A stretch of 64,000 nt of DNA, taken from NCBI GenBank assembly GCA_017303555.1, contig JAFLCN010000008.1:62001-126000 (forward strand). The letters run 5' to 3'. Position numbers and translations under genes: made by a program. Source of the DNA: Planctomycetota bacterium (lineage in GTDB: Bacteria; Planctomycetota; Phycisphaerae; Phycisphaerales; UBA1924). Under the pieces are notes generated by a model that saw nothing but the letters and a program-made list of their open reading frames with translations, did not search any database and was not told the DNA's origin. Shown here in pieces: positions 1 through 64,000 of the stretch; the first letter of the stretch is position 1, and each line of letters starts with the position of its first letter.

Positions 1-242
1 AATTCGAGTCGGAAGTGATGCTTCCGGTTCGCTATCGGGAGCGGCTTCTCGACTGCGGACTCCGGATGGACCTTGTGGTCGGCGGGTCGCTGGTGGTGGA
101 GTTGAAAGCGGTCGAAACCGTGCTCAAAGTGCACGAAGCCCAGTTGCTCACGTACATGAAACTCGGCGGATTTCCGCTCGGGCTGCTTTTGAACTTCAAT
201 ACCGCGCTGCTGAAACAGGGCATTGTCCGGCGCGTGCTGTGA
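1..242 (+). CDS. GxxExxY family protein, C-terminal fragment
   Basis: The reading frame is open from base 3, so the gene begins before the window; 79 residues and the TGA stop are visible. The fragment carries the hallmarks of the GxxExxY family (PD-(D/E)xK-like nuclease fold): 'LDCGLRMDLVV', the acidic/Lys pair in 'VVELKAVE', then 'HEAQLLTYMKL' and 'GLLLNFN'. The family-naming N-terminal GxxExxY motif lies outside the window. The biochemical role of the family is not established; a nuclease-like core is inferred from its D...ExK arrangement. An internal GTG at 15 is not the real start, because conserved sequence continues upstream of it. It ends convergently with the aldehyde dehydrogenase, about 97 bases away. 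Confidence 0.8.
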   Translation, partial: FESEVMLPVRYRERLLDCGLRMDLVVGGSLVVELKAVETVLKVHEAQLLTYMKLGGFPLGLLLNFNTALLKQGIVRRVL

Positions 243-338
243 TCAGTGAACGAAAAGCGTGCGCCGTCCGCGCTCCTTGCCTTTCAACTGATTTCCAACT
301 TCGTGCCCTTCGTGCCTTCGTGGTAAATGTCTTCGCCT

Positions 339-1964
339 TCAGACCTCCACGTACGCCTTCAGCCCCTGCACGCCGCCCTCGCGCCCGAACCCCGATTCCT
401 TGAATCCGCCAAACGGGCTCGCCGGGTCAAACTTGTTGTACGTGTTGCACCACACCACGCCGCTCTTGATCTGCTTCGCGATCGAGAGCATTTTGCTCCC
501 CTTCTCCGTCCAGATTCCCGCGGCAAGCCCGTACGGCGTGTTGTTCGCACGGCTGACGGCCTCTTCCGGCGTGCGGAAACTCAGCACACTGAGTACCGGC
601 CCAAAGATCTCCTCGCGCGCGATCGTGTGGCTTGGCTGCACGCCGGTGAAGAAGCACGGGCGGCACCAGAAACCCTTGCTCGGAAGACCATGCTTGCTGC
701 CGGTGTTGCTGGGCGAAACTTCGCCGCTGTAGCCGGGCATGCGGAGTTCCGCGCCTTCGGTCTGACCGAGCTTGAGATAGTGCTCGATGCGGCTGAGCTG
801 CTCTTTGCTGTTCACCGCGCCGACGTCGGTGTTCTTGTCCATCGGATCACCGGTGCGGAGCGAAGCGAGGCGGATCTCGAGCTTCTTGACGACAGTGTCC
901 AGGATCGACTCCTGCACAAACAGCCGCGAACCGGCGCAGCAGACTTCGCCCTGATTGAAATAGATACCGTTGATGATGCCTTCCACTGCCTGATCGATCG
1001 CCGCATCCTCGAGGATGATGTGGGGTGACTTGCCGCCGAGTTCGAGCGTGAGGCGTTTGAACTTTCCGTCCGGCCGCGGTTTCGCGACAGACTTGGCGAT
1101 GATCTTGCCGACTTCCGTGCTGCCGGTGAAGGCGATCTTGTCCACGTCCGGGTGCTCGACAATCGCGCGGCCGGTGACACCGTCGCCCGTGACGATGTTG
1201 ACGACACCCGGAGGCAATCCGCATTCTTCAAAGATCTCGGCAAGCACAAGCGCCGTGAGCGGGGTGGTTTCGGCCGGTTTCAGAACGACGGTGTTGCCGC
1301 AGGCGAGCGCGGGAGCGATTTTCCACGCGGCCATCAGCAGCGGGAAGTTCCACGGAATGACCTGGCCACAGACACCGACCGGGCGCACACCCGACGCTAT
1401 TTCGGGCAGCGAACCCTTGCCGGACTTGGCTTTCGGCGACTGAGATGTCTGGCCTTGGAACACATAGCCGAGCTTGTCGGCCCAGCCAGCGTTGTAAAAG
1501 AAGTGCGCCGCGACAAGTGGGATATCGACGTCGCGTGATTCCTTGATCGGCTTGCCGCTGTCGAGCGTTTCGATGATCGCCAGTTCGCGTCCGCGTTCCT
1601 GAATGCGCCGAGCGATTCGGAAGATGAACTTCGCGCGTTCAGCAGCGGGGAGCCCGGCCCACTTCGGCAGCGCCGCCCTTGCCGCGGCAACCGCGCGATT
1701 CACATCCGCCGGAGTCGCCTGCACAACTTCGCTGAGCGTCGCTTCGGTGCTCGGGTTGATGGTCTCGAAGCGCTTCGCGCCCTTCGGCTCGGCAAACTTG
1801 CCATCGATGAAGAGGCCGTAGGAAGACTTGAGAGCGACCTTGGTCGTTTCGGGGGCGGGGGAATATTCCCAGCCCGCGGGTGCGGAATTGCTATCTCGCG
1901 AGATTCGCGATGTCGAAGGCGACTGCTGAACCGCAACTCCGTTTGTCTCGCCGTTCTTGCTCAT
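339..1964 (-). CDS. NAD(P)-dependent aldehyde dehydrogenase
   Basis: A 541-residue member of the ALDH superfamily, which oxidises an aldehyde to its acid with NAD(P). Visible motifs are 'PWNFPLLM' (cofactor/oxyanion region), 'FTGSTEVGK', 'LELGGKSPHII' with the general-base Glu, and 'NQGEVCCAGSR', where Cys342 aligns with the catalytic Cys. About 60 N-terminal residues precede the usual domain start. The ATG at 1964 is chosen because an AAAGGGA Shine-Dalgarno-like stretch lies just upstream; the frame stays open further 5' but runs into deoC. Only 17 bases separate it from the deoC stop, so the two are probably co-transcribed. DeoC releases acetaldehyde, and this enzyme is a natural candidate to oxidise it to acetate; that substrate is an inference from context. 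Confidence 0.93.
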   Translation of the reverse strand: MSKNGETNGVAVQQSPSTSRISRDSNSAPAGWEYSPAPETTKVALKSSYGLFIDGKFAEPKGAKRFETINPSTEATLSEVVQATPADVNRAVAAARAALPKWAGLPAAERAKFIFRIARRIQERGRELAIIETLDSGKPIKESRDVDIPLVAAHFFYNAGWADKLGYVFQGQTSQSPKAKSGKGSLPEIASGVRPVGVCGQVIPWNFPLLMAAWKIAPALACGNTVVLKPAETTPLTALVLAEIFEECGLPPGVVNIVTGDGVTGRAIVEHPDVDKIAFTGSTEVGKIIAKSVAKPRPDGKFKRLTLELGGKSPHIILEDAAIDQAVEGIINGIYFNQGEVCCAGSRLFVQESILDTVVKKLEIRLASLRTGDPMDKNTDVGAVNSKEQLSRIEHYLKLGQTEGAELRMPGYSGEVSPSNTGSKHGLPSKGFWCRPCFFTGVQPSHTIAREEIFGPVLSVLSFRTPEEAVSRANNTPYGLAAGIWTEKGSKMLSIAKQIKSGVVWCNTYNKFDPASPFGGFKESGFGREGGVQGLKAYVEV

Positions 1965-1981
1965 GAAGTCCCTTTCGCGAT

Positions 1982-3118
1982 TCAAGCTTCGGTCACGTCG
2001 TAGTTGGCGCGATACTTGCCAGAATGCAGCCACGAGATCTGCCGCAGAATGTCGTTGGCGAGCGCCGACGCGCCAAAGCGCCAGAGCTCCGGCGTAAGCC
2101 AGCCACCCGCGTGCAGTTCATTCACACCTTGCAGCGCGCCCAGCGTTTCCTTCACCATCACGAGATAATGCAGCGACTGCTTCGCCGTGCGGATGCCGCC
2201 CGCCGGCTTCACACCCACCAGCTTGCCCGTTTCCAGATACCAGTCGCGCACCGCTTCGAGCATTACCAGCGTCACCGGCATCGTCGCCGCCGGTGTCACT
2301 TTGCCGGTGCTCGTCTTGATGAAGTCAAAGGAGGAATAGGACCTATGGGTCCCATGAGGCTCATGGGTCCCATTCCTTGCCGTGCCGTTCGTAGCGTGCA
2401 GAGCCGAATAAATCGTGTCCGGTTCCAGTTCGCGAGTCGCCTCGTCCATCGCCCGGATCGCAAGATCGCTCGCAAACCGCACGTTGTCCAGCGTCTCGAG
2501 TTCGCCCGTCTCGAGAATCACCTTGAGCGATATCGCGCGGCCTTTCCCCTCGCCATCGTGCCGCGCGGCCTTGACGCCTTCCTGTAGACACGTCCTCTTC
2601 ACCGCGCGAATCTCTTCTGCCACCTCGTCATACCGCCCCGCGAGGAACGCGCCGCGGTTGATGACCATGTCGATCTCGTCCGCACCATCGTGAATCGCGC
2701 GCCGGGTGTCATCGAGTCGAACATCGAGCGGATACTGCCCGCTGGGAAATCCTGTCGCAACTGACGCGATCTTGACGCGTCCGAGCGCGCCCATCGACGC
2801 GAGCGAGTCGCGGCAGTGCTTTACCAGATTCGGATACACACACACCGCCGCCACGCTTGGAAGTCCATCCGGCAAATCAGCCTGGCCCGCGCCGGGGTTG
2901 ACCGCCTTCGCGCAGAGAGCCCGGACCTTCTCGGGCGAGTCTTTGCCCTCAAGCGTCGTCAGATCCAGCATCGAAAGCGCTAGTTTGAGACCGGCGAGCT
3001 TGCTCTTGGATTTGATCGACCGCTTCGTAAAGCTCGCCGCCCGTTCCGCGGCCATCACGGCATCGACCTTGGGCGAAGGAGCGAAGTCACGGCCTGCGGC
3101 TTTGGTGCCGGATTGCAT
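1982..3118 (-). CDS. deoC: deoxyribose-phosphate aldolase (DeoC)
   Basis: A class I aldolase that cleaves 2-deoxyribose-5-phosphate into glyceraldehyde-3-phosphate and acetaldehyde, the last step of deoxynucleoside breakdown. The Schiff-base Lys is Lys268 in 'DFIKTSTG'. The second active-site Lys is in 'GVKPAGGIRT' (about 303), and 'DEIDMVIN' holds the conserved acid. At 378 residues it is clearly longer than bacterial DeoC (about 220-260): there is an N-terminal extension of about 50 residues and two insertions. One insertion (about residues 240-262) is encoded by a GGGTCCCAT-type repeat immediately before the catalytic strand. It is the first gene of the deoC-aldehyde dehydrogenase pair. 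No convincing Shine-Dalgarno sequence is seen at the ATG. Confidence 0.93.
   Translation of the reverse strand: MQSGTKAAGRDFAPSPKVDAVMAAERAASFTKRSIKSKSKLAGLKLALSMLDLTTLEGKDSPEKVRALCAKAVNPGAGQADLPDGLPSVAAVCVYPNLVKHCRDSLASMGALGRVKIASVATGFPSGQYPLDVRLDDTRRAIHDGADEIDMVINRGAFLAGRYDEVAEEIRAVKRTCLQEGVKAARHDGEGKGRAISLKVILETGELETLDNVRFASDLAIRAMDEATRELEPDTIYSALHATNGTARNGTHEPHGTHRSYSSFDFIKTSTGKVTPAATMPVTLVMLEAVRDWYLETGKLVGVKPAGGIRTAKQSLHYLVMVKETLGALQGVNELHAGGWLTPELWRFGASALANDILRQISWLHSGKYRANYDVTEA
2340..2373. repeat. short GGGTCCCAT-type interspersed repeat inside deoC
   Basis: The bases read as two ATGGGTCCCAT units separated by GAGGCTC and preceded by GGACCT, so the segment is largely self-complementary. 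It stays in frame and encodes an Asn-Gly-Thr-His-rich insert in DeoC just before the catalytic 'DFIKTSTG'. From memory it resembles dispersed GGGACCCAT/GGACCTATGGG repeats found in several bacterial genomes; that link has not been checked. Confidence 0.5.
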
Positions 3119-3144
3119 GGGGAAAGTTTATGCTCGCCTGCGTT

Positions 3145-3615
3145 CTATCGCGTGCTGCCGCGCCGGCTCGTTGGCATCGGAGCCGGCAAGGTTCCGGAAG
3201 GTCCGTCTTCGAGCGGCAGTGCGGCGCGCCTCCATTCGTCGACGCCCCCTGCGAAGGTGCGTACATCCGCGTAGCCGATCTGCATCATCCGCTTCGAAAC
3301 AACCGGGCCCGCGACATCGCCGGGATTCTGGCCATAGACGACAATCTCTTTGAACTGGGAGATGCGAGGGTCGATGCCTTTCGCTCCGTCAAATGTCGCA
3401 AGCGACAAATTCACGGCTCCGGGGATATGCGCCGATTCGAACGCGTCGCGGGGTCGGGGATCAATGAAGAGCGCGCTGAGCGGATCGGCGTCGCGCTGTC
3501 GATACAGCGCCGCAGTTTGATCGAGCCCGATCGGTTCGATGTCGTTGTCCGAAACAGACTGGCAACCGGACAGAACGACAATGCCGCCGAGAACTGCGCC
3601 GGTGAAGCGAACCAT
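3145..3615 (-). CDS. rhodanese-like lipoprotein lacking the catalytic cysteine (second copy)
   Basis: 156 residues from the ATG at 3615. The N-terminus 'MVRFTGAVLGGIVVLSGC' is a lipoprotein signal with lipobox LSGC, so the mature protein is probably membrane-anchored outside the cytoplasm. One rhodanese domain follows: 'LFIDPRPRDAFESAHIPGA', then the active-site loop, then 'FAGGVDEWRRAALPLE'. The loop reads 'VVYGQNPGDVAG', with Gly where active sulfurtransferases carry the persulfide Cys, so it is predicted to be non-catalytic. The start overlaps the upstream rhodanese stop by one base (TGATG), implying translational coupling. It is a paralogue of that neighbour. A longer in-frame ORF extends 5' but would remove the lipoprotein signal from the N-terminus. 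Confidence 0.85.
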   Translation of the reverse strand: MVRFTGAVLGGIVVLSGCQSVSDNDIEPIGLDQTAALYRQRDADPLSALFIDPRPRDAFESAHIPGAVNLSLATFDGAKGIDPRISQFKEIVVYGQNPGDVAGPVVSKRMMQIGYADVRTFAGGVDEWRRAALPLEDGPSGTLPAPMPTSRRGSTR

Positions 3616-4121
3616 CACCGCCCTCTGCCGCGGCTGGTCGCCGCCTTCGCGGCAGGCAGCGGCTTGCTCGGTCCGGTCTCGATCGGCAAGTTCGCCGCCT
3701 TCCACTCGTTCAGCCCACCAGCAAAGAAGCGAATGTCTTTGTACTCCATCGCGAGCATGCGTTTGACGACCGCGCGTGCAACGGGGCTGGAAGGATCCTG
3801 GCCGTACACGATCGCTTCGCTGAAGGCCTGAATTCGCGGATCGCGCCCCTTCTCACCATCGAAGCGGGTGAGGAGCAGGTTTCGAGCGCCGGGAATGTGG
3901 CCCTCTTCAAACTCGGTCTGCGGACGCGGGTCGATCAGCAGCAACGCCGTCGGGTTGCCCTCGGCGTCTTTGACCAGCTCCGACACTTCCGCCACCTTCA
4001 CGTTCACAATATCCGAGTCGCGTGTGTCCTTTTCGCATCCCGCGAAGACCATCGCACAGAGCACAGCCCCCAAAAGCCCAACAATCGCGGACGGAACACG
4101 CAGCGAGTTCGAACGTAGCAT
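3615..4121 (-). CDS. rhodanese-like lipoprotein lacking the catalytic cysteine (first copy)
   Basis: 168 residues from the ATG at 4121. A hydrophobic leader ends in lipobox 'VFAGC', followed by a charged linker and one rhodanese domain: 'LLIDPRPQTEFEEGHIPGA', then 'FAGGLNEWKAANLPIE'. The active-site loop is 'AIVYGQDPSSPVARAVV', again with Gly in place of the catalytic Cys. The pair is therefore more likely to bind a ligand or partner than to transfer sulfur. The gene is divergent from the DsbD-N-like gene at 4153 with only 31 bases between the starts, so the two promoters must overlap and regulation may be shared. The juxtaposition of a thiol/disulfide protein and rhodanese-fold lipoproteins suggests envelope redox biology, which is an inference. 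Confidence 0.85.
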   Translation of the reverse strand: MLRSNSLRVPSAIVGLLGAVLCAMVFAGCEKDTRDSDIVNVKVAEVSELVKDAEGNPTALLLIDPRPQTEFEEGHIPGARNLLLTRFDGEKGRDPRIQAFSEAIVYGQDPSSPVARAVVKRMLAMEYKDIRFFAGGLNEWKAANLPIETGPSKPLPAAKAATSRGRGR

Positions 4122-4152
4122 GGGGGCACAGTACGCGCGATGGAGGCCTTGC

Positions 4153-4998
4153 ATGAGCTTTTCCCTTGTGTCAACCCTGCTGGCCGGGATGGCGTCGAGC
4201 GTGTTCGGAGTCGCATCCGAACCGCAAGGAGCTGCGCCGGAATCCAAAGATCGGCCGCACGTTCAGTTCCGCATCATCAGCGAGCACAAAGAACTGACCC
4301 CGGGTTCGACCGAGATGCTCGGCCTGGTTTTCACCATGGAGCCGCACTGGCATATTTACTACAAGGGAGCTCCCGGCGGCGGAAATCCGCCGTCCATCGA
4401 CGAGTCCAGCCTCCCAAAGGGCTACACGCTCGGTGAAATCCAATGGCCCGCACCCAAGCGATACGTCGCCCCCGGCGGCATCTACGACAGTGTGTACGAC
4501 GGGGAAGTCACTCTGCTGGTTCCCTTGGCAGTCCCGACAACCGCGAAATCGGGCGACGCGGCCAGGATCGGGCTCAAATTGAGTTGGCTGGAATGCGCCG
4601 ACGTGTGCGTCTTTGGCAAGGGCGAGGACTCGCTCTCGATCCCCGTCGGTGCGCCGGAAGGCAAGCCCGCCCGATCCGCTGATGCTCCGAAGATCGAAAA
4701 GTCGCGGAGCGCGATGCCGCAGGCCTGGCCTTCGGAACGTGCGACGGCGGACCTGAAATCAGGGGTGCTCACCATTCAGTTTCCCGGAGCAGAGCGCCTG
4801 GAGTTCTATCCGGGTGAGGAATGCTCCGATTTGGAATCACCGGACGAATCCACGCTCGCACGCTCAAACACAATGACACTCCGATTCGCGGATGCGAACA
4901 AAGCCCAAGTGACAGCCCACGGTGTCGTGGCGGTTTGGATGGCGAAGACACCCGAGCCCGCGTTCTACTCGATAAAAAAGACCTCATCCGACCAATAG
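4153..4998 (+). CDS. exported DsbD N-terminal-like (DsbC/DsbD alpha) protein
   Basis: 281 residues. A short hydrophobic leader is followed by a domain resembling the periplasmic N-terminal domain of the thiol:disulfide interchange protein DsbD: 'EPHWHIYYKGAPGGGNPP', 'PAPKRYVAPGG', and the two-cysteine strand 'WLECADVCVFGKG'. In DsbD this Cys pair passes electrons to periplasmic clients. Here the membrane and C-terminal thioredoxin domains of DsbD are absent, so the electron donor would have to be another protein. The ATG at 4153 is preceded by GGAGG at a good distance; the longer upstream frame overlaps the rhodanese gene on the other strand and is rejected. The redoxin gene 211 bases downstream is a plausible functional partner. 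Confidence 0.82.
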   Translation: MSFSLVSTLLAGMASSVFGVASEPQGAAPESKDRPHVQFRIISEHKELTPGSTEMLGLVFTMEPHWHIYYKGAPGGGNPPSIDESSLPKGYTLGEIQWPAPKRYVAPGGIYDSVYDGEVTLLVPLAVPTTAKSGDAARIGLKLSWLECADVCVFGKGEDSLSIPVGAPEGKPARSADAPKIEKSRSAMPQAWPSERATADLKSGVLTIQFPGAERLEFYPGEECSDLESPDESTLARSNTMTLRFADANKAQVTAHGVVAVWMAKTPEPAFYSIKKTSSDQ

Positions 4999-5097
4999 TG
5001 CGGGAAAGCGGAACGCCGGTGCGCCCCGGGGCGTCAAACAATACAACGGACGCCGGGATGGAGCCCGCGCTTGTGCGCCAGCGAACCTTTCCGGTCC

Positions 5098-5121
5098 GAT
5101 ATCAGTAGACCAACTGATATC
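5098..5121. promoter_or_regulatory. perfect 9-bp inverted repeat upstream of the redoxin gene
   Basis: GATATCAGT and ACTGATATC are perfect reverse complements separated by six bases (AGACCA). The element lies 88 bases before the redoxin ATG, inside a non-coding stretch, which is the right size and place for a dimeric repressor or activator site. It has no T-tract, so it is unlikely to be a terminator. Confidence 0.45.
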
Positions 5122-5209
5122 AAGGGATGGACGCGGCGCGTCGCCGCGGACGGAACACGCGGCTGGCCGCAGCACCCCGGCGGCACTGGCCATTCAGGAG
5201 AACGCCTCG

Positions 5210-5920
5210 ATGAAACGCTCGAAACTGTCGCTGATCGCTCTGATTGCTTCGGCCGGCATCATTCTTCCGGCCGCCGTCGGCATGGGGAGCCCGGATCAGA
5301 AGGACTCCAAGCCCGCCACGACGACCACGACCACCGACAAGAAGGACCACAAGGATCACAAGGACGCGAAGCAGACCGAAGCCGCGGCAAAGATCGGCAG
5401 CATCGCCCCCGCCTTCACGCTGAACGACACCGAAGGCAAGACCGTCAACCTGAGCGATTTCGCGGGCAAGATCGTGGTTGTGACGTGGTTCAATCCGGGC
5501 TGCCCGTACGTCAAGAAGCACTTCGAGAACGGCGCGAACACGTTCAACGACCTGAACAAGAAGTACGGCGAGAAGGGCGTCGTGTTCGTTGCGATCAACT
5601 CGGGCGCTCCGGGCAAGGAGGGTGCGGGGAAGGAAGCGAACAACTCGGCCCGCAAGGACTGGAAGATCGAGTTCCCGATTCTGCTCGATGAGAGCGGCAA
5701 GGTGGGCAAGCTCTACGACGCGAAGCGCACGCCGGAGATGTTCATCATCAACAAGGACGGCACGCTCGCGTACCACGGCGCGATCGACGACTCCGACAAG
5801 ACCAAGGAAGTTGGCAAGACGAACTACGTCGCCAAGGCGCTCGACGAGATCATCGCCGGCAAGCCCGTGACGACGACGCAGACCAAGCCCTACGGCTGCA
5901 CCGTCAAGTACGGCAGCTAA
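5210..5920 (+). CDS. exported redoxin-domain thiol oxidoreductase/peroxidase
   Basis: 236 residues. The signal peptide 'MKRSKLSLIALIASAGIILPAAVGM' is followed by a Thr/Lys/Asp/His-rich linker (about residues 30-60) and an AhpC/TSA-like thioredoxin fold. The N-terminal Cys lies in 'WFNPGCPYVKKHF', so it is a CxxV site rather than CxxC. The motif near the C-terminus, 'KPYGCTVKYGS', offers a possible resolving Cys. 'TPEMFIINKDGTLAYHGAIDD' marks the cis-Pro strand and the following hairpin. The ATG follows a CAGGAGAA ribosome site. It is flanked upstream by a 9-bp inverted repeat and downstream by a strong terminator, so it is probably a single-gene transcript. A periplasmic peroxide or thiol-disulfide role is inferred. 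Confidence 0.88.
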   Translation: MKRSKLSLIALIASAGIILPAAVGMGSPDQKDSKPATTTTTTDKKDHKDHKDAKQTEAAAKIGSIAPAFTLNDTEGKTVNLSDFAGKIVVVTWFNPGCPYVKKHFENGANTFNDLNKKYGEKGVVFVAINSGAPGKEGAGKEANNSARKDWKIEFPILLDESGKVGKLYDAKRTPEMFIINKDGTLAYHGAIDDSDKTKEVGKTNYVAKALDEIIAGKPVTTTQTKPYGCTVKYGS

Positions 5921-5957
5921 GCTCCGGCTGTGCATCGAAAGGCTGTTTGAATCGTTC

Positions 5958-5993
5958 CGCGGGCCCCGGAATCCGGGGCCCGCGTGCTTTTTT
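5958..5993 (+). terminator. rho-independent terminator after the redoxin gene
   Basis: The arms CGCGGGCCCCGGA and TCCGGGGCCCGCG form a 13-bp stem with a very small loop, followed within four bases by a run of six Ts. It lies 38 bases past the redoxin stop and separates it from rseP. Confidence 0.9.
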
Positions 5994-6042
5994 GCGAACT
6001 CCGGGGTGTGCCGCTCGTCGATAGGATGAGACGGAGATAACT

Positions 6043-8232
6043 ATGCCCGATATCTCGGGAATTCTGGGAACGATGACAGACCTCGCGCTCGTGGTGATCG
6101 GCTTCGGCCTGATCATCTTCGTGCACGAACTCGGACACTTTGTCGCTGCACGCTGGGCCGGCATTCGCGTACTGGCGTTCGCGCTCGGCTTCGGGCCCGC
6201 GGCGTTTTCGTATCGCAAAGGACTCGGATTCCGTCGGGGGAGCAGCGAGCAGGAGTATCTCGATCGGTTGCGAGCGATCGGCACACCGGAAGGCGTTTCC
6301 GCGGGAGGGGCGGTCGGCGATCTTGCGATCTCGCCGACCGAGTATCGCCTGAACTGGCTTCCCTTCGGAGGCTACGTCAAGATGCTGGGGCAGGAGGACC
6401 TGAATCCCGATGCCGTCAGCGAAGCCCCTGATAGCTACCAGCGGTGCGTGCCGTGGAAGAAGATGATCGTGATCAGCGCGGGCGTGGTCATGAACATCAT
6501 CACCGCGATCATTCTGTTCATCATTGTTTTCCGCGTCGGATTGCCAACCGAACCGCCGGTGATCGGCGGCGTCGCGCCGGGGCTGCCTGCGTCGAGCGCG
6601 GTTGCAACCAACGCCAAGGCGCTGAACATCGAGCAGGCGGGGCTCCGGCCGGGCGACGAAGTGCTGAGCGTGGACGGACGCAAGGCAGATCAGTTCAGCG
6701 ACATCATCATGGCGGCCGCGATGGCGCCGCGAAAAACGCCGGTGAACATGGAGGTGCGCCGGCCGGGTGTGCCGGAAACGCTGAATTTTTCCGTGTTGCC
6801 CGAAGCCGATGCGGGATCAAGGCTCCTGGCCCTGGGCATCGAGCCCGCGCGATCGCTCCGCGTGCAGGATCCTCGCGGGGTACGCGCACGCGAGCAGTTC
6901 CGGGCGGAACTGGCCAAGGTCGGTTTCGGCGCCGTCGAGCCGGGAATGCGCCTGGTTTCGATCAATGGCGACACCGACATCCGGTACTTTTTTGAGCTTT
7001 CAAAGGCGTCTCGTGCATCGGATGGAAAGCCGCTCGAGCTGGTCTTTGAGGATGCGGGCGGCAAGCGCGTCTCGGTTACCACCAAGCCCGAGCCGGCGTT
7101 CCAGATGACCGAGTTCGAGTTGCCCGGCGACGCGGTGGGGGTGCAGCCCAATTTGCTGGGGCTGACAACGTTGCTCGGTGTTGCGCAGGCGCGGGACGCG
7201 GCGCCCAAAGGGCTTCGCGACGGCGACGTCTTCCTCCGCATCGGCAGCGTTGAGTTCCCGAGCTTTGAGGCCGGTCTCCGCGAGATCCGCAGCAACGCCG
7301 GGCGCGAGATCGAGGCCGTTGTGCGACGCGCCGAAGGTGACGGCGAGAAGGAAATCCCGCTCAAGCTCGCGGTTTCGCGGGCGGGGACGATCGGGTTCGA
7401 CGCAGCTTCGATGCAGCGGAACTCGACCGAGCTCGGAGTCGCGGTCGCACGAGAGGTGATTCAGCCCGCCGGCGAAAATTCGGGCGTGAAGGCACAGACG
7501 CGGGAGACACCTGCCGCGGCGGCCCGTATCCGCCCGGGTTCGCGGATTCTCAGCGTCGCCGGGCACGAGGTGCGGAACTTTGAAGATGTGCGGGCCGAGT
7601 TGAAACGTGCCGCGGCTGAATTGGCGGCAACCGGCCGGGGTTCGGGGGGCGAGATCGAGATGGTCGTGCGGACCGCGGTGCTGGCGGGGCAAACCGTAGA
7701 AACGACCCCGCTGGAAACCATCAAGCTCAAGTTGAATGCCGCGGACATCGCCTCGGTTTCCGAGCTTCGTTGGCTTTCCCCACCGATCGCCGGCGCGTTC
7801 GAGCCGGCGCAGATTCTGAGGCGGAGCACCGGACCATGGAACGCCGTGACGCTCGGCCTGTCGGAAACCCGGCGCATGGTCCTGCAGGTGTACCTGACGT
7901 TCGGGCGTCTGTTTGAAGGAACTCTGAAGGTGACGCACCTGCAGGGACCGGTCGGCATTGCGCACGTCGGAACGCTGCTCGCGGACCGGGGCATGATCTG
8001 GCTGCTCTTCTTCTTCGCGATGGTCAGCGTGAATCTTGCGGTTGTGAACTTCCTGCCCCTGCCGATCGTGGACGGCGGGCAATTCCTGTTCATTCTCTAT
8101 GAGCAGATTTTCAAGCGACCCGTGCCCGTCGGTTTCCAGAACGCGGTGACACTCGCGGGCCTGATGCTGATCGGATCGATGTTCCTGATCGTGACGTTCA
8201 ACGACATCTCCAATCTCTTCCGGTCGTTCTAG
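6043..8232 (+). CDS. rseP: RseP-type site-2 metalloprotease with four PDZ-like modules
   Basis: A 729-residue M50 intramembrane zinc protease, of the class that cleaves anti-sigma factors and remnant signal peptides within the membrane. The zinc ligands are in 'FVHELGHF' (His28, Glu29, His32). The C-terminal 'NFLPLPIVDGG' motif (about 669-679) supplies the Asp ligand. Transmembrane segments are visible near residues 11-28, about 145-165 and in the last 85 residues. Between them are four PDZ-like GLxxGDxhhxhxG units near residues 193, 296, 387 and 493; E. coli RseP has two PDZ domains and about 450 residues. The ATG follows 'CGGAGATAACT'. The alpha/beta hydrolase gene starts two bases after its stop, so the two are co-transcribed. 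Confidence 0.92.
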   Translation: MPDISGILGTMTDLALVVIGFGLIIFVHELGHFVAARWAGIRVLAFALGFGPAAFSYRKGLGFRRGSSEQEYLDRLRAIGTPEGVSAGGAVGDLAISPTEYRLNWLPFGGYVKMLGQEDLNPDAVSEAPDSYQRCVPWKKMIVISAGVVMNIITAIILFIIVFRVGLPTEPPVIGGVAPGLPASSAVATNAKALNIEQAGLRPGDEVLSVDGRKADQFSDIIMAAAMAPRKTPVNMEVRRPGVPETLNFSVLPEADAGSRLLALGIEPARSLRVQDPRGVRAREQFRAELAKVGFGAVEPGMRLVSINGDTDIRYFFELSKASRASDGKPLELVFEDAGGKRVSVTTKPEPAFQMTEFELPGDAVGVQPNLLGLTTLLGVAQARDAAPKGLRDGDVFLRIGSVEFPSFEAGLREIRSNAGREIEAVVRRAEGDGEKEIPLKLAVSRAGTIGFDAASMQRNSTELGVAVAREVIQPAGENSGVKAQTRETPAAAARIRPGSRILSVAGHEVRNFEDVRAELKRAAAELAATGRGSGGEIEMVVRTAVLAGQTVETTPLETIKLKLNAADIASVSELRWLSPPIAGAFEPAQILRRSTGPWNAVTLGLSETRRMVLQVYLTFGRLFEGTLKVTHLQGPVGIAHVGTLLADRGMIWLLFFFAMVSVNLAVVNFLPLPIVDGGQFLFILYEQIFKRPVPVGFQNAVTLAGLMLIGSMFLIVTFNDISNLFRSF

Positions 8233-8234
8233 GC

Positions 8235-9167
8235 ATGATGGGTCTCCTCCTGCTGCTGGCGTTCGGGCTGGGTCTTTATGCATCGTTTCTGATCGCATCG
8301 ACGTACAGCACGCTCCGGTTCCCGCGCAGGCGGACGTACTCGTGGGCGGTTTCGCGGGGCGTCCCCGGCGATCCGGGCGAACTGACGCCCGCGCTCGCAT
8401 TTCGGCGCTTTGGCTTTGAATCGCGGGGACGCCGGTTGATCGCCTGGGACATCGACGGGAACTGCCCGACGGGGCCGGTGGCGGTGCTGACGCACGGCTG
8501 GTCGGATTCGAAAGTGGGAGCGCTCGCCCGGGTTTCAGCGCTCGCGCCGATGTGCTCGCGAATCGTGGCGTGGGATCTACCGGGTCACGGCGAATCGCCC
8601 GGCGCGTGCGAACTGGGCATGCGCGAGGGCGAGGACCTTGTTGCGCTGCTTGAATCGCTGGATGGGCCCGGGAGCGCCCGGATCGTGCTGTTCGGCTGGT
8701 CGCTCGGTGCGGGGGTGTCGCTCGTGGCCGGAAATCAATGGCAGAATCGCGATCGGCTGGCGGGGGTGATCGCGGAGGCGCCGTACCGGCTTGTTGAGAC
8801 ACCCGCGCGGAATGTCATGCGTGCGCAGCGCAGCCCGTGGCGGTTGAACCTTCCGGTCGCGATCTGGTTGATCCGTCGGCGGGCCGGTGTCTCGGCCGGG
8901 GCGCTCGCGCAGTTCGATCGCGCTGGGTGGGCGAGGGAGTTGCCCTGCCCGCTGCTGGTCCTGCACGGCACCGACGACGTGGTCTGCCCGCTGGAAGATG
9001 CGCGGGCGATCGCGAACGCCAAGGCTGGCGGAATGCTGGTCGAGATCGAGAGCGCCCGCCACAACGACGTGTGGGTAAGACCGAGTACACGCGAGCGGGC
9101 GATCGACGCCGTCCGGCAGTTCCTTGCAAATCCTGATCAGGCGACGGGCGTCGGGTGCTCGTCCTGA
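8235..9167 (+). CDS. membrane-anchored alpha/beta hydrolase
   Basis: 310 residues. An N-terminal hydrophobic segment (about residues 2-22) is probably a signal anchor. The alpha/beta-hydrolase core shows the oxyanion region 'VLTHGWSDSK', nucleophile elbow 'FGWSLGAG' (Ser), acid in 'LHGTDDVVCP' and catalytic His in 'ESARHNDVW', a complete triad in the usual order. 'DLPGHGES' is typical of esterase/lysophospholipase-like members. The substrate cannot be read from the sequence. It starts two bases after the rseP stop and its last 31 bases overlap the 3' end of the convergent terC gene. Two adjacent ATGs are possible starts. Confidence 0.85.
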   Translation: MMGLLLLLAFGLGLYASFLIASTYSTLRFPRRRTYSWAVSRGVPGDPGELTPALAFRRFGFESRGRRLIAWDIDGNCPTGPVAVLTHGWSDSKVGALARVSALAPMCSRIVAWDLPGHGESPGACELGMREGEDLVALLESLDGPGSARIVLFGWSLGAGVSLVAGNQWQNRDRLAGVIAEAPYRLVETPARNVMRAQRSPWRLNLPVAIWLIRRRAGVSAGALAQFDRAGWARELPCPLLVLHGTDDVVCPLEDARAIANAKAGGMLVEIESARHNDVWVRPSTRERAIDAVRQFLANPDQATGVGCSS

Positions 9168-10285
9168 TTTTTCGGAGGCGGGATGAGGAGCGAAGCGATG
9201 ATGCCGCTGCCCAGGACCGTCACGATCACGCCCAGCGAAACCGCGGTCGGCAGGTGGATGTGCCAGTAGAGCATGATCATTTTGACGCCGATAAACGCGA
9301 GCACGACGGCGAGGCTCACCTTGATAAAGCGGAACTTGTCCATCATCGCGGCGAGTGCGAAGTACAGGGATCGCAGGCCGAGAATCGCGAAGACGTTGGA
9401 CGTGAAGACCAGGAACGGATCCTGCGTGATCGCGAAGATCGCGGGGATGGAATCGACGGCGAAAACGACGTCGGTGCCTTCGACGATGAGCAGCACGAGG
9501 AAGAGGGGCGTCATCCAGAGGCGGCCTTCCTTGCGGATGAAGAACTTCTGGCCGACGATTTCCGGATGGAAGGGGAAGACGCGCCGGGCGAGCTTGTAAA
9601 TGAAGCCCTCCTCGGGGGTCGCCTCGTGGTCGTTGTTGCGGAGCAGCTTGAACGCGGTGAAGATGAGGAACGCGCCGAAGACGTAGAGAATCCACTGGAA
9701 TTGGGCGATGAGCACGGCGCCGAGCGCGATCATGATGCCGCGCATGATCAGCGCGCCGAGAATGCCCCAGAAGAGCACGCGGTGCTGGTACTGCTTGGGG
9801 ATTCCGAAGTGCGCGAAGATGATCGCGATGACGAAGATGTTGTCGAGGCTCAGGCTGTATTCGATGAGCCAGCCGGAAAGGAACTCGAGCGTCGCCTGCC
9901 ACGCGACCTTGCGGTCGGAGGCGTTCAGGGCGTTCTGCGCCGCCGTCCAGGCTTCCTTCGTGTCTGCGATATCCTCGGCGGTCGCGTCCGCAGCGGGCGG
10001 GGGCAATTCTGGGACGGGTTGCCCGAGCGTGAGCGTCGGCAGATCGGACCGCGTGGTGATCTGCAGGGCGTTTCGTTCGCGTGTCGCGTTGCCGATGTTG
10101 AGCGAGTTGTGCTCGTACATCTGGAAGACAACAAGGCTGAAAAGCAGGGCGAGCACCACGCAGACGCCCGTCCAGAAGACGGCCGCCTTGATGCTGATCT
10201 CGTGGGGCTTGCGGTTGACCACGAACAGGTCGAGCGCGAGCATGATGAGAACAAAGACGATGAAGCCGGAATAGAGCCAGACCAT
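9137..10285 (-). CDS. TerC-family integral membrane metal transporter
   Basis: 382 residues with about eight hydrophobic segments. TerC/Alx signatures are present: 'EYSLSLDNIFVIAIIFA' and 'VEGTDVVFAVDSIPA', whose buried Asp/Asn residues are thought to form the metal path, and 'FTSNVFAILGLRSLYF'. Family members include the Mn exporter Alx and tellurite-resistance-associated TerC. A hydrophilic insert at about residues 70-125 is longer than usual. The ATG at 10285 is preferred over one eight codons upstream because GCGGAG precedes it. The leader holds a yybP-ykoY (Mn-sensing) riboswitch, which strongly suggests Mn(II) export induced by excess Mn. It lies downstream of rpoD on the same strand. 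Confidence 0.92.
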   Translation of the reverse strand: MVWLYSGFIVFVLIMLALDLFVVNRKPHEISIKAAVFWTGVCVVLALLFSLVVFQMYEHNSLNIGNATRERNALQITTRSDLPTLTLGQPVPELPPPAADATAEDIADTKEAWTAAQNALNASDRKVAWQATLEFLSGWLIEYSLSLDNIFVIAIIFAHFGIPKQYQHRVLFWGILGALIMRGIMIALGAVLIAQFQWILYVFGAFLIFTAFKLLRNNDHEATPEEGFIYKLARRVFPFHPEIVGQKFFIRKEGRLWMTPLFLVLLIVEGTDVVFAVDSIPAIFAITQDPFLVFTSNVFAILGLRSLYFALAAMMDKFRFIKVSLAVVLAFIGVKMIMLYWHIHLPTAVSLGVIVTVLGSGIIASLLIPPPKNQDEHPTPVA

Positions 10286-10334
10286 GTTCACTCCGCGGAC
10301 GGACACCATCCGGCGCGCGTGGACCCGGAATTCG

Positions 10335-10470
10335 GGCCGGCTCGCCGGTGTCGGTCTTGCTCGGAGCGTGATCGGTCACGCCTTCGGGGGCCGGGCGGAT
10401 TCGATCGAACCCGCCGTGCTGACGGCCTTCCGATCGGGATTGATCCCCGATGGCTACTCCCCAACAACTG
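10335..10470 (-). promoter_or_regulatory. yybP-ykoY manganese riboswitch in the terC leader
   Basis: Read on the minus strand, the leader contains the class hallmarks in order. First comes GGGGAGTAGCC (10462 to 10452). Next is a GGGATCAATCCC hairpin and GCCGTCAGCACGGC. Last is GAGCAAGACC (10362 to 10353), followed by a short GC hairpin. GGGGAGUAGC...CGUCA...GAGCAAGACC is the conserved core of the Mn-binding yybP-ykoY aptamer, seen for example upstream of E. coli alx. The aptamer sits about 60 bases before the terC ATG. The 3' CCGG/GCCGG and CCCG/CGGG elements could be the expression switch. The outer boundaries are approximate. Confidence 0.9.
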
Positions 10471-10509
10471 CGGGGCGATGGTAGCCGCCCGTTCCGGGCA
10501 CGGGAACGG

Positions 10510-12597
<2,088 letters not shown>

Positions 12598-12651
12598 GCG
12601 GCCTTGGCTCCGGCACGGGGTTTATCGAGTCTGACCGACGCGGGAAGGGTA

Positions 12652-14520
12652 TCAGCGTCCGTTGACCTTCGGGTACATCTTCAGGTCCGCGCCCAGCTTC
12701 TGGCTCCGGGCGGCGGCCTGCGCGATCCGGGCGAGGAGCGAATCGGTATCAGTCCCGGTTGGGGGCGGGGCGGCACGTTCGGCCTCGATCTGGGCCAGAC
12801 GGAGGCACTCGGACCAGTGGCGCCGCAGTCGTTCCGAGTCGCCGCCCGTCTCGCGTTCGGTCCGGGCCTGGAGGATTGTGGCGGCGGACTGCGAGTCCGT
12901 GGAGGACAGCCGGGGCAGGAGCGAACCGAAATCCGGAGCTTCGGCACCGAGCACAGAGAGCGTCAACTCCGCAAGCTCGGAGAGTTCGGGAGATTCGAAG
13001 CGATCGGGCGCGAGCATCTTCCTTCCGGTCGCGTCGAGGGTCGCGAGGAGCGAGGGGTCGCAGAGCGCACAGCCGAGCAGCGCCTCGAGCGTCTTCAGCG
13101 GTCCGTTTGCCAATCGAGCGACCGGCGAAGCCGCCGGGCGCGGATCCTGAGGTGAAGCCGGAGCGTCCGGCCGCTTGCGGGCGCCGCGTGCAGCGGGGAT
13201 CGCCCGGGCGATCGTTTCCTCGCCGATGTCCGCAAGCCTTGCCAGTTCGCGCACGATCATGCGCCGGCGCACGGGTTCGACATCGCTCAAGCCAAGATCG
13301 GCCAGCCGGGAAACTTCTTCCTCGACAGCGCGGCTGCGGACCGCGATGCCCCCGCCTTCGACGCTCCTGGCGACACGCGCAAACCGATAGCGGAGAACAT
13401 CGACTCCGGCTCCCACGGCTTTTCGAAGGACATCGAGACCCCCCTCGCGTTTGAGCAGTTCGTCCGGGTCCTTCGCGTCGGTGAATCGCTCGAGCGTCGC
13501 GACCACAACGTCGAGCGGTTCGGCGAAGAAGATCTCCGCCGCCCGATCGGCGGCGCGCTGTCCGGCATCGTCGCCGTCGAAGAGCAGCACGACTCGATCG
13601 CACAAACGCCGGAGGATGACCGCGTGCTCGCGGGTGAGCGCGGTCCCGAGCGTCGCGACGACATTCTCCATGCCGGCCTGATGGCAGGCGATGGTGTCGG
13701 TATAGCCCTCCGTGATGACGGCCGTTCGCTGCACCTGGATGGCTCGCGAAGCTTGGGCGAACCCGAACAGCGTGGCCGACTTGTTGAACACGCGGCTCTC
13801 GGGGCTGTTGAGGTACTTTGGTTCCTCTTCTTCGTCGATCTTCCTCCCACCGAAGGCGATGGTGCGCCCGATCATGTCCGAGATCGGAAACATGAGGCGG
13901 TTGCGGAAGGTGTCGTACATGTGCCCGGTTTCGGCCTTCGTGCGAAGAAGGCCGGCCTCGGCGAACGCACGCGGATCGAGTTGCTTGCTGCGGATCGTGA
14001 GGAGAAGCCCGTCGAAGCGATCCGGTGATGCACCGATGCCGAACTTCTCGACCATCGCGGGCGAGATCGCACGCTTCTCGACGATCGCTCGCGCCGCCCG
14101 ACCGTGCTCGGGGTGGTTGTAGACAGCCTTGAAGAACTCGGCGGCCACCGCGTTGGCCTCGTGGATCTGCGAGCGGGAAACTCCGTCGCCGCCCTGCTCG
14201 GCCGCGTCGCGCCGGCGCGGCTTCAGTTCGATTCCTGCGCGCTGGGCGAGGTACTCGAGCGCCTCGCGAAACTCCATGCGATGGAACTTGCGGACGAACG
14301 TGAAGACGTCACCGCTGGCGCCGCACACGAAGCAGTGGAAGATCTGCTTGTGGGGCACAACGCCCATCGACGGGTTGTGGTCATCGTGGAAGGGGCAAAG
14401 CCCGGCGTACTCCCGCCCTTTGGGCTTGAGCGCCACCACCTCGCCGATGATCCGAACGATGTCGCTCGCGTCGCGGACGCGCTGCTTCTCCCCGTCGTCT
14501 TGCCAGATCGTGTTCGACAT
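12652..14520 (-). CDS. dnaG: DNA primase
   Basis: A 622-residue bacterial primase that makes RNA primers at the replication fork. The CHC2 zinc-binding site is Cys42-His45 ('LCPFHDD') with Cys63-Cys66 ('FHCFVCG'). The TOPRIM catalytic core contains 'VITEGYTDTIACHQAG' with the acidic residue and 'LLFDGDDAGQRAADRA' with the metal-binding DxD. 'NRLMFPISDMIGRTIAFGGR' belongs to the RNA-polymerase subdomain. The C-terminal helicase-interacting region is divergent. The ATG at 14520 begins 'MSNTIWQDDGEKQRVRDASD'; a longer frame upstream overlaps the acylphosphatase region on the other strand and lacks family similarity. It is followed closely by rpoD. Confidence 0.95.
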   Translation of the reverse strand: MSNTIWQDDGEKQRVRDASDIVRIIGEVVALKPKGREYAGLCPFHDDHNPSMGVVPHKQIFHCFVCGASGDVFTFVRKFHRMEFREALEYLAQRAGIELKPRRRDAAEQGGDGVSRSQIHEANAVAAEFFKAVYNHPEHGRAARAIVEKRAISPAMVEKFGIGASPDRFDGLLLTIRSKQLDPRAFAEAGLLRTKAETGHMYDTFRNRLMFPISDMIGRTIAFGGRKIDEEEEPKYLNSPESRVFNKSATLFGFAQASRAIQVQRTAVITEGYTDTIACHQAGMENVVATLGTALTREHAVILRRLCDRVVLLFDGDDAGQRAADRAAEIFFAEPLDVVVATLERFTDAKDPDELLKREGGLDVLRKAVGAGVDVLRYRFARVARSVEGGGIAVRSRAVEEEVSRLADLGLSDVEPVRRRMIVRELARLADIGEETIARAIPAARGARKRPDAPASPQDPRPAASPVARLANGPLKTLEALLGCALCDPSLLATLDATGRKMLAPDRFESPELSELAELTLSVLGAEAPDFGSLLPRLSSTDSQSAATILQARTERETGGDSERLRRHWSECLRLAQIEAERAAPPPTGTDTDSLLARIAQAAARSQKLGADLKMYPKVNGR

Positions 14521-14752
14521 TGCCGGGCGATTCTTGACCCTCCGGGGCAAGGATGAGCGGGACGCCTCGGGCAACGTGATTGCTTCCGGTGCAGCGAGCT
14601 TCCCAGCGTTCGGTCGCTTGCCGTACGAGCAGGAACGACGCGACGGGGCAGGCAATCCGGCCGCGCGGCCGAATCGCGCCGGCTGCGCCGCTCCGGTCGG
14701 AGCGGCGTTTCTGCTCGGAATGGCTCGGACGACCGGCCAAAGATCGAAATGG

Positions 14753-15037
14753 ATGAGCGGCGAAGCCAGAATTCGCGTCGGGGTCCGTTATACGGGACGT
14801 GTGCAGGGCGTCGGCTTTCGGGCGACTTGCCGGTGGATCGCCTCCTCGCATCCGGTGACCGGCCGGGTGCGCAATGAGCCGGATGGAAGCGTCTGGTTGG
14901 AAGCACAGGGCAGCCCGTTCGCCGTGGGGGCGTTTCTGGAGGAGGTTGCCGGCCGCCTGAACGAGAACATCGCAGGCGCGGCGCAGATGGCGCTCCGGGC
15001 TGTTCCGGACGAAACCGATTTCGTGATCGAGCGGTAG
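14753..15037 (+). CDS. acyP: acylphosphatase
   Basis: 94 residues, the normal size of acylphosphatase, which hydrolyses acyl phosphates such as acetyl phosphate or 1,3-bisphosphoglycerate in the cytoplasm. The signature 'YTGRVQGVGFRATCRWIA' holds the phosphate-binding loop and catalytic Arg. The catalytic Asn lies in 'VTGRVRNEPDGSVWLEAQG'. The ATG at 14753 is preferred on length; another in-frame ATG at 14720 would add 11 residues, and neither has a clear ribosome site. The HAD hydrolase follows in the same direction, its likely start 51 bases after this stop. Confidence 0.9.
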   Translation: MSGEARIRVGVRYTGRVQGVGFRATCRWIASSHPVTGRVRNEPDGSVWLEAQGSPFAVGAFLEEVAGRLNENIAGAAQMALRAVPDETDFVIER

Positions 15038-15088
15038 GTGTACGCTTGGCGGCTCCGAAACTTCCCCAACCGCCGGGCACCCAGACGC

Positions 15089-15778
15089 ATGCTCTTCCTG
15101 TTTGATATCGATGGAACCCTTCTCAGCACGGTGGGCGCGGGCATGCGCTGCATGGAGGCGGCGGGAAAAGAGGTCTTTGGCGAGGGCTGCCACACCGGGG
15201 GCGTGCAGTTCGCGGGAAGGCTGGATCCGCTCATCATGCGCGAGATGCTTGCGAACGCCGGCTTGCCGCCTTCGCGCGAGAACATTGCCGCGTTCCGGGC
15301 GGCGTATGAACGCCGGATGCTCGAAACGTTCCAGACTCCGGGACTCGGGCGTTCCATGCCCGGAGTTCACGAACTGCTCAAGAGGCTTGATGCGGAGTTC
15401 GGAGTCACCATGGGGCTCTTGACCGGCAACTTCGAGAAAACGGGATTGCTGAAAGTCCGCGCCTGCGGGATCGATACGGCACGATTCCAGGTCTCGGCGT
15501 GGGGTGACGATTCGCCCCACGATCCGCCCGAGCGGAACCATCTGCCTCCGGTGGCGGTGGAACGCTATCGAAAGAAACTGGGGCGCGATCCGTCCCGGGT
15601 GGTCATCATCGGCGATACTCCGTACGACGTCGCGTGCGCCAAGGCGCACGGGCACATCGCGGTGGGGGTCGGAACCGGAAAGTTCAGCCGGGAAGCGCTG
15701 CTCGACTGCGGGGCGGACCACGCTTTTCACGATCTGTCCGAGACCGAAAAAGTGGCTCAATGCCTGCTGTCGGCGTGA
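15089..15778 (+). CDS. HAD-superfamily hydrolase (phosphatase)
   Basis: 229 residues with the four HAD motifs in order. Motif I is 'LFDIDGTLL' with the nucleophile Asp right at the N-terminus. Motif II is in 'MGLLTGNFEKTG', motif III Lys in the 'RKKLGRD' region, and motif IV 'VVIIGDTPYDVACAKA'. An alpha-helical C1-type cap lies between motifs I and II ('REMLANAGLPPSREN'), as in phosphoglycolate phosphatase-like enzymes. The specific substrate cannot be deduced. The start at 15089 places motif I at residue 3, as usual; a GTG at 15038 would add 17 poorly conserved residues. Confidence 0.88.
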   Translation: MLFLFDIDGTLLSTVGAGMRCMEAAGKEVFGEGCHTGGVQFAGRLDPLIMREMLANAGLPPSRENIAAFRAAYERRMLETFQTPGLGRSMPGVHELLKRLDAEFGVTMGLLTGNFEKTGLLKVRACGIDTARFQVSAWGDDSPHDPPERNHLPPVAVERYRKKLGRDPSRVVIIGDTPYDVACAKAHGHIAVGVGTGKFSREALLDCGADHAFHDLSETEKVAQCLLSA

Positions 15779-15961
15779 GTTGAGCGCCCGGGGCTTTGTC
15801 GGGTCGCGTCCGGTGCTTGCCACGCGCCCGCCGCTCACTTGTTCCTCTCTTGCTCCGCTCTTGGAGTTCGGCCGGACGCCCGCTAGCATTGAACCGAGTC
15901 GAGTGTGTCCTACGTTGCAGAAGCGGGCGATCGAAGCCAAGCCCAAGGAGCGGGTGGCGAA

Positions 15962-16711
15962 ATGAGTGAGAGCTTTCGGGCGCTTTGCTCGGACTTCTAT
16001 ATCAATCAGAAGCTGTCGGTGAAGATGGATCTGCCCCGCGGGCGTGACACCGTGCTCGATCTGTTCGAACGCGTGCGGAAGCAGTTTCCGAACATGACGT
16101 CCTTCCGGCGGTATCGGGAAGAACTCGCTCTCGAGTCGCCTCAGAACGACGGCACACACCGCTGGGTGGCGGTGCGGTCGAACAACATCCGCTCGGGCGT
16201 CGTGAACCCGGCCGAGCCGGCGGATTCGTACAGCCTGCACAAGCACATTCTGGAGGCGGCGCCGTTCTTCCTGAACGTGAGCCCCCTCGATGTCGATTAC
16301 GTGGAGCTGCTCTACGGCTTTGACCTCGCGGCCGGCGGAAATCACGACGCCATCGTGTACGAGGCGCTCCTGCCCGGCTCGCCCCTCGCGCAGCTCGCGG
16401 AGTTGCCCGGCGGTGTCCCGGTCGATTGCCAGCCCCTGCTCGGTATGCGGATCGCCGGACGCGAGGACACCGAGGTGTACTTTGAAGTGAAGACGCGTGC
16501 GGGGACAAGCACGGGTTTCCGTGATGCCGATGCGCCACCGGAACCTATCAGTGTTTACCTGACGCTTCGCCGATTCGGATCGATCGGAGACATCAAAGAA
16601 CTGTCGGAGATCCTCTCCGGTTTGTCGCAGCTTGGAGAAGAGCTTGTGGAATCTCGGGTCGTTCCGACGCTGCTGGTCCCGATTCGCGACGCCATCGCAT
16701 CGGGGAGCTGA
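15962..16711 (+). CDS. protein of unknown function
   Basis: I do not recognise this 249-residue protein. It begins 'MSESFRALCSDFYINQKLSV', has no signal peptide or membrane segment, and reads as a soluble alpha/beta cytoplasmic protein with an acidic middle ('SPLDVDYVELLYGFDLAAGG') and an amphipathic helical C-terminus ('IGDIKELSEILSGLSQLGEE'). The ATG at 15962 follows GGAGCGGGTGGCGAA, which contains a possible ribosome site. Codon choice is like its neighbours. It stands alone on the plus strand, about 180 bases from the genes on both sides, giving no operon clue. Confidence 0.75.
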   Translation: MSESFRALCSDFYINQKLSVKMDLPRGRDTVLDLFERVRKQFPNMTSFRRYREELALESPQNDGTHRWVAVRSNNIRSGVVNPAEPADSYSLHKHILEAAPFFLNVSPLDVDYVELLYGFDLAAGGNHDAIVYEALLPGSPLAQLAELPGGVPVDCQPLLGMRIAGREDTEVYFEVKTRAGTSTGFRDADAPPEPISVYLTLRRFGSIGDIKELSEILSGLSQLGEELVESRVVPTLLVPIRDAIASGS

Positions 16712-16896
16712 GAAAAGTCCGTCCTGGATCACAACGTCCTGGTTCATGTCATCCTGAGTCCGCACGTCCCGACTCCGACATCAAGCGGAGTTGATGCGTG
16801 ATGGCTCGGCGTCGGTTTGCCGACGCAAGACCCGGGATTCCGGACAGAGGACAGAAGGACTCAGGACACTTCCGCATCCGCTGTCAATGATTCCGT

Positions 16897-17160
16897 GTGA
16901 TTCTCGCCGCTGCGAACATCGACATCCTGATCTGGGTCGCGATTCTCCTCGGCGTTGTGCTGAGCGGATCACTGGTGATCCTCACGCTCCGGAAGAAGGT
17001 GTTCGCCCCACCCGACATCGAGAGCGACCCGGGGACGCTGATGGAGCAGATGAGGCGCATGGAAAAGCGCGGCGAAATCTCGGCCGAAGAATTCGATCGG
17101 GTGCGTCGGAAGCTGGTGGAGAAGGCCGCGGGTGCCCCGTCCAAACGAGATGACCGATAA
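16897..17160 (+). CDS. small single-span membrane protein with SHOCT-like C-terminus
   Basis: 87 residues from a GTG. One transmembrane helix (about residues 9-30, 'ILIWVAILLGVVLSGSLVIL') is followed by a charged linker and a short amphipathic segment, 'LMEQMRRMEKRGEISAEEFD'. That segment resembles the SHOCT (short C-terminal) domain, where 'L.+L...GxITxeEFe..K' is typical. SHOCT proteins are often membrane-associated oligomerisation modules; no specific function can be assigned. No convincing Shine-Dalgarno sequence precedes the GTG. It lies 215 bases before clpX with nothing between. Confidence 0.7.
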   Translation: MILAAANIDILIWVAILLGVVLSGSLVILTLRKKVFAPPDIESDPGTLMEQMRRMEKRGEISAEEFDRVRRKLVEKAAGAPSKRDDR

Positions 17161-17375
17161 GAGCGGGCCCCAGCCACGAGCGCTGTTCGATGTGTAAGCA
17201 AAGGCGGACCCTCGCGGACGGATGGGCTTTGCCGCGGATGCCATTTATGACGGCGCGTACGCATTTCGTTCATGTTGTTCGCACGTCTTGATGAGGAACA
17301 TCGCCGGGATGGTCGATAGACTCCCGATTCCGGCGCACACGCGCGCCGTGTTCGAGTCTGGATGAGAGCGAATCT

Positions 17376-18698
<1,323 letters not shown>

Positions 18699-18727
18699 GG
18701 CGGGTTGAAATCTGCGACCGAAACACA

Positions 18728-18757
18728 AAGCCCACGGAGTGCATCCGTGGGCTTTTT
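18728..18757 (+). terminator. rho-independent terminator after clpX
   Basis: AAGCCCACGGA pairs with TCCGTGGGCTT around a five-base loop (GTGCA) and runs into a stretch of five Ts. It sits between clpX and the convergent pseudo-MinD gene. Confidence 0.88.
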
Positions 18758-18776
18758 CGTTGGCTTCGTTTGGAGA

Positions 18777-20360
18777 TCAGTTCAATTCAACACAGACCCA
18801 ACCCGCTTCATCCTCTGCCGTGCCGGGCGGGGCGGTGAGAAGGTGGAGGCGCAGATCGCTGTCGCCGAGCCGACGCACGCTCTTGGGTTCGTCGGTCATC
18901 AGATGACAGACGGCAGCCGAAGTGCGGAGATGCGGGTGGGCCATGGCCATCAGTGATGCGTGAGCTTCGGCCCAAGACTTGGCGGTTGTCAGAGCACCGA
19001 GGGTCATGCCGGGGTCGCTCGCTGCGCGTGCGATCAGGTGGAGGCGGCCTTCGGGGTCAACCGCCAGTTCAACTTCGGGTGCGTACGGGCACTTGGAAGC
19101 CAGCGATTCGAGGCTTTCAAGGTGGCGGGCAAGGCCGCGGGATTCGGTGGCGGGCTTGGCGACGGCCGCACGGCTCGGCGTGGGCGCTGGAGCCTGCGTG
19201 GGACGCGGTTCGATTCGAGGCTGAACGGGCGGGAGGATCGGAGCGCTTGCGAACTCGGTCGCTTCAAACGCTGGCTGCGTGACGGGCGGGACAGCGTTCG
19301 GTTCGGCGATGCCGGAGTCCGGGTCGTTGGCGTCTACGAAATCCTGGTCGAATGCCTCGGCTTCCAGTTCGGGTTCCACTGCGATCGGCTTCGGCTCTTC
19401 CGTCGGAGCGGGGCCGCCCCGAAGCAGCGAGATGAGATCGGCATGTCCCGCGTTCGGTCGCCCGCGATACACGTTCACCGATGATCCCGGGGTGATCTTC
19501 GCGCTGCACGCCTCGCTGGTGACGCGGGATTTCAGAAACTTTTCTGCAGCGCGAGAGAGTTTGCCCGCCGCTTCGTCCGCGCGTGTCGGGTTCGAGCCCA
19601 TCACGGCGACGTGAAGGCGGGGAGTTGCTTCTCCCGGCTCAAGCGTCTTGATGACGCGATAGCAGCCGACGACCGCCGCTTCATCCGCGCCGGTCAGCAC
19701 CGTGACGCGATCGGCGATGCGGATGCTTGAGGCGGCGTCTGCCGCGGAGGCGCGATCGGCGCTCTCGTCCAGCCTCACGATCCAACGGCCTGTCCGCTGG
19801 GCGACGTAACGCACGGCCTCCGCGATGCTCGGCATCGGGCCACTCTGGGGCGGGACTTCGCTGGGGGGGAGCGTCAGATCGACCGTCGCTTCGCCTCCGC
19901 TGAGACGGATCAGACCCACGGGCGTGCCCGCGTGCTGCGCAACGTGCTTGGCGTATTGCAGGACCCATGCCGAGCCCAAGACGGGCAGGTGACCGACAAG
20001 AAGCAACTCGACTTCCGTCTGCTGGAGCAAGCGCGACGGGGTCGGCTTCACCGGCATGGCGATCGTTTGTTTCTGAGACTTGGGCTCCGCAAGAAACGGC
20101 TCGGTCGCTGTCGGCTTCACCAGCCCGTTGGGGCCGATCTTCGCGACCGTGGGTCCGTCGTTCAGGAACAAGTCTGCGAGGACGTCGGCGTCTTCGAACG
20201 GATAGCCGAGCTCGATCCGTCCGTGCGCGACCGGGCCGCCCTCATCCGTCGTGCCCGGCGCAGCGGGGTCGTCGCGCATCGCGGCACGAAACGCGATCGA
20301 GTCGGGCGATTCCCCGTCCGGGTAGGCCCCGTTCGGATGCGATTGGTCACGTCCGTCCAC
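18777..20360 (-). CDS. MinD/FlhG-like pseudo-ATPase partner of the ParA-CBM48 protein
   Basis: 527 residues from a GTG with a good AGAGGGG ribosome site. The central region (about residues 110-320) looks like a SIMIBI/ParA-MinD fold. 'VELLLVGHLPVLGSAWVLQY' occupies the place of strand 1 and the P-loop. 'IADRVTVLTGADEAAVVGCY' followed by 'RVIKTLEPG' matches the FlhG/MinD strand-helix. 'RLHVAVMGSNPTRADEAAGK' followed by 'LSRAAEKFLKSRV' matches the FlhG region where partner residues lie. The Walker A lysine pattern (KGGxGKT) is missing, so ATP hydrolysis is not expected. A Pro-rich linker and an unrecognised conserved-looking C-terminal domain of about 110 residues follow. It starts 13 bases after the ParA-CBM48 stop, so the two are surely co-expressed. 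The fold assignment is by eye. Confidence 0.7.
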   Translation of the reverse strand: MDGRDQSHPNGAYPDGESPDSIAFRAAMRDDPAAPGTTDEGGPVAHGRIELGYPFEDADVLADLFLNDGPTVAKIGPNGLVKPTATEPFLAEPKSQKQTIAMPVKPTPSRLLQQTEVELLLVGHLPVLGSAWVLQYAKHVAQHAGTPVGLIRLSGGEATVDLTLPPSEVPPQSGPMPSIAEAVRYVAQRTGRWIVRLDESADRASAADAASSIRIADRVTVLTGADEAAVVGCYRVIKTLEPGEATPRLHVAVMGSNPTRADEAAGKLSRAAEKFLKSRVTSEACSAKITPGSSVNVYRGRPNAGHADLISLLRGGPAPTEEPKPIAVEPELEAEAFDQDFVDANDPDSGIAEPNAVPPVTQPAFEATEFASAPILPPVQPRIEPRPTQAPAPTPSRAAVAKPATESRGLARHLESLESLASKCPYAPEVELAVDPEGRLHLIARAASDPGMTLGALTTAKSWAEAHASLMAMAHPHLRTSAAVCHLMTDEPKSVRRLGDSDLRLHLLTAPPGTAEDEAGWVCVELN

Positions 20361-20373
20361 GCTCGTTCCCCTC

Positions 20374-22068
20374 TCAGGCTGCGCCCTGGCGCTCGAGAAC
20401 CAGGTCCATCCTCGCCGCGGCGGCGCTCTGCACCATCACCACGCTGTTCAACTCTCCGAACGGATTGAGTTCGGCGTTGGAGTTGTGCGGGTCGGCCGTC
20501 CAGTTGCCGTCCACGACGAGGCGGTATTGGTGATTTCCGGGTTCGATCGGGACGCAGAGTTCCAGGACACCAAGTTCCTCATTCAGCCGCATGACGTGCG
20601 AAGTGTCGGACCAGTTGTTGAACGATCCCGCGATCGAGACCTTTCGCCCGAGCGTCACCGGCTGCACAAACAGCACACCCTGCGCGGTGACGCGGACGCC
20701 AAGAAGCCGCCGATCCGGCTCGTTCGGCCGCTTCGGCTTCATCTCCGTGACCGGCGCCTCGAAGCGCAACGGGGTGGTCGAGATGTTCTCGTCTGTTTTT
20801 TCGCCGGTCACCCGACGCAGAAGCCGCTGAGCCCGGTGGACGAGTTCCGCGGCTCGGCTGGTGGGGCGTGGCTGCTCGTCCGTTCCGGCAAGCTGGCCGG
20901 CGGACGTCGTTGCGAAGGGGGTGTAGACGCTGACCGTTCGATCGGCCGGATTCGGAACCATCACCGCCGGCGAGGCTTGGATGGAAGTCGGAATGCCGAA
21001 GGGCGTTGGGCTTGCGGCAGCGCGATCGGCAACCGGCCCGGTCGTCGAACCTGGATCGCTGGCTTTAGCCGGATCGGAGACCGCCTGCTGAAGGAGCGAG
21101 GCCCGTAGGTCCGCAGCGGAGGTGGCGGCACCACCGGATGTCGCCATCGGCCCACGCAGGCCCACCGGGCCGCTCGGGGCCGGATCAGCGGGCGGAAGGT
21201 CGATGACCGGGGGCTTGGTTGCTTCCGGCTTGAGTTCGATCGGGCTCGAGCGACTCCAGGCCGGATCGGGGCCGGAGAAGCCGGAGAGCTTCAGGTTGAG
21301 CTTCGAGGCCACCCAGCGGGCCAGATCGAGGTAGTCCTTGCTGCCGGGCGAATCCGGGGCGTGCTCAATAGCCGGCTGGCCGAAGCTGGCGGCTTCCCGG
21401 AGCTTTGGATCGCGCCGGATCACGATCGGCGAAAGCTGGTGTCCGAATCGACGCTGCAGTTCACCCAGCAAATCGTGGGAAACGGTGCTTCCCTCATCGT
21501 GGAGCGTTGGGACGAACGAGATCGGGATTTCCACGTTCAAACGCTTGGCCAGCGTCTTGATCGTGGTCAATTGCCGTGTCGCGCCCTGCAGGGCGAAAAA
21601 GCCCGTCTCGACGGGGATCAGGACGCTGTTGGCCGCGGCAATGGCGTTGAACGTCAGCAGGCCGATCGCCGGGGAGCAGTCGATCAGGGCAACGTCGTAG
21701 TCGGCGCGGAGCCGCTCGAGCACCTGGGCCAGGCGGCGTTCCTTGTCGGGTTTGTCGGCCAGGCCGCCCCGCGCAGCTTCGAGGCCGGCGAGCTTCATGC
21801 GGCTGGGTGCGAGGTCCAGATTCCGCCCGACGCGCCAGAGCAGGCGGGTGGTATCAATTGGGCGGTTGTTGGGCAGGACCATTACATCGCCGATGTCGAG
21901 GTCGATGCGGGTTTCGGGGATCCCCAGCCCGACCGCGCAGTGCGATTGCGGGTCGAGGTCCACGAGAAGGGTCCTGAGGCCGCCGCGGGCCATGGCAGCC
22001 GCCAGATTGATGGCGGTGGTGGTCTTGCCGCACCCGCCCTTTTGATTGATGATCGTGATGATCCGCAC
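20374..22068 (-). CDS. ParA-family ATPase fused to a C-terminal CBM48/AMPK-type glycogen-binding domain
   Basis: 564 residues. The N-terminal 260 residues form a complete ParA/Soj ATPase: deviant Walker A 'KGGCGKTTT' at residues 10-18, switch I-like 'LLVDLDPQSHCAVGL', Walker B-like 'VALIDCSPAIGLLTFNA'. A long Pro/Ala/Ser-rich linker (about 265-440) leads to an Ig-like domain (about 455-545) closely resembling AMPK-beta CBM48: 'VSIAGSFNNWSD', then 'HQYRLVVDGNWTADP' and 'GELNSVVMV'. Trp486, Trp523 and the Asn near 540 match key sugar-contacting residues of AMPK-beta; the Lys is Arg and the Leu is Phe. ParA ATPases position DNA or large cargo on the nucleoid. A sugar-polymer cargo is an inference. 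No parB or replication gene is nearby. Confidence 0.9.
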   Translation of the reverse strand: MRIITIINQKGGCGKTTTAINLAAAMARGGLRTLLVDLDPQSHCAVGLGIPETRIDLDIGDVMVLPNNRPIDTTRLLWRVGRNLDLAPSRMKLAGLEAARGGLADKPDKERRLAQVLERLRADYDVALIDCSPAIGLLTFNAIAAANSVLIPVETGFFALQGATRQLTTIKTLAKRLNVEIPISFVPTLHDEGSTVSHDLLGELQRRFGHQLSPIVIRRDPKLREAASFGQPAIEHAPDSPGSKDYLDLARWVASKLNLKLSGFSGPDPAWSRSSPIELKPEATKPPVIDLPPADPAPSGPVGLRGPMATSGGAATSAADLRASLLQQAVSDPAKASDPGSTTGPVADRAAASPTPFGIPTSIQASPAVMVPNPADRTVSVYTPFATTSAGQLAGTDEQPRPTSRAAELVHRAQRLLRRVTGEKTDENISTTPLRFEAPVTEMKPKRPNEPDRRLLGVRVTAQGVLFVQPVTLGRKVSIAGSFNNWSDTSHVMRLNEELGVLELCVPIEPGNHQYRLVVDGNWTADPHNSNAELNPFGELNSVVMVQSAAAARMDLVLERQGAA

Positions 22069-22498
22069 GCGCCACTCCTTGGCCTCGGCGAACCGGACCC
22101 CATGAACGCAAGGGCTTCCCGGATTCTGAGCGGAAGGAACCGCCCCCGTCGTCCAGCAACAGCGCCGATCGTGCGAGCGCGGATCACTCCGTCTATTGCA
22201 ATATCGGAAACCGCCCGCGGAACGCTTGAAAGGGGAGTTTTTTGCCGCCTGCGGGCGCGCTCAGTCCATCGGTCTTCGATTCTCACGTTGTCAGCCGGCC
22301 GTCTCACGCGTGCGTGGCACCACCGGGTGGACGCGCACGAAAAAATTCAGCACGGAATATCGCGCCGTGCGCGCCCAACGGATGTTGGGGCATGGTACGT
22401 TTCAAAGGCGACGGGAATCGCTGGCGGACAGCGCGCCCGCGGGTACGATCGGTTCGCAGATCGGCTGGTTTCTTGGGGCATTTTCCGGGTATTCGCAT
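22069..22498. other. 430-base divergent intergenic region, promoters expected
   Basis: The region separates the minus-strand ParA-CBM48 operon from the plus-strand NTF2-like gene and must hold both promoters. Frames running through it show no recognisable protein. It includes AAAGGGGAGTTTTTTGCC near 22230 and A/T-rich spots near 22340, but no -35/-10 pair stands out and no structured RNA was recognised. Confidence 0.4.
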
Positions 22499-23392
22499 AT
22501 GAAACAATGTCTTGCCGCGGCCGTGGTCGTCTTTGTCGGGTTGGTTTCTCGGGGTGCGGGCGGTGCCGAGCCCGATCCGCGTCAGGCGGAGATCACGCAG
22601 GCGGCGCAGGCCTTTGTCGAGGCGTATGAGCGGGGCGACGCGAAGGCGATCGCCGCGATGTGGACGCCCGATGCCGACCTGATCGATGTCGAGGGGCGGG
22701 TCTTGAAGGGCCGGAGCGCCATCGAAAAGGACTTCGCGGATTTCTTCCGCGAGAACAAGGGACAGAAGCTGCGGATCGATGTGGAGTCGGTCCGGTTCGT
22801 CGGCCCGGATATGGCGATCGAGGATGGGACGACCTCGGCCCTGGCTCCCGATGGCTCGGGTTCGAGCCGGGCGCATTACACCAACGTTCTGGTGAAGCGT
22901 GACGGCAAGTGGATGATCGCGAGCGTGCGGGAAGCACCGTATGTGCCGCCGTCCAACCAGCAGAACCTTCAGCCCCTGTCCTGGGTAATCGGCGAATGGG
23001 CCGATCCGGTCGAAACAGGCCATCAGGCGCGGGTGTTGTTCGAATGGACCCCGGATCGGAACTTCATCCTGGCTTCCCGCGCGGTCCGCGTTGGGGACAA
23101 GTTCCTGGACAACGGCACGCAGCGCATCGGCTGGGATCCGGCGTCGAAGCAGTTTCGGTGCTGGAATTTCGAACCCGATGGTGGCTTCGGCGATGGTCAG
23201 TGGACGCTTCAGCCGGACGGCTCGTGGAACGTGCAAGCCAGTTCGGTCTTGCAATCCGGCCACAAGGCGACTGCGACGACCGTCGTGACGCGCCTCGACG
23301 CGAACACGATCACCTACCAGGCCAAGAACCAGACTGTGGATGGCAAACCCGTACCGGATTCTGCCGTCGTGACCATGAAGCGCATCAACTGA
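22499..23392 (+). CDS. exported SnoaL/NTF2-like (SgcJ/EcaC family) protein
   Basis: 297 residues. A signal peptide of about 23 residues ('MKQCLAAAVVVFVGLVSRGA') is followed by an NTF2-like domain with the SgcJ/EcaC pattern 'FVEAYERGDAKAIAAMWTPD', 'LKGRSAIEKDFADFF' and 'HYTNVLVKRDGKWMIASVRE'. These cone-shaped folds bind small molecules or, in some cases, isomerise them. The second half (about 160-297) is a beta-rich lipocalin-like region, 'LSWVIGEWADPVE', often fused to this domain in planctomycetes as I recall it. The ATG at 22499 is chosen because the signal peptide begins there; the upstream open frame is unconvincing. It starts a row of three exported-protein genes on the plus strand. Confidence 0.8.
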   Translation: MKQCLAAAVVVFVGLVSRGAGGAEPDPRQAEITQAAQAFVEAYERGDAKAIAAMWTPDADLIDVEGRVLKGRSAIEKDFADFFRENKGQKLRIDVESVRFVGPDMAIEDGTTSALAPDGSGSSRAHYTNVLVKRDGKWMIASVREAPYVPPSNQQNLQPLSWVIGEWADPVETGHQARVLFEWTPDRNFILASRAVRVGDKFLDNGTQRIGWDPASKQFRCWNFEPDGGFGDGQWTLQPDGSWNVQASSVLQSGHKATATTVVTRLDANTITYQAKNQTVDGKPVPDSAVVTMKRIN

Positions 23393-23424
23393 TTCGGACG
23401 CACATGCGTTCAAGGGAGCCGGAC

Positions 23425-24120
23425 ATGCTGATCAAGGCAATCGCGTATTCCGCTTTGACCGGAGCGTTTTTCGCGTCGGTTACTTCGCCCGCCTTTGGCT
23501 GGGGATGCAGCCGCTCGTGCTCCGGCTCGGGTCGATACGGCGGCAGCTTCTCGCATACCAGCGGGTCGTCCGGCAACGGCGAGGGAAGCTGGTCGCACGG
23601 CGGTTCGACGTCGTACACCAGCCCGAGCGGGGAGTCCTATTCAGGTAGCCACTCCGGTTCGGGCTACGGGCGAAGCTACAGCGGCAGTTACTCGGGCAGC
23701 AACAGCTACGGGCAAAGCGCGAGTTCGCACTATTCCGGATACGCAGGCGACGGCTACCACGGCTCGTACTCGACCTCGGGCGGCTACAGCGGCAGCTACT
23801 GCGGCTATCACGGAACGACGTATGTCGCGCCCACGACCTACTGCGGCAGCACCGGCGGCGCCTTTGCCGCCGGGATGGTGACGGGTGCCGCAACCACCGC
23901 GCTCGTGGCGTCCGCAGCGGCGGCTTCGCAGCCCGCTCCTGTGTACGTGGCGCCGACGACTGTTGTGACCTCGCCGGTGGTCGTGACCTCGCCGGCGGTC
24001 GTGACCACCACAACCACATCGACGACGGCGGCGGGCGTGCCAACAACGACCACCACGTATTCGTATCCGCAGTCCGGGGTGTATGTCAGCCCGACGGCCT
24101 ACGTGCAGCCCGCTCTCTGA
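23425..24120 (+). CDS. exported Ser/Gly/Tyr-rich low-complexity protein
   Basis: 231 residues. The signal peptide ends near 'VTSPAFGW' and the mature protein starts with 'GCSRSCSGSG'. Residues about 35-125 are almost entirely Ser, Gly, Tyr and His in degenerate 'YSGSYSGS' repeats, with four scattered Cys. The middle carries a short hydrophobic Ala-rich stretch ('FAAGMVTGAATTALVASAAA') and the tail is Val/Thr/Pro-rich with runs of Thr. The ATG at 23425 follows AAGGGAGCC and puts the signal peptide at the N-terminus; an ATG at 23404 would add seven residues. No family is recognised. The composition suggests a disordered, possibly adhesive or surface-coating protein. Confidence 0.7.
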   Translation: MLIKAIAYSALTGAFFASVTSPAFGWGCSRSCSGSGRYGGSFSHTSGSSGNGEGSWSHGGSTSYTSPSGESYSGSHSGSGYGRSYSGSYSGSNSYGQSASSHYSGYAGDGYHGSYSTSGGYSGSYCGYHGTTYVAPTTYCGSTGGAFAAGMVTGAATTALVASAAAASQPAPVYVAPTTVVTSPVVVTSPAVVTTTTTSTTAAGVPTTTTTYSYPQSGVYVSPTAYVQPAL

Positions 24121-24149
24121 ATCGCTGAATCTGCCTCCGGGGAAACTCC

Positions 24150-24839
24150 ATGAAGAAGACGATTGGCCTTGCAACGATGTGTGTTTTGAGTGTTGTTTCG
24201 ATCGTGCTGGCGCAGATTCCGAACATGAATCTGGCGAACAGCATCGTCGAAGCGAGGCAGAAGAACAACACACAGCTCACGACGTTTACGTGGACCGTGC
24301 AGACGCAGATCTTCAAGGACGGCAACGTCAAGGACACGCGCATCCAGCAGGTGGCGTACGGACCGGGCGGCGTTCCGCAGTACACGCTCTTGAACGACAT
24401 CGGATCCCGGATGCCGATCGGCTTCTTCCGGCGGGCGATCGCCGAGAACGAAAAGCAGGAGCTGGAAACGTATCTCAAGGGCGTCGAGAAACTGGTGGGG
24501 CAGTACACGCTTCCGACCTCGGGCGCGATCGTGAACTTCCTTCAGACCGCTTCGATCGTGCAGACCACCGGACCGGACGGGCTACCCGTGCTGCAGGCGA
24601 CCGGAAACAGCGTCGTGACGCCGGGCGACAACATGACCATCTCGTTCAACGCCACGACGTTTCTTCCGACCTCGATGGATATCTCGACCAATTTCAACGG
24701 CCAGCCGCTGACCATGAACGCGACGTTCCGCGTGGTGCCGGGCTCCGGGTTGAACCACATGCAGTACGCGACCGTGAACATCCCCGGAAAGGGCCTCATG
24801 GTCAATATCCACAACTACGACTACGTGCCGAACAACTGA
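24150..24839 (+). CDS. exported protein of unknown function
   Basis: 229 residues. A signal peptide 'MKKTIGLATMCVLSVVSIVLA' precedes a soluble, beta-rich body. Recognisable local features are 'VEARQKNNTQLTTFTWTVQT', 'IQQVAYGPGGVPQYTLLN' and 'NATTFLPTSMDISTNFNGQP', the last suggesting a LolA/outer-membrane-lipoprotein-sorting style beta half-barrel, which I cannot confirm. It has no Cys in the mature region and no membrane segment. It follows the Ser/Gly-rich protein by 29 bases with the ribosome-site-like CCGGGGAAACTCC before its ATG, so the two are probably co-transcribed. Confidence 0.7.
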   Translation: MKKTIGLATMCVLSVVSIVLAQIPNMNLANSIVEARQKNNTQLTTFTWTVQTQIFKDGNVKDTRIQQVAYGPGGVPQYTLLNDIGSRMPIGFFRRAIAENEKQELETYLKGVEKLVGQYTLPTSGAIVNFLQTASIVQTTGPDGLPVLQATGNSVVTPGDNMTISFNATTFLPTSMDISTNFNGQPLTMNATFRVVPGSGLNHMQYATVNIPGKGLMVNIHNYDYVPNN

Positions 24840-24869
24840 TTCGGCGGAGGGACGAATCGCAGACGCGCC

Positions 24870-26075
24870 TCAGGCGCGGATGGCTTCGATCGTGCCGCGG
24901 ACGGCGTTCACGTCCGGATTCTCGACGATCCGGGCCGTCCCGTGGCCGCAGGGGAGCACGAGTCGAATGTTGCCTCCGATGTGCTTCTTGTCGTGGCTCA
25001 TACGCTCGATCAGTTTCTCGGCTGTTGGTAATCCGCGGACTTTGTTGGGCAACTGCGCCGCGTCGACCAGTGCTCCGACGCGATCGGCGTACGCGGTATC
25101 GACAAGTCCGAGACTCACCGCGGTCCGGGCCGCTGCGCGGAGGCCGAGGGCGACGGCCTCGCCGTGGTGAACATCACCGGGAAGCTCGGTGCCGTTGTTC
25201 AGGACGGCTCGTGCGCCGGGCAGTGCCTCGATCGCGTGCGCAAACGTGTGGCCGAGATTCAAGAGGGCGCGACCGCCTTCCTTCTCTTCGCGCTCATCCC
25301 CGGAAACGACGCGTGCCTTGACGGCGACGTTTCGCTGAATCAGTTCGGCGAGCAGCGGGGCGTTGGATTTCGACAGGCCGGAGATGTTGGCTTCGGTCCA
25401 GCCGAGCAGGTTTGCATCGCCGAAGTCCGCGCTGATCATCGCGTGCTTGATGCACTCGGCAAGGCCCGCGGCGAACTGCCGGTCGTCGAGCGTTGCGAGC
25501 GTGTCCAGATCGGCGAGCACGCCGATGGGTTGATGGAACGCGCCGACCATGTTCTTTTTCAGGTCCGCGCCGTCGCCCGCGAGATCGATGTTGACGCCGG
25601 TTTTGCCCCCGACGGAAGCATCGACCATCGAGAGCAGCGTGGTGGGGCACTGGATGACCGCGATGCCCCGGCGATAGACGGAAGCGGCAAACCCCGCGAG
25701 ATCGCCGACAATTCCGCCGCCCAGGGCGATGACGACGTCGCTGCGTTCCAGTTTTCGGCGCGTCATCTCGGTGACGATGTGGCCGAGTGATTGGAGCGAC
25801 TTGTCGTGCTCGGTGGGGATGAGGGCGATGGATGTGGCGTTCAGACCGGCGGCGCGGAGCGCCGCGACGGCGCGCTGCGCAGCGGTTTCGGGCAGGCCCG
25901 AATCGACGACGACGAACGCGCCCCGGCATTTGTCGCCGAGTTTCTTGCGGGCGATCCCCGGAGCGAACGCGAAGACGCCCCGCCCGATGCAGACCTCGTA
26001 CGAGCGATCGCCGAGATCAACGGGCACCACGCGTGCAGCGGGCGCCCCGGAATCGTGCTTGTTTGCGGTGGACAT
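24870..26075 (-). CDS. aroB: 3-dehydroquinate synthase
   Basis: 401 residues, slightly longer than usual (about 360). It catalyses DAHP to 3-dehydroquinate, the second step of the shikimate pathway, in the cytoplasm. The NAD-binding region 'VIALGGGIVGDLAGFAASVY' and 'IQCPTTLLSMVDASVGGKTG' are intact. The zinc ligands are in 'AECIKHAM', 'LNLGHTFAHAIE' and 'VHHGEAVALGL'. The extra length is mostly N-terminal and a Gly/Asp insert in 'DLAGDGADLKKN'. It is the last gene of the lpxA-MBL-rsfS-aroB operon, starting 30 bases after rsfS. Confidence 0.95.
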   Translation of the reverse strand: MSTANKHDSGAPAARVVPVDLGDRSYEVCIGRGVFAFAPGIARKKLGDKCRGAFVVVDSGLPETAAQRAVAALRAAGLNATSIALIPTEHDKSLQSLGHIVTEMTRRKLERSDVVIALGGGIVGDLAGFAASVYRRGIAVIQCPTTLLSMVDASVGGKTGVNIDLAGDGADLKKNMVGAFHQPIGVLADLDTLATLDDRQFAAGLAECIKHAMISADFGDANLLGWTEANISGLSKSNAPLLAELIQRNVAVKARVVSGDEREEKEGGRALLNLGHTFAHAIEALPGARAVLNNGTELPGDVHHGEAVALGLRAAARTAVSLGLVDTAYADRVGALVDAAQLPNKVRGLPTAEKLIERMSHDKKHIGGNIRLVLPCGHGTARIVENPDVNAVRGTIEAIRA

Positions 26076-26105
26076 GCGTGTCGGGCCCGGAGTCTGGTGC
26101 GCGCT

Positions 26106-26774
26106 TCAGTTTGCCTCGCCCACGTTCAGGCCGGCGCGATCGCGCGAAGCCGTGCCCGGGCGTTCCCACTCGATGCGGGCGGTATCTCCCCACATCATCT
26201 CGAGGTCGTAGTGAGCACGCGTGTTGGGCTCGAAGAGGTGCACGATTACGTTCATGAAATCGGCGAGCAGCCAGGTGGCCCGTTCATCGCTGGTTGAGCG
26301 GACGGCCTGATACCCGAGCGTCTCGCCCAATTCCTGGATGTGGTGCAGAACGGCCCTCATCTGCCGATCGGACGTGCCCGAGCCGATGACGAGGTAGTCG
26401 GTCATCGGGTTCTTGCCGCGGACATCGAGCACCACAACTTCGGTGCACTTGTCGTCGCCCATGCAGCGGGCGGCCTCGATGGCGAACGTTTCGGCCTTCG
26501 AGGGCGCGGGGCGTTCGACGACGGGGCGGGGCGCGGCGGCGCGTGCAACCGGGTGTGCCGCATGGGATACCGGCGCTCTTTCGGTCGTCGCGGTTGCGAC
26601 TCGCTTCGCGCTCGGTTTGGGTGCGGGCTTTTTGCCGGACTTGCTCGCCGGTTTGCCGGCGGGCTTGCTAGCCGACTTTCCGGCCGGCTTGCTCGCCTTC
26701 TTCCCGGCCGCTTTCGCCACGGGTTTGGACGGTTTGTTCGTGGTCGCCTTCTTCGTCTTTTTCTTTGCCGGCAC
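26106..26774 (-). CDS. rsfS: ribosomal silencing factor RsfS (Iojap) with a long basic N-terminal tail
   Basis: 222 residues from a GTG preceded by AAGAAGGGCGAC. Residues 1-100 are an unusual Lys/Ala/Pro-rich tail built of near-repeats such as 'SKPAGKSASKPAGKPASK', resembling histone H1-like tails. The C-terminal 115 residues are a standard RsfS domain: 'VVVLDVRGKNPMTDYLVIGS', 'GTSDRQMRAVLHHIQELG', 'WLLADFMNVIVHLFEP' and 'YDLEMMWGDTARIEW'. RsfS binds ribosomal protein L14 and blocks subunit joining in starvation. The basic tail might add rRNA binding, which is an inference. It lies between the MBL hydrolase and aroB. Confidence 0.92.
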   Translation of the reverse strand: MPAKKKTKKATTNKPSKPVAKAAGKKASKPAGKSASKPAGKPASKSGKKPAPKPSAKRVATATTERAPVSHAAHPVARAAAPRPVVERPAPSKAETFAIEAARCMGDDKCTEVVVLDVRGKNPMTDYLVIGSGTSDRQMRAVLHHIQELGETLGYQAVRSTSDERATWLLADFMNVIVHLFEPNTRAHYDLEMMWGDTARIEWERPGTASRDRAGLNVGEAN

Positions 26775-26818
26775 GCGTCGCCCTTCTTGTTCGAGAACCG
26801 GTCGATTGTATTCGCCCG

Positions 26819-27685
26819 CTACACCTCGAAGAGCGTTTCGGCTTTCACGCGAGCCGGACCCGCCGGGCGAAGCCCGGCCTCGATCCACGGGGTCGGTTCG
26901 TGCTGCGAACTGACGCTGAGCCGGTATTCGCTGCCCAGATGCTCGATCGCGGCCAGTTCCGGCGTGTTGCACTGGTGGGAAAGGTGCAGGAGGACCACGT
27001 GCGCCTGGGGGGCGATGGCCCGGACCATGCGGACGCACTGCTGGTTCGAGAGGTGTCCGCTGCCTCCGGTGACGCGGGCCTTGACCTGGGCGGGCCGGTT
27101 GGCCGCTTCCTGCATGCGCGGGCAGTAGTTGCTCTCGATCGCGAGAACATCGACGCCGGCGAGGTGCTCGATCAGTTCAGAGGTCGGGCGGCCGACGTCG
27201 GTGGCGTAGCCGAGTTCGCAGCAGCCCTCCGGACGCTCGAGAAGAAACCGCAGCGTGGCGGAGCCGTCGATATCGTGGTGCGCGAGGCGGACCGAGAGCG
27301 AGCAGCCCGCGCCGAGCTCAATCTGGCTGGTAAACACCTCGGTGCGCCGGAACAGACGGCCCTCGCGCTCGGCGCGGCCCAGGTGCCTCCGGTGGAGGAA
27401 GACGGGCACCTCGTCGCCGAAACCATCGAGCACGCTCGGATTGGCGTGGTCGTCGTCGAGGTGCGTCAGGATGATGCCGCGAGGGATCTGGTCGGCGAGG
27501 CCGACATCCGAGAGCAGCCTGCGGGTGCGCTTCATGGAGAGACCGGCATCGATCAGCCAGAAAGCTGTCTCGACCGGACCGTGCGCGACGAGCACGCTGC
27601 AATTGCCAGCGGAGCCGCTTGCGAGCACGCAGAGGCGCAGACCGGATTGCTGCGCGGGCTTGGATTCGATGAAGCCGCTCTCCAA
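26819..27685 (-). CDS. MBL-fold metallo-hydrolase, WalJ/YycJ-like
   Basis: 288 residues. The start 'LCVLASGSAGNCSVLVA' and later 'VTGGSGHLSNQQCVRMV' and 'LLHLSHQCNTPE' match the YycJ/WalJ branch of the metallo-beta-lactamase fold, implicated in nucleic-acid processing and cell-wall coordination in Firmicutes. The first metal motif is 'THLDDDH' (His75-x-Asp77-x-Asp79-His80) instead of HxHxDH, so one zinc-ligand His is replaced by Asp. Downstream His and Asp ligands ('LAHHDID', 'YATDVGR') are present. The gene lies 21 bases after lpxA and 44 bases before rsfS in the same operon. Confidence 0.85.
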   Translation of the reverse strand: MESGFIESKPAQQSGLRLCVLASGSAGNCSVLVAHGPVETAFWLIDAGLSMKRTRRLLSDVGLADQIPRGIILTHLDDDHANPSVLDGFGDEVPVFLHRRHLGRAEREGRLFRRTEVFTSQIELGAGCSLSVRLAHHDIDGSATLRFLLERPEGCCELGYATDVGRPTSELIEHLAGVDVLAIESNYCPRMQEAANRPAQVKARVTGGSGHLSNQQCVRMVRAIAPQAHVVLLHLSHQCNTPELAAIEHLGSEYRLSVSSQHEPTPWIEAGLRPAGPARVKAETLFEV

Positions 27686-27706
27686 GCCTCGCCTCCCGGC
27701 TCTCGT

Positions 27707-28582
27707 TCACTCGAACGAAGACTCTTCCGATTCGATTCCCCAGACTTCTTCTCCGCGGCGCCGAGCCTGCAGAAACGCGACCATCTCGCGGGGCGGCCTC
27801 ATGGCACCCGGAGCGATCGAGCGCTTGCTGGCGCGGAGGAAATCCGCGATCTCTTGCGCCGGCGGGCACTCGCGCGCGAACCGCTCGCAGATCGCGATCG
27901 ATTCCGGACGGGTCACGGCGCTCTGCAGCGCCTGGCGGAAGACGGTCCGCAGTTTCTGGATCTGATCGCGCGGGAACTTGGCCCGGCGCAGGCCCACCTG
28001 GTTGATCCCCTGGATGCGATTCCGCCCGTACCCCATGCAGAACGGCGGGATGTCGGTCGTAAAACCGGAATAGCCCGAGACGAATGCGTAGCGACCGATC
28101 CGCGTAAACTGGTGGATCGCGGTCAGCCCGCCGATCGTCACGTTGTCGTAGATCTCGCAATGCCCGCCCAGGACCGCGGCGTTCACGATCGTGACGTTGT
28201 TTCCGATCTGGCAATCGTGCCCCGCGTGGCTCTGAACCATGAAGTAGCACTGATGCCCGATGCGCGTCGGGATCTCGACGTGCGTCGCGGCGTGAACCGT
28301 CACGCCCTCCCGGAACGTGCAGTCATCACCGATGATGACGCCGCCCGTCGGCGAATCCGGCTTCACCTTGAAATCCTGCGCCGGGAAGCCCAGCGCCGCA
28401 TCCGGATAGATGGTGACATTCGCGCCGATGGTCAGAGGCCCTCGGAGTTTGACGCTCGACATCAGCCGCGCGTTTCTCCCGAGCCGGATCTTCCCCTCCA
28501 GCACGCACCACGGTCCGATCTCCACGCCCTCGCCCAACTCGACATCTTTCCCGACCCGTGCGGTCGGATCGATCTTCTCCAT
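27707..28582 (-). CDS. lpxA: acyl-ACP:UDP-N-acetylglucosamine O-acyltransferase LpxA
   Basis: 291 residues. It carries out the first committed step of lipid A synthesis in the cytoplasm. The N-terminal two-thirds is a left-handed beta-helix of hexapeptide repeats ('VGKDVELGEGVEIGPWCVLE' onwards). The catalytic His lies in 'MVQSHAGHDCQIGNNVTI', aligned with the E. coli His125 region. 'GYSGFTTDIPPFCMGYGRNR' and 'INQVGLRRAKFPRDQI' are typical of LpxA rather than LpxD. The C-terminal helical part is about 30 residues longer than in E. coli and ends 'EEVWGIESEESSFE'. It heads the operon. Its presence implies an outer membrane containing lipid A. Confidence 0.92.
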   Translation of the reverse strand: MEKIDPTARVGKDVELGEGVEIGPWCVLEGKIRLGRNARLMSSVKLRGPLTIGANVTIYPDAALGFPAQDFKVKPDSPTGGVIIGDDCTFREGVTVHAATHVEIPTRIGHQCYFMVQSHAGHDCQIGNNVTIVNAAVLGGHCEIYDNVTIGGLTAIHQFTRIGRYAFVSGYSGFTTDIPPFCMGYGRNRIQGINQVGLRRAKFPRDQIQKLRTVFRQALQSAVTRPESIAICERFARECPPAQEIADFLRASKRSIAPGAMRPPREMVAFLQARRRGEEVWGIESEESSFE

Positions 28583-28684
28583 TCAGAATGCTAGAGCGCT
28601 TCCCCAATTCTCACCATCCCGGGCGCACTCCCGGGCACCGTTGGCCCGCAACGCTCACGCGGCCCATTGCTCCTTTAATTCCCG

Positions 28685-29419
28685 GTGCGGAAGGCCCTTC
28701 ACATTTCCGAACTCGGGCGGATGGCGTATGGCCCGGCGTACGAACTGCAGGTCACGGCGCACGCACGGGTGCTGGCCTCGAGAGAATCGGCGCCGGATGC
28801 GGAAGTACTTTCGGGGGCGGTGGGCGAATTGCTGCTCGTTGAGCACGACCCGGTTGTGACGATCTCGAACCGGGCGACGGCGGAGGCGAACCTGCTGGCT
28901 TCGCCCGAGCTGCTTTCGCGGGCGGGCGTGGAGGTCGCGCGGACCGATCGCGGGGGCGACATCACCTATCACGGGCCGGGCCAGTTGGTCGCGTATCCGA
29001 TTCTCGATCTCAATGCGCTGAACCTCGGGCTGCACGACTACATGAGGCTGCTGGAGGAAACGGTCATTGCGGTCTGCGCGGAGTTCGGAGTCGAGACGAT
29101 GCGCGATCCGCGGGCGACGGGCGTCTGGACCGTGCGGGAGGGGGAACCCCATGCGAAGATCGCCGCGATGGGCGTTCGGGTGCGGAAGTGGATTTCGATG
29201 CACGGCCTGGCCCTGAACGTGACGACGAACCTCGATCACTTCCGGTTGATCGTCCCGTGCGGGCTGGTCGGGCGGCCGGTGACGAGCTTGCGGGAGGTGC
29301 TCGGTCCGCTCTGCCCGTCTATGCCAGAAGTTTCCGCGGCGCTGGTGCGGACCGTGCGTCATCAGATCGATGCGCGGGCATCCAGAGCGGTCGCCGCGCG
29401 GGCGGCGGCAAACTCGTAG
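28685..29419 (+). CDS. lipB: octanoyltransferase LipB
   Basis: 244 residues. It transfers octanoyl groups from acyl carrier protein to lipoyl domains, the first step of endogenous lipoate assembly. The signature 'TDRGGDITYHGPGQLVAYPI', the catalytic Lys in 'HAKIAAMGVRVRKWISMHG' and the thioester-forming Cys in 'LIVPCGLVGRPVTSL' are all present. The GTG at 28685 is the assigned start; an ATG 12 codons later is an alternative and neither has a strong ribosome site. lipA is not in the window. The gene is divergent from lpxA, about 100 bases away. Confidence 0.93.
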   Translation: MRKALHISELGRMAYGPAYELQVTAHARVLASRESAPDAEVLSGAVGELLLVEHDPVVTISNRATAEANLLASPELLSRAGVEVARTDRGGDITYHGPGQLVAYPILDLNALNLGLHDYMRLLEETVIAVCAEFGVETMRDPRATGVWTVREGEPHAKIAAMGVRVRKWISMHGLALNVTTNLDHFRLIVPCGLVGRPVTSLREVLGPLCPSMPEVSAALVRTVRHQIDARASRAVAARAAANS

Positions 29420-29461
29420 CGTCGAGGTTGTTGTTGCGCCCGGGTCCTGAACGACGGCGGC

Positions 29462-29491
29462 AAAAAGAAAAACGCCCGCGATGGCGGGCGT
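29462..29491 (-). terminator. rho-independent terminator after the OmpH/Skp-like gene
   Basis: On the minus strand ACGCCCGC and GCGGGCGT form an 8-bp stem with a four-base loop, followed by TTTTTCTTTTTG. It lies 33 bases beyond the Skp-like stop. On the plus strand there is no T-run, so it serves the minus-strand gene. Confidence 0.88.
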
Positions 29492-29523
29492 GGGTTCGAT
29501 TGGAACGCTGAAAGAACCGGCGG

Positions 29524-30216
29524 TTACTTGCCTGCCGGCGGCGTAGCGCCCGCGGGAGCGGCGGCCGGCGCGGCCGTTGCCGAAGGAGTCTTCACATTCT
29601 CGATCTTCAGTTCCTTCTCGACGTCGGCCGTGATGTCGTCGGCCGCGGGTGCCTTGACGACCGGGCGGGCGAGCATTTCCTGGAGCAGACCGGTGACGTT
29701 GTTGCTGGTGAGCTTGTTCTCGGGGAGCTTGGTGCTGAGAACGTGTGTGTAGCCCTTTGAATTCGCGATCTGGTTTACGGTTTCCAGCACGATGCGGTAC
29801 GCCTCCTGCAACTGGTTCGTGTTGAAGGATTCGGCCTCGCTCTGCGCGGTCTGCTGGAGCGTCTGCATGTTCTGCGACTTGGTCTGGAACTGCTGGATCA
29901 GGGGCTGTGCCTCTGCGCTGTTCTGGAAGTCGGGGATCGCCGTGATCTTGGTGCGGAGCTCATCAAGTTCCTTCTGGAGGAGATCGATGGGGGCGCGGAG
30001 CGACTTGACCTTTTCTTCGCGAGCGGGCAGGTAGCGATCGCTCGAGGCGAGCTTCTCGACGAGCGTCAAGACGTCGGCGGTGGCGATGCGGACCGAGTCG
30101 GCCTGCACCGCGGACATCGTGGCCGAAGCGCTGGTGCCGATGCCGCGCCACCCGAGGCCAAGGGCGACCGCAATGCCGACGCCGGAGTAGATGAAAAGCC
30201 GCTCGATCTTCTTCAT
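29524..30216 (-). CDS. OmpH/Skp-like exported chaperone
   Basis: 230 residues. 'MKKIERLFIYSGVGIAVALG' forms a signal peptide or anchor. The body (about 40-170) is a predicted coiled coil rich in Gln, Glu and Ala, with 'ATADVLTLVEKLASSDRY' at the start and 'NQIANSKGYTHVLSTK' at the end, the layout of OmpH/Skp proteins that escort outer-membrane proteins through the periplasm. The tail is Ala/Pro-rich and low complexity. The ATG at 30216 is chosen because the signal sequence starts there. An outer membrane is consistent with LpxA nearby. Identification rests on architecture more than on strong sequence identity. Confidence 0.75.
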   Translation of the reverse strand: MKKIERLFIYSGVGIAVALGLGWRGIGTSASATMSAVQADSVRIATADVLTLVEKLASSDRYLPAREEKVKSLRAPIDLLQKELDELRTKITAIPDFQNSAEAQPLIQQFQTKSQNMQTLQQTAQSEAESFNTNQLQEAYRIVLETVNQIANSKGYTHVLSTKLPENKLTSNNVTGLLQEMLARPVVKAPAADDITADVEKELKIENVKTPSATAAPAAAPAGATPPAGK

Positions 30217-30342
30217 GTGGGTTCTCGAAAGTGAATGTGGGGCACCGCCCTTCTGGGCGGTGCTCAATGGGCCCGGCGGAGGGTAGTAGCCCGGAGCCGA
30301 ATCCGCCCGGCCACGGGCGGGGCCGATCGGACCAGGATTCGG

Positions 30343-31413
30343 CTACGGGACATCCATCAGCCAAAGGTAATAAACGCAACTCGCGGAAGGACCGGAGTTT
30401 GGAAACAGCCCCGAGGCGTTGACCTGGAGCATGTTGATTTCTGTTCCCCCGGCGCTGGCCCCGGATCCGGGTGCGCCGGTCACTCCGGCCCCGAGGGGCA
30501 ATTCGTCGGCGCTCGCGTAGGGTGTGCGCGGGCGGACCGAGCCTTCGGGCTGATACTTCACCATCTTCGCACTCGGGATGTTCGCCAGCGATTTTGCTTC
30601 ATCGAACGCCTCGCGCACGCCCCCGAGCGAATCGACGAGTCCGAGCGCGAGCGCATCGCGTCCGCTCACGATGCGTCCGTCGGTCATCTCACCGAACTTT
30701 GCCGCGTCGAGGTTGGGCCGGCGTTCTTTCACTTTGGCTTTGAACTCGTCGTAGAACTGATCCACAAGATTCTGGAGGATGGCGTACTGCGAATCGCGCA
30801 TCGGTTCGAGCGGATTGGCGAGGTCCTTGTTCGGGCCGCTCTTGACGGATCGGGCGACGATCCCGATCTTGGCGAGTCCGGCGCTGAAATTGATGGTGGG
30901 GATGATGACGCCGATCGATCCGGTGATGGTGGTGGGGTGCGCGACGATCTTGTCGCCCGCCAGCGCGACGTAGTAGCCGCCGCTCGCTGCGACCTCGGCC
31001 ATCGAGATCACGACCGGCTTGCCGGTGCGTTCGCGGAAGCGGATGATCTCGCGGTAGACCTCGTCGCTGCCGGTGACGCTGCCGCCGGGAGAATTGATCC
31101 GGAGCACGACCGCTTTCACCGTCGCATCGCGGCTCGCCATCTCGAGTCGGGCGACGATGTCGTCCACCGGGTTTCCGCCCCGCGAAAAGAACGGGGGCAG
31201 ATTCGCATCGACGATGGTGCCCTGGATGTCGATCACGGCGACCTTGTACATCGCGCGTCCATCGTCGGACACCACTGTTTCGGTGAGGTTCTTTTCGCGC
31301 CCGAAGAGCTCGAAGCTCACCGTCACGGGCGTGCACGAACCCATCAGGACCGAAACGAGCGCGAGGGCCCCGAACAGGTGGCCGTCCGCCGACGTACTTC
31401 GCTTCTTGCTCAT
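30343..31413 (-). CDS. sppA: signal peptide peptidase SppA-like S49 protease (lipoprotein)
   Basis: 356 residues. A leader ending in lipobox 'VLMGSC' is followed by an S49/Clp-like fold: 'VAVIDIQGTIV', 'AVVLRINSPGGSVTGSDEVY', nucleophile Ser in 'MAEVAASGGYYVALAGDKIV', 'ITGSIGVI' and the general-base Lys region 'SVKSGPNKDLANPLEPM'. It is a single-copy S49 domain rather than the tandem E. coli form, as in Bacillus SppA. The enzyme digests cleaved signal peptides at the membrane. The C-terminal 50 residues are Gly/Ser/Ala-rich. The ATG at 31413 begins the lipoprotein signal; the frame stays open about 30 codons upstream. Confidence 0.9.
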   Translation of the reverse strand: MSKKRSTSADGHLFGALALVSVLMGSCTPVTVSFELFGREKNLTETVVSDDGRAMYKVAVIDIQGTIVDANLPPFFSRGGNPVDDIVARLEMASRDATVKAVVLRINSPGGSVTGSDEVYREIIRFRERTGKPVVISMAEVAASGGYYVALAGDKIVAHPTTITGSIGVIIPTINFSAGLAKIGIVARSVKSGPNKDLANPLEPMRDSQYAILQNLVDQFYDEFKAKVKERRPNLDAAKFGEMTDGRIVSGRDALALGLVDSLGGVREAFDEAKSLANIPSAKMVKYQPEGSVRPRTPYASADELPLGAGVTGAPGSGASAGGTEINMLQVNASGLFPNSGPSASCVYYLWLMDVP

Positions 31414-31560
31414 TGCGAAAAGATATTCGGACACTGGGCGGGGCAACGCGTGTTTTTGACCAAACGGAGCGGGAAGGGTTGGGCTGTCCGCCCGATTTCG
31501 CATTGAAAACCCGCGTGTTTCCTGTAAGATTCGACGAGTTGGGAGAGGAAAGGGCGAACC

Positions 31561-34395
31561 ATGAACCGAACACTGATTTGCGCGATCGCCGCGGCGACGA
31601 GTTTCGTTGTGCCCGCGTGGGCGCAGTCATCGCATTCTTCCCGCAGCCTGCGGGAAGACTCCATCACGGTCTCGGTGACCGCACTGAACGTTGCTACGGG
31701 TTCGCGGGTGCGCCTCCCCCTGTTCGAGGACACCGCATTCGACATCGAAGTCTCGAATGTCGTTCGGCGCGAGACCGGATTCACGCTGCACGGAAAACTG
31801 GCCGGCGAAGCCTTCGGCACGTGCACCATCACGGTCGAGAACGGGGCCATCTCGGGCGGGATCTGGAGCGAGCGGGGGACTTTCAGCCTCACGCCCGCTG
31901 CCCCGGCCGATCGAACGGGCTTGGCGGTCGCCGTGGCCGAGCAGTTGAGGCCCGAGGCGATCAACAAGTGTTGGGGCGCCGACGGGCGTGACCTGCTGCC
32001 CCCCGGTGTGTCACGCGACGGGCTTGTCGCGTATCGGCGCGCCGATCCTGCGGGTACGGCCCGGGCAAGCGGGCCGGAAAGTTCGGCGGCAGCGGGCGTG
32101 CTCGCGTGCGACTGCTCGGACGATCAGTCGATTGTGGATGTGCTGTGTGTGTACACGACCAAAGCGAAGAATGCCGCGGGAGGACTGGCGAACATCCAGT
32201 CACGATTTCAGAACGCGATCGATGCGGCGAACGGCGCGTTCACGAACTCCGGTATCAATACCGGGGGCGTGAATCGGCTGGAGCTGCGCGTCGCCGGCTA
32301 TGTGGAGACTTCGTACGACGAGGTCGCGCCGGACTGGATCAATCACCTGCAGCGCATCACGGCAACCGCGGACGGCTACATGGACAACGTCCATGCGCTG
32401 CGCGATCAATACAAGGCGGATCTTGTTTCGCTGGTGGTGGACGACACGCGATTCACCGGCGGTGCCGCGTGGTGGGCGCTCTGGGATCAGGGGCAGGCAT
32501 TCTCGTGCATCAACTGGCGACCGATGGGCGGCGGCGACCTGCTGCTGGCGCACGAATTGGGTCACAACTTCGGCTGCGCGCACGATCACGCGAACGACAG
32601 CTCCGCGCCGACCTCGTACGCCTGGGGGCACAACTTCACCTACAACGGGCAGAGTTACGGGACGATCATGTCGTATCCGGGCACGGTGCGGCTGCAGCAG
32701 TATTCCAACCCGTACCAAACGCATCCGGCCTCGGGGTTGCCCCTGGGCGTACATGCCGGACAGCCGGGCGCCGCGTTCAACGCGCTGATGATCAAGCAGA
32801 CGCGCTGGACGCTTGCGAGCTATCGCGATGCGGCGCGGATCAAGGATTGCAACGGCAACGGTATTGATGACTCGATCGATATTGCGAACGGCATCAGCCA
32901 AGATGCCAACGGCAACTGCCGCCCGGATGAATGCGAGGAACGCCGGTACGTCGATGCGCAGACACCGGGCGTCGCGGATCATCTCTCGTGGAACTCGGCG
33001 GCGGGTGACCCGGCCGAGGTGCTGGGCATGGCGAACCTGAACTGCTCGAACATCAGCGAGGTCTGGTTCGCAGATGGTACATACAAGCCGGACTCGGGAA
33101 GCGGCGATCGATTCGCCTCGTTCCCGCTGCGTTCGTCGGTGTCATTCTTCGGCGGTTTCCAGGGCAAGTCGCGCATCGGCGGGGGCGAGACGCTGCTCTC
33201 GCAGCGTGATCCGGCTGTGAACCTGTCGATCCTGTCGGGAGAGATCGGCAACCCGGGCGTCGCAACCGACAACTCGTATTCGGTGCTGACGTCCTACGAC
33301 GCCAACAGCCACACGCTTCTGGATGGTTTCACGATCACCGGGGGCTACTCCGATTGGTCGGGCGCCGGGCTGTACATGCAGAACGCTTCGGTCCGCGTGA
33401 ACAATTGCTCTTTCTTCGAGAATCGCGCGGGGTACGGCGGGGCGGTCGCGCTGAGCGGCGCTTCGCTGCCGCTCTTTACAAACTGCCGCTTCGCCGGCAA
33501 CGCGGCAGCCTGGGGAGGCGGCGCGTTCTGGGTCGAGGCCGATTCGTCGCTGGTTGCCGACAACTGCGCGCTCTGGGTCAACAGCGGCGCTTGGGGCGGC
33601 GCGATCGCCGCCAACGATGCGGACATCGATCTGCGCACCTGCCTGTTCAGTGCGAATCACGCCGTGTTGTACAACGGCGGCGCGCTCGATCTCAACGGCG
33701 TGACGCTAAATCTCGCGAACTCGCTGGTCGCCGAAAATACAGCGGCCGAAGACGGCGGGGCGTTGTGGTTGGCCAACGGCACAAACGCAACCATCGTCAA
33801 CACCACGATCGCGCATAACGAAGCGACGAACTACAGCGGAGGCGTCGTGTTCTCGAGCTCGAGCGGCACGATCGGCAATTCGATCCTCTGGGGTAACACC
33901 GGCGGACTGGGGAACACCGAGATCGAGAATCTGGTTTTGTACAGTTCCGCGGCGCCCATCAACTACAGCACGGTGCAGGGCTGGTCGGGCGTGCTCGGCG
34001 GCACGGGAAACAACCAACTGGACCCGCAATTTGTGGATGCGCTGTCGGGTGATTTCACTTTGGGGGCCGCATCGCCGGCGATCGACAGCGCCGACAATGC
34101 CGCGTTGCCCCTTTCGTACATGTTCGATCTGGCGGGGAATGCGCGGCGCAACGGCACGATCGACCGCGGCGCGTACGAGTTCGGCTCGGCCCTGCCTTGT
34201 CCGGCCGATCTCAACGGCGACGGCATGGTGGAGGATTCCGACTTTGTGATCTTTGCAAGCGCATACAACCTGCTCGATTGCATGGATCCGACGATGCCCG
34301 TGGGATGCCCGGCGGACCTCAACGCCGATGAATTTGTAGACGATGCGGACTTTGTGCTGTTCGCCGCGGCGTACAACGAGCTGCTGTGCCCTTAG
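31561..34395 (+). CDS. secreted metalloprotease-like/beta-helix protein with terminal Ca-binding modules
   Basis: 944 residues. Signal peptide 1-21 is followed by a propeptide-like region. A reprolysin-type zinc domain (about 190-425) has the complete 'HELGHNFGCAHDH' motif near residues 331-343 and a Met-turn-like 'GTIMSYPG'. Next comes a 'DCNGNGIDDSIDI' Ca-binding repeat (about 429-458). A right-handed parallel beta-helix (about 475-860) has repeated 'NCSFFENRAGYGGAVALS'-type turns. The protein ends in two dockerin-like EF-hand-like units, 'CPADLNGDGMVEDSDFVIFA' and 'CPADLNADEFVDDADFVLFA', finishing in 'CP'. It is probably a secreted or surface-anchored peptidase-adhesin. The ATG follows GAGAGGAAAGG. 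Its C-terminal module is shared with the gene at 62768. Confidence 0.88.
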   Translation: MNRTLICAIAAATSFVVPAWAQSSHSSRSLREDSITVSVTALNVATGSRVRLPLFEDTAFDIEVSNVVRRETGFTLHGKLAGEAFGTCTITVENGAISGGIWSERGTFSLTPAAPADRTGLAVAVAEQLRPEAINKCWGADGRDLLPPGVSRDGLVAYRRADPAGTARASGPESSAAAGVLACDCSDDQSIVDVLCVYTTKAKNAAGGLANIQSRFQNAIDAANGAFTNSGINTGGVNRLELRVAGYVETSYDEVAPDWINHLQRITATADGYMDNVHALRDQYKADLVSLVVDDTRFTGGAAWWALWDQGQAFSCINWRPMGGGDLLLAHELGHNFGCAHDHANDSSAPTSYAWGHNFTYNGQSYGTIMSYPGTVRLQQYSNPYQTHPASGLPLGVHAGQPGAAFNALMIKQTRWTLASYRDAARIKDCNGNGIDDSIDIANGISQDANGNCRPDECEERRYVDAQTPGVADHLSWNSAAGDPAEVLGMANLNCSNISEVWFADGTYKPDSGSGDRFASFPLRSSVSFFGGFQGKSRIGGGETLLSQRDPAVNLSILSGEIGNPGVATDNSYSVLTSYDANSHTLLDGFTITGGYSDWSGAGLYMQNASVRVNNCSFFENRAGYGGAVALSGASLPLFTNCRFAGNAAAWGGGAFWVEADSSLVADNCALWVNSGAWGGAIAANDADIDLRTCLFSANHAVLYNGGALDLNGVTLNLANSLVAENTAAEDGGALWLANGTNATIVNTTIAHNEATNYSGGVVFSSSSGTIGNSILWGNTGGLGNTEIENLVLYSSAAPINYSTVQGWSGVLGGTGNNQLDPQFVDALSGDFTLGAASPAIDSADNAALPLSYMFDLAGNARRNGTIDRGAYEFGSALPCPADLNGDGMVEDSDFVIFASAYNLLDCMDPTMPVGCPADLNADEFVDDADFVLFAAAYNELLCP

Positions 34396-34431
34396 TGCTT
34401 CGGAGTTCGCGCGTTGCTTTGAACCGCGTGA

Positions 34432-34650
34432 GTGGGCGAGGCGGTCACGAACCAGCGAGGGGCCACAAGCCAGCGAGCGATCACATTGCTCGAACTGGCC
34501 GTGGTGGCCGCGCTGATTCTGGTTCCGGCGTGTCTCCTGCGTTGGGCCATGTCGAATGTGCGGGCGGCGGTCCAATCGCCGGGAAAGCCGCCGGAACAGA
34601 AGCAGCCCGAACCGCCCGAGCCGCAGGATCCGCCGCGGACGAATGGATGA
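34432..34650 (+). CDS. short pilin-like protein
   Basis: 72 residues from a GTG. 'SQRAITLLELAVVAALILVP' resembles a type IV prepilin/pseudopilin signal: Ala at -1, Ile at +1, Glu at +5, then a hydrophobic helix. What follows is only a 35-residue Pro/Glu/Gln-rich tail, so it lacks a globular pilin domain. It may be a minor pseudopilin or a decayed one. The start codon is uncertain and no strong ribosome site is visible. It follows the metalloprotease gene by 36 bases. Support is limited to the prepilin-type motif. Confidence 0.4.
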   Translation: MGEAVTNQRGATSQRAITLLELAVVAALILVPACLLRWAMSNVRAAVQSPGKPPEQKQPEPPEPQDPPRTNG

Positions 34651-34726
34651 CCTCGCGCGTGTTGATCGGGCGCAAGAAAGCGCCGGCGATTGAATCGCCG
34701 TGTTGGTGACGAAGCTGGTGGATCGC

Positions 34727-35659
34727 TCAGGACTTCAGGAACTCGAGCAGGTCGGCATTGACGCGATCGTGCTCGGTCGTGCAGAGGCCGTGCGGGCTGC
34801 CTTTGTAGACCTTGAGCGTCGCGTTCTTCAGGAGCATGGCCGAGAGCGGGGCGGAGTCTGCGAAGGGGACGATCTGATCGTCATCGCCGTGGATGATCAG
34901 GACGGGGATGTCGATTTTCTTGAGGTCTTCGGTGAAGTCGGTTTCGGAGAAGGCCTTGATGCAGTCGTACTGGGGCTTTATGCCGCCCATCATGCCCTGG
35001 AGCCAGAAGGCTTCGCGCACGCCGTCGGAGACCTTTGCCCCGGCGCGGTTCGCGCCGTAGAACGGGGTTGTGAGATCCTTGTAGAACTGTGAACGGTCGT
35101 TGGTGACACCCTTGCGGATGCCATCGAAGACCTCCATTGGCAAGCCGCCCGGGTTGGCCGCGGTTTTGAGCATGATCGGCGGGACGGCGCCGATCAGCAC
35201 GGCCTTGGCGGCACGCCCGGTGCCGTGGCGACCGAGATAGCGGGCGACTTCGCCTCCGCCGGTGGAGTGGCCGATGTGGACGCAGTCTTTGAGATCGAGG
35301 GACGCAACGAGCGCGGCCAAGTCGTCGGCGTATGTATCCATCTCGTTGCCGTCGAAGGTTTGTGTCGAGCGGCCGTGGCCTCGACGATCGTGCGCGATGC
35401 AGCGGAAGCCATTCATGCAAAGGAAAAGCATCTGGTCGTCCCAAGCGTCGGCGGTGAGTGGCCAGCCGTGGCTGAAGACGATGGGCTGGCCCTTGCCCCA
35501 ATCCTTGAAAAAGATCTGCGCGCCGTCTTTGGCCGTCACGAACGAGGAGTTTCGAACGGCCGGCGTGCCTGTGGATTGCGCGATTGCCGCAACCGGGACC
35601 GCTGCCGCGGCAAGCGCTGCGGTGCCAAGCAAAACATCACGGCGAGATGGCGTTGTCAT
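34727..35659 (-). CDS. Tat-exported alpha/beta hydrolase (non-haem haloperoxidase-like)
   Basis: 310 residues. The N-terminus '[20 protein letters not shown]' is a twin-arginine signal. The catalytic domain matches the chloroperoxidase/esterase branch of alpha/beta hydrolases: oxyanion region '[18 protein letters not shown]', '[11 protein letters not shown]', nucleophile Ser in '[19 protein letters not shown]', acid in '[12 protein letters not shown]' and His in '[17 protein letters not shown]'. Such enzymes need no cofactor and are usually esterases or perhydrolases. It lies 84 bases downstream of the P-type ATPase on the same strand, so it could be read with the metal operon, but no functional link to metals is evident. 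Confidence 0.9.
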
Positions 35660-35743
35660 TCGGGTTCTCCTCGAAATGGGAAGCGATGCCGCACCAAGAT
35701 AGGCGTGGCCCCGAACCCGAAAGAGAAGAATTGCGTCACGAGC

Positions 35744-37966
35744 TTACGGCTTCGTCGTGTTGCCGGTTCTTAACACTCGTAGACCGTTGCCGACGACCAG
35801 CAGACTTGCTCCAACATCCGCGATGACTGCCATCCACATCGTGGCGAAGCCGAGGAGCGCGAGGAGGAAGAAAACAACCTTGATCCCGATTGCCAGCGAG
35901 ATGTTCTGCGCGAGAATCCTGCCGGTGCGGCGCGAGAGGTCGATGAACTGGGGCAGGCCACGCAGATCGTCCTGCATCAGCGCAACATCCGCGGTTTCGA
36001 GCGCGGTATCGGTGCCTGCGGCACCCATGGCGAACCCGATCGAAGATTTCGCGAGCGCCGGCGCATCGTTCACGCCGTCGCCCACCATGCCGATCGTGTT
36101 GCCGTGCTCGGCGGTGAGGCGTTCGATCTCGGCGAGCTTGTCCTCGGGCAGCATGCCGCCCCGGGCCTCGTCGATGCCGACGGTCTTTGCGATCGCGGAG
36201 GCGGTGGTCTGATTATCGCCGGAGAGCATGAGCGTTCGAACGCCTAGGCGATGGATGGCTTGAATCGCCTCGATGCTCGTCTCGCGAGGCGTATCGGCGA
36301 CCGCAATCACGCCGAGCAGCTTGTTCGCCGAGGCAACGACGACCGTTGTCTTGCCTTCGCGTTCGAAGCGCGCGAGCACCTGCTCGAGCGCGGGCGTGCA
36401 GACGCCACGCTCTTCTGCGAGGCGGTGATTACCGACAAAGACGTCAACGCCGGCAATCTGCCCTTCGACACCCCGCCCGGTGAGTGATTTGAAGTTCGTG
36501 ACGCTGTCGCGCTCGCCCGACCAAGCGGAAGTGACGGCCTGGGCGACGGGGTGCTGTGAGAGAGCATCGATGCTCGCCGCAACGCGCAGCAAAGTGTCGC
36601 GTTCGTTACCGTTGAGCGGTTCAACGTCCGTGACACGCGGCTTCCCTTCGGTAATCGTCCCGGTCTTATCGAGGGCGATGACCTTGAGCTTGCGCCCGTT
36701 CTCCAGATGCACGCCGCCCTTGATGAGAATGCCTCGGCGCGCTGCTGCGGTGAGGCCGCTGACGACGGTGACGGGGGTCGAGATCACAAGCGCGCAGGGG
36801 CAGGCAATCACGAGAATGACGAGCGCTTTGTAGAGCCACGGCCAGAACGGTTGTCCGAACGCAGCCCAGGGCAGCACAGCGATGATGAGGGCGACTATGC
36901 ACACGATCGGTGTGTAGACGCGGGCGAATTGATCGACGAAGCGCTGGGTCGGGGCGCGGCTGCCCTGCGCCTCCTGCACGGTTCGCACAATCTTGGCGAG
37001 CGTGGTTTCGTCCTTGCCACCGGTTGTTCGAAACTCGAGAACGCCGGATTCGTTGATGGTGCCCGCGAACACCTTGTCGCCGGGAGCTTTGTCGACCGGA
37101 ACGCTTTCGCCGGTGACGGGAGCTTGATTCACGCTGGATTGGCCGGCAACGACGACTCCGTCGAGCGCGAGGCGTTCGCCGGGCTTGACTTGGACGATGG
37201 AACCGGTGGCGACATCGGCCGCGGCGGTTGCACGCCACGAACCATCACCTTGCTTGACGCTTGCTTCATCCGGCGCCAAGGCCATCAGTCCCCGGACGGC
37301 ATTTCGCGCGCGGTCGAGTGCTTTCTTCTCGATCAGTTCTGCAAGGCCGAAGAGAAAGACGACCAGCGCAATTTCGGGCCACGCCCCGATGAATGCACCA
37401 CCGATGACTGCAACAGACATCAGGAAGTTGATGTTCAGCGTCATTGTGCGGAGCGCGATCCAACCCTTGTAGAACGTCTCGCGGCCCCCGAGCGCCATCG
37501 AGGCGATCGACATCGAGACGATGGGCCATGACGTTTCGGGAACTCCTGCGAAGTAGAGAACTTCGCAGGCGGCGGCCAATGCACCCGAGAGAACGAAGGG
37601 CCCGTAGAGCAGCCACGCCGGGCGGGCGTCGTCGGCATCGGCGGAATCGGCCGCGTCGGTTTCGCAGGCGCCGTCGCGGCACGCCGATCCTGATGAATCT
37701 GATGTGTGCGCAGGGCCCACAATCGAGGCTGTCATTCCAACGGATTTCACGAGCGCGACCAGCGATTCGGGTGTGGTCGATTCTGAATCGTGCGAGACGG
37801 TTACTCGCCGATTCACGACATCGAAGCGAAGCGGCTCGTCGGACGCGTCGGAATCGTTTCGTGACGTCGCGTTTGCAGCGACCGAGCGCAGCGCTTTCTG
37901 CAGTATTCGAACCTCTGCATCGCAGTCCAGTTCGCGAACATGCAGCGTTGTCGTTTGCCGTGGCAT
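35744..37966 (-). CDS. heavy-metal P1B-type ATPase (Zn/Cd/Pb class)
   Basis: 740 residues. The pump motifs are complete: 'IACPCALVIS' (CPC at 389-391), phosphorylation Asp433 in 'ALDKTGTITEGKP', 'SQHPVAQAV' (HP motif), 'MLSGDNQTTASAIAKTVGI' and 'MVGDGVNDAPALAKSSIGFA'. The CPC motif with 'GIKVVFFLLA' and 'VIADVGASLLVV' near the C-terminus points to the ZntA/CadA (P1B-2) class. The N-terminal domain keeps an HMA-like layout but has only 'VRELDCDAE' instead of CxxC, plus a stretch 'CRDGACETDAADSADADD'. The ATG follows AAAGGTGAG. It ends the czc operon, consistent with Zn/Cd/Pb export from the cytoplasm. Confidence 0.93.
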   Translation of the reverse strand: MPRQTTTLHVRELDCDAEVRILQKALRSVAANATSRNDSDASDEPLRFDVVNRRVTVSHDSESTTPESLVALVKSVGMTASIVGPAHTSDSSGSACRDGACETDAADSADADDARPAWLLYGPFVLSGALAAACEVLYFAGVPETSWPIVSMSIASMALGGRETFYKGWIALRTMTLNINFLMSVAVIGGAFIGAWPEIALVVFLFGLAELIEKKALDRARNAVRGLMALAPDEASVKQGDGSWRATAAADVATGSIVQVKPGERLALDGVVVAGQSSVNQAPVTGESVPVDKAPGDKVFAGTINESGVLEFRTTGGKDETTLAKIVRTVQEAQGSRAPTQRFVDQFARVYTPIVCIVALIIAVLPWAAFGQPFWPWLYKALVILVIACPCALVISTPVTVVSGLTAAARRGILIKGGVHLENGRKLKVIALDKTGTITEGKPRVTDVEPLNGNERDTLLRVAASIDALSQHPVAQAVTSAWSGERDSVTNFKSLTGRGVEGQIAGVDVFVGNHRLAEERGVCTPALEQVLARFEREGKTTVVVASANKLLGVIAVADTPRETSIEAIQAIHRLGVRTLMLSGDNQTTASAIAKTVGIDEARGGMLPEDKLAEIERLTAEHGNTIGMVGDGVNDAPALAKSSIGFAMGAAGTDTALETADVALMQDDLRGLPQFIDLSRRTGRILAQNISLAIGIKVVFFLLALLGFATMWMAVIADVGASLLVVGNGLRVLRTGNTTKP

Positions 37967-38042
37967 CGGATCTCACCTTTGCAGAGGAAACACGCAGCGA
38001 AAGACGTGCGGAGTATTCTCACGCTCCGCACGCGAAGGAGAG

Positions 38043-38324
38043 CTATTTCTTCTTTGCGGGGGCGTCGTGGTCGTGCCCGTCCTTGTGATCGTGGTCGTCA
38101 TGCCCCTTGCATTCCTTGCATTCGCCGTGCCCGACGACGCGCAGCGCGTTTCCCTCACGCACCCAGAGATGGGCACCCTCGCCATCGTCACCCGTCACGA
38201 AGAACTGAGGTTCGCTCTTCACGGGCTGGTTCGGGCCTTGCCCCATCAGCGCGCCGGTCAGCAAAGTCACTGCGACACCGGCAAACACGCCGCCAAGGAC
38301 CTTTGTACGAGTTGAACTTTTCAT
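38043..38324 (-). CDS. small exported His-rich metal-binding protein
   Basis: 93 residues from an ATG preceded by GAAGGGAG. A signal-like hydrophobic segment (about residues 9-28) precedes a short domain 'PQFFVTGDDGEGAHLWVREG'. The C-terminus 'GHGECKECKGHDDHDHKDGH' continues into another His/Asp pair and a Lys tail. The CxxC plus clustered His/Asp is typical of metal buffering. Its position between the RND and ATPase genes suggests a periplasmic metal chaperone or buffer. No named family is recognised. Confidence 0.75.
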   Translation of the reverse strand: MKSSTRTKVLGGVFAGVAVTLLTGALMGQGPNQPVKSEPQFFVTGDDGEGAHLWVREGNALRVVGHGECKECKGHDDHDHKDGHDHDAPAKKK

Positions 38325-38376
38325 CTGCGCGACTCCCTTCGAAAAGGCTTGCATCCAACCGAATGAAACCCGCCGG

Positions 38377-38589
38377 CTACGCGCGCGTCGGGTGTTTTCT
38401 CCAAGCAAACAGGCCGAGGGCCACTGTGATCGCGCCGTTGATGATCGATGCGATCCCGCTGGTGCCCGGTGAAGCGACAAATCCAAAGATCGAGAGCGTG
38501 GAACCAGGCGCCCAGAGTGCGCCGTGAAGCAGAGTGTGAAACGCTTCGAATCCGCACCCAAACGTTGCAACTTCGTGAACGCGAGACAT
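38377..38589 (-). CDS. small two-span membrane protein in the metal-efflux operon
   Basis: 70 residues. Two hydrophobic segments (about 17-40 and 46-62) surround Gly-rich turns; 'MSRVHEVATFGCGFEAFHTL' starts the protein and 'LGLFAWRKHPTRA' ends it. The ATG follows ATCGGAG and lies 16 bases after the czcA stop, so it is translated from the same message. No family is recognised. Confidence 0.6.
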   Translation of the reverse strand: MSRVHEVATFGCGFEAFHTLLHGALWAPGSTLSIFGFVASPGTSGIASIINGAITVALGLFAWRKHPTRA

Positions 38590-38605
38590 GGATGGCTCCG
38601 ATCGA

Positions 38606-41600
38606 TCAGGCCGGGAGCGGTGGAGGAGGCGGCGTGTGGAACGGAACCGCGTTTTGCGTTGGATCCGAGAGATCCGGTGGGGACGAGTTGGCCCCGCTTC
38701 CCTCCGCTTCTGATCCCGGTGCCGGACGAGACGGCGCTTCGTTGCGGGTACTCGTGAAGAGTCGATAGAGCGCCGGCAGCACCACCAGCGTGAGCAGCGT
38801 GCTCGAGATGAGCCCGCCGATCACCACGGTCGCCAGCGGCCGCTGGACTTCCGCACCGGTTCCACGCGCGAGCGCCATCGGAACGAAACCGAGCGAAGCG
38901 ACCATGGCGGTCATCAGCACGGGCCGAAGCCGCGTGATCGAGCCATGGATGATGGCGTCCTCCACGCGCTCGCCCTTTTCGCGAAGCTGATTGATGAAGA
39001 TGATCATCACCAGACCGTTCAACACCGCGACGCCCGAAAGCGCGATGAAGCCCACCGCCGCGGAAATCGAGAAGGGCATGTCCCGCAGCCAGAGCGCAAG
39101 TACGCCTCCCGTCAGTCCGAGCGGCACCGCGGCGAAAACCAGCAGCGAGTACTTCACGCTCTTGAACGTCGCAAAGAGCAGCAGGAAGATGAGCAGGAAG
39201 CAGACCGGCACCACGATCGCCAGCCGCTGCTTCGCCGCGACGAGGTTCTCGTATTGCCCGCCCCAGACCAGCCACTGTCCGGCCGGGAGCGACACCTGCT
39301 TCATGCGTTCCTGCGCTTCGGCAACAAACGAGCCCAGATCGCGCCCGCGCACGTTGCACTGCACAACGATCCGGCGCTTGCCGTTCTCGCGGCTGACCTG
39401 ATTCACGCCTTCAGCCACTTGCACCTTCGCAACCGAGCCGAGAGGAATGAAGCCCATCTCGCGATCCGCCTTCAGTAGCCCCGTTCCGCCATCGATTCCC
39501 GCAACCTTGACCGGCTGCGCAGGTTCCGAGCGTCCCTGGGGCAGCGGAATCGGCAACCGCTCGAGTAAGTCCGGATTGCCCCGCAATGCGTCGGGTAATC
39601 GCACTACAAGGTCAAAGCGGCGATCGCCTTCGAAGACGAGCCCCGCCTCTCGACCGCCCATTGCCGCGGCAACGACGTCCTGAAGATCCGAAACATTCAG
39701 CCCGTATCGCGCCAGTGCCGCGCGGTCCGGCTCGACCGTCATGACCGGGAGACCTTCAGTCTGCTCAACCTTCGCGTCGGCCGCTCCAGGCACGCTCTGA
39801 AGGACCGCAAGAACAGCGCTGGCCGTCTTCTGCATGGATGCGAAGTCGTCTCCGTACACCTTGACAGCGACATCGCCGCGGACGCCGGAGATCAGTTCAT
39901 TGAACCGCATCTGAATCGGCTGCGTGAACTCGTAGTTGTTTCCGGGCACCGTGCGCATGGTGAGCTCGATCAGCTTGATGAGCTTGCCTTTGTGCCCTTC
40001 GGCCTTCACTTCTTCGTGCGCATGCCCGCCTTCGGACTCGCCGTGCTCGTCGCCATGCCCGCCGAGCTTCTCCAGTTCCTCGTTCTTCGCGGCGATCAAC
40101 CGATCCAACTCCGCTTCGCTCCGCCACAGTCCTTTATCTTTCAGGATGATGAATGTGTCCGAGACATTCGGCGGCATCGGATCCGACGCCAGTTCCGCCG
40201 TGCCCGTCTTTGAGTAGACAAACTTCACTTCCGGGAAGGTCGAAAGCGTCCGTTCGACATCCCGTTGCATCTCCTGCGACTGCGTCAGACTTGTAGAAGC
40301 GATGCGCATCGCGTGCATCGCGATGTCCTTCTCGTCGAGCGTGGGGACGAATTCCTGCCCGAGCCGCGTAAAGAGCGCGAGTGACCCGAAGAACGCGACA
40401 ACCGCAACCACAACGACCGCGTGACGCATCCGCACCGCCCACTTGACCACAGGTTCATAAACAACCTTGGCCCAGCGCACCAGGAACATGTCCTTCTCGG
40501 TCACCTTGCCGGTGATGCAGAGCGCCACCATTGCAGGCACAAAGGTCAGCGACAGAATGAACGCCGAGATGAGTGCCAGGATGACGGTGATCGCCATCGG
40601 ATGGAACATCTTCCCTTCGACGCCCGACAGCGCGAGTATCGGGAAGTAGACAGTGATGATGATCGCTTCGCCGAAGGCCGTTGCCTTTCGCACCTCTTTG
40701 CTCGCATCAAACACGACCTCCAACCGCTCCTGCAGCGTGAGCAATCTGCCCTTGTGATGCTGCTCTTCCGCGAGCCGTCGCAGGCAGTTCTCCACGATGA
40801 TCACCGCGCCGTCCACGATCAATCCAAAGTCGATCGCGCCCAGCGACATCAGGTTGCCGCTCACTCGTGATTGCACCATGCCCGTCGCCGTCATCAGCAT
40901 CGAGAGCGGAATCGCCAGCGAGCAGATGATTGCCGCACGCCAGTTGCCGAGCATGAGCAGCAACACCACGATCACCAGGATCGCGCCCTCGATCAAGTTC
41001 TTCTCGACCGTCGCGATGGTCGCGTCCACCAGCTTCGTCCGGTTCAGCACGGTCTTGGCGATGATTCCTTCCGGTAACGAACGCTGGATCTCGGAGAGCT
41101 TGTCATCCACCGCCGCGGCAACAGTCCTGCTGTTCGCGCCCAGGAGCATGATCGCCGTACCGACCACCACGTCCTCTCCGTTTTCGCTCGCCGAACCGGT
41201 GCGCAGTTCACGCCCAATGCCCACGCCTCCCGGCGCGATGATGTCGCGCACATACACCGGCACGCCGTTGCGTGTCCCGACGACGATCGTTTCCAGTTCC
41301 TCCGGCGTCTGAATGCGCCCCGTGGCACGCACGAGATAGCTCTCGCCCTTGTGCTCCACAAAGCCCGCGCCGGTCGAGACGTTGTTCTTTTCAAGCGCCG
41401 CGATCACATCGGCGAATGTCAGGCCATACGAAACCAGCTTCATCGGATCCGGCTGCACGTGATACTGCTTCACGTACCCGCCGATCGCATCAACGCCCGC
41501 AACGTCCTTCACGCCCTTGAGCTGCGGCCGGATGATCCAGTCCTGCACCTCGCGCAAGTACGCAGCGAGTTCGAGGTCGTTACTCAGCGTCTTGCCTTCC

Positions 41601-42115
41601 GCCGTGCGATAGACGCCTTCTTTCTGCCAGCCCGGTTTTCCGGGCGTGAACGTCGCACCTTTCCCCTGCGGTTTCTCAAACTCGACGGTGTACATGTACA
41701 CCTCGCCCAGCCCGGTCGCGATCGGCCCCATGATTGTCCGTACGCCCGGCGGCAGTGCGTCCGATGCTTCGCGCAAGCGCTCGCCCACCTGCTGGCGTGC
41801 GAAGTAGATGTCCACACCGTCGTCAAAGACGGCGGTAACCTGTGAGAAGCCGTTCCGCGAAAGCGAGCGCGTGTACTGAAGCCCCGGAATGCCCGCGAGC
41901 GCATTCTCGAGCGGCCACGTCACCTGCTTTTCAACCTCGAACGGTGAAAGACTCGGCGCGATCGCGTTGATCTGCACCTGGTTGTTCGTGATGTCCGGAA
42001 CGGCGTCGATCGGGAGCTTTCGGAGCTGAAAGAAACCAATGACGCCGACAATTGCTGTCAGAATGACCACCAGCCAGCGGCTGCGGATGGAAAAATGGAG
42101 AATGGATTCGAGCAT
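38606..42115 (-). CDS. czcA: heavy-metal efflux RND pump, CzcA/CusA type
   Basis: 1169 residues with the twelve-helix RND layout and two large periplasmic loops. The heavy-metal-efflux signature 'DFGLIVDGAVIIVEN' (about 428-442) in TM4 carries the Asp/Asp/Glu proton-relay residues that separate HME-RND from drug pumps. Other conserved parts are 'DIYFARQQVGERL', 'AVKVYGDDF', 'ISREN'-like sequence in 'VSRENGKRRIVVQCNVRGRD' and 'LMTAMVASLGFVPMAL'. A His/Glu-rich insert ('HGDEHGESEGGHAHEE') sits in the second periplasmic loop region near residue 690. 'ASTSLTQSQEMQRDVE' looks CzcA-like. Together with CzcB/CzcC and the P1B-2 ATPase this argues for Zn/Co/Cd export. Confidence 0.95.
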   Translation of the reverse strand: MLESILHFSIRSRWLVVILTAIVGVIGFFQLRKLPIDAVPDITNNQVQINAIAPSLSPFEVEKQVTWPLENALAGIPGLQYTRSLSRNGFSQVTAVFDDGVDIYFARQQVGERLREASDALPPGVRTIMGPIATGLGEVYMYTVEFEKPQGKGATFTPGKPGWQKEGVYRTAEGKTLSNDLELAAYLREVQDWIIRPQLKGVKDVAGVDAIGGYVKQYHVQPDPMKLVSYGLTFADVIAALEKNNVSTGAGFVEHKGESYLVRATGRIQTPEELETIVVGTRNGVPVYVRDIIAPGGVGIGRELRTGSASENGEDVVVGTAIMLLGANSRTVAAAVDDKLSEIQRSLPEGIIAKTVLNRTKLVDATIATVEKNLIEGAILVIVVLLLMLGNWRAAIICSLAIPLSMLMTATGMVQSRVSGNLMSLGAIDFGLIVDGAVIIVENCLRRLAEEQHHKGRLLTLQERLEVVFDASKEVRKATAFGEAIIITVYFPILALSGVEGKMFHPMAITVILALISAFILSLTFVPAMVALCITGKVTEKDMFLVRWAKVVYEPVVKWAVRMRHAVVVVAVVAFFGSLALFTRLGQEFVPTLDEKDIAMHAMRIASTSLTQSQEMQRDVERTLSTFPEVKFVYSKTGTAELASDPMPPNVSDTFIILKDKGLWRSEAELDRLIAAKNEELEKLGGHGDEHGESEGGHAHEEVKAEGHKGKLIKLIELTMRTVPGNNYEFTQPIQMRFNELISGVRGDVAVKVYGDDFASMQKTASAVLAVLQSVPGAADAKVEQTEGLPVMTVEPDRAALARYGLNVSDLQDVVAAAMGGREAGLVFEGDRRFDLVVRLPDALRGNPDLLERLPIPLPQGRSEPAQPVKVAGIDGGTGLLKADREMGFIPLGSVAKVQVAEGVNQVSRENGKRRIVVQCNVRGRDLGSFVAEAQERMKQVSLPAGQWLVWGGQYENLVAAKQRLAIVVPVCFLLIFLLLFATFKSVKYSLLVFAAVPLGLTGGVLALWLRDMPFSISAAVGFIALSGVAVLNGLVMIIFINQLREKGERVEDAIIHGSITRLRPVLMTAMVASLGFVPMALARGTGAEVQRPLATVVIGGLISSTLLTLVVLPALYRLFTSTRNEAPSRPAPGSEAEGSGANSSPPDLSDPTQNAVPFHTPPPPPLPA

Positions 42116-42142
42116 TGTGTTTGTTCCTTGGATCGTGCGAGA

Positions 42143-43444
42143 TCAATGCTCGTGAGCCGCGGAGCTCTTCCCGAGTTCGGCCTTGAGGATGAACGTGCCG
42201 CGGACGACAAACTGCTCGCCTTCGATGAGCCCGGAGAGAATCGGAACCAGTCCGCCGATAGGAGCGCCCACCGTGACAGCGCGCTTCGCAAAGGTGTTCG
42301 GTTCGCCCTTCACGGGGACGAAGAGCGCGGGGCCGCCCTCAACCATCTGGATGACATCGCCGGGTACGGCAATCTGTGCTGGCCGTTCCGTGGCGCTCTG
42401 GAGCGCGATCTCCGCCTGAGCGAACATGCCCGGCTTCATCACGGCAAGCTTGGAAGCGTCCGTCGGAACATCAATGCGCACCTGCGCCGTTCGCGTCGTC
42501 GGGTCGATCAGTGGCGCAACAAACGATACCTGGCCTTCAAACGCCGGCGCCTTTCCGTCCTCCGTCGGCAACGAACGCGAGCCGATTGTGACCCAGGCCT
42601 TGTTGCCAACGGCCAGTCCGCTCAGCTTTGCTTCGGGCACTTCCGCAAGCACCCAGAGCGTGGAAACGTCGGCGATGATGAGCAGCGACTCGCGATCCGG
42701 GCCGACGAGTTCGCCAAGTGTCGCTTCGCGCTGCACGATCACGCCATCGATCGGCGCCTTGATCGTCAGACGCGGGTTGATCTCGCCGCTGCCGAGCAGC
42801 GTCTCGATCTGTGCTTTCTTCATCCCGAGCAGTTGCAGTCGGCTCTCGGCCGCCAGCACCGAAGCGTCCGCCGCTTTCTGGGTCGCTTGTGCCGCCTTGT
42901 ATTCCGCTTCCCGCTTCTGCACCTCGGTGAGCGAAACTCCCTGGGAACGCTCGTACAGACCCTTGCCCCGTTCCCACGCGATTTTGGCAAGTTCCACCGC
43001 AGGCACCGCAGATTCCGCCGCGGTCCGCTTCTGCATCAGGTCGGCCTGCGCCTCGCCGAGTTCCGGGCTCTCGACCGTCAGAAGATCCTGCCCCGCCTTG
43101 ACCGCATCGCCGACACGCACATTGACGGCAGCGATCCGCCCGCGCAATTGCGATCCGACGTGCGCCATGGCCTCGGTGTTGAACGCAATCCGCGCAGGCG
43201 CGACGACCGTTTCCTGGAGATTCCATAACTGAGCCGGCTGGGTTGCGATGTCGTACAGCTTCACCGCTTCCGCCGTGAGCTTCACCTCGTCGGCGTGTTC
43301 TTCTTCGCCTCCGTGGTCATGATCGTCGTGCGCCTCCGGCTTTGCCGCTGCCGGTGCGGGCTCGGTTCGCTTTGAACACGAGAGTGGGGAGGCCGCGAGG
43401 AAAACCGCGGCGGAAAGCAATGCAATCGGAAAAATGTTCTTCAC
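42143..43444 (-). CDS. czcB: RND efflux periplasmic adaptor (CzcB/CusB type), lipoprotein
   Basis: 433 residues. A leader with lipobox 'SPLSC' is followed by a His/Glu-rich stretch 'AHDDHDHGGEEEHADE' likely to bind metal. The membrane-fusion-protein architecture follows: barrel-sandwich 'HVGSQLRGRIAAVNVRVGDA', a long coiled-coil hairpin (about 130-225), the second half of the sandwich ('KAPIDGVIVQREATLGELVG'), a beta-barrel and a C-terminal membrane-proximal domain. It bridges CzcA to the outer-membrane channel. Its ATG overlaps the czcC stop by four bases (ATGA); czcA follows after 27 bases. It ends in 'HEH'. Confidence 0.93.
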   Translation of the reverse strand: MKNIFPIALLSAAVFLAASPLSCSKRTEPAPAAAKPEAHDDHDHGGEEEHADEVKLTAEAVKLYDIATQPAQLWNLQETVVAPARIAFNTEAMAHVGSQLRGRIAAVNVRVGDAVKAGQDLLTVESPELGEAQADLMQKRTAAESAVPAVELAKIAWERGKGLYERSQGVSLTEVQKREAEYKAAQATQKAADASVLAAESRLQLLGMKKAQIETLLGSGEINPRLTIKAPIDGVIVQREATLGELVGPDRESLLIIADVSTLWVLAEVPEAKLSGLAVGNKAWVTIGSRSLPTEDGKAPAFEGQVSFVAPLIDPTTRTAQVRIDVPTDASKLAVMKPGMFAQAEIALQSATERPAQIAVPGDVIQMVEGGPALFVPVKGEPNTFAKRAVTVGAPIGGLVPILSGLIEGEQFVVRGTFILKAELGKSSAAHEH

Positions 43445-44865
43445 TTGTTCGACTCCGTGGAATCGGTCTTTGAGTTTGTGGTTTCGGTGCTGGGGTTGGT
43501 GGTATTGCTCGCCGGAAACGAGGTCGAAGGGCCTGTTGCGAGCAATGGCGTTGCAATGCCCGGCCCTCCCGCGGCACGCTGAAGCTGCGCGAGCGATCGC
43601 GCCGCCAGCCGGCGTGTTTCGAGTTCGCGAATCTCTGCAAGCCGCAGGTCTTCTTCCGCGAGAATCAAGGTTGATGCATCGACGTAGCCGGCGATGAGTG
43701 ATTCGCGGGCAAGTTCGAGCCGGGATCGTTCCAGTGGAAGGAGATCGTTCTGAACACTCGCCAGCGTCTCATTTGCGGCGACCAGCGTCCGAAGCGCGAC
43801 ACGCGTCTGCTCGATGGACGTTCGTGCCGCGAGCGTGAAGTCATGGCGGGCTTCCATGATCTCCGCCCGGGCACGGTCGCTGCGAGCCTTTCCCGTGTCG
43901 AAGATCGGAATCGGCGTCGAGATCGACGGGCCGGTGAACCACGCATCGTCACGCTGCGAATCCACGCCGAGGGATGCACCCTGCCAAACCGAAGCGCGGG
44001 CGAGCGCGAGGTTGTCGCCGAGCGCTGCGAGTCTCCATGAAATTGCCTGGAGTTCGGGCTGATGCTCGAGTGCCGATGCAACCCACGTTTTCTCGTCGGC
44101 GGGATTGATCGCGGCCGGCGCGAGCGCATCGAGCGTCCAGCTTGCTTCACCCGATGGTTCACCGATCAGCCGCGTCAATTGCAAACGCTGGCGCTGCTGG
44201 TTGACGCGGGCGTCGCGCAGATCGATCGCAACTTGCGCCCGCCTTGCACGAAGCGACGTGACTTCTTCGCGTGTCCCTTCGCCCGAGTCGAGGCGGTCCT
44301 GTGCTGTTGCCGTCAGCTTGTCAAGCAAGGCAAGCCGGGCTTCGAGCAGCGGCGTCATCTCGCTCGCTGCCTGTGCGTCCGCATACTGAAGCTGAATCCG
44401 TTCGAGCGAATCGAGCGCGACAGCAACAGCCCGTGCCGAAGCTTCGCGGAGCCGGTTGTCCGCCGCTCCCACCCGCTTGGGCATCGTCAGTATCTCGATG
44501 AAGTCCTGTGCCAGCGAGATTTCAAACTGCGGCTTTCCCGGTCCCCAGCGCAGAATGAAATTGAGCACAGGGTTTGGGAGTAGCCGCGCCTGATCGGCAT
44601 CCGCTGCCGCGATCCGCACGCGAGCCAGCGCCGCCTGGAGCGCCGGATCGGATTCAAGCCCTTGCTTGACAGCAGCGATCAGCGAAAGTGTGTCTCCGCT
44701 CACCTGCTCGTCAACGGGCATTTCTGATCGATACGCAATCAATGCACCTGATCCCGAGGCGTTGTGAATCGCTTCGAGCGGGGCAGATTGAGATGGTGCA
44801 GTCTGGCAAGAAGCCAGCAGCAGGCCGACACCGCTGAGCGCGATTGCGCACACGGGATAGTTCAT
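43441..44865 (-). CDS. czcC: outer-membrane efflux channel, TolC/CzcC type, lipoprotein
   Basis: 474 residues from the ATG at 44865, preceded by GAGGATT. The leader 'MNYPVCAIALSGVGLLLASC' has a lipobox (LASC). The rest has two OEP repeats typical of TolC-family channels, mostly alpha-helical with Gln/Ala/Leu heptads: 'PVLNFILRWGPGKPQFEISL', 'RLQLTRLIGEP' and 'ISTPIPIFDTGKARSDRARA'. The last is a conserved OEP turn. It is the outer-membrane exit duct for the Czc pump. The C-terminal tail is rich in Thr, Ser and Asn. Coupled by overlap to czcB. Nothing separates it from the upstream Cys-rich gene except a 112-base leader. Confidence 0.9.
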   Translation of the reverse strand: MNYPVCAIALSGVGLLLASCQTAPSQSAPLEAIHNASGSGALIAYRSEMPVDEQVSGDTLSLIAAVKQGLESDPALQAALARVRIAAADADQARLLPNPVLNFILRWGPGKPQFEISLAQDFIEILTMPKRVGAADNRLREASARAVAVALDSLERIQLQYADAQAASEMTPLLEARLALLDKLTATAQDRLDSGEGTREEVTSLRARRAQVAIDLRDARVNQQRQRLQLTRLIGEPSGEASWTLDALAPAAINPADEKTWVASALEHQPELQAISWRLAALGDNLALARASVWQGASLGVDSQRDDAWFTGPSISTPIPIFDTGKARSDRARAEIMEARHDFTLAARTSIEQTRVALRTLVAANETLASVQNDLLPLERSRLELARESLIAGYVDASTLILAEEDLRLAEIRELETRRLAARSLAQLQRAAGGPGIATPLLATGPSTSFPASNTTNPSTETTNSKTDSTESNK

Positions 44866-44977
44866 TCCGGAATCCTCGTTCAGAGGCAGGTCAGTATGTG
44901 GTGGGACGCAGATTCGAGGGAAAGCGACATGTGCGAGAACGCGCACATTGCTTGCGGCGAAGTCGAATCGCGTCAGG

Positions 44978-45403
44978 CTAGATTTGGAGGATCGTCACGC
45001 GCAAGGCGGACAACTGCGGCACTGGCCGCAAAGTGCTTTCGCGGGGTGTCGGATGCCCAATGGCCGCGTTGATGAGCGCGACAGGCATCTCAAGAATCGC
45101 CACCGGAAGGTCCAACGCGATCGCCGCAGGTAGGGTCTTTGCCTCACGCTGCTGGAGCGTGGTCAAATCAAATTCGACCGGCAGATCGCGGCATGGCCCA
45201 TCGGTGCCGTCAGCGGTCGGTCCCGCCGCAGGATGACATGCCTCGGTGCATCCATTTTCGCAGGCCCCGTCACAATTCACTTCCACCGCGACGTGACCGT
45301 GCTGCGACACGCAAAGCACCATTCCCGGACGTGCCACGGCTGCCAAGGCTACAAGAGCCATGCAGAGCCACGCCATCAGGGTTGTCGTACCGCGAGTTGC
45401 CAT
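44978..45403 (-). CDS. small exported Cys-rich protein heading the metal-efflux operon
   Basis: 141 residues. A hydrophobic N-terminal segment ('LMAWLCMALVALAAVARPGM') is followed by 'LCVSQHGHVAVEVNCDGACE' and 'NGCTEACHPAAG', giving a cluster of about six Cys and several His within 50 residues, then a Pro/Leu-rich tail. The layout fits a periplasmic metal-binding or -sensing protein. It is the first gene in the minus-strand run of czc genes. Similar short Cys/His proteins ahead of czcC-type genes are known to me only as unnamed hypotheticals. No ribosome site is obvious. Confidence 0.7.
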   Translation of the reverse strand: MATRGTTTLMAWLCMALVALAAVARPGMVLCVSQHGHVAVEVNCDGACENGCTEACHPAAGPTADGTDGPCRDLPVEFDLTTLQQREAKTLPAAIALDLPVAILEMPVALINAAIGHPTPRESTLRPVPQLSALRVTILQI

Positions 45404-46067
45404 CGCTGAGTTACTTTAGCCCGCAACTTTCAAAAAGGTTCATCCGGTCATTCCTCTGTTCGGTTCAACGGCCTTGCGGGTCAAGAGTTTTTCGTGGGTT
45501 GATTCTGTGGGGATATCAAACTTCGCTGTTCTTCCGCAACCTTCCCGAAGCGGGAGCGAACCGAACACCATGCCCGATCAATTGATCGCGGGCATCGGGC
45601 GAACGAGCCCGTTGACAACCTGATGCTTTTTCCGGCAGGACGCGCGTGCGTTCGATTCGCGGCGGGCAATTGATGCCTCCGTGGTTTCACGGCGTTCTTG
45701 TTGAGGCCTTTGGCCTCATCCTTTTTCCGCTCCTCCGCGTTCCGGAGTTCGAGCGCCCTGCCAACAACTTGTTGTCCTTTGGCTGATCACCGTTTGGTCG
45801 ATCGCCCTTGGTGATGTCTCCTCTCTGTCGCGTCCGGCGATCGTTTTTCCCCATTGCCGGCCGCGACGGTTTCTCTGCACACACGTGCGGATCGGTGATT
45901 CCGTGCGCGGCCCTGGCGCGGGCTGGTGTTTTTGCGCACGGATGTCGGCGGGCTTTGGGCGGGCGGTTTGTGGGGGCGTGGGGGTGCGTGGGGAGTACAA
46001 GCAGTGGGCACAGCGCCCGTGTCGTTCCGGCGCGGGCGCTGTACCTCTGCCCCGAAAGGGTGGGCGT
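45404..46067. other. 664-base gene-free region with several hairpins
   Basis: No frame here gives a recognisable protein. It should contain the promoter of the minus-strand metal operon; TTGACC near 45475 (minus strand) is a possible -35 box. Three consecutive hairpins lie between 45543 and 45611 (TCCCG/CGGGA, TGCCCGATCA/TGATCGCGGGCA with a two-base bulge, CGGGC/GCCCG). A terminator-like hairpin lies at 45702. The remaining 340 bases before the pilin-like gene have no clear structure. Confidence 0.4.
45702..45727 (+). terminator. terminator-like hairpin in a gene-free region
   Basis: TGAGGCC and GGCCTCA form a 7-bp stem with a TTT loop, followed after three bases by a run of five Ts. No protein gene lies upstream on this strand, so if functional it would end a small RNA or an antisense transcript. 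Confidence 0.35.
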
Positions 46068-47123
46068 ATGTCCAGGCGTGCTTTCACGGTTGTTGAGCTG
46101 ATCGTCGTCCTGTTCATCGTGTTCGTCATCGTCGCAGCGTTGATGCCTGCCGCCGGACGGCGGTCGCATCGCAATTCCCGCCAAATCCGAGATGGAATAC
46201 AGGTGCGATCGATTCACCAGTCAATGGTGACATGGGCCGGTCAGAACCAGGACAACTATCCGATCCCGAGTGAAATCGACCTGAACGACACGATTCCCGG
46301 TACCGACACCCAGACGCCCGGCCGCGAAGCAACCAAGTACGGCAAAGACCTACCGCGTTTCGCGATGTCGTTACTGATCTATAACGGCTCATTCGGACCC
46401 GAACTCCTCGTGGGCCCGGCAGAAGTGAACGGCTCCATTCGAGTGAACTCGATCTACCAATTCAAGGATCCAGACGCCGTCGCGCCCGAGAAACGCTCGA
46501 AGGCAATTCTCGATCCCGCATTCGCTTGCTACCCGGAGGAAGTGGGCGGTGATTCGCCGATGCCCGGCGCGTACTCCGGTGCTCCGGGCGGCTGCTCGTA
46601 TGCGTTCGTTCCGTTTGTCGGCGCGCGACGATCGATGTGGCAATCCACATTCGATGCATCGCAGGTTGTCCTCGGCAATCGCGGCCCGTGGTACCAGCTC
46701 GATCCAAAGGGCAATTGGTCCCTCGACCCAACCGACCGCCGCGGCAAGAACAACACGCCCGCCACACAGTCGAACACGCTGCTCATCCACGGAGGTCGCA
46801 GCTCATGGGAAGGCAATGTGGGGCGGAACGACAACTCAGTTGCATTCGAGACAAGGCCCGATTCCGAGAATCTAGCGATCAATTACGCCGCCGCGCTCGC
46901 CGCGGCAGGCATCCCGAAGTACGACAACATCTTCGCGAACGAAGACGAGAACGGCGACGGCAAGACGTATTCCCGCGCCGACGATCGCATCACTCCCGCC
47001 AACTTCGACAAACGGAAGAACAACCTTCTCCGCTGCTGGGGAGGCGATGGCACCGGCAAAAACGTCACGATCGATCCGGCGACGAAGCAGATCACCTCGA
47101 TCATCGACTTCTGGTATGACTGA
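46068..47123 (+). CDS. pilin-like protein with prepilin-type N-terminus
   Basis: 351 residues. 'MSRRAFTVVELIVVLFIVFV' is a prepilin/pseudopilin signal with Ala at -1, Phe at +1 and Glu at +5, followed by the N-terminal helix. The large C-terminal body ('GIQVRSIHQSMVTWAGQNQD' onwards) is of the kind seen in planctomycete 'prepilin-type cleavage/methylation' proteins, which are present in many copies and of unknown role. Ca-binding-like 'NEDENGDGKTYSRADD' lies near residue 300. The ATG at 46068 follows AAAGGGTG. The prepilin peptidase and secretion ATPase are not in the window. It precedes rsmH by about 100 bases. Confidence 0.82.
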   Translation: MSRRAFTVVELIVVLFIVFVIVAALMPAAGRRSHRNSRQIRDGIQVRSIHQSMVTWAGQNQDNYPIPSEIDLNDTIPGTDTQTPGREATKYGKDLPRFAMSLLIYNGSFGPELLVGPAEVNGSIRVNSIYQFKDPDAVAPEKRSKAILDPAFACYPEEVGGDSPMPGAYSGAPGGCSYAFVPFVGARRSMWQSTFDASQVVLGNRGPWYQLDPKGNWSLDPTDRRGKNNTPATQSNTLLIHGGRSSWEGNVGRNDNSVAFETRPDSENLAINYAAALAAAGIPKYDNIFANEDENGDGKTYSRADDRITPANFDKRKNNLLRCWGGDGTGKNVTIDPATKQITSIIDFWYD

Positions 47124-47223
47124 CTTCGCAGGAGCCCCCTCCCCGATGGGAGCGAGGGTTGGGGGTGGGTTTGTTTCACTTGCAATCGTTCCGAATCGAA
47201 CATCAACGCGGTACTCTCTCCGC

Positions 47224-48183
47224 GTGTCCGCGCTGACCCACACTCCCGTCCTCCCGCGCGAAGTCGCGCAGGTGCTCGCGCTTCAACCAGGCGAGACCTA
47301 CGCCGACTGCACCGCAGGTCGTGGCGGTCATGCCGCGTTGCTCGGTGCTCAAACGCAACCCGGCGGCCGCGTGATTCTGAACGATGCCGACGCTTCCAAC
47401 CTGGAGTTTGCGGCAGCCCACGTCAGCCAGCAGGTCCCCGGCATTGCGATCAGCCGTTTCCAGGGCAACTTCGCCTTGCTCCCCCGAGAAATGGCTGCCG
47501 CCGGTTTGCAGGCAAACGCCGTGCTCGCGGACTTTGGGTTTTCCAGCACCCAGATTGAAGATCCCGCCCGGGGCTTCTCATTTATGAGGGCCGGGCCGCT
47601 CGACATGCGGTTTGATCCATCCCGAGGCTTGTCCGCTGCCGATCTCGTCAACACCGCCTCAGAACGCGAATTGACCCGCATTCTCCGCGACTTCGGGGAG
47701 GAACCGGGAGCCTTTCGCGTTGCTCAGGCGATTGTCCAGGCTCGCAAAACAACCCCAATCCAGACCACCGAAGCGCTCGCCGAGGTCATCCGCTCGGTCG
47801 TCGGCCGCCGCCCGGGAAGTGGGGTCGATCCGGCCACAAAGTCGTTTCAGGCGTTACGGATCGCAGTCAACGATGAGATTGGCAGCATCGAGGCCTTGCT
47901 TTCCCAGATCGCTCGGGCGGCAAAGTCGCTCGCGGCAGTGTCCGGTAAGGGCGGCGGGGGGGTGGGGTCAGAACGCCTGTGGCTGGCGAAAGGAGCCCGA
48001 ATCGCCCTGCTCACATTTCATAGCCTCGAAGATCGACCCGTAAAGACCCTCTTTGCCGATATCTGCAAGCAAGGGCTGGCAACGGACCTCGCTCGGGGTG
48101 GAATCACCGCTTCGGACGAGGAAATTCGGGCCAATCCTCGCGCGCGTTCCGCGCGACTCCGTGCGATCAGGTTGAACCCCTGA
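47224..48183 (+). CDS. rsmH: 16S rRNA (cytosine1402-N4)-methyltransferase RsmH
   Basis: 319 residues from a GTG. The start 'SALTHTPVLPREVAQVLALQ' is canonical. The SAM-binding loop 'YADCTAGRGGHAALLGAQ', 'VLADFGFSSTQIEDPARGFS' (MraW motif), 'GPLDMRFDPSRGLSAADLVN', 'FQALRIAVNDEIGSIEALL' and 'LLTFHSLEDRPVKTLF' are all present. It methylates N4 of C1402 in 16S rRNA. rsmH (mraW) classically opens the division/cell-wall cluster, and here it is followed by LysM, ftsL-like and ftsI genes. mraZ is not seen upstream. Confidence 0.93.
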   Translation: MSALTHTPVLPREVAQVLALQPGETYADCTAGRGGHAALLGAQTQPGGRVILNDADASNLEFAAAHVSQQVPGIAISRFQGNFALLPREMAAAGLQANAVLADFGFSSTQIEDPARGFSFMRAGPLDMRFDPSRGLSAADLVNTASERELTRILRDFGEEPGAFRVAQAIVQARKTTPIQTTEALAEVIRSVVGRRPGSGVDPATKSFQALRIAVNDEIGSIEALLSQIARAAKSLAAVSGKGGGGVGSERLWLAKGARIALLTFHSLEDRPVKTLFADICKQGLATDLARGGITASDEEIRANPRARSARLRAIRLNP

Positions 48184-48225
48184 TCAAAATCCGGATCGCC
48201 GGTGCTCCGCCCGCTACCATGCCCC

Positions 48226-48355
48226 GCGAGGCAGAGATGCCTCGCCTGAGGGGATTTGGGTTGCTTGTTAGTCGCTTGTCCCGGGGCAAGGAAGCACCGG
48301 GAGGCACGAAGAGGAGTAGCCGCGGCAGTTCCCGCGGCAGCGATCGAAAGATCGC
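48226..48355 (+). promoter_or_regulatory. structured leader with three hairpins before the LysM gene
   Basis: Between rsmH and the LysM gene are GCGAGGCA-GAGA-TGCCTCGC (48226-48245), CCGCGG...CCGCGG (48320-48337) and GCGATC-GAAA-GATCGC (48340-48355), the last with a GNRA-type tetraloop ending two bases before the ATG. The only strong ribosome-site sequence (GAGGAG) is 40 bases upstream, so the start region is sequestered in structure. None of these has a T-tract. Confidence 0.4.
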
Positions 48356-48357
48356 GC

Positions 48358-49317
48358 ATGCGGAAGGATCCGTCAGACGTGACCCGGGAACTCAAACTCG
48401 CACTGATCGTCGGTTTCGCACTGGTTCTGACCGTCGCCATCCTGGTGAGCGATCACCTGTCGAAGGCGCGGACAGCGAACCTCGCTTCGGTCGGCGGCAC
48501 GACCAAAGTCGTCGCGAAGGTGCCGGACTCGCCCATCCGCAGCCTTGAAGATCTGCTCCCCGCTCAGTTGCCCCCTGCGATTGAAGTGACCTCGCCGGTC
48601 GCATCCGTCACCGAGGCACCGGCCCGCGAGGCCGAGCAGCCCGTGCAGATGACCGGTCCGGTCGTGATCGGACAGCAGCAGGTCACGCCCGGCCGCGATG
48701 TCAAGATCGCCGCGGGCCCTCAGGAGAGCGCTGGCTCGTTGAGCACTTCGATCCGTGAGCATGCCCAGACTCCGACGACCACCCTCGGCACTTCCACGGC
48801 CGTTCCGACGGGCGCGACCCCCCAGGAGATCGTCGCGAAGGAAGTGAAGAAAGCAGAGACCAAGCCCGCCCCGCTGGCCGGAGAGAAGACGTACAAGGTC
48901 GCGGAAGGTGACACCCTGTATGCGATCTGCCGCAAGCAGTACGGCGATGCGCACCTGTACAAGAAGCTCGCCGCGGCGAACAAGCTGAGCGAGTCGGCTG
49001 GTCTCAAGGTCGGCACGACGATCATCCTTCCGAGCAAGGAATCGCTGGGCGGCAAGTCCGAAACGGCCAAGCCCGAAACCAAACCCGAAAGCAGGGTCGC
49101 GGCCAAGACATCGCCGGCCAAGCCCGAAGCCAAGGCCGCCAAGGTCGAGGAATCCAAGAACAAGTCGTACCAGGTTCGCCCGGGCGACACGCTCTCGAAC
49201 ATCGCCCGCAAGGAACTCGGTTCGGCTTCGCGCAGCAGCGAGATCGCTTCGCTCAACCGCATGGACCCGGATGATGACCTGCTCGCCGGCGCGATCCTGA
49301 AGCTCCCGACGCGGTAA
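48358..49317 (+). CDS. membrane-anchored double-LysM protein in the division cluster
   Basis: 319 residues. One transmembrane anchor (about 14-32, 'LALIVGFALVLTVAILVSDH') is followed by a long Ala/Thr/Val-rich linker. The first LysM domain is at about 180-225 ('YKVAEGDTLYAICRKQYGDA', 'LKVGTTIILPS'). A Lys/Pro/Ala-rich spacer separates it from the second at about 265-317 ('YQVRPGDTLSNIARKELGSA', 'LLAGAILKLP'). LysM binds N-acetylglucosamine in peptidoglycan. Placement between rsmH and ftsL suggests a role in septal wall recognition, which is an inference. It begins inside a structured leader; the frame is open upstream but the ATG at 48358 gives the best N-terminus. Confidence 0.88.
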   Translation: MRKDPSDVTRELKLALIVGFALVLTVAILVSDHLSKARTANLASVGGTTKVVAKVPDSPIRSLEDLLPAQLPPAIEVTSPVASVTEAPAREAEQPVQMTGPVVIGQQQVTPGRDVKIAAGPQESAGSLSTSIREHAQTPTTTLGTSTAVPTGATPQEIVAKEVKKAETKPAPLAGEKTYKVAEGDTLYAICRKQYGDAHLYKKLAAANKLSESAGLKVGTTIILPSKESLGGKSETAKPETKPESRVAAKTSPAKPEAKAAKVEESKNKSYQVRPGDTLSNIARKELGSASRSSEIASLNRMDPDDDLLAGAILKLPTR

Positions 49318-49378
49318 CTGGGAAGTGGGTGTTCGGTTGGGGGCGTTCAGGTTGGGGTTCGCGTTCAGGGAGGTCGGC

Positions 49379-49972
49379 GTGAGCGTTCAGCACCCAGGCA
49401 GCGGCGGCATCCTCTTCAAGCTCGGCTTGGTGGTGCTGTCGATTGGCGTGTGCGCGCTTTCGATGCTGGTGATGAGGCAGGCCCGGTTGCAGGCCGCTCA
49501 CGAGGTCACTCAAACGCAGCTCCGAATCCAGCGTGCCGACGAGCAGCTCTGGAAGATGCGGGCCGACATCGCCGGCCTTTCGAATCCGGCACGCATCCGC
49601 GAACTCGCCGGCAACATGGGCCCGATGCACGCGCTCATCAATCCCGTCGAGTATGCCGCGGCCCCGAGCACCAACCTCTCGATTCCGATGATCGAGAAAA
49701 TGCAGCCAGTTAAAGGGACATCGAAAACGGACGCGACCGGCAACAAGGCCGACAAGCCCGGGCCGTCGGCGTCTGATGCTCGGAAGGGTCCGGACAAGGC
49801 GCCGTCGAAATCGTCGGATAAGCCCTCTCCGGGCACTGCAAAGCCGGACCAGAAGAAAGACGGCAAGCAGGACTCGAAGCCAGAAAACAAACCGAAGCCC
49901 CGCCCGTCGAGCATTTCGCCGACCGGCCTCGCCTCGGTGCCGGCACCCAAGGTGCGGGATCTCAATCGGTAG
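49379..49972 (+). CDS. FtsL-like division protein with a long hydrophilic tail
   Basis: 197 residues from a GTG preceded by AGGGAGG. A short cytoplasmic start leads to one transmembrane helix ('FKLGLVVLSIGVCALSMLVM'), then a coiled coil of about 50 residues ('ARLQAAHEVTQTQLRIQRAD') ending in 'RIRELAGNMGPM', which is the FtsL/DivIC pattern. Unusually for FtsL (about 90-120 residues) there is a C-terminal 90-residue Lys/Pro/Ser/Asp-rich disordered tail. It sits directly upstream of ftsI (stop to start 6 bases), the conserved position of FtsL in division clusters. The name rests on position and architecture, as FtsL is poorly conserved in sequence. Confidence 0.75.
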   Translation: MSVQHPGSGGILFKLGLVVLSIGVCALSMLVMRQARLQAAHEVTQTQLRIQRADEQLWKMRADIAGLSNPARIRELAGNMGPMHALINPVEYAAAPSTNLSIPMIEKMQPVKGTSKTDATGNKADKPGPSASDARKGPDKAPSKSSDKPSPGTAKPDQKKDGKQDSKPENKPKPRPSSISPTGLASVPAPKVRDLNR

Positions 49973-49978
49973 CAACGC

Positions 49979-52162
49979 ATGGCATCAGAATCGATGAACC
50001 AGGACCGTCGCATCAACACGATCGCAACGGTCGCCGTCGCCGGGATCACGATCGTGCTCTGCCTTCTGCTGGCCCGTGTGACGCAGCTCCAACTCCGTCC
50101 GCCCGGCGATCTCAAGCGGGAGATGGAGCCCCGCGTCAGCGTGCGCCAGGATCTCCCGATCCGGGGCGACCTGCTCGACCGCAGGGGCCGCATTCTCTCG
50201 ACCACCCGCGTCGGCTACCGCGTCGTCGTCGATCCGACGCAGTTGAAATCGCTCGACGAGGCGATCGTGAAGCTCGCGCGTGCGACGGGGCAGAAGGAAG
50301 AAGCCGTCGGGGAACGCATCCTTTCCCGGGTGAACGAGAACCGCCGACGCGATGAACTCCGCCAGAAGGTCGAGCCGCTCGCGGGAGCCGGGGGCGATTC
50401 GCCGGTGATGGCGGCGCTTCGGGGCGCGCTCGGTTCGGCGCTCGGAAACCACTCCCAGGCCACGGTCGCTTCGGACGATCAGACGCGGCAGATCGCCTCC
50501 GACGTGCTCGAACCCGAGGTGCCGACGCCCGCCCTGAAACCGATCCGTTACCTTCCGATGACCCGCCTGCTCTCCGACGCCCAGGTCGAGGCCGTACGCG
50601 TCGCCAAGATCAAGGGCGCGATTCTCGAGCGCGTGATGGTCCGCGAGTATCCCGGCGGGCCCGAGGTCGCGCCCATCGTCGGGCTTGTCGGCTTCGGTCA
50701 CATCGGCGTGCTCGGTGCCGAGAAGATGCTGAACAAGCGTCTGGCCGGCACCGGCGGCACGATTTCTTACGTCCGCGACGCCAAGGGCAAGCCGCTCTGG
50801 ATCGAGCCCGGTCAGGTCAAGCCCGCATCCCCGGGCGATGATGTCCGCCTCTCGATCGACGTTGAAATGCAGCGCATCGCCGTCGAAGAACTCCAGCGAG
50901 GCATCACCGACGCCGATTCCGCCGGTGGCCGCCTGATGATCTTCGATCCGCTGACCGGCGAGATTCTGGCGATGGTCGACATCGTGCGTCACATACCGGA
51001 TGCGATCCCGTATCCGTGGGCAAAGGTCTTGCCCCCGCCTCCCCCCGGGCCCGTTGTGCTCGAAACGACCGGGAAGAACAAAGGCAAGCCGAAGAAGGTT
51101 TCGGCGCCGAAGCCGATCATCGAGGATCATGGCGTGCCGCCGCCGGCGCGCTACGTGACGATTCAGCGTGAGCAAGCCGCAGATGACCTGCCGGCGATGC
51201 ACCGCAATCGCTGCATCGAGGACATCTACGAACCCGGCTCAACCTTCAAGCCGTTTGTGTGGTCCACGATCACCGAACTTGGCCGTGCGCAGGTGGGGGA
51301 AGTCTTCGATACCGAAGGCGGTCGCTGGCACACCTCGTATGGCCGCTACATCGAAGACGTCACCAAGCGCGCAACGATGACATGGGCCGAAGTCCTGATC
51401 AACTCCTCGAACATCGGAATGATCAAGGGCGCCGAACGCCTCAATTTCAAGGAACTCCACGACGCTGTCACCCGCTTTGGTTTCGGCAAACGCACAAACA
51501 TCGGCTTCGCCGGCGAGGCCAGCGGCATCATCACCTCGCTCAAGGCGTGGAGCAAGTTCAGCCAGACCTCGGTCGCGTACGGACATGAAGTGGCGGTGAC
51601 GCCACTCCAGATGGTCCGGGCCTTCAGCGCGTTCTGCCGCCCCGGCGATCTCGCGGGCACGCTGCCCCCTGTTCGCCTCACCGCCCAGTCCGCAGATGAT
51701 GTTCGAGGCTCCGTCATCGAGCGGGTCCTGCCGGTGAAAATTGCCAACCTGACGCGCGAAGTCATGCAGGGGGTCGCGGCCAAGGTCGAAATGAACCTCG
51801 CCAACTCCTCGCACGGCAGCGAAGCCGGCTGGAAGTACTCGATGTTCGGAAAGTCCGGCACCGCCGAGATTCCCCTGACGCCCCCGCCCGGCAAGAACCT
51901 CCGCCGCCCCCGCGGCACGACCGGTTACTTCGATGACCAGTACAACTCCAGTTTTATCGCCGGCGGCCCCGCCGAGGCACCCAAGGTCATTGTGCTTTGC
52001 GTGATCGACGATCCCAGCCCGGCACGCGTGCGGGCCCGGCAGCATTACGGCTCGTATGTCGCCGGGCCGGTGGTCCGACGCACGATGGAGCGGGCGCTGA
52101 ATTACCTCGGGGTGCAGCCTTCCCCGGCCGAGAAACCCAAGGGTGAATTGGCTGGCCTGTAA
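49979..52162 (+). CDS. ftsI: septal peptidoglycan transpeptidase (FtsI/PBP3-like)
   Basis: 727 residues, class B penicillin-binding protein. One N-terminal transmembrane helix (about 15-36) is followed by the dimerisation/pedestal domain 'DLPIRGDLLDRRGRILSTTR'. The transpeptidase motifs are in order: SxxK at Ser421 ('EPGSTFKPFVW'), SxN at about 476-478 ('INSSNIGM') and KSG at 625 ('FGKSGTAEI'). A Gly/Pro/Lys-rich insert (about 345-385) is atypical. It crosslinks septal peptidoglycan. It ends the rsmH-LysM-ftsL-ftsI run; murE, which commonly follows, is absent. Confidence 0.94.
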   Translation: MASESMNQDRRINTIATVAVAGITIVLCLLLARVTQLQLRPPGDLKREMEPRVSVRQDLPIRGDLLDRRGRILSTTRVGYRVVVDPTQLKSLDEAIVKLARATGQKEEAVGERILSRVNENRRRDELRQKVEPLAGAGGDSPVMAALRGALGSALGNHSQATVASDDQTRQIASDVLEPEVPTPALKPIRYLPMTRLLSDAQVEAVRVAKIKGAILERVMVREYPGGPEVAPIVGLVGFGHIGVLGAEKMLNKRLAGTGGTISYVRDAKGKPLWIEPGQVKPASPGDDVRLSIDVEMQRIAVEELQRGITDADSAGGRLMIFDPLTGEILAMVDIVRHIPDAIPYPWAKVLPPPPPGPVVLETTGKNKGKPKKVSAPKPIIEDHGVPPPARYVTIQREQAADDLPAMHRNRCIEDIYEPGSTFKPFVWSTITELGRAQVGEVFDTEGGRWHTSYGRYIEDVTKRATMTWAEVLINSSNIGMIKGAERLNFKELHDAVTRFGFGKRTNIGFAGEASGIITSLKAWSKFSQTSVAYGHEVAVTPLQMVRAFSAFCRPGDLAGTLPPVRLTAQSADDVRGSVIERVLPVKIANLTREVMQGVAAKVEMNLANSSHGSEAGWKYSMFGKSGTAEIPLTPPPGKNLRRPRGTTGYFDDQYNSSFIAGGPAEAPKVIVLCVIDDPSPARVRARQHYGSYVAGPVVRRTMERALNYLGVQPSPAEKPKGELAGL

Positions 52163-52439
52163 GCGTTTTCATATCTTGCGTCCGGCTGGTCATAACACAA
52201 CGTTTGGGTTCAAGCCGGGAAAGGGGTGTTTACCCCCGCTCGCCGATAACGAATTGCAACCAAAAAACCGGTAAATCCGTCAAATGCTGCTTTGCAGAAA
52301 GCGGTTACAAGAGTTACGATCATGAATGGTGCAGTCGAGCGTCTCCGGGACGCGCGAATTCTGCTGATTTCGTTTGTAAGTCCGCTCGCTCCCGTGGGGT
52401 TGCCGTGCGGACTGGTCCATCCCAGAGGAGATTTGAGAG

Positions 52440-53120
52440 ATGAAGAACGTTCTGTTTGCCGCTACGGCTCTCGTCGTGGCCGCCGGCCTTTCCCAAGCCG
52501 CCCCGACGACGTACAACGACGCCGAAAACGACCTGTTTGACAACGGTTTCTCGAACCTGGACATCAAGTCCGTCAAGGTCGACAACGACGCGTCGAACGT
52601 GTACATCTCGGTCGAGACGCGTGGATATCAGAACTGGACGAAGTACATGATCTACATGAACGCGTCCACCGCCAGCGACTTCACGGGCACCAACGCCTGG
52701 GGCCGCCCCGTGAATCTCACGACGCAGATCAGCCACTATGTCGGCTCCTGGGTCGATCAGCCCAACACCAACCAGCAGAACTGGGCCTGGGACGGTTTCA
52801 ACTGGAACATGGACGGCGGCACGACCGACAACGATCAGTCGCAGACCGGCATCAACATCGTGACCTTCACGATCAGCCGCTCCTTCCTCGGCCTCCTCTC
52901 CACCGGCGACGTCCTTCTGTTTGACGTGGCCACCTCGGGTGGTGGCGGCGGCGATCCGGGCATCGATCACCTGAGCCGCAACACGGTGGCGACCAACGGC
53001 TGGGGCGAACCCTCGCAGTCGGGCACCTTCCTTGCTTACACCCTGCATGACATCCCGGCCCCCGGCGCACTGGCGCTCGTCGGCATGGGTGGCCTGCTGG
53101 CTGCTCGCCGTCGCCGCTGA
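52440..53120 (+). CDS. secreted protein with PEP-CTERM-like sorting signal
   Basis: 226 residues. The signal peptide is 'MKNVLFAATALVVAAGLSQA'. The body is Asn/Thr/Gly/Trp-rich and beta-like ('IDHLSRNTVATNGWGEP'). The C-terminus is 'IPAPGALALVGMGGLLAARR' plus two further Arg: a Pro-Ala-Pro motif, a hydrophobic stretch and a basic tail, the PEP-CTERM-type exosortase/archaeosortase signal typical of planctomycetes. The ATG follows AGAGGAGATTTGAGAG. It has a 277-base leader region upstream with small GGGG/CCCC and GCTGC/GCAG hairpins, and a strong terminator after it, so it is likely monocistronic. No exosortase gene is in the window. Confidence 0.82.
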   Translation: MKNVLFAATALVVAAGLSQAAPTTYNDAENDLFDNGFSNLDIKSVKVDNDASNVYISVETRGYQNWTKYMIYMNASTASDFTGTNAWGRPVNLTTQISHYVGSWVDQPNTNQQNWAWDGFNWNMDGGTTDNDQSQTGINIVTFTISRSFLGLLSTGDVLLFDVATSGGGGGDPGIDHLSRNTVATNGWGEPSQSGTFLAYTLHDIPAPGALALVGMGGLLAARRRR

Positions 53121-53149
53121 GGCACGGTTTGCAGATAGTCTGACATTCA

Positions 53150-53184
53150 CAAGCCCCGGCATTCGTGCCGGGGCTTGTCTTTTT
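53150..53184 (+). terminator. rho-independent terminator after the PEP-CTERM-like gene
   Basis: CAAGCCCCGGCA and TGCCGGGGCTTG form a 12-bp stem closed by a TTCG tetraloop, followed by TCTTTTT. It lies about 30 bases past the stop codon. Confidence 0.9.
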
Positions 53185-53271
53185 GCGGTTTGGCGGACCC
53201 CAGAACATTCGGCGGCCGAACTCGCTACATTCTGCGGCCCGATTGCCCGCCTTGGCGGGCGGAGACCACAC

Positions 53272-54276
53272 GTGCCCCCGATGATCGAAACGATCAATTT
53301 GACCAAGAAGTACGGCGAGCTGATCGCGCTGAACAATCTGAACCTGATCATCAACGAGGGTGATTGCTTCGGCTTCATCGGCCCCAACGGAGCGGGCAAG
53401 ACCACGACCATCAAGATCCTCGCGACGCTGCTGAAGCCCAGCAGCGGGCAGGCGAACGTTGCGGGATTGACGATCGGCTATCAGAACCGCCAGATCCGGC
53501 CGCTCATCGGCTACGTGCCCGATTTCATGGGCGCGTACGAAGACATGGTCGTGACCGAGTACTTGGAATTCTTCGCGGCGTCGTACGGCATTCACGGCGG
53601 CCAGCGCATCAAGACCGTGAAGGATGTGCTTGAACTCACCGACCTGACGTACAAGGCCGATGCGGAAGTGAACAGCCTCAGCCGCGGCATGCAGCAGCGA
53701 CTGAGCGTGGCACGCGTGCTTCTGCACGATCCGAAAGTGCTGCTGATGGACGAGCCTGCCTCGGGCCTTGATCCGCGGGCACGCATCGAGATGCGCGAGC
53801 TCTTGAAAGAGCTGCGACGGATGGGCAAGACGATCTTGATTTCGAGCCACATTCTGCCGGAGCTTGCGGAGCTTTGCAATGTCGTGGGGATCATCGAACG
53901 CGGGCAGTTGCTGTTTTCTGGAACGGTCGATGAGATCGTCCGGCGCGCGAAGATGGGGCACATCCTGCATGTGGGCGTGACGGATCGCGTCGAGGAAGCT
54001 GCGAAGGTGATCGCCTCGATGCCGGGCGTGAAGAAGGTTTCTCTGGCGGACGCGGAATCGCCGGGCGCAGCGGTGAACGGCGCGGGCGGCGCGAAGGGCA
54101 GCAATGGGCACGCGATGAAGATGATCGTTGCGGACTTTGATGCCGCGGGCGGTCGGAACTACACCGATATTCCCAACGTGCTCATCAATCAGGGGTTCCG
54201 GATCACCAAGTTCACGGAAGAGCCGGTCAATCTGGAAACGGCGTTTATGCGGTTGACGAAGGGGTTGGTGCAGTAA
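53272..54276 (+). CDS. ABC transporter ATP-binding protein
   Basis: 334 residues from a GTG with GGAG seven bases upstream; an ATG three codons later is equally possible. It has a full ABC ATPase: Walker A 'GFIGPNGAGKTTTIKI', Q-loop region 'IGYVPDFMGAYEDM', signature 'NSLSRGMQQRLSVARVL', Walker B 'KVLLMDEPASGLDPRARIEM' and H-loop 'TILISSHILPELAEL'. A C-terminal 110-residue extension with a Gly/Ala-rich patch follows, as in exporter-type ATPases of the ABC-2/NatA kind. No permease gene is adjacent: the next gene is convergent. Its transmembrane partner must be encoded elsewhere, so the substrate is unknown. Confidence 0.92.
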   Translation: MPPMIETINLTKKYGELIALNNLNLIINEGDCFGFIGPNGAGKTTTIKILATLLKPSSGQANVAGLTIGYQNRQIRPLIGYVPDFMGAYEDMVVTEYLEFFAASYGIHGGQRIKTVKDVLELTDLTYKADAEVNSLSRGMQQRLSVARVLLHDPKVLLMDEPASGLDPRARIEMRELLKELRRMGKTILISSHILPELAELCNVVGIIERGQLLFSGTVDEIVRRAKMGHILHVGVTDRVEEAAKVIASMPGVKKVSLADAESPGAAVNGAGGAKGSNGHAMKMIVADFDAAGGRNYTDIPNVLINQGFRITKFTEEPVNLETAFMRLTKGLVQ

Positions 54277-54323
54277 ATCGCTTCGCGTAGTTCACCAGAT
54301 CGATGCGCGTGATTCGACACGAT

Positions 54324-55499
54324 TTACGATGAGGGAGTTGAGGCCTTCACCAGGTCGTTTTCCGACGCCCATGCTCCGAGATCGCGCCGATCGATCGCGG
54401 CGGCCATGAGATCCGGGAACTTGTCGGGCGTGCAGGCGAAGCTGGGGACGCCGAGCGAGGCGAGTGCCGCGGCGTTCTCGTGATCGAAGCATGGCGCGCC
54501 GTCGTCGCTGAGCGCGAGGAGTGTGACCATGCGGACACCCGAGCCGACGATTGACGCGGCACGCTTGAGCATCTCGCGCTTGTCGCCACCTTCGTAGAGA
54601 TCGGTGATCAGGACGAAGATGGTGTCGTGCGGCTTGCGGATGAGGCCCTGGCAGTAGGTGAGTGCGCGGTTGATGTCGGTGCCACCGCCGAGTTGAACGC
54701 CCATGAGGACATCAACGGGGTCGGACATCTTCTCGGTGAGGTCAACGACGGACGTATCGAACGTGACAACGCTGGTGCGGATGGCGGGGATCGATGCGAG
54801 TACGGCGCCGAAGATGCCGGAGTAGACAACCGACGGGCCCATCGAGCCGGATTGATCGATGCAGAGGATGACGGAGCGGAGCTCGTTGCGTTTGCGGCCG
54901 TACCCGATGCGGGTTTCAGGGACGATGGTGCGGTATTCCTGCTGGTAGTGTTTCAGGTTGGCCCGGATGGTGCGATTCCAGTCGATCTCGCTGTGCCGCG
55001 GGCGGCGGGTACGGGTCGATCGCTTGAGCGCGCCTCCGACGGCCTGACGCATGGGTGAATCGAGGCGGCGGAGCAGATCGCGCACGACTTTCTGCACGAC
55101 CGCGCGGGCGGTGGCCTTTGCTTTCTGTGGAATCACGCCGGAGAGCGACATCAGCGTGGAGACAAGGTGGACATCCGGCTCGACGGCTTCGAGCATCTCG
55201 GGCTCGAGAAGCAGGCGCTGCATGCCGAGACGCTCGATGGCGTCTTTCTGCATGACGCGGACGACGGAAGCCGGAAAGAACTCGCGGATATCGCCGAGCC
55301 AGCGGGCGGCATTGGGCGCGGAAGCGCCAAGTCCTCCACGGCGCTCGGCGGAATCGGCGTCGTACAAACTCGCCATCGCTTTGTCGAGGCGGAGTTCGCC
55401 GGGCGAGAGGGAAATGCCGAGGCCATCGGCCTCGCCGCCTCCGAGGAGGAGACGCCAGCGTTTCAGGCGTTCTTCGGGTGAAATCGGCACCGTGCTCAT
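54324..55499 (-). CDS. VWA-domain protein, last gene of the MoxR-type operon
   Basis: 391 residues. The C-terminal half is a von Willebrand factor A domain with an intact MIDAS: 'LCIDQSGSMGPSVV' (DxSxS at Asp215), the Thr loop 'GGGTDINRAL' and the Asp strand 'FVLITDLYEGGDKREM'. The N-terminal half is helical and basic ('LLRRLDSPMRQAVGG'). Proteins like this work with MoxR AAA ATPases, which insert metals or remodel complexes through the VWA. The ATG overlaps the DUF5682-like stop by four bases (ATGA), implying tight stoichiometric translation. Confidence 0.92.
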   Translation of the reverse strand: MSTVPISPEERLKRWRLLLGGGEADGLGISLSPGELRLDKAMASLYDADSAERRGGLGASAPNAARWLGDIREFFPASVVRVMQKDAIERLGMQRLLLEPEMLEAVEPDVHLVSTLMSLSGVIPQKAKATARAVVQKVVRDLLRRLDSPMRQAVGGALKRSTRTRRPRHSEIDWNRTIRANLKHYQQEYRTIVPETRIGYGRKRNELRSVILCIDQSGSMGPSVVYSGIFGAVLASIPAIRTSVVTFDTSVVDLTEKMSDPVDVLMGVQLGGGTDINRALTYCQGLIRKPHDTIFVLITDLYEGGDKREMLKRAASIVGSGVRMVTLLALSDDGAPCFDHENAAALASLGVPSFACTPDKFPDLMAAAIDRRDLGAWASENDLVKASTPSS

Positions 55500-57787
55500 A
55501 GCGTGATTTCTCCGAAGATCTCGCGAAGGACCGGCAGCACCAGTTCGCCCCGTGCCGCGACGTAATCGCCCGTCGCTGCGGCAAGCGATCCGGATACTGA
55601 GGGCGACGCGCCGGCTGTCCGCTTCAGCTTCTCGCCAATCTGCCGGCGCTCCGGCGGCGCAAAGGATCCAAATGTGCGGCGGCCGATCGGACAAGTTCGC
55701 TCGAAGACGTCGGGCGCGAGCGAGCAGACCCAGGCATCGACGAGCGCGAGCAAGCGCGGATCGTGAATGAGGACCATGCCGGAGCCGGAAAGGAATCCTT
55801 CAAGCCACGCCGACGATTTCTCGGGGTCGTTTCCGGGTGAGAGCGCGAGCGAGACGCGATCGGCGATGGTTTGTGATTCAACCTTTCGCCCGTCGAACAA
55901 GATTCGCCAGCAGCGGCCCTGAACCAGGCCATGGGTCTGGCTGTCGCCGAGCGCGAGCACACGCTCGGACCACATCTCGGAAAACTCCTTGTCTTCGAGC
56001 GTGCCGAGCGCGGCATCGATGGCGTTGATTCGTCCGAGCATGGCGGCCGCGGCATCGTCGTCGAGTGAGGTGCAGGCGGGAATGAGTCCGGCGCAGACGC
56101 GGATGAGCAGGCCGCGGACGATCGGCAGGACGAGCGCTGCGTCGGTCTTGCGGACGTTGCCGTAGCGGAGGACGCCGGCCAGAGACGGGATCGCTTCCAT
56201 CAGGTTGCCGATGTCGGCGGAAATCGCGGCGACCGACTCGATCGCTTGCAGCAGCGAGGCGACGGCTCCGGGAAGGTCCGCGAGCATCGCGTGATCGAGC
56301 ATCCGCGTGAGTGGGGGAAGCGACTTGGCGTTGGAGGCTTCGAAGGCGACGCGGGCTGCCGCGGCTGATTCGATGGTGTTTCCGAACCGGGCGGCTTCGA
56401 TCACGCAGATCGAAAGCTCGGGCTTCCACTGGAGCTTCCAGGTCTCGCGGAACGTGCCCTTGCTGCGTTTGGCATCCTCCTGCGGCTCGGCCCACGGGAT
56501 TTCGAGCAGGGCGAGGCGGTGGAAGAGCCTGCTCCGGGCGAGGTCATTCTCCTTTCGGAGATCGAGTTCGAGAACGACATCGTCGGCGGAGACTTTAAGT
56601 CGGAGTGACTTCTGCGTTGCTTCGAGATCGCGCTGCAACGGAACAGCGGGAGCGCGACTCGGGACGGCACCAAGCTTCTCGCCGACGATGAGTTTGCGTT
56701 CGATGACCTTGAGCGGGAGCGGGTTGCCTCCGCAAAGTACCGAGAGTGTGGCTTCGTTGAACTCTTCGAGGCCCGGCGCAGCGCGCCCTCGGAGCATCGC
56801 GAGCGACTCGGAAAGACGAACGGATTCGATGATGTTGGCGGGCGAACCTTCGAGATCTTCTGCTCGCATCAGCCGCGCAACGCTGGTGAGCCAGCGCTCG
56901 GCGATCTGATCGTGGTGCACCCACAGGTGCTCGTACCAGCCGGGGCTGACGACGCCCGCTCCGTAGCCGGAATCGAACGCGAGACGGCCGTGCGTCCAAG
57001 GGATCCAGGTTGCAGCGGTCCTGCGCTTCTCAAGTCCTTTGAGCGCGGCATCATCCTGCTTGGCGGGTGTGCTATCTATGAACTGCTGCGTGAGCACCGG
57101 TGCGTGCCATGCGCCGCAGACGATCGCGATTTTCTTGAAGCCTTCCTTGATCGCAGCGCGGATCGAACGGCGCATGTGTGCTTCGCGCGGAACCTCTTCC
57201 GGATCGCGGCTCGAATCGTGTTCCGGCCCGGCGAACTTCTCGCGGAGCGAGGCCATCGCTTCGCGGATCGCATCGAAGACGGCCATTGGATCGTCTTCTC
57301 CTCGGCGTTCTTCGATCAATCGGCTCCACCAGGCTTCGCCGTCGGAGTAGCCCGCAGCATGCGCGAGTTGTTCGAGCGCATCAATGCGAGAGGGCGGAGT
57401 CTGCGGCTGGGCTTCGGGATCGTTCGATGTGGGAGCGGTAGGGGCCTTCGGGGCGGACTGTGCCGGAAGTTGGCGAAGCGAACGAGGAAGATCGATGAAG
57501 CGGACTTCGGCGCGAGCTTTGAGTCCGTGACGGATTGCTTGCCACTCTGGTGAAAATTCAGCGAAGGGGAAGTAGGAAGCGGATTGCGGTGCATCGGGTT
57601 CGTAGACGAGGAGCGCGACAGGCGGCGTCATCTCCTTGTCCGCGGCCATCTCGATCAATTCCGCGGCATCGGGCGGCCCTTCGATCAGGATCGCATCGGG
57701 CTTGAGGTCCTGCAGGGCGCGCAGCACCATCCGTGCCGAGCCGGGGCCGTGGTGGCGGATGCCGAGGATGTGAGGGGCGGTCGTCAT
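55496..57787 (-). CDS. DUF5682-like protein of the MoxR operon
   Basis: 763 residues, starting 'MTTAPHILGIRHHGPGSARM'. The 'GIRHHGPGSA' N-terminus with 'ILIEGPPDAAELI' and 'VRFIDLPRSLR' is what I recall of the DUF5682 family, whose function is unknown. No catalytic motif is certain; 'KIAIVCGAWHAP' and 'GRLAFDSGYGAGVVSPGWYE' may mark a small-molecule or TraB/EreA-like fold, since paired His/Glu near the N-terminus are reminiscent of those enzymes. The rest is helical. It starts 16 bases after the MoxR stop and its stop overlaps the VWA start. A soluble, cytoplasmic component. Confidence 0.82.
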   Translation of the reverse strand: MTTAPHILGIRHHGPGSARMVLRALQDLKPDAILIEGPPDAAELIEMAADKEMTPPVALLVYEPDAPQSASYFPFAEFSPEWQAIRHGLKARAEVRFIDLPRSLRQLPAQSAPKAPTAPTSNDPEAQPQTPPSRIDALEQLAHAAGYSDGEAWWSRLIEERRGEDDPMAVFDAIREAMASLREKFAGPEHDSSRDPEEVPREAHMRRSIRAAIKEGFKKIAIVCGAWHAPVLTQQFIDSTPAKQDDAALKGLEKRRTAATWIPWTHGRLAFDSGYGAGVVSPGWYEHLWVHHDQIAERWLTSVARLMRAEDLEGSPANIIESVRLSESLAMLRGRAAPGLEEFNEATLSVLCGGNPLPLKVIERKLIVGEKLGAVPSRAPAVPLQRDLEATQKSLRLKVSADDVVLELDLRKENDLARSRLFHRLALLEIPWAEPQEDAKRSKGTFRETWKLQWKPELSICVIEAARFGNTIESAAAARVAFEASNAKSLPPLTRMLDHAMLADLPGAVASLLQAIESVAAISADIGNLMEAIPSLAGVLRYGNVRKTDAALVLPIVRGLLIRVCAGLIPACTSLDDDAAAAMLGRINAIDAALGTLEDKEFSEMWSERVLALGDSQTHGLVQGRCWRILFDGRKVESQTIADRVSLALSPGNDPEKSSAWLEGFLSGSGMVLIHDPRLLALVDAWVCSLAPDVFERTCPIGRRTFGSFAPPERRQIGEKLKRTAGASPSVSGSLAAATGDYVAARGELVLPVLREIFGEITL

Positions 57788-57803
57788 AGACGAGTGCGAT
57801 TTG

Positions 57804-58886
57804 TCAGAGCACTTCCTTGCACGCGCGATACAGGTCTTTCCACCCATCGCGTTCCTTCACGACGCCTTCCAGATACTCCTGAAAGACGACGCGATCCTGA
57901 ACCGGGTCTTTGACAATCGCGCCGATCATGCCGCTGGCGATATCCGCGGCCTTGAGCGTGCCATCGCCGAAGTGCGAAGCGAGCGCCATGCCGCTGGTGA
58001 TGACGCTGATGGTTTCTGCCGCAGAGAGCGAACCGCTGGGTTGCTTGAGCTTGGCCTTGCCGTCGGTGGTCTTGCCATCGCGCAGCTCGCGGAAGATGGT
58101 GACGACGCGGCGGATCTCTTCGAGCGCGGGGGCGGGTGCCGGGATTTCAAGCGACTTTCCGAGCTGCGCGACGCGTCGGTGGACGATGTCCACTTCTTCG
58201 TCCATGGTGTCCGGCACAGGAAGCACAACCGTGTTGAAGCGGCGTTTGAGCGCGCTCGAGAGTTCGTTGACACCCTTGTCGCGGTCGTTTGCGGTTGCGA
58301 TGATGTTGAAGCCACGCACGGCGCGAACTTCTTCGTTCAATTCGGGAATGGGAAGGGTCTTTTCTGAAAGGATCGTGATCAGCGTGTCCTGCACATCGCT
58401 CGGGATGCGCGTGAGTTCTTCGACGCGGACGAGTTTGCCTTCGGTCATTCCGCGCATGACGGGCCCGGCGACGACGGCGTCGCGCGTCGGCCCTTTGGCG
58501 AGGAGCATGGCGTAGTTCCAGCCGTAGCGGATGGCTTCTTCGGGCGTGCCGGCGGTGCCTTGGACCATGAGGGTTGAATCGCCACTGATTGCCGCGGCGA
58601 TGTGTTCGCTCACCCAGCTTTTCGCGGTCCCGGGAACGCCCATGAGCAGCAAGCCACGATCGGTCGCGAGCGTTGCAACTGCGATTTCCATCAGCCGTTG
58701 ATTGCCGACGTACTTGGGCGTGATGATTGTGCCGTCCTTGAGCTTGCCTCCGATCAGGTAGGTGACGACGGCCCACGGCGAGAGCTTCCACTTGGCGGGA
58801 CGGGGCTTGTCATCGACTTTGGCGAGCGAAGCGAGTTCGGAGGCGAACTGCTTCTCGGCCGTTTCACGGAGGGTTGCGGTTGTCAC
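57804..58886 (-). CDS. MoxR-family AAA+ ATPase
   Basis: 360 residues from a GTG preceded by an excellent AAGGAG. Walker A is 'LMGVPGTAKSWVSEHI' (about 83-91; TAKS instead of GKT, as in RavA-type MoxR). Walker B/sensor regions are in 'KLVRVEELTRIPSDVQDTLI' and 'FNIIATANDRDKGVNELSSA'. 'LKRRFNTVVLPVPD' holds the arginine-finger area. Insertions typical of MoxR-clade ATPases are present. The GTG overlaps the DUF5691-like stop by four bases (GTGA). It is the energy-using centre of the operon and is expected to partner with the VWA protein. Confidence 0.93.
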   Translation of the reverse strand: MTTATLRETAEKQFASELASLAKVDDKPRPAKWKLSPWAVVTYLIGGKLKDGTIITPKYVGNQRLMEIAVATLATDRGLLLMGVPGTAKSWVSEHIAAAISGDSTLMVQGTAGTPEEAIRYGWNYAMLLAKGPTRDAVVAGPVMRGMTEGKLVRVEELTRIPSDVQDTLITILSEKTLPIPELNEEVRAVRGFNIIATANDRDKGVNELSSALKRRFNTVVLPVPDTMDEEVDIVHRRVAQLGKSLEIPAPAPALEEIRRVVTIFRELRDGKTTDGKAKLKQPSGSLSAAETISVITSGMALASHFGDGTLKAADIASGMIGAIVKDPVQDRVVFQEYLEGVVKERDGWKDLYRACKEVL

Positions 58887-60388
58887 GAATGAAACTCCTT
58901 GTGCATTTCGGTGCGGAGCGCGAGGCGATCGATTGATTTCACGACCCATGGGGGCGGATCGTCTTTGAAGAGTGAACGGAGAAGTGTTTCGAGCGATGCA
59001 GCGGATGTTGGATGGATCGAGCGTGAGATGTCTTCCGCAGCCGTGCCGACCTCGTACCACTGCGGGGCGCCGGTTGGCTTCTTTGCCGCGAGTAACGTCA
59101 CGACTTGCTGCGACATCGATTCAGGCCACGGCCGTGGAATGCCCGCGGCGTACGCCCAGGACAGTTGAAGATTGAATCGCTTGTCGGCGATCAGTTCCAA
59201 TATGACCGCGGCGGCGTGTTCTATTGACAGCCCGGCGGGAACCGTGGGTATGTTGTCTGCTTTGCCTTTGCGCGGCGCATCGAGTTCATGGCGAGCGACG
59301 GCGATGCTCCACTCGATTGCGCCGAAGCGTGCGGCAGCTTCGCGAATCGCCGCGGGAAGTGTCTCTGAATAGTCCGAATCCGCGATTGCTTCGAGAATGG
59401 CCTGGGGTGTCGCGGTCCCGAAGAGGGCAAGTGGGGGAGTACGAGCGACAATCTGTTGCAGCCACCACGCCTTCTCGCCGACGCCGCTTGGCGGCTTTTG
59501 TTCCAGCGCATCGCGATCGAACGAAGCGTCCCATTCCTTTGGAAGTGCGACGGCGAGGGCCGCGGTTTTCTTGCGGAGTAAGCCTTTTTTGGACTCGTGG
59601 AACTGAATTGCCTCGCGAGCGCGTGCAGTCATCCGAGCGACATAGGCCGATGACGGGAGTTGAAGCAGGAGATCGGACGCGGCCTCGCGGACGAGTTTGC
59701 TTCGGTCGTTCAAAGCCTCTTCGAGAAACGGCTCGTCATCGGGCGAGAGATTAACGGACATTTGGGCAAGGAAGCGCCGGCGCTCATCAGCGCTGTCTTC
59801 CTTTGCGGTCGCCTTGATGAGTTCGCGTGCCAGGGCGGGCTGTTCGAGCCGTGCTGTCGCGAGGAGACTGAGGCGATCGGAGGCAGCACCCGTGCTCCAA
59901 GCCGATGCGGGATCGCTTGGCAGCGACGTCACTCCGCGGAGCGAGGCCCATGTCGGGTTGAGAGAGGCGAGCCAGACGCCGCGGGTTCCGGCGACTGCGA
60001 TGACCTGTTGCGATCGGCTCGACTTGCCAGCGCCCCAATCGAGCAAGGCTGGAAGGAGCGCATAGTCGACCCGGAGGTGGCGCGATTGCGCGAGCGTGAG
60101 CCACTCTTCGATGAGGATCGGGTCACCGTCTATGAGCAAACGGCCGAGTGTTGACATAGAAGCTGCGGAGGCGACCGCGAGAGTTTCTGGCGGGCATACG
60201 GGCAGGGTTGCCTCGACACCTGGTCCTGAGAAGCCGGCGCGAGCCATCGTGGCGAGAAGGGCGGCTTGGATGGCAAACTCAGGAGCGGAAGCCGAGCCGG
60301 AACGATCGGAGCCGATGAGAATCTTCGCGCTGAGGTCGCGAAGGCGTGTCGGAACGTGTGCAGGGTTGTTGGATGCTGGTGGGGTCAT
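58883..60388 (-). CDS. DUF5691-like helical protein of the MoxR operon
   Basis: 501 residues, all soluble and largely helical, in HEAT/ARM-like segments ('LLATARLEQPALARELIK', 'EEALNDRSKLVREAASDLLL'). 'GEKAWWLQQIVARTPPLALF' is the family-like motif I associate with DUF5691; the name is from memory. HEAT-like proteins commonly act as scaffolds. The ATG at 60388 is preferred because it overlaps the upstream SWIM stop by four bases (ATGA); a GTG three codons earlier also exists. It sits between the SWIM protein and the MoxR ATPase and is coupled to both. Confidence 0.8.
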   Translation of the reverse strand: MTPPASNNPAHVPTRLRDLSAKILIGSDRSGSASAPEFAIQAALLATMARAGFSGPGVEATLPVCPPETLAVASAASMSTLGRLLIDGDPILIEEWLTLAQSRHLRVDYALLPALLDWGAGKSSRSQQVIAVAGTRGVWLASLNPTWASLRGVTSLPSDPASAWSTGAASDRLSLLATARLEQPALARELIKATAKEDSADERRRFLAQMSVNLSPDDEPFLEEALNDRSKLVREAASDLLLQLPSSAYVARMTARAREAIQFHESKKGLLRKKTAALAVALPKEWDASFDRDALEQKPPSGVGEKAWWLQQIVARTPPLALFGTATPQAILEAIADSDYSETLPAAIREAAARFGAIEWSIAVARHELDAPRKGKADNIPTVPAGLSIEHAAAVILELIADKRFNLQLSWAYAAGIPRPWPESMSQQVVTLLAAKKPTGAPQWYEVGTAAEDISRSIHPTSAASLETLLRSLFKDDPPPWVVKSIDRLALRTEMHKEFHS

Positions 60389-61731
60389 GCCGCCCACCTC
60401 TGGAAGAGTTGATTGAACTCAGAACCCAGAACGCCGAGTGGAATGAGAAATTCCCCGTTCCATTCAGCGCTCAGCCAGACGGGCTTGTGGGCGGCGATTG
60501 ATGCAAAGGTCCAGATCGCGGGGTACGTGCGTGCGATGGGGAGCGAATGCCCTTCCTCGTCGCGGATGTGCCACTCCCTATCGGTTCGCGCGAGCTTGGC
60601 GTGCAGGAGCATCGGCCACGCGTGCAGCCACGGCTGCTTCGCGAGAGCTTTTGCGAAAGTCTCGAGTCCGGCTTCGATGGAGCTATCAGGAGCGCTGCCC
60701 GTCGGAACGCCGATCGGTGTCAGCGCGGACTTGGATTTGACGATTGCCCGCAAGCCAAGCGAACCCGGGTAGAAACAGACATCGCCTTCAAACTTTGTGC
60801 CGGATACGAGCGATGGATCGAGCGGTGCGGGGCCCGCGGCATAATCCATGACGAGTGCGCGTCTGCCGCTTGAAACACCAATGAGCCAACTTCGGCGGGC
60901 GCGAAGTCGATCTTCCTCTTCGATGATCTGGCCGGTGACGAGCCAAGTATCGGAAACAGCAGGCTGCGCGAGTGCTTCGTCTTTGCTTTGGGTGAACCCG
61001 AGCGCGGCACGGACATCGAGCGCGAGGGCGGGCGTAAGAGCGTCGAGTCGTGCTCCGGCCGAGAGAAGCATCGAGAGGCGGCCGATCTGATCCGCAGCGC
61101 GGACCTGCCAGCCTTCACCGGAGACGGTTGCCGCGTGCAAGCGACGGATGGCAAAGGCGAGGCCGGGGGCCTGTGCATCGACCATGCGTGCCGCGGCACG
61201 ATCCCAGAACTTCGTATCTTCGCGCTGCGCTTCGGCGAGTCCGCGACGGATGAGATCGTGCAGCCAGACCTGGCACTCCGCGATGCCATCCTGCACGCGA
61301 GCGAGGCGCTGGGCAGCACGTTTCGCCGCGGCTTCGGGGTCGGAAACGACTTCGCCGGATGCGACCTTTTCAGCGCGCTCGGCTTTTTTCTCGGCGCGGT
61401 CGGTGCGTGATGCAAGCCAGTCGGTCACCCAACCGGGCTCGGCGCTCGTGGCAAAGGATTTGGCGTCCTTCGCGAACATCAGCATCAGGCCGATGCCGTG
61501 CTTGCACGGAAACTTGCGGCTGGGGCAGGAACATTTGAACGCGGGTTCGCCGAGATCGACGCGGGTTTGATACGGCGACTTGCCGCTGCCTTGACAAAGC
61601 CCCCAGACGGCGCGATCGCTCTGACCGAGCGCGGTCCATTTGGAGCGAGAAGCAAGCCCCTGGCCGGCCGAAGCCGACGCACTGTCGGGCGCGAGAGCAA
61701 GCACGCGATCTTGCGTCCAGGGGGAACTCAT
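60385..61731 (-). CDS. SWIM zinc-finger protein, first gene of the MoxR operon
   Basis: 448 residues starting 'MSSPWTQDRVLALAPDSASA'. The SWIM motif is CxCx6CxH: Cys67, Cys69, Cys76 and His78 in 'AFKCSCPSRKFPCKHGIGLM'. SWIM fingers bind DNA or proteins. A coiled-coil-like Lys/Ala/Glu-rich segment follows (about 100-160), then an alpha/beta C-terminal region ('GVSSGRRALVMDYAAGPAPL' and 'FEGDVCFYPGSLGLRAIV'). It opens the five-gene operon, divergent from a GNAT gene with 50 bases between the starts. Confidence 0.88.
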   Translation of the reverse strand: MSSPWTQDRVLALAPDSASASAGQGLASRSKWTALGQSDRAVWGLCQGSGKSPYQTRVDLGEPAFKCSCPSRKFPCKHGIGLMLMFAKDAKSFATSAEPGWVTDWLASRTDRAEKKAERAEKVASGEVVSDPEAAAKRAAQRLARVQDGIAECQVWLHDLIRRGLAEAQREDTKFWDRAAARMVDAQAPGLAFAIRRLHAATVSGEGWQVRAADQIGRLSMLLSAGARLDALTPALALDVRAALGFTQSKDEALAQPAVSDTWLVTGQIIEEEDRLRARRSWLIGVSSGRRALVMDYAAGPAPLDPSLVSGTKFEGDVCFYPGSLGLRAIVKSKSALTPIGVPTGSAPDSSIEAGLETFAKALAKQPWLHAWPMLLHAKLARTDREWHIRDEEGHSLPIARTYPAIWTFASIAAHKPVWLSAEWNGEFLIPLGVLGSEFNQLFQRWAA

Positions 61732-61781
61732 GGGCGGGCATGATAACGAATGGTGTGGTCGACTCTGTAGAATTGATGCAC

Positions 61782-62291
61782 ATGGCGAACACAATTCTCC
61801 TAACCCCAGATGACGCCCCCGACTACGTCGCTTTGCGTCGTGAGATGTTGCAAGATGCACCGTGGGCGTTTCTCGCGAGCGAGGCGCAGGATCGCGGGTG
61901 CGATGTGGAGAAGGTGAGGGTGTCGCTCCAGCGGACCGATGCCGCGATCGTGGGGATTCGCGACGACGGGAAACTCGTTGCTTCGGCGGGTGTTGTTCGC
62001 GAAGAGGCGCTCAAGCGCCGGCACATCGCGATGATCTGGGGCGTGTATGTCACGCCGGCGGCACGTGGGCGGGGCTGCGCGCGGGCGGTTGTGTCGCGAG
62101 CGATCGAGCTCGCGCGGTCGTGGGCGGGCATTGGTTCGATTCACCTTGCGGTGAACGCGAACGCGCCGGAAGCGAAGCGGTTGTACGAGTCGCTGGGTTT
62201 TCGCGAGTGGGGATTGGAGCCGGATGCGGTGCGGATCGACGGCAGGTCGTTCGCGGAGCACCACATGCACTTGCCGCTGACCGGAGTTTGA
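61782..62291 (+). CDS. GNAT-family N-acetyltransferase
   Basis: 169 residues. The GNAT core is complete: 'IWGVYVTPAARGRGCARAVV' with the R/Q-x-x-G-x-G/A acetyl-CoA loop, then 'SIHLAVNANAPEAKRLYESL' and 'GFREWGLEPDAVRI'. The acetylated substrate is unknown. An ATG two codons upstream is possible; TAGAAT, a plausible -10 box, lies only a few bases before it, so the message might be almost leaderless. Its promoter must overlap that of the SWIM operon. Confidence 0.88.
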   Translation: MANTILLTPDDAPDYVALRREMLQDAPWAFLASEAQDRGCDVEKVRVSLQRTDAAIVGIRDDGKLVASAGVVREEALKRRHIAMIWGVYVTPAARGRGCARAVVSRAIELARSWAGIGSIHLAVNANAPEAKRLYESLGFREWGLEPDAVRIDGRSFAEHHMHLPLTGV

Positions 62292-62426
62292 GACCTTTCA
62301 GGTTGATCGACCTTGCCGGGAGCCACGCAGGAGGCGGGGCGAATGAACGCCCTTTTAGGCGAGCCACACATGCCCCTCAGCCCCGACAGCGATAGTCACT
62401 GTCACACTTTTGGGAAGGATTCAATT

Positions 62427-62543
62427 ATGCGGGATGGATTACGGGCCGGGCTGGCAGGGATTGCGGCGTGGAAGCTGGGTGGTGGGCTGATCTCGACCAT
62501 CCTGATTTTTCTCGTGCTGTACTGGTTGCTTGGGAAGTTCTGA
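62427..62543 (+). CDS. 38-residue membrane protein
   Basis: The ATG follows TGGGAAGGATTCAATT, a good ribosome site. The protein 'MRDGLRAGLAGIAAWKLGGG' continues into a hydrophobic helix 'LISTILIFLVLYWLLGKF'. Such tiny amphipathic-plus-helix proteins are often genuine but usually unannotated. No homologue is known to me. It lies alone between the GNAT gene and the last gene. Confidence 0.55.
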   Translation: MRDGLRAGLAGIAAWKLGGGLISTILIFLVLYWLLGKF

Positions 62544-62767
62544 GCGGACCGCCGGTGGTGCGGTTGGTGGCTTGGCGAATCGCCGTGCGCGGTGCACGGC
62601 CGCGTTTGCTTCAAGGGGCACAGTTCGCTTTTGTTGGATCGCCCTTTGATGCGGTGGTTTCGGCGACAACCTACTCAACTCGTCGTCGCTGCGCTCGGGC
62701 ACGTACGGCAAGGGCTCAGCGGTCGAAAAGGTCACGTCGAGAACCCGCCGGCGCAGTGGACCGTGCG

Positions 62768-64000
62768 CTATGGGCACGCGAACGCGATGTAAGCCTCGAC
62801 AAAGAGAACGAAGTCGGCATCGTCAACGTACCAGTCGCTGTTCATGGCCGAGGGGCAGCCCCACGGCATCTCGCGGGCGAGACAGTACATGATGTCATAG
62901 TCCGCGCAGAAGAGCGAAAAGTCTGCATCGTCCACGATGTCGTCGTTGTTGATGTCGCCCAGGCAGTGGGGAGTGACCTCGACATGGATCGGGGCGGAAA
63001 CAGTTGTGCCGCAGGTGTTGGTGAACGCGATCGTGAAATCGCCGGCGTCGGATGGTTGGATCGCCCAGATCGAAAGCGTCGCGACGAACCCGCCGTTTAT
63101 CGGCGAGGTCTGAATCTTTCCAGTGGCGCCGTAAACCGATCCGCCCCCGGGCGAGATGCCGTTGAGACCTTCGGTGATGGGAACGCCGTTGTGAAGCCAC
63201 TGATAGGTTGCAAAGAGCGCATTCACGGGCGATGCGGTCAGGCGAATCGCCCGGCCGGTGTGCACGCGACTTGCGGCCGAAGTTGCGGCGATTCCCGGTT
63301 CCGGATGCTCGGTCCAACGCGCCAGTTCGCGCCACGGCCTTCCATTCGCAAGCGAGAAATAGCCCCCGGCGACCAGGTCTTCGCGCGCATCGACGCACAT
63401 TGTGCGGATCGGTCCGTTGAAGCCTCCGGCCATCGGAGCCCACGCGATGCCGTCCCAGCGACGCAGGAAGTTTGTTGAAGTTCCTTCGGCGGGTCCGAAC
63501 GCTCCTGTTGCGACGATTGATCCATCGGGAAGCATGCAGAGCGCGGTCGCGCCCACCAGCAGCCCATCACCCATCGCGCTCCACGCTTGACCGTTCCATA
63601 TGGCAACGGACTTTGCGGGGACGCCTCCGGCGGTTGTAAAGTTGCCGCTGACAATCAGATTGCCCGCTTGATCAACACACGCGCTTTGAACCGAGCCATT
63701 CAGGCCGGATCCGAGCGCCGTCCACGCGCTCCCATTCCAGCGGGCGATCCTGGCCAAAGGGACATTGCCGGAACGACCGAAACTGCCCGCCGCGATCAGA
63801 TCGCCGTTTGGCAGAACCTTGAGAACGCTCGGGTTGTTGTCAAAGCCCGATCCCATCGGCACCCAGGCATTGCCGTTCCAGCGGGCGATGCAATTGAACG
63901 GCGCACCGAAGAAGTGTCCCGCGGCGACCGCTTCACCATTGGGCAATGCCGCGAGTGCCCAAACAGTCCCCGGTAGCCCGTCCCCCATCTGCTTCCATGC
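62768..64000 (-). CDS. secreted propeller/Ig/Ca-binding protein, 5' end beyond the window
   Basis: About 410 residues of the C-terminal part are visible; the frame is open at base 64000, so the N-terminus and any signal peptide lie outside. The visible start has repeated blades of 'ARWNGSAWTALGSGLNGSVQ' and 'AIWNGQAWSAMGDG' type (five or more), like a kelch/delta-60-style propeller. An Ig-like domain follows ('YQWLHNGVPITEGLNGISPG', 'AIQPSDAGDFTIAFTNTCG'). Two terminal Ca-binding units are 'CLGDINNDDIVDDADFSLFC' and 'NSDWYVDDADFVLFVEAYIA', ending in 'CP'. The architecture indicates an extracellular protein. It shares its terminal module with the protein at 31561. Confidence 0.88.
   Translation of the reverse strand, partial: AWKQMGDGLPGTVWALAALPNGEAVAAGHFFGAPFNCIARWNGNAWVPMGSGFDNNPSVLKVLPNGDLIAAGSFGRSGNVPLARIARWNGSAWTALGSGLNGSVQSACVDQAGNLIVSGNFTTAGGVPAKSVAIWNGQAWSAMGDGLLVGATALCMLPDGSIVATGAFGPAEGTSTNFLRRWDGIAWAPMAGGFNGPIRTMCVDAREDLVAGGYFSLANGRPWRELARWTEHPEPGIAATSAASRVHTGRAIRLTASPVNALFATYQWLHNGVPITEGLNGISPGGGSVYGATGKIQTSPINGGFVATLSIWAIQPSDAGDFTIAFTNTCGTTVSAPIHVEVTPHCLGDINNDDIVDDADFSLFCADYDIMYCLAREMPWGCPSAMNSDWYVDDADFVLFVEAYIAFACP

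Follow-up and report, generated by a model that had tools for sequence, protein, structure and literature searches.

A ParA/Soj ATPase fused to a CBM48 domain and the protein encoded by the gene that follows it constitute a two-gene module that occurs across the class Phycisphaerae and is new to the literature searched. The fusion is neither a product of chance nor private to one genome, and the analysis suggests a module that positions or senses an intracellular object with a sugar coat. The partner gene was missed in the initial annotation, and it bears on mechanism more than does the CBM alone.

Organization of the fusion protein

Within the window, which is the whole stretch of 64,000 nucleotides that was analysed, the fusion gene occupies positions 20374 to 22068 and encodes 564 residues; the initial annotation gave no strand for this open reading frame, which lies on the minus strand. 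Its identification rests on the reading frame with a Shine-Dalgarno sequence, on Pfam matches to AAA_31 and AMPK1_CBM, and on an AlphaFold model. By direct reading, an AAGGAG ribosome-binding site (22075-22080, minus strand) was located six bases 5' of the GTG start; third-codon-position GC is 0.80, and a coding-type codon-position bias extends over the full length. An Rfam scan of the 64,000-nucleotide window returned no match.

The AlphaFold2 model, built from an alignment of 65 sequences, contains two confident domains, residues 1-256 and about 453-548, with a low-confidence linker between them. The first (21301-22068, minus strand), delimited by Pfam, AlphaFold, fold search and alignment, is a ParA/Soj ATPase domain: residues 2-181 match AAA_31 at E 1.3e-44, the nearest solved relatives in a sequence search were 8ray, 6iub and 1wcv (ParA/Soj), and the fold is Soj-like, with TM scores on the target of 0.86-0.90 for 9a6n, 8ray, 1wcv and 6iub. 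A complete ATPase with a deviant Walker A motif had been claimed initially, and the motif residues were found as described; the motif, KGGCGKTT, includes K10 and K15, and the catalytic aspartate is residue 39. The long Pro/Ala-rich linker, also reported at the outset, spans residues 257-452 (20713-21300, minus strand) and is predicted to be disordered on account of its low pLDDT. AlphaFold and the alignments place a conserved helix within it, at residues 405-420 (SRAAELVHRAQRLLRR; 20809-20856, minus strand), an order-level feature that is absent from the class-level set.

The assignment of the C-terminal domain to CBM48 was supported. This domain, a putative glucan binder of AMPK-beta type, comprises residues 453-548 (20425-20712, minus strand); residues 474-548 match AMPK1_CBM (PF16561) at E 4.4e-13 and 49.7 bits (cut-off 26.8), the protein also matches the Pfam family CBM_48 at E 4.3e-5, and the nearest solved structures to residues 453-553, by PDB sequence, are AMPK-beta glycogen-binding domains (1z0n, E 8.6e-10). 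Structure prediction, which had been proposed as a check, yielded a confident beta-rich domain with pLDDT of 90-98. All the residues singled out initially are present: W486, W523 and N541, which is the Asn of GELNSVV. R516 joins them in the alignment, and we take W486, R516, W523 and N541 to be the equivalents of AMPK-beta W100, K126, W133 and N150. Two further positions differ: F/Y stands where AMPK-beta has L146, and E where it has T148.

Residue conservation was counted in two alignments, one of 65 orthologues and one of 24 class-level fusions. The deviant Walker A lysines, the catalytic Asp and the Walker B Asp of the ATPase (K10, K15, D39 and D130) are invariant in 65/65 orthologues, as is the unusual C44, and K10, K15 and D39, the three ATPase positions checked at class level, are kept in 24/24. 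All 65 orthologues match PF16561 at E <= 0.001; position 486 is Trp in 65/65, position 523 is Trp in 64/65, position 516 is Arg or Lys in 64/65 and position 541 is Asn in 58/65, and the equivalents of all four residues are each found in 24/24 class-level fusions. Given the near-invariance of both sugar-platform tryptophans, the Lys/Arg and the Asn, binding of alpha-glucan by the fused CBM48 is plausible.

Conservation at the putative DNA-binding surface is uneven. The non-specific DNA contacts reported for Helicobacter pylori ParA, K199, K227, K230 and K247 (PMC11229316), align with fusion positions 198, 219, 222 and 239. Among class-level members, position 198 is basic in 24/24 and position 222 in 23/24, and position 239 is not basic; in the window's own order these positions are eroded, the K227 and K247 equivalents being unconserved and the K230 equivalent being K/R in 34/65. 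DNA binding is therefore plausible across the class but uncertain for the window protein.

Distribution of the fusion and its partner gene

Full-length matches to the fusion were found across the genus, family and order. When 198 genomes were sampled across the class, about 115 contained a strong match to the CBM, nearly all within long frames, and at all 24 class-level loci examined ParA and CBM shared one frame; the survey of Phycisphaerae proposed in the initial annotation thus revealed a class-wide feature. No strong match was found among the sampled genomes of families f15, f18, f22 and f25 and most of f9. Stand-alone small CBM48 frames of about 90-145 residues are common in the class (for example G096:C1:1141391-1141666), and they occur also in the fusion-less families f15 and f18.

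Of the named GenBank loci, 74/80 were fused (Phycisphaerales, Phycisphaeraceae, Tepidisphaera and others), in a set that is biased because it was chosen for resemblance to the window ParA. Three of the six unfused loci end at contig edges, and three (L135, L136 and L153) are truly without CBM. At these three, and in genome G031, a ParA of this family without CBM48 is still followed by the partner gene. As the three named loci retain ParA and partner alone, the CBM is dispensable in some lineages. G031 and some family-2 genomes no longer have the fused CBM or have lost its Trp. One genome, G041, has a fused CBM48 without both Trp (L060, contig 91) and, on contig 15, a separate 203-residue protein with a CBM48 that has both (L169, 3037-3645, plus strand); this pair is possibly a split of the fusion.

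In a phylum sample of 294 genomes, part of them inside the class, only G294 and G361 outside the class passed E 1e-22. The G294 locus (G294:C274:4000-9500) encodes a true ParA-CBM48 of the KGGVGKTT type and is a second, divergent version of the ParA-CBM48 module. There, the fusion gene (2110-3336 of the locus, minus strand) is followed by a degenerate MinD-like gene (1112-2167, minus strand).

The partner gene of the window (18777-20360, minus strand) encodes 527 residues and begins 13 bases 3' of the fusion gene. Its GAGGGG ribosome-binding site, read directly at 20368-20373 on the minus strand, lies immediately past the stop codon of the fusion, which suggests that the two genes are translationally coupled. 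At 34/40 loci of the window's own order the partner lies 3' of the ATPase gene and shares its strand; of the six exceptions, three are other ParA paralogues or contig fragments. The partner is the next gene at 70/80 named loci, and it was recognized next to 11/24 class-level fusions, about half of which have no adjacent partner. In the window the pair is flanked by one divergent gene and by a convergent clpX, and the pair persists while aroB, rsfS, clpX and other neighbours vary between loci. An open reading frame elsewhere in the window (22909-24120, plus strand) has a second half of Gly/Ser/Tyr- and Thr-rich low complexity (SYSGSYSGSNSYG..., TTTTTSTT). On contig 40 of the same genome, about 2 kb from the second ParA gene of the genome, a 773-residue protein with a C-terminal AAA_31 fragment is encoded (10342-12660 of locus L170, minus strand).

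The partner protein and its proposed action on the ATPase

Searches with the partner protein against Pfam, NCBIfam, PHROG and PADLOC gave no family match; for the module as a whole, PHROG and PADLOC searches returned just weak or generic ParA matches, and a defence or phage role was rejected. Its residues 116-313 (19422-20015, minus strand) were assigned to a degenerate FlhG/FleN-like (SIMIBI) domain from the model, fold and profile searches and alignment. Foldseek found this domain to be FlhG/FleN-like at E 1.6e-6, and FlhG was the top fold in VIA (Z 10.9; rmsd 5.1 over 167 residues or 3.6 over 160), the next unrelated folds lying near Z 8. Against PDB sequences the partner profile matched only FleN/FlhG (E 9e-4), and it also matched the FlhG genes of the same genomes. 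The P-loop site reads GHLPV...W, the FlhG-type GKGGVGK not being kept; given this loss of the Walker A Lys from an FlhG-like domain, the modelled fold and the sequence indicate a pseudo-ATPase of FlhG/FleN type. Homology of the partner to the fused ParA itself was rejected, as an hhalign profile comparison of the whole partner gave no match. A C-terminal alpha/beta domain (residues 410-527; 18780-19133, minus strand) is modelled confidently by AlphaFold2, and no match to it surfaced in a fold search that hardly covered that part.

The most conserved part of the partner is a DxLxxLFL motif, in which all 62 sequences share L61, F65 and L66. It falls in an N-terminal helix defined by AlphaFold2 and alignment (residues 56-66, DADVLADLFLN region; 20163-20195, minus strand), for which we propose a ParA-binding role. 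In ParA/MinD systems the partner works on the ATPase through a peptide at its N-terminus and uses the rest of the protein for the cargo (PMC10241942); the ParB peptide of Myxococcus xanthus uses L11, R13, L15, L18 and I19, and its pocket is formed in part by ParA L150, L152, L155 and L192 (PMC12462528), which in our alignment read as I135, L137, F140 and L177 of the window ParA. In deep class members the corresponding motifs of the partner, GRGISSIAHHFLS, RISNIAHFFLS and RSLSEISHLFLS, have a ParB-like look; the motif of the window partner has no basic residue of the sort usual in ParB peptides. The gene 3' of ParA-CBM48 in G294 specifies a degenerate MinD-like protein of another kind, which has no Pfam match and was recognized by eye; its start, KKLGRGIEDFIG, with a ParB-type LGRGIEDFIG motif, is close to the N-terminus KLGRGLSALL of the ParB of the window's own genome. 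From motif and context, and by analogy with ParB and McdB, we reasoned that the 527-residue protein is probably the cognate partner of the ParA-CBM48 ATPase, and that it likely activates it. The partner is not itself a ParB, for it matches neither ParB_N nor any other Pfam family, and the ParB of the genome is on contig C42.

Cargo, competing explanations and known systems

Partitioning of glycogen granules, as originally proposed, was not upheld. No GlgA match was obtained in the window's own genome (TIGR02095 at 1e-30, PF08323 at 1e-10), and among the 198 class genomes GlgA exceeded its cut-off in one, with a GT5-type match in 58; canonical GlgB was found in 21, against about 115 with the fusion, and GlgB-like matches in 88 overall. 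A phosphorylase match, mostly of a short GT35-like form, was obtained in 143/198, the own genome included. GT35 and GlgB-like enzymes are thus common in the class, yet GlgA is almost missing from it. Also encoded in the own genome are GH13 proteins of GlgB-like and amylase-like type, and the N-termini of several look signal-like by eye. Presence of the fusion was not associated with any GlgB-like match (odds ratio 0.6, p 0.08); it was found in 18 of the 21 carriers of canonical GlgB (odds ratio 4.9, p 0.009), a statistic that ignores phylogeny. These gene contents indicate alpha-glucan chemistry of some kind, without the textbook glycogen operon, which makes "glycogen granule" too specific; the reading we prefer is a positioning module linked to glucan.

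Our best explanation, which we hold tentatively and at somewhat less than even confidence, is a two-gene module for spatial organization of the ParA/McdA kind, the identity of the cargo being its weakest step. ParA-CBM48 would dimerize with ATP and bind a matrix, which in most class members would be the nucleoid, and the CBM48, on its long flexible tether, would anchor the ATPase to an intracellular alpha-glucan, candidates for which are a branched malto-oligosaccharide and a glycogen-like or glucan-coated body; cargo and ATPase gradient would in this way be coupled through sugar. The cargo-recognition module would then be located on the ATPase itself, unlike in ParABS or McdAB. That an alpha-glucan body is the cargo, or a matrix replacing the nucleoid, with the CBM on the ATPase and the pseudo-FlhG protein as hydrolysis trigger, we regard as rather doubtful; if true, a polysaccharide would be organized in space by an ATP-driven system.

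The module might instead regulate rather than move, the CBM48 reporting alpha-glucan (compare AMPK-beta) and the ParA/pseudo-FlhG pair acting as a nucleotide switch on a downstream target, as do FleN-FleQ or, in polysaccharide synthesis, BcsQ. The sole relatives of the partner are FleN/FlhG proteins, some of them regulators; the ParA is matched by BcsQ models, below cut-off (TIGR03371, E 1.9e-26), and BcsQ is a SIMIBI ATPase linked to polysaccharide secretion (PMC7439463); the eroded DNA contacts of the own order and the mostly missing canonical granule synthesis point the same way. However, the ATPase is nearer to Soj than to MinD, FlhG or BcsQ, two basic DNA-contact positions are kept at class level, and no conserved regulator, kinase or glycosyltransferase was seen as a neighbour at the own-order loci examined, and we consider a regulatory role unlikely, if worth retaining. 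It is also conceivable, though we would not favour it, that the CBM48 has passed beyond sugar binding to become a protein-protein or assembly module in a system that positions protein cargo. The absence of GlgA, the substitutions at the L146 and T148 equivalents and the lineages that have lost the CBM or its Trp would fit such a module; against it, the platform Trp pair, Arg and Asn are kept in nearly all fused copies (24 and 65 sequences), a retention unexpected had sugar binding been lost, and where the fused CBM is degraded (L060), the genome has a separate CBM48 with both Trp. Finally, the Soj-like core with all its catalytic residues would be expected of an ordinary chromosome or plasmid partition ParA bearing a decorative C-terminal extension, which we judge very improbable: the partner is not a ParB (no ParB_N match), a canonical ParB is encoded elsewhere in the genome (C42, E 1e-31), and a second ParA is on another contig (C40).

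Cargoes placed by ParA/MinD ATPases include plasmids, chromosomes, carboxysomes and chemoreceptors. In the literature searched we found neither a polysaccharide cargo of ParA/MinD nor a glycogen-granule ParA, and the initial statement that no ParA-CBM48 fusion has been characterized agrees with that search. With a ParA that occurs class-wide, keeps its sugar-binding residues and comes with a partner of its own, the use of such a motor by bacteria to place carbohydrate stores or ensure their inheritance becomes directly testable, and the annotation-less partner family gains a candidate function, in a class that has few cultured members.

Compared with known systems, the proposed glucan-linked positioning module most resembles chromosomal ParA/Soj (ParABS) in its ATPase, with 35-39% identity over about 250 residues, the same fold, a deviant Walker A and the catalytic Asp; it differs in carrying a CBM48 on a long linker, in having a pseudo-FlhG partner rather than a ParB CTPase, and in the lack of an adjacent parB. 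McdA/McdB, which positions carboxysomes, likewise pairs a ParA ATPase with an adjacent, otherwise unrelated partner, and McdA (6non) matches the fold, but identity is about 22%, McdB is small whereas the partner here has 527 residues with a pseudo-FlhG domain, and here the putative cargo module is on the ATPase, with no apparent connection to carboxysomes. The central domain of the partner shares its fold and distant sequence similarity with the MinD-like FlhG/FleN, from which the partner departs by the missing Walker A, an extra N-terminal motif and C-terminal domain, and a location outside any flagellar cluster. The CBM48 resembles the AMPK-beta glycogen-binding domain in sequence and in its presumed binding residues, and is distinguished by the two substitutions noted above and by its attachment to ParA instead of a kinase scaffold. 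BcsQ/BcsE too combines an ATPase of ParA/MinD type with its own multidomain partner and is tied to a polysaccharide (PMC7439463); there, however, the polysaccharide, cellulose, is a beta-glucan, the characterized domains of BcsE are REC*-GGDEF* and not pseudo-FlhG, and BcsQ carries no fused CBM.
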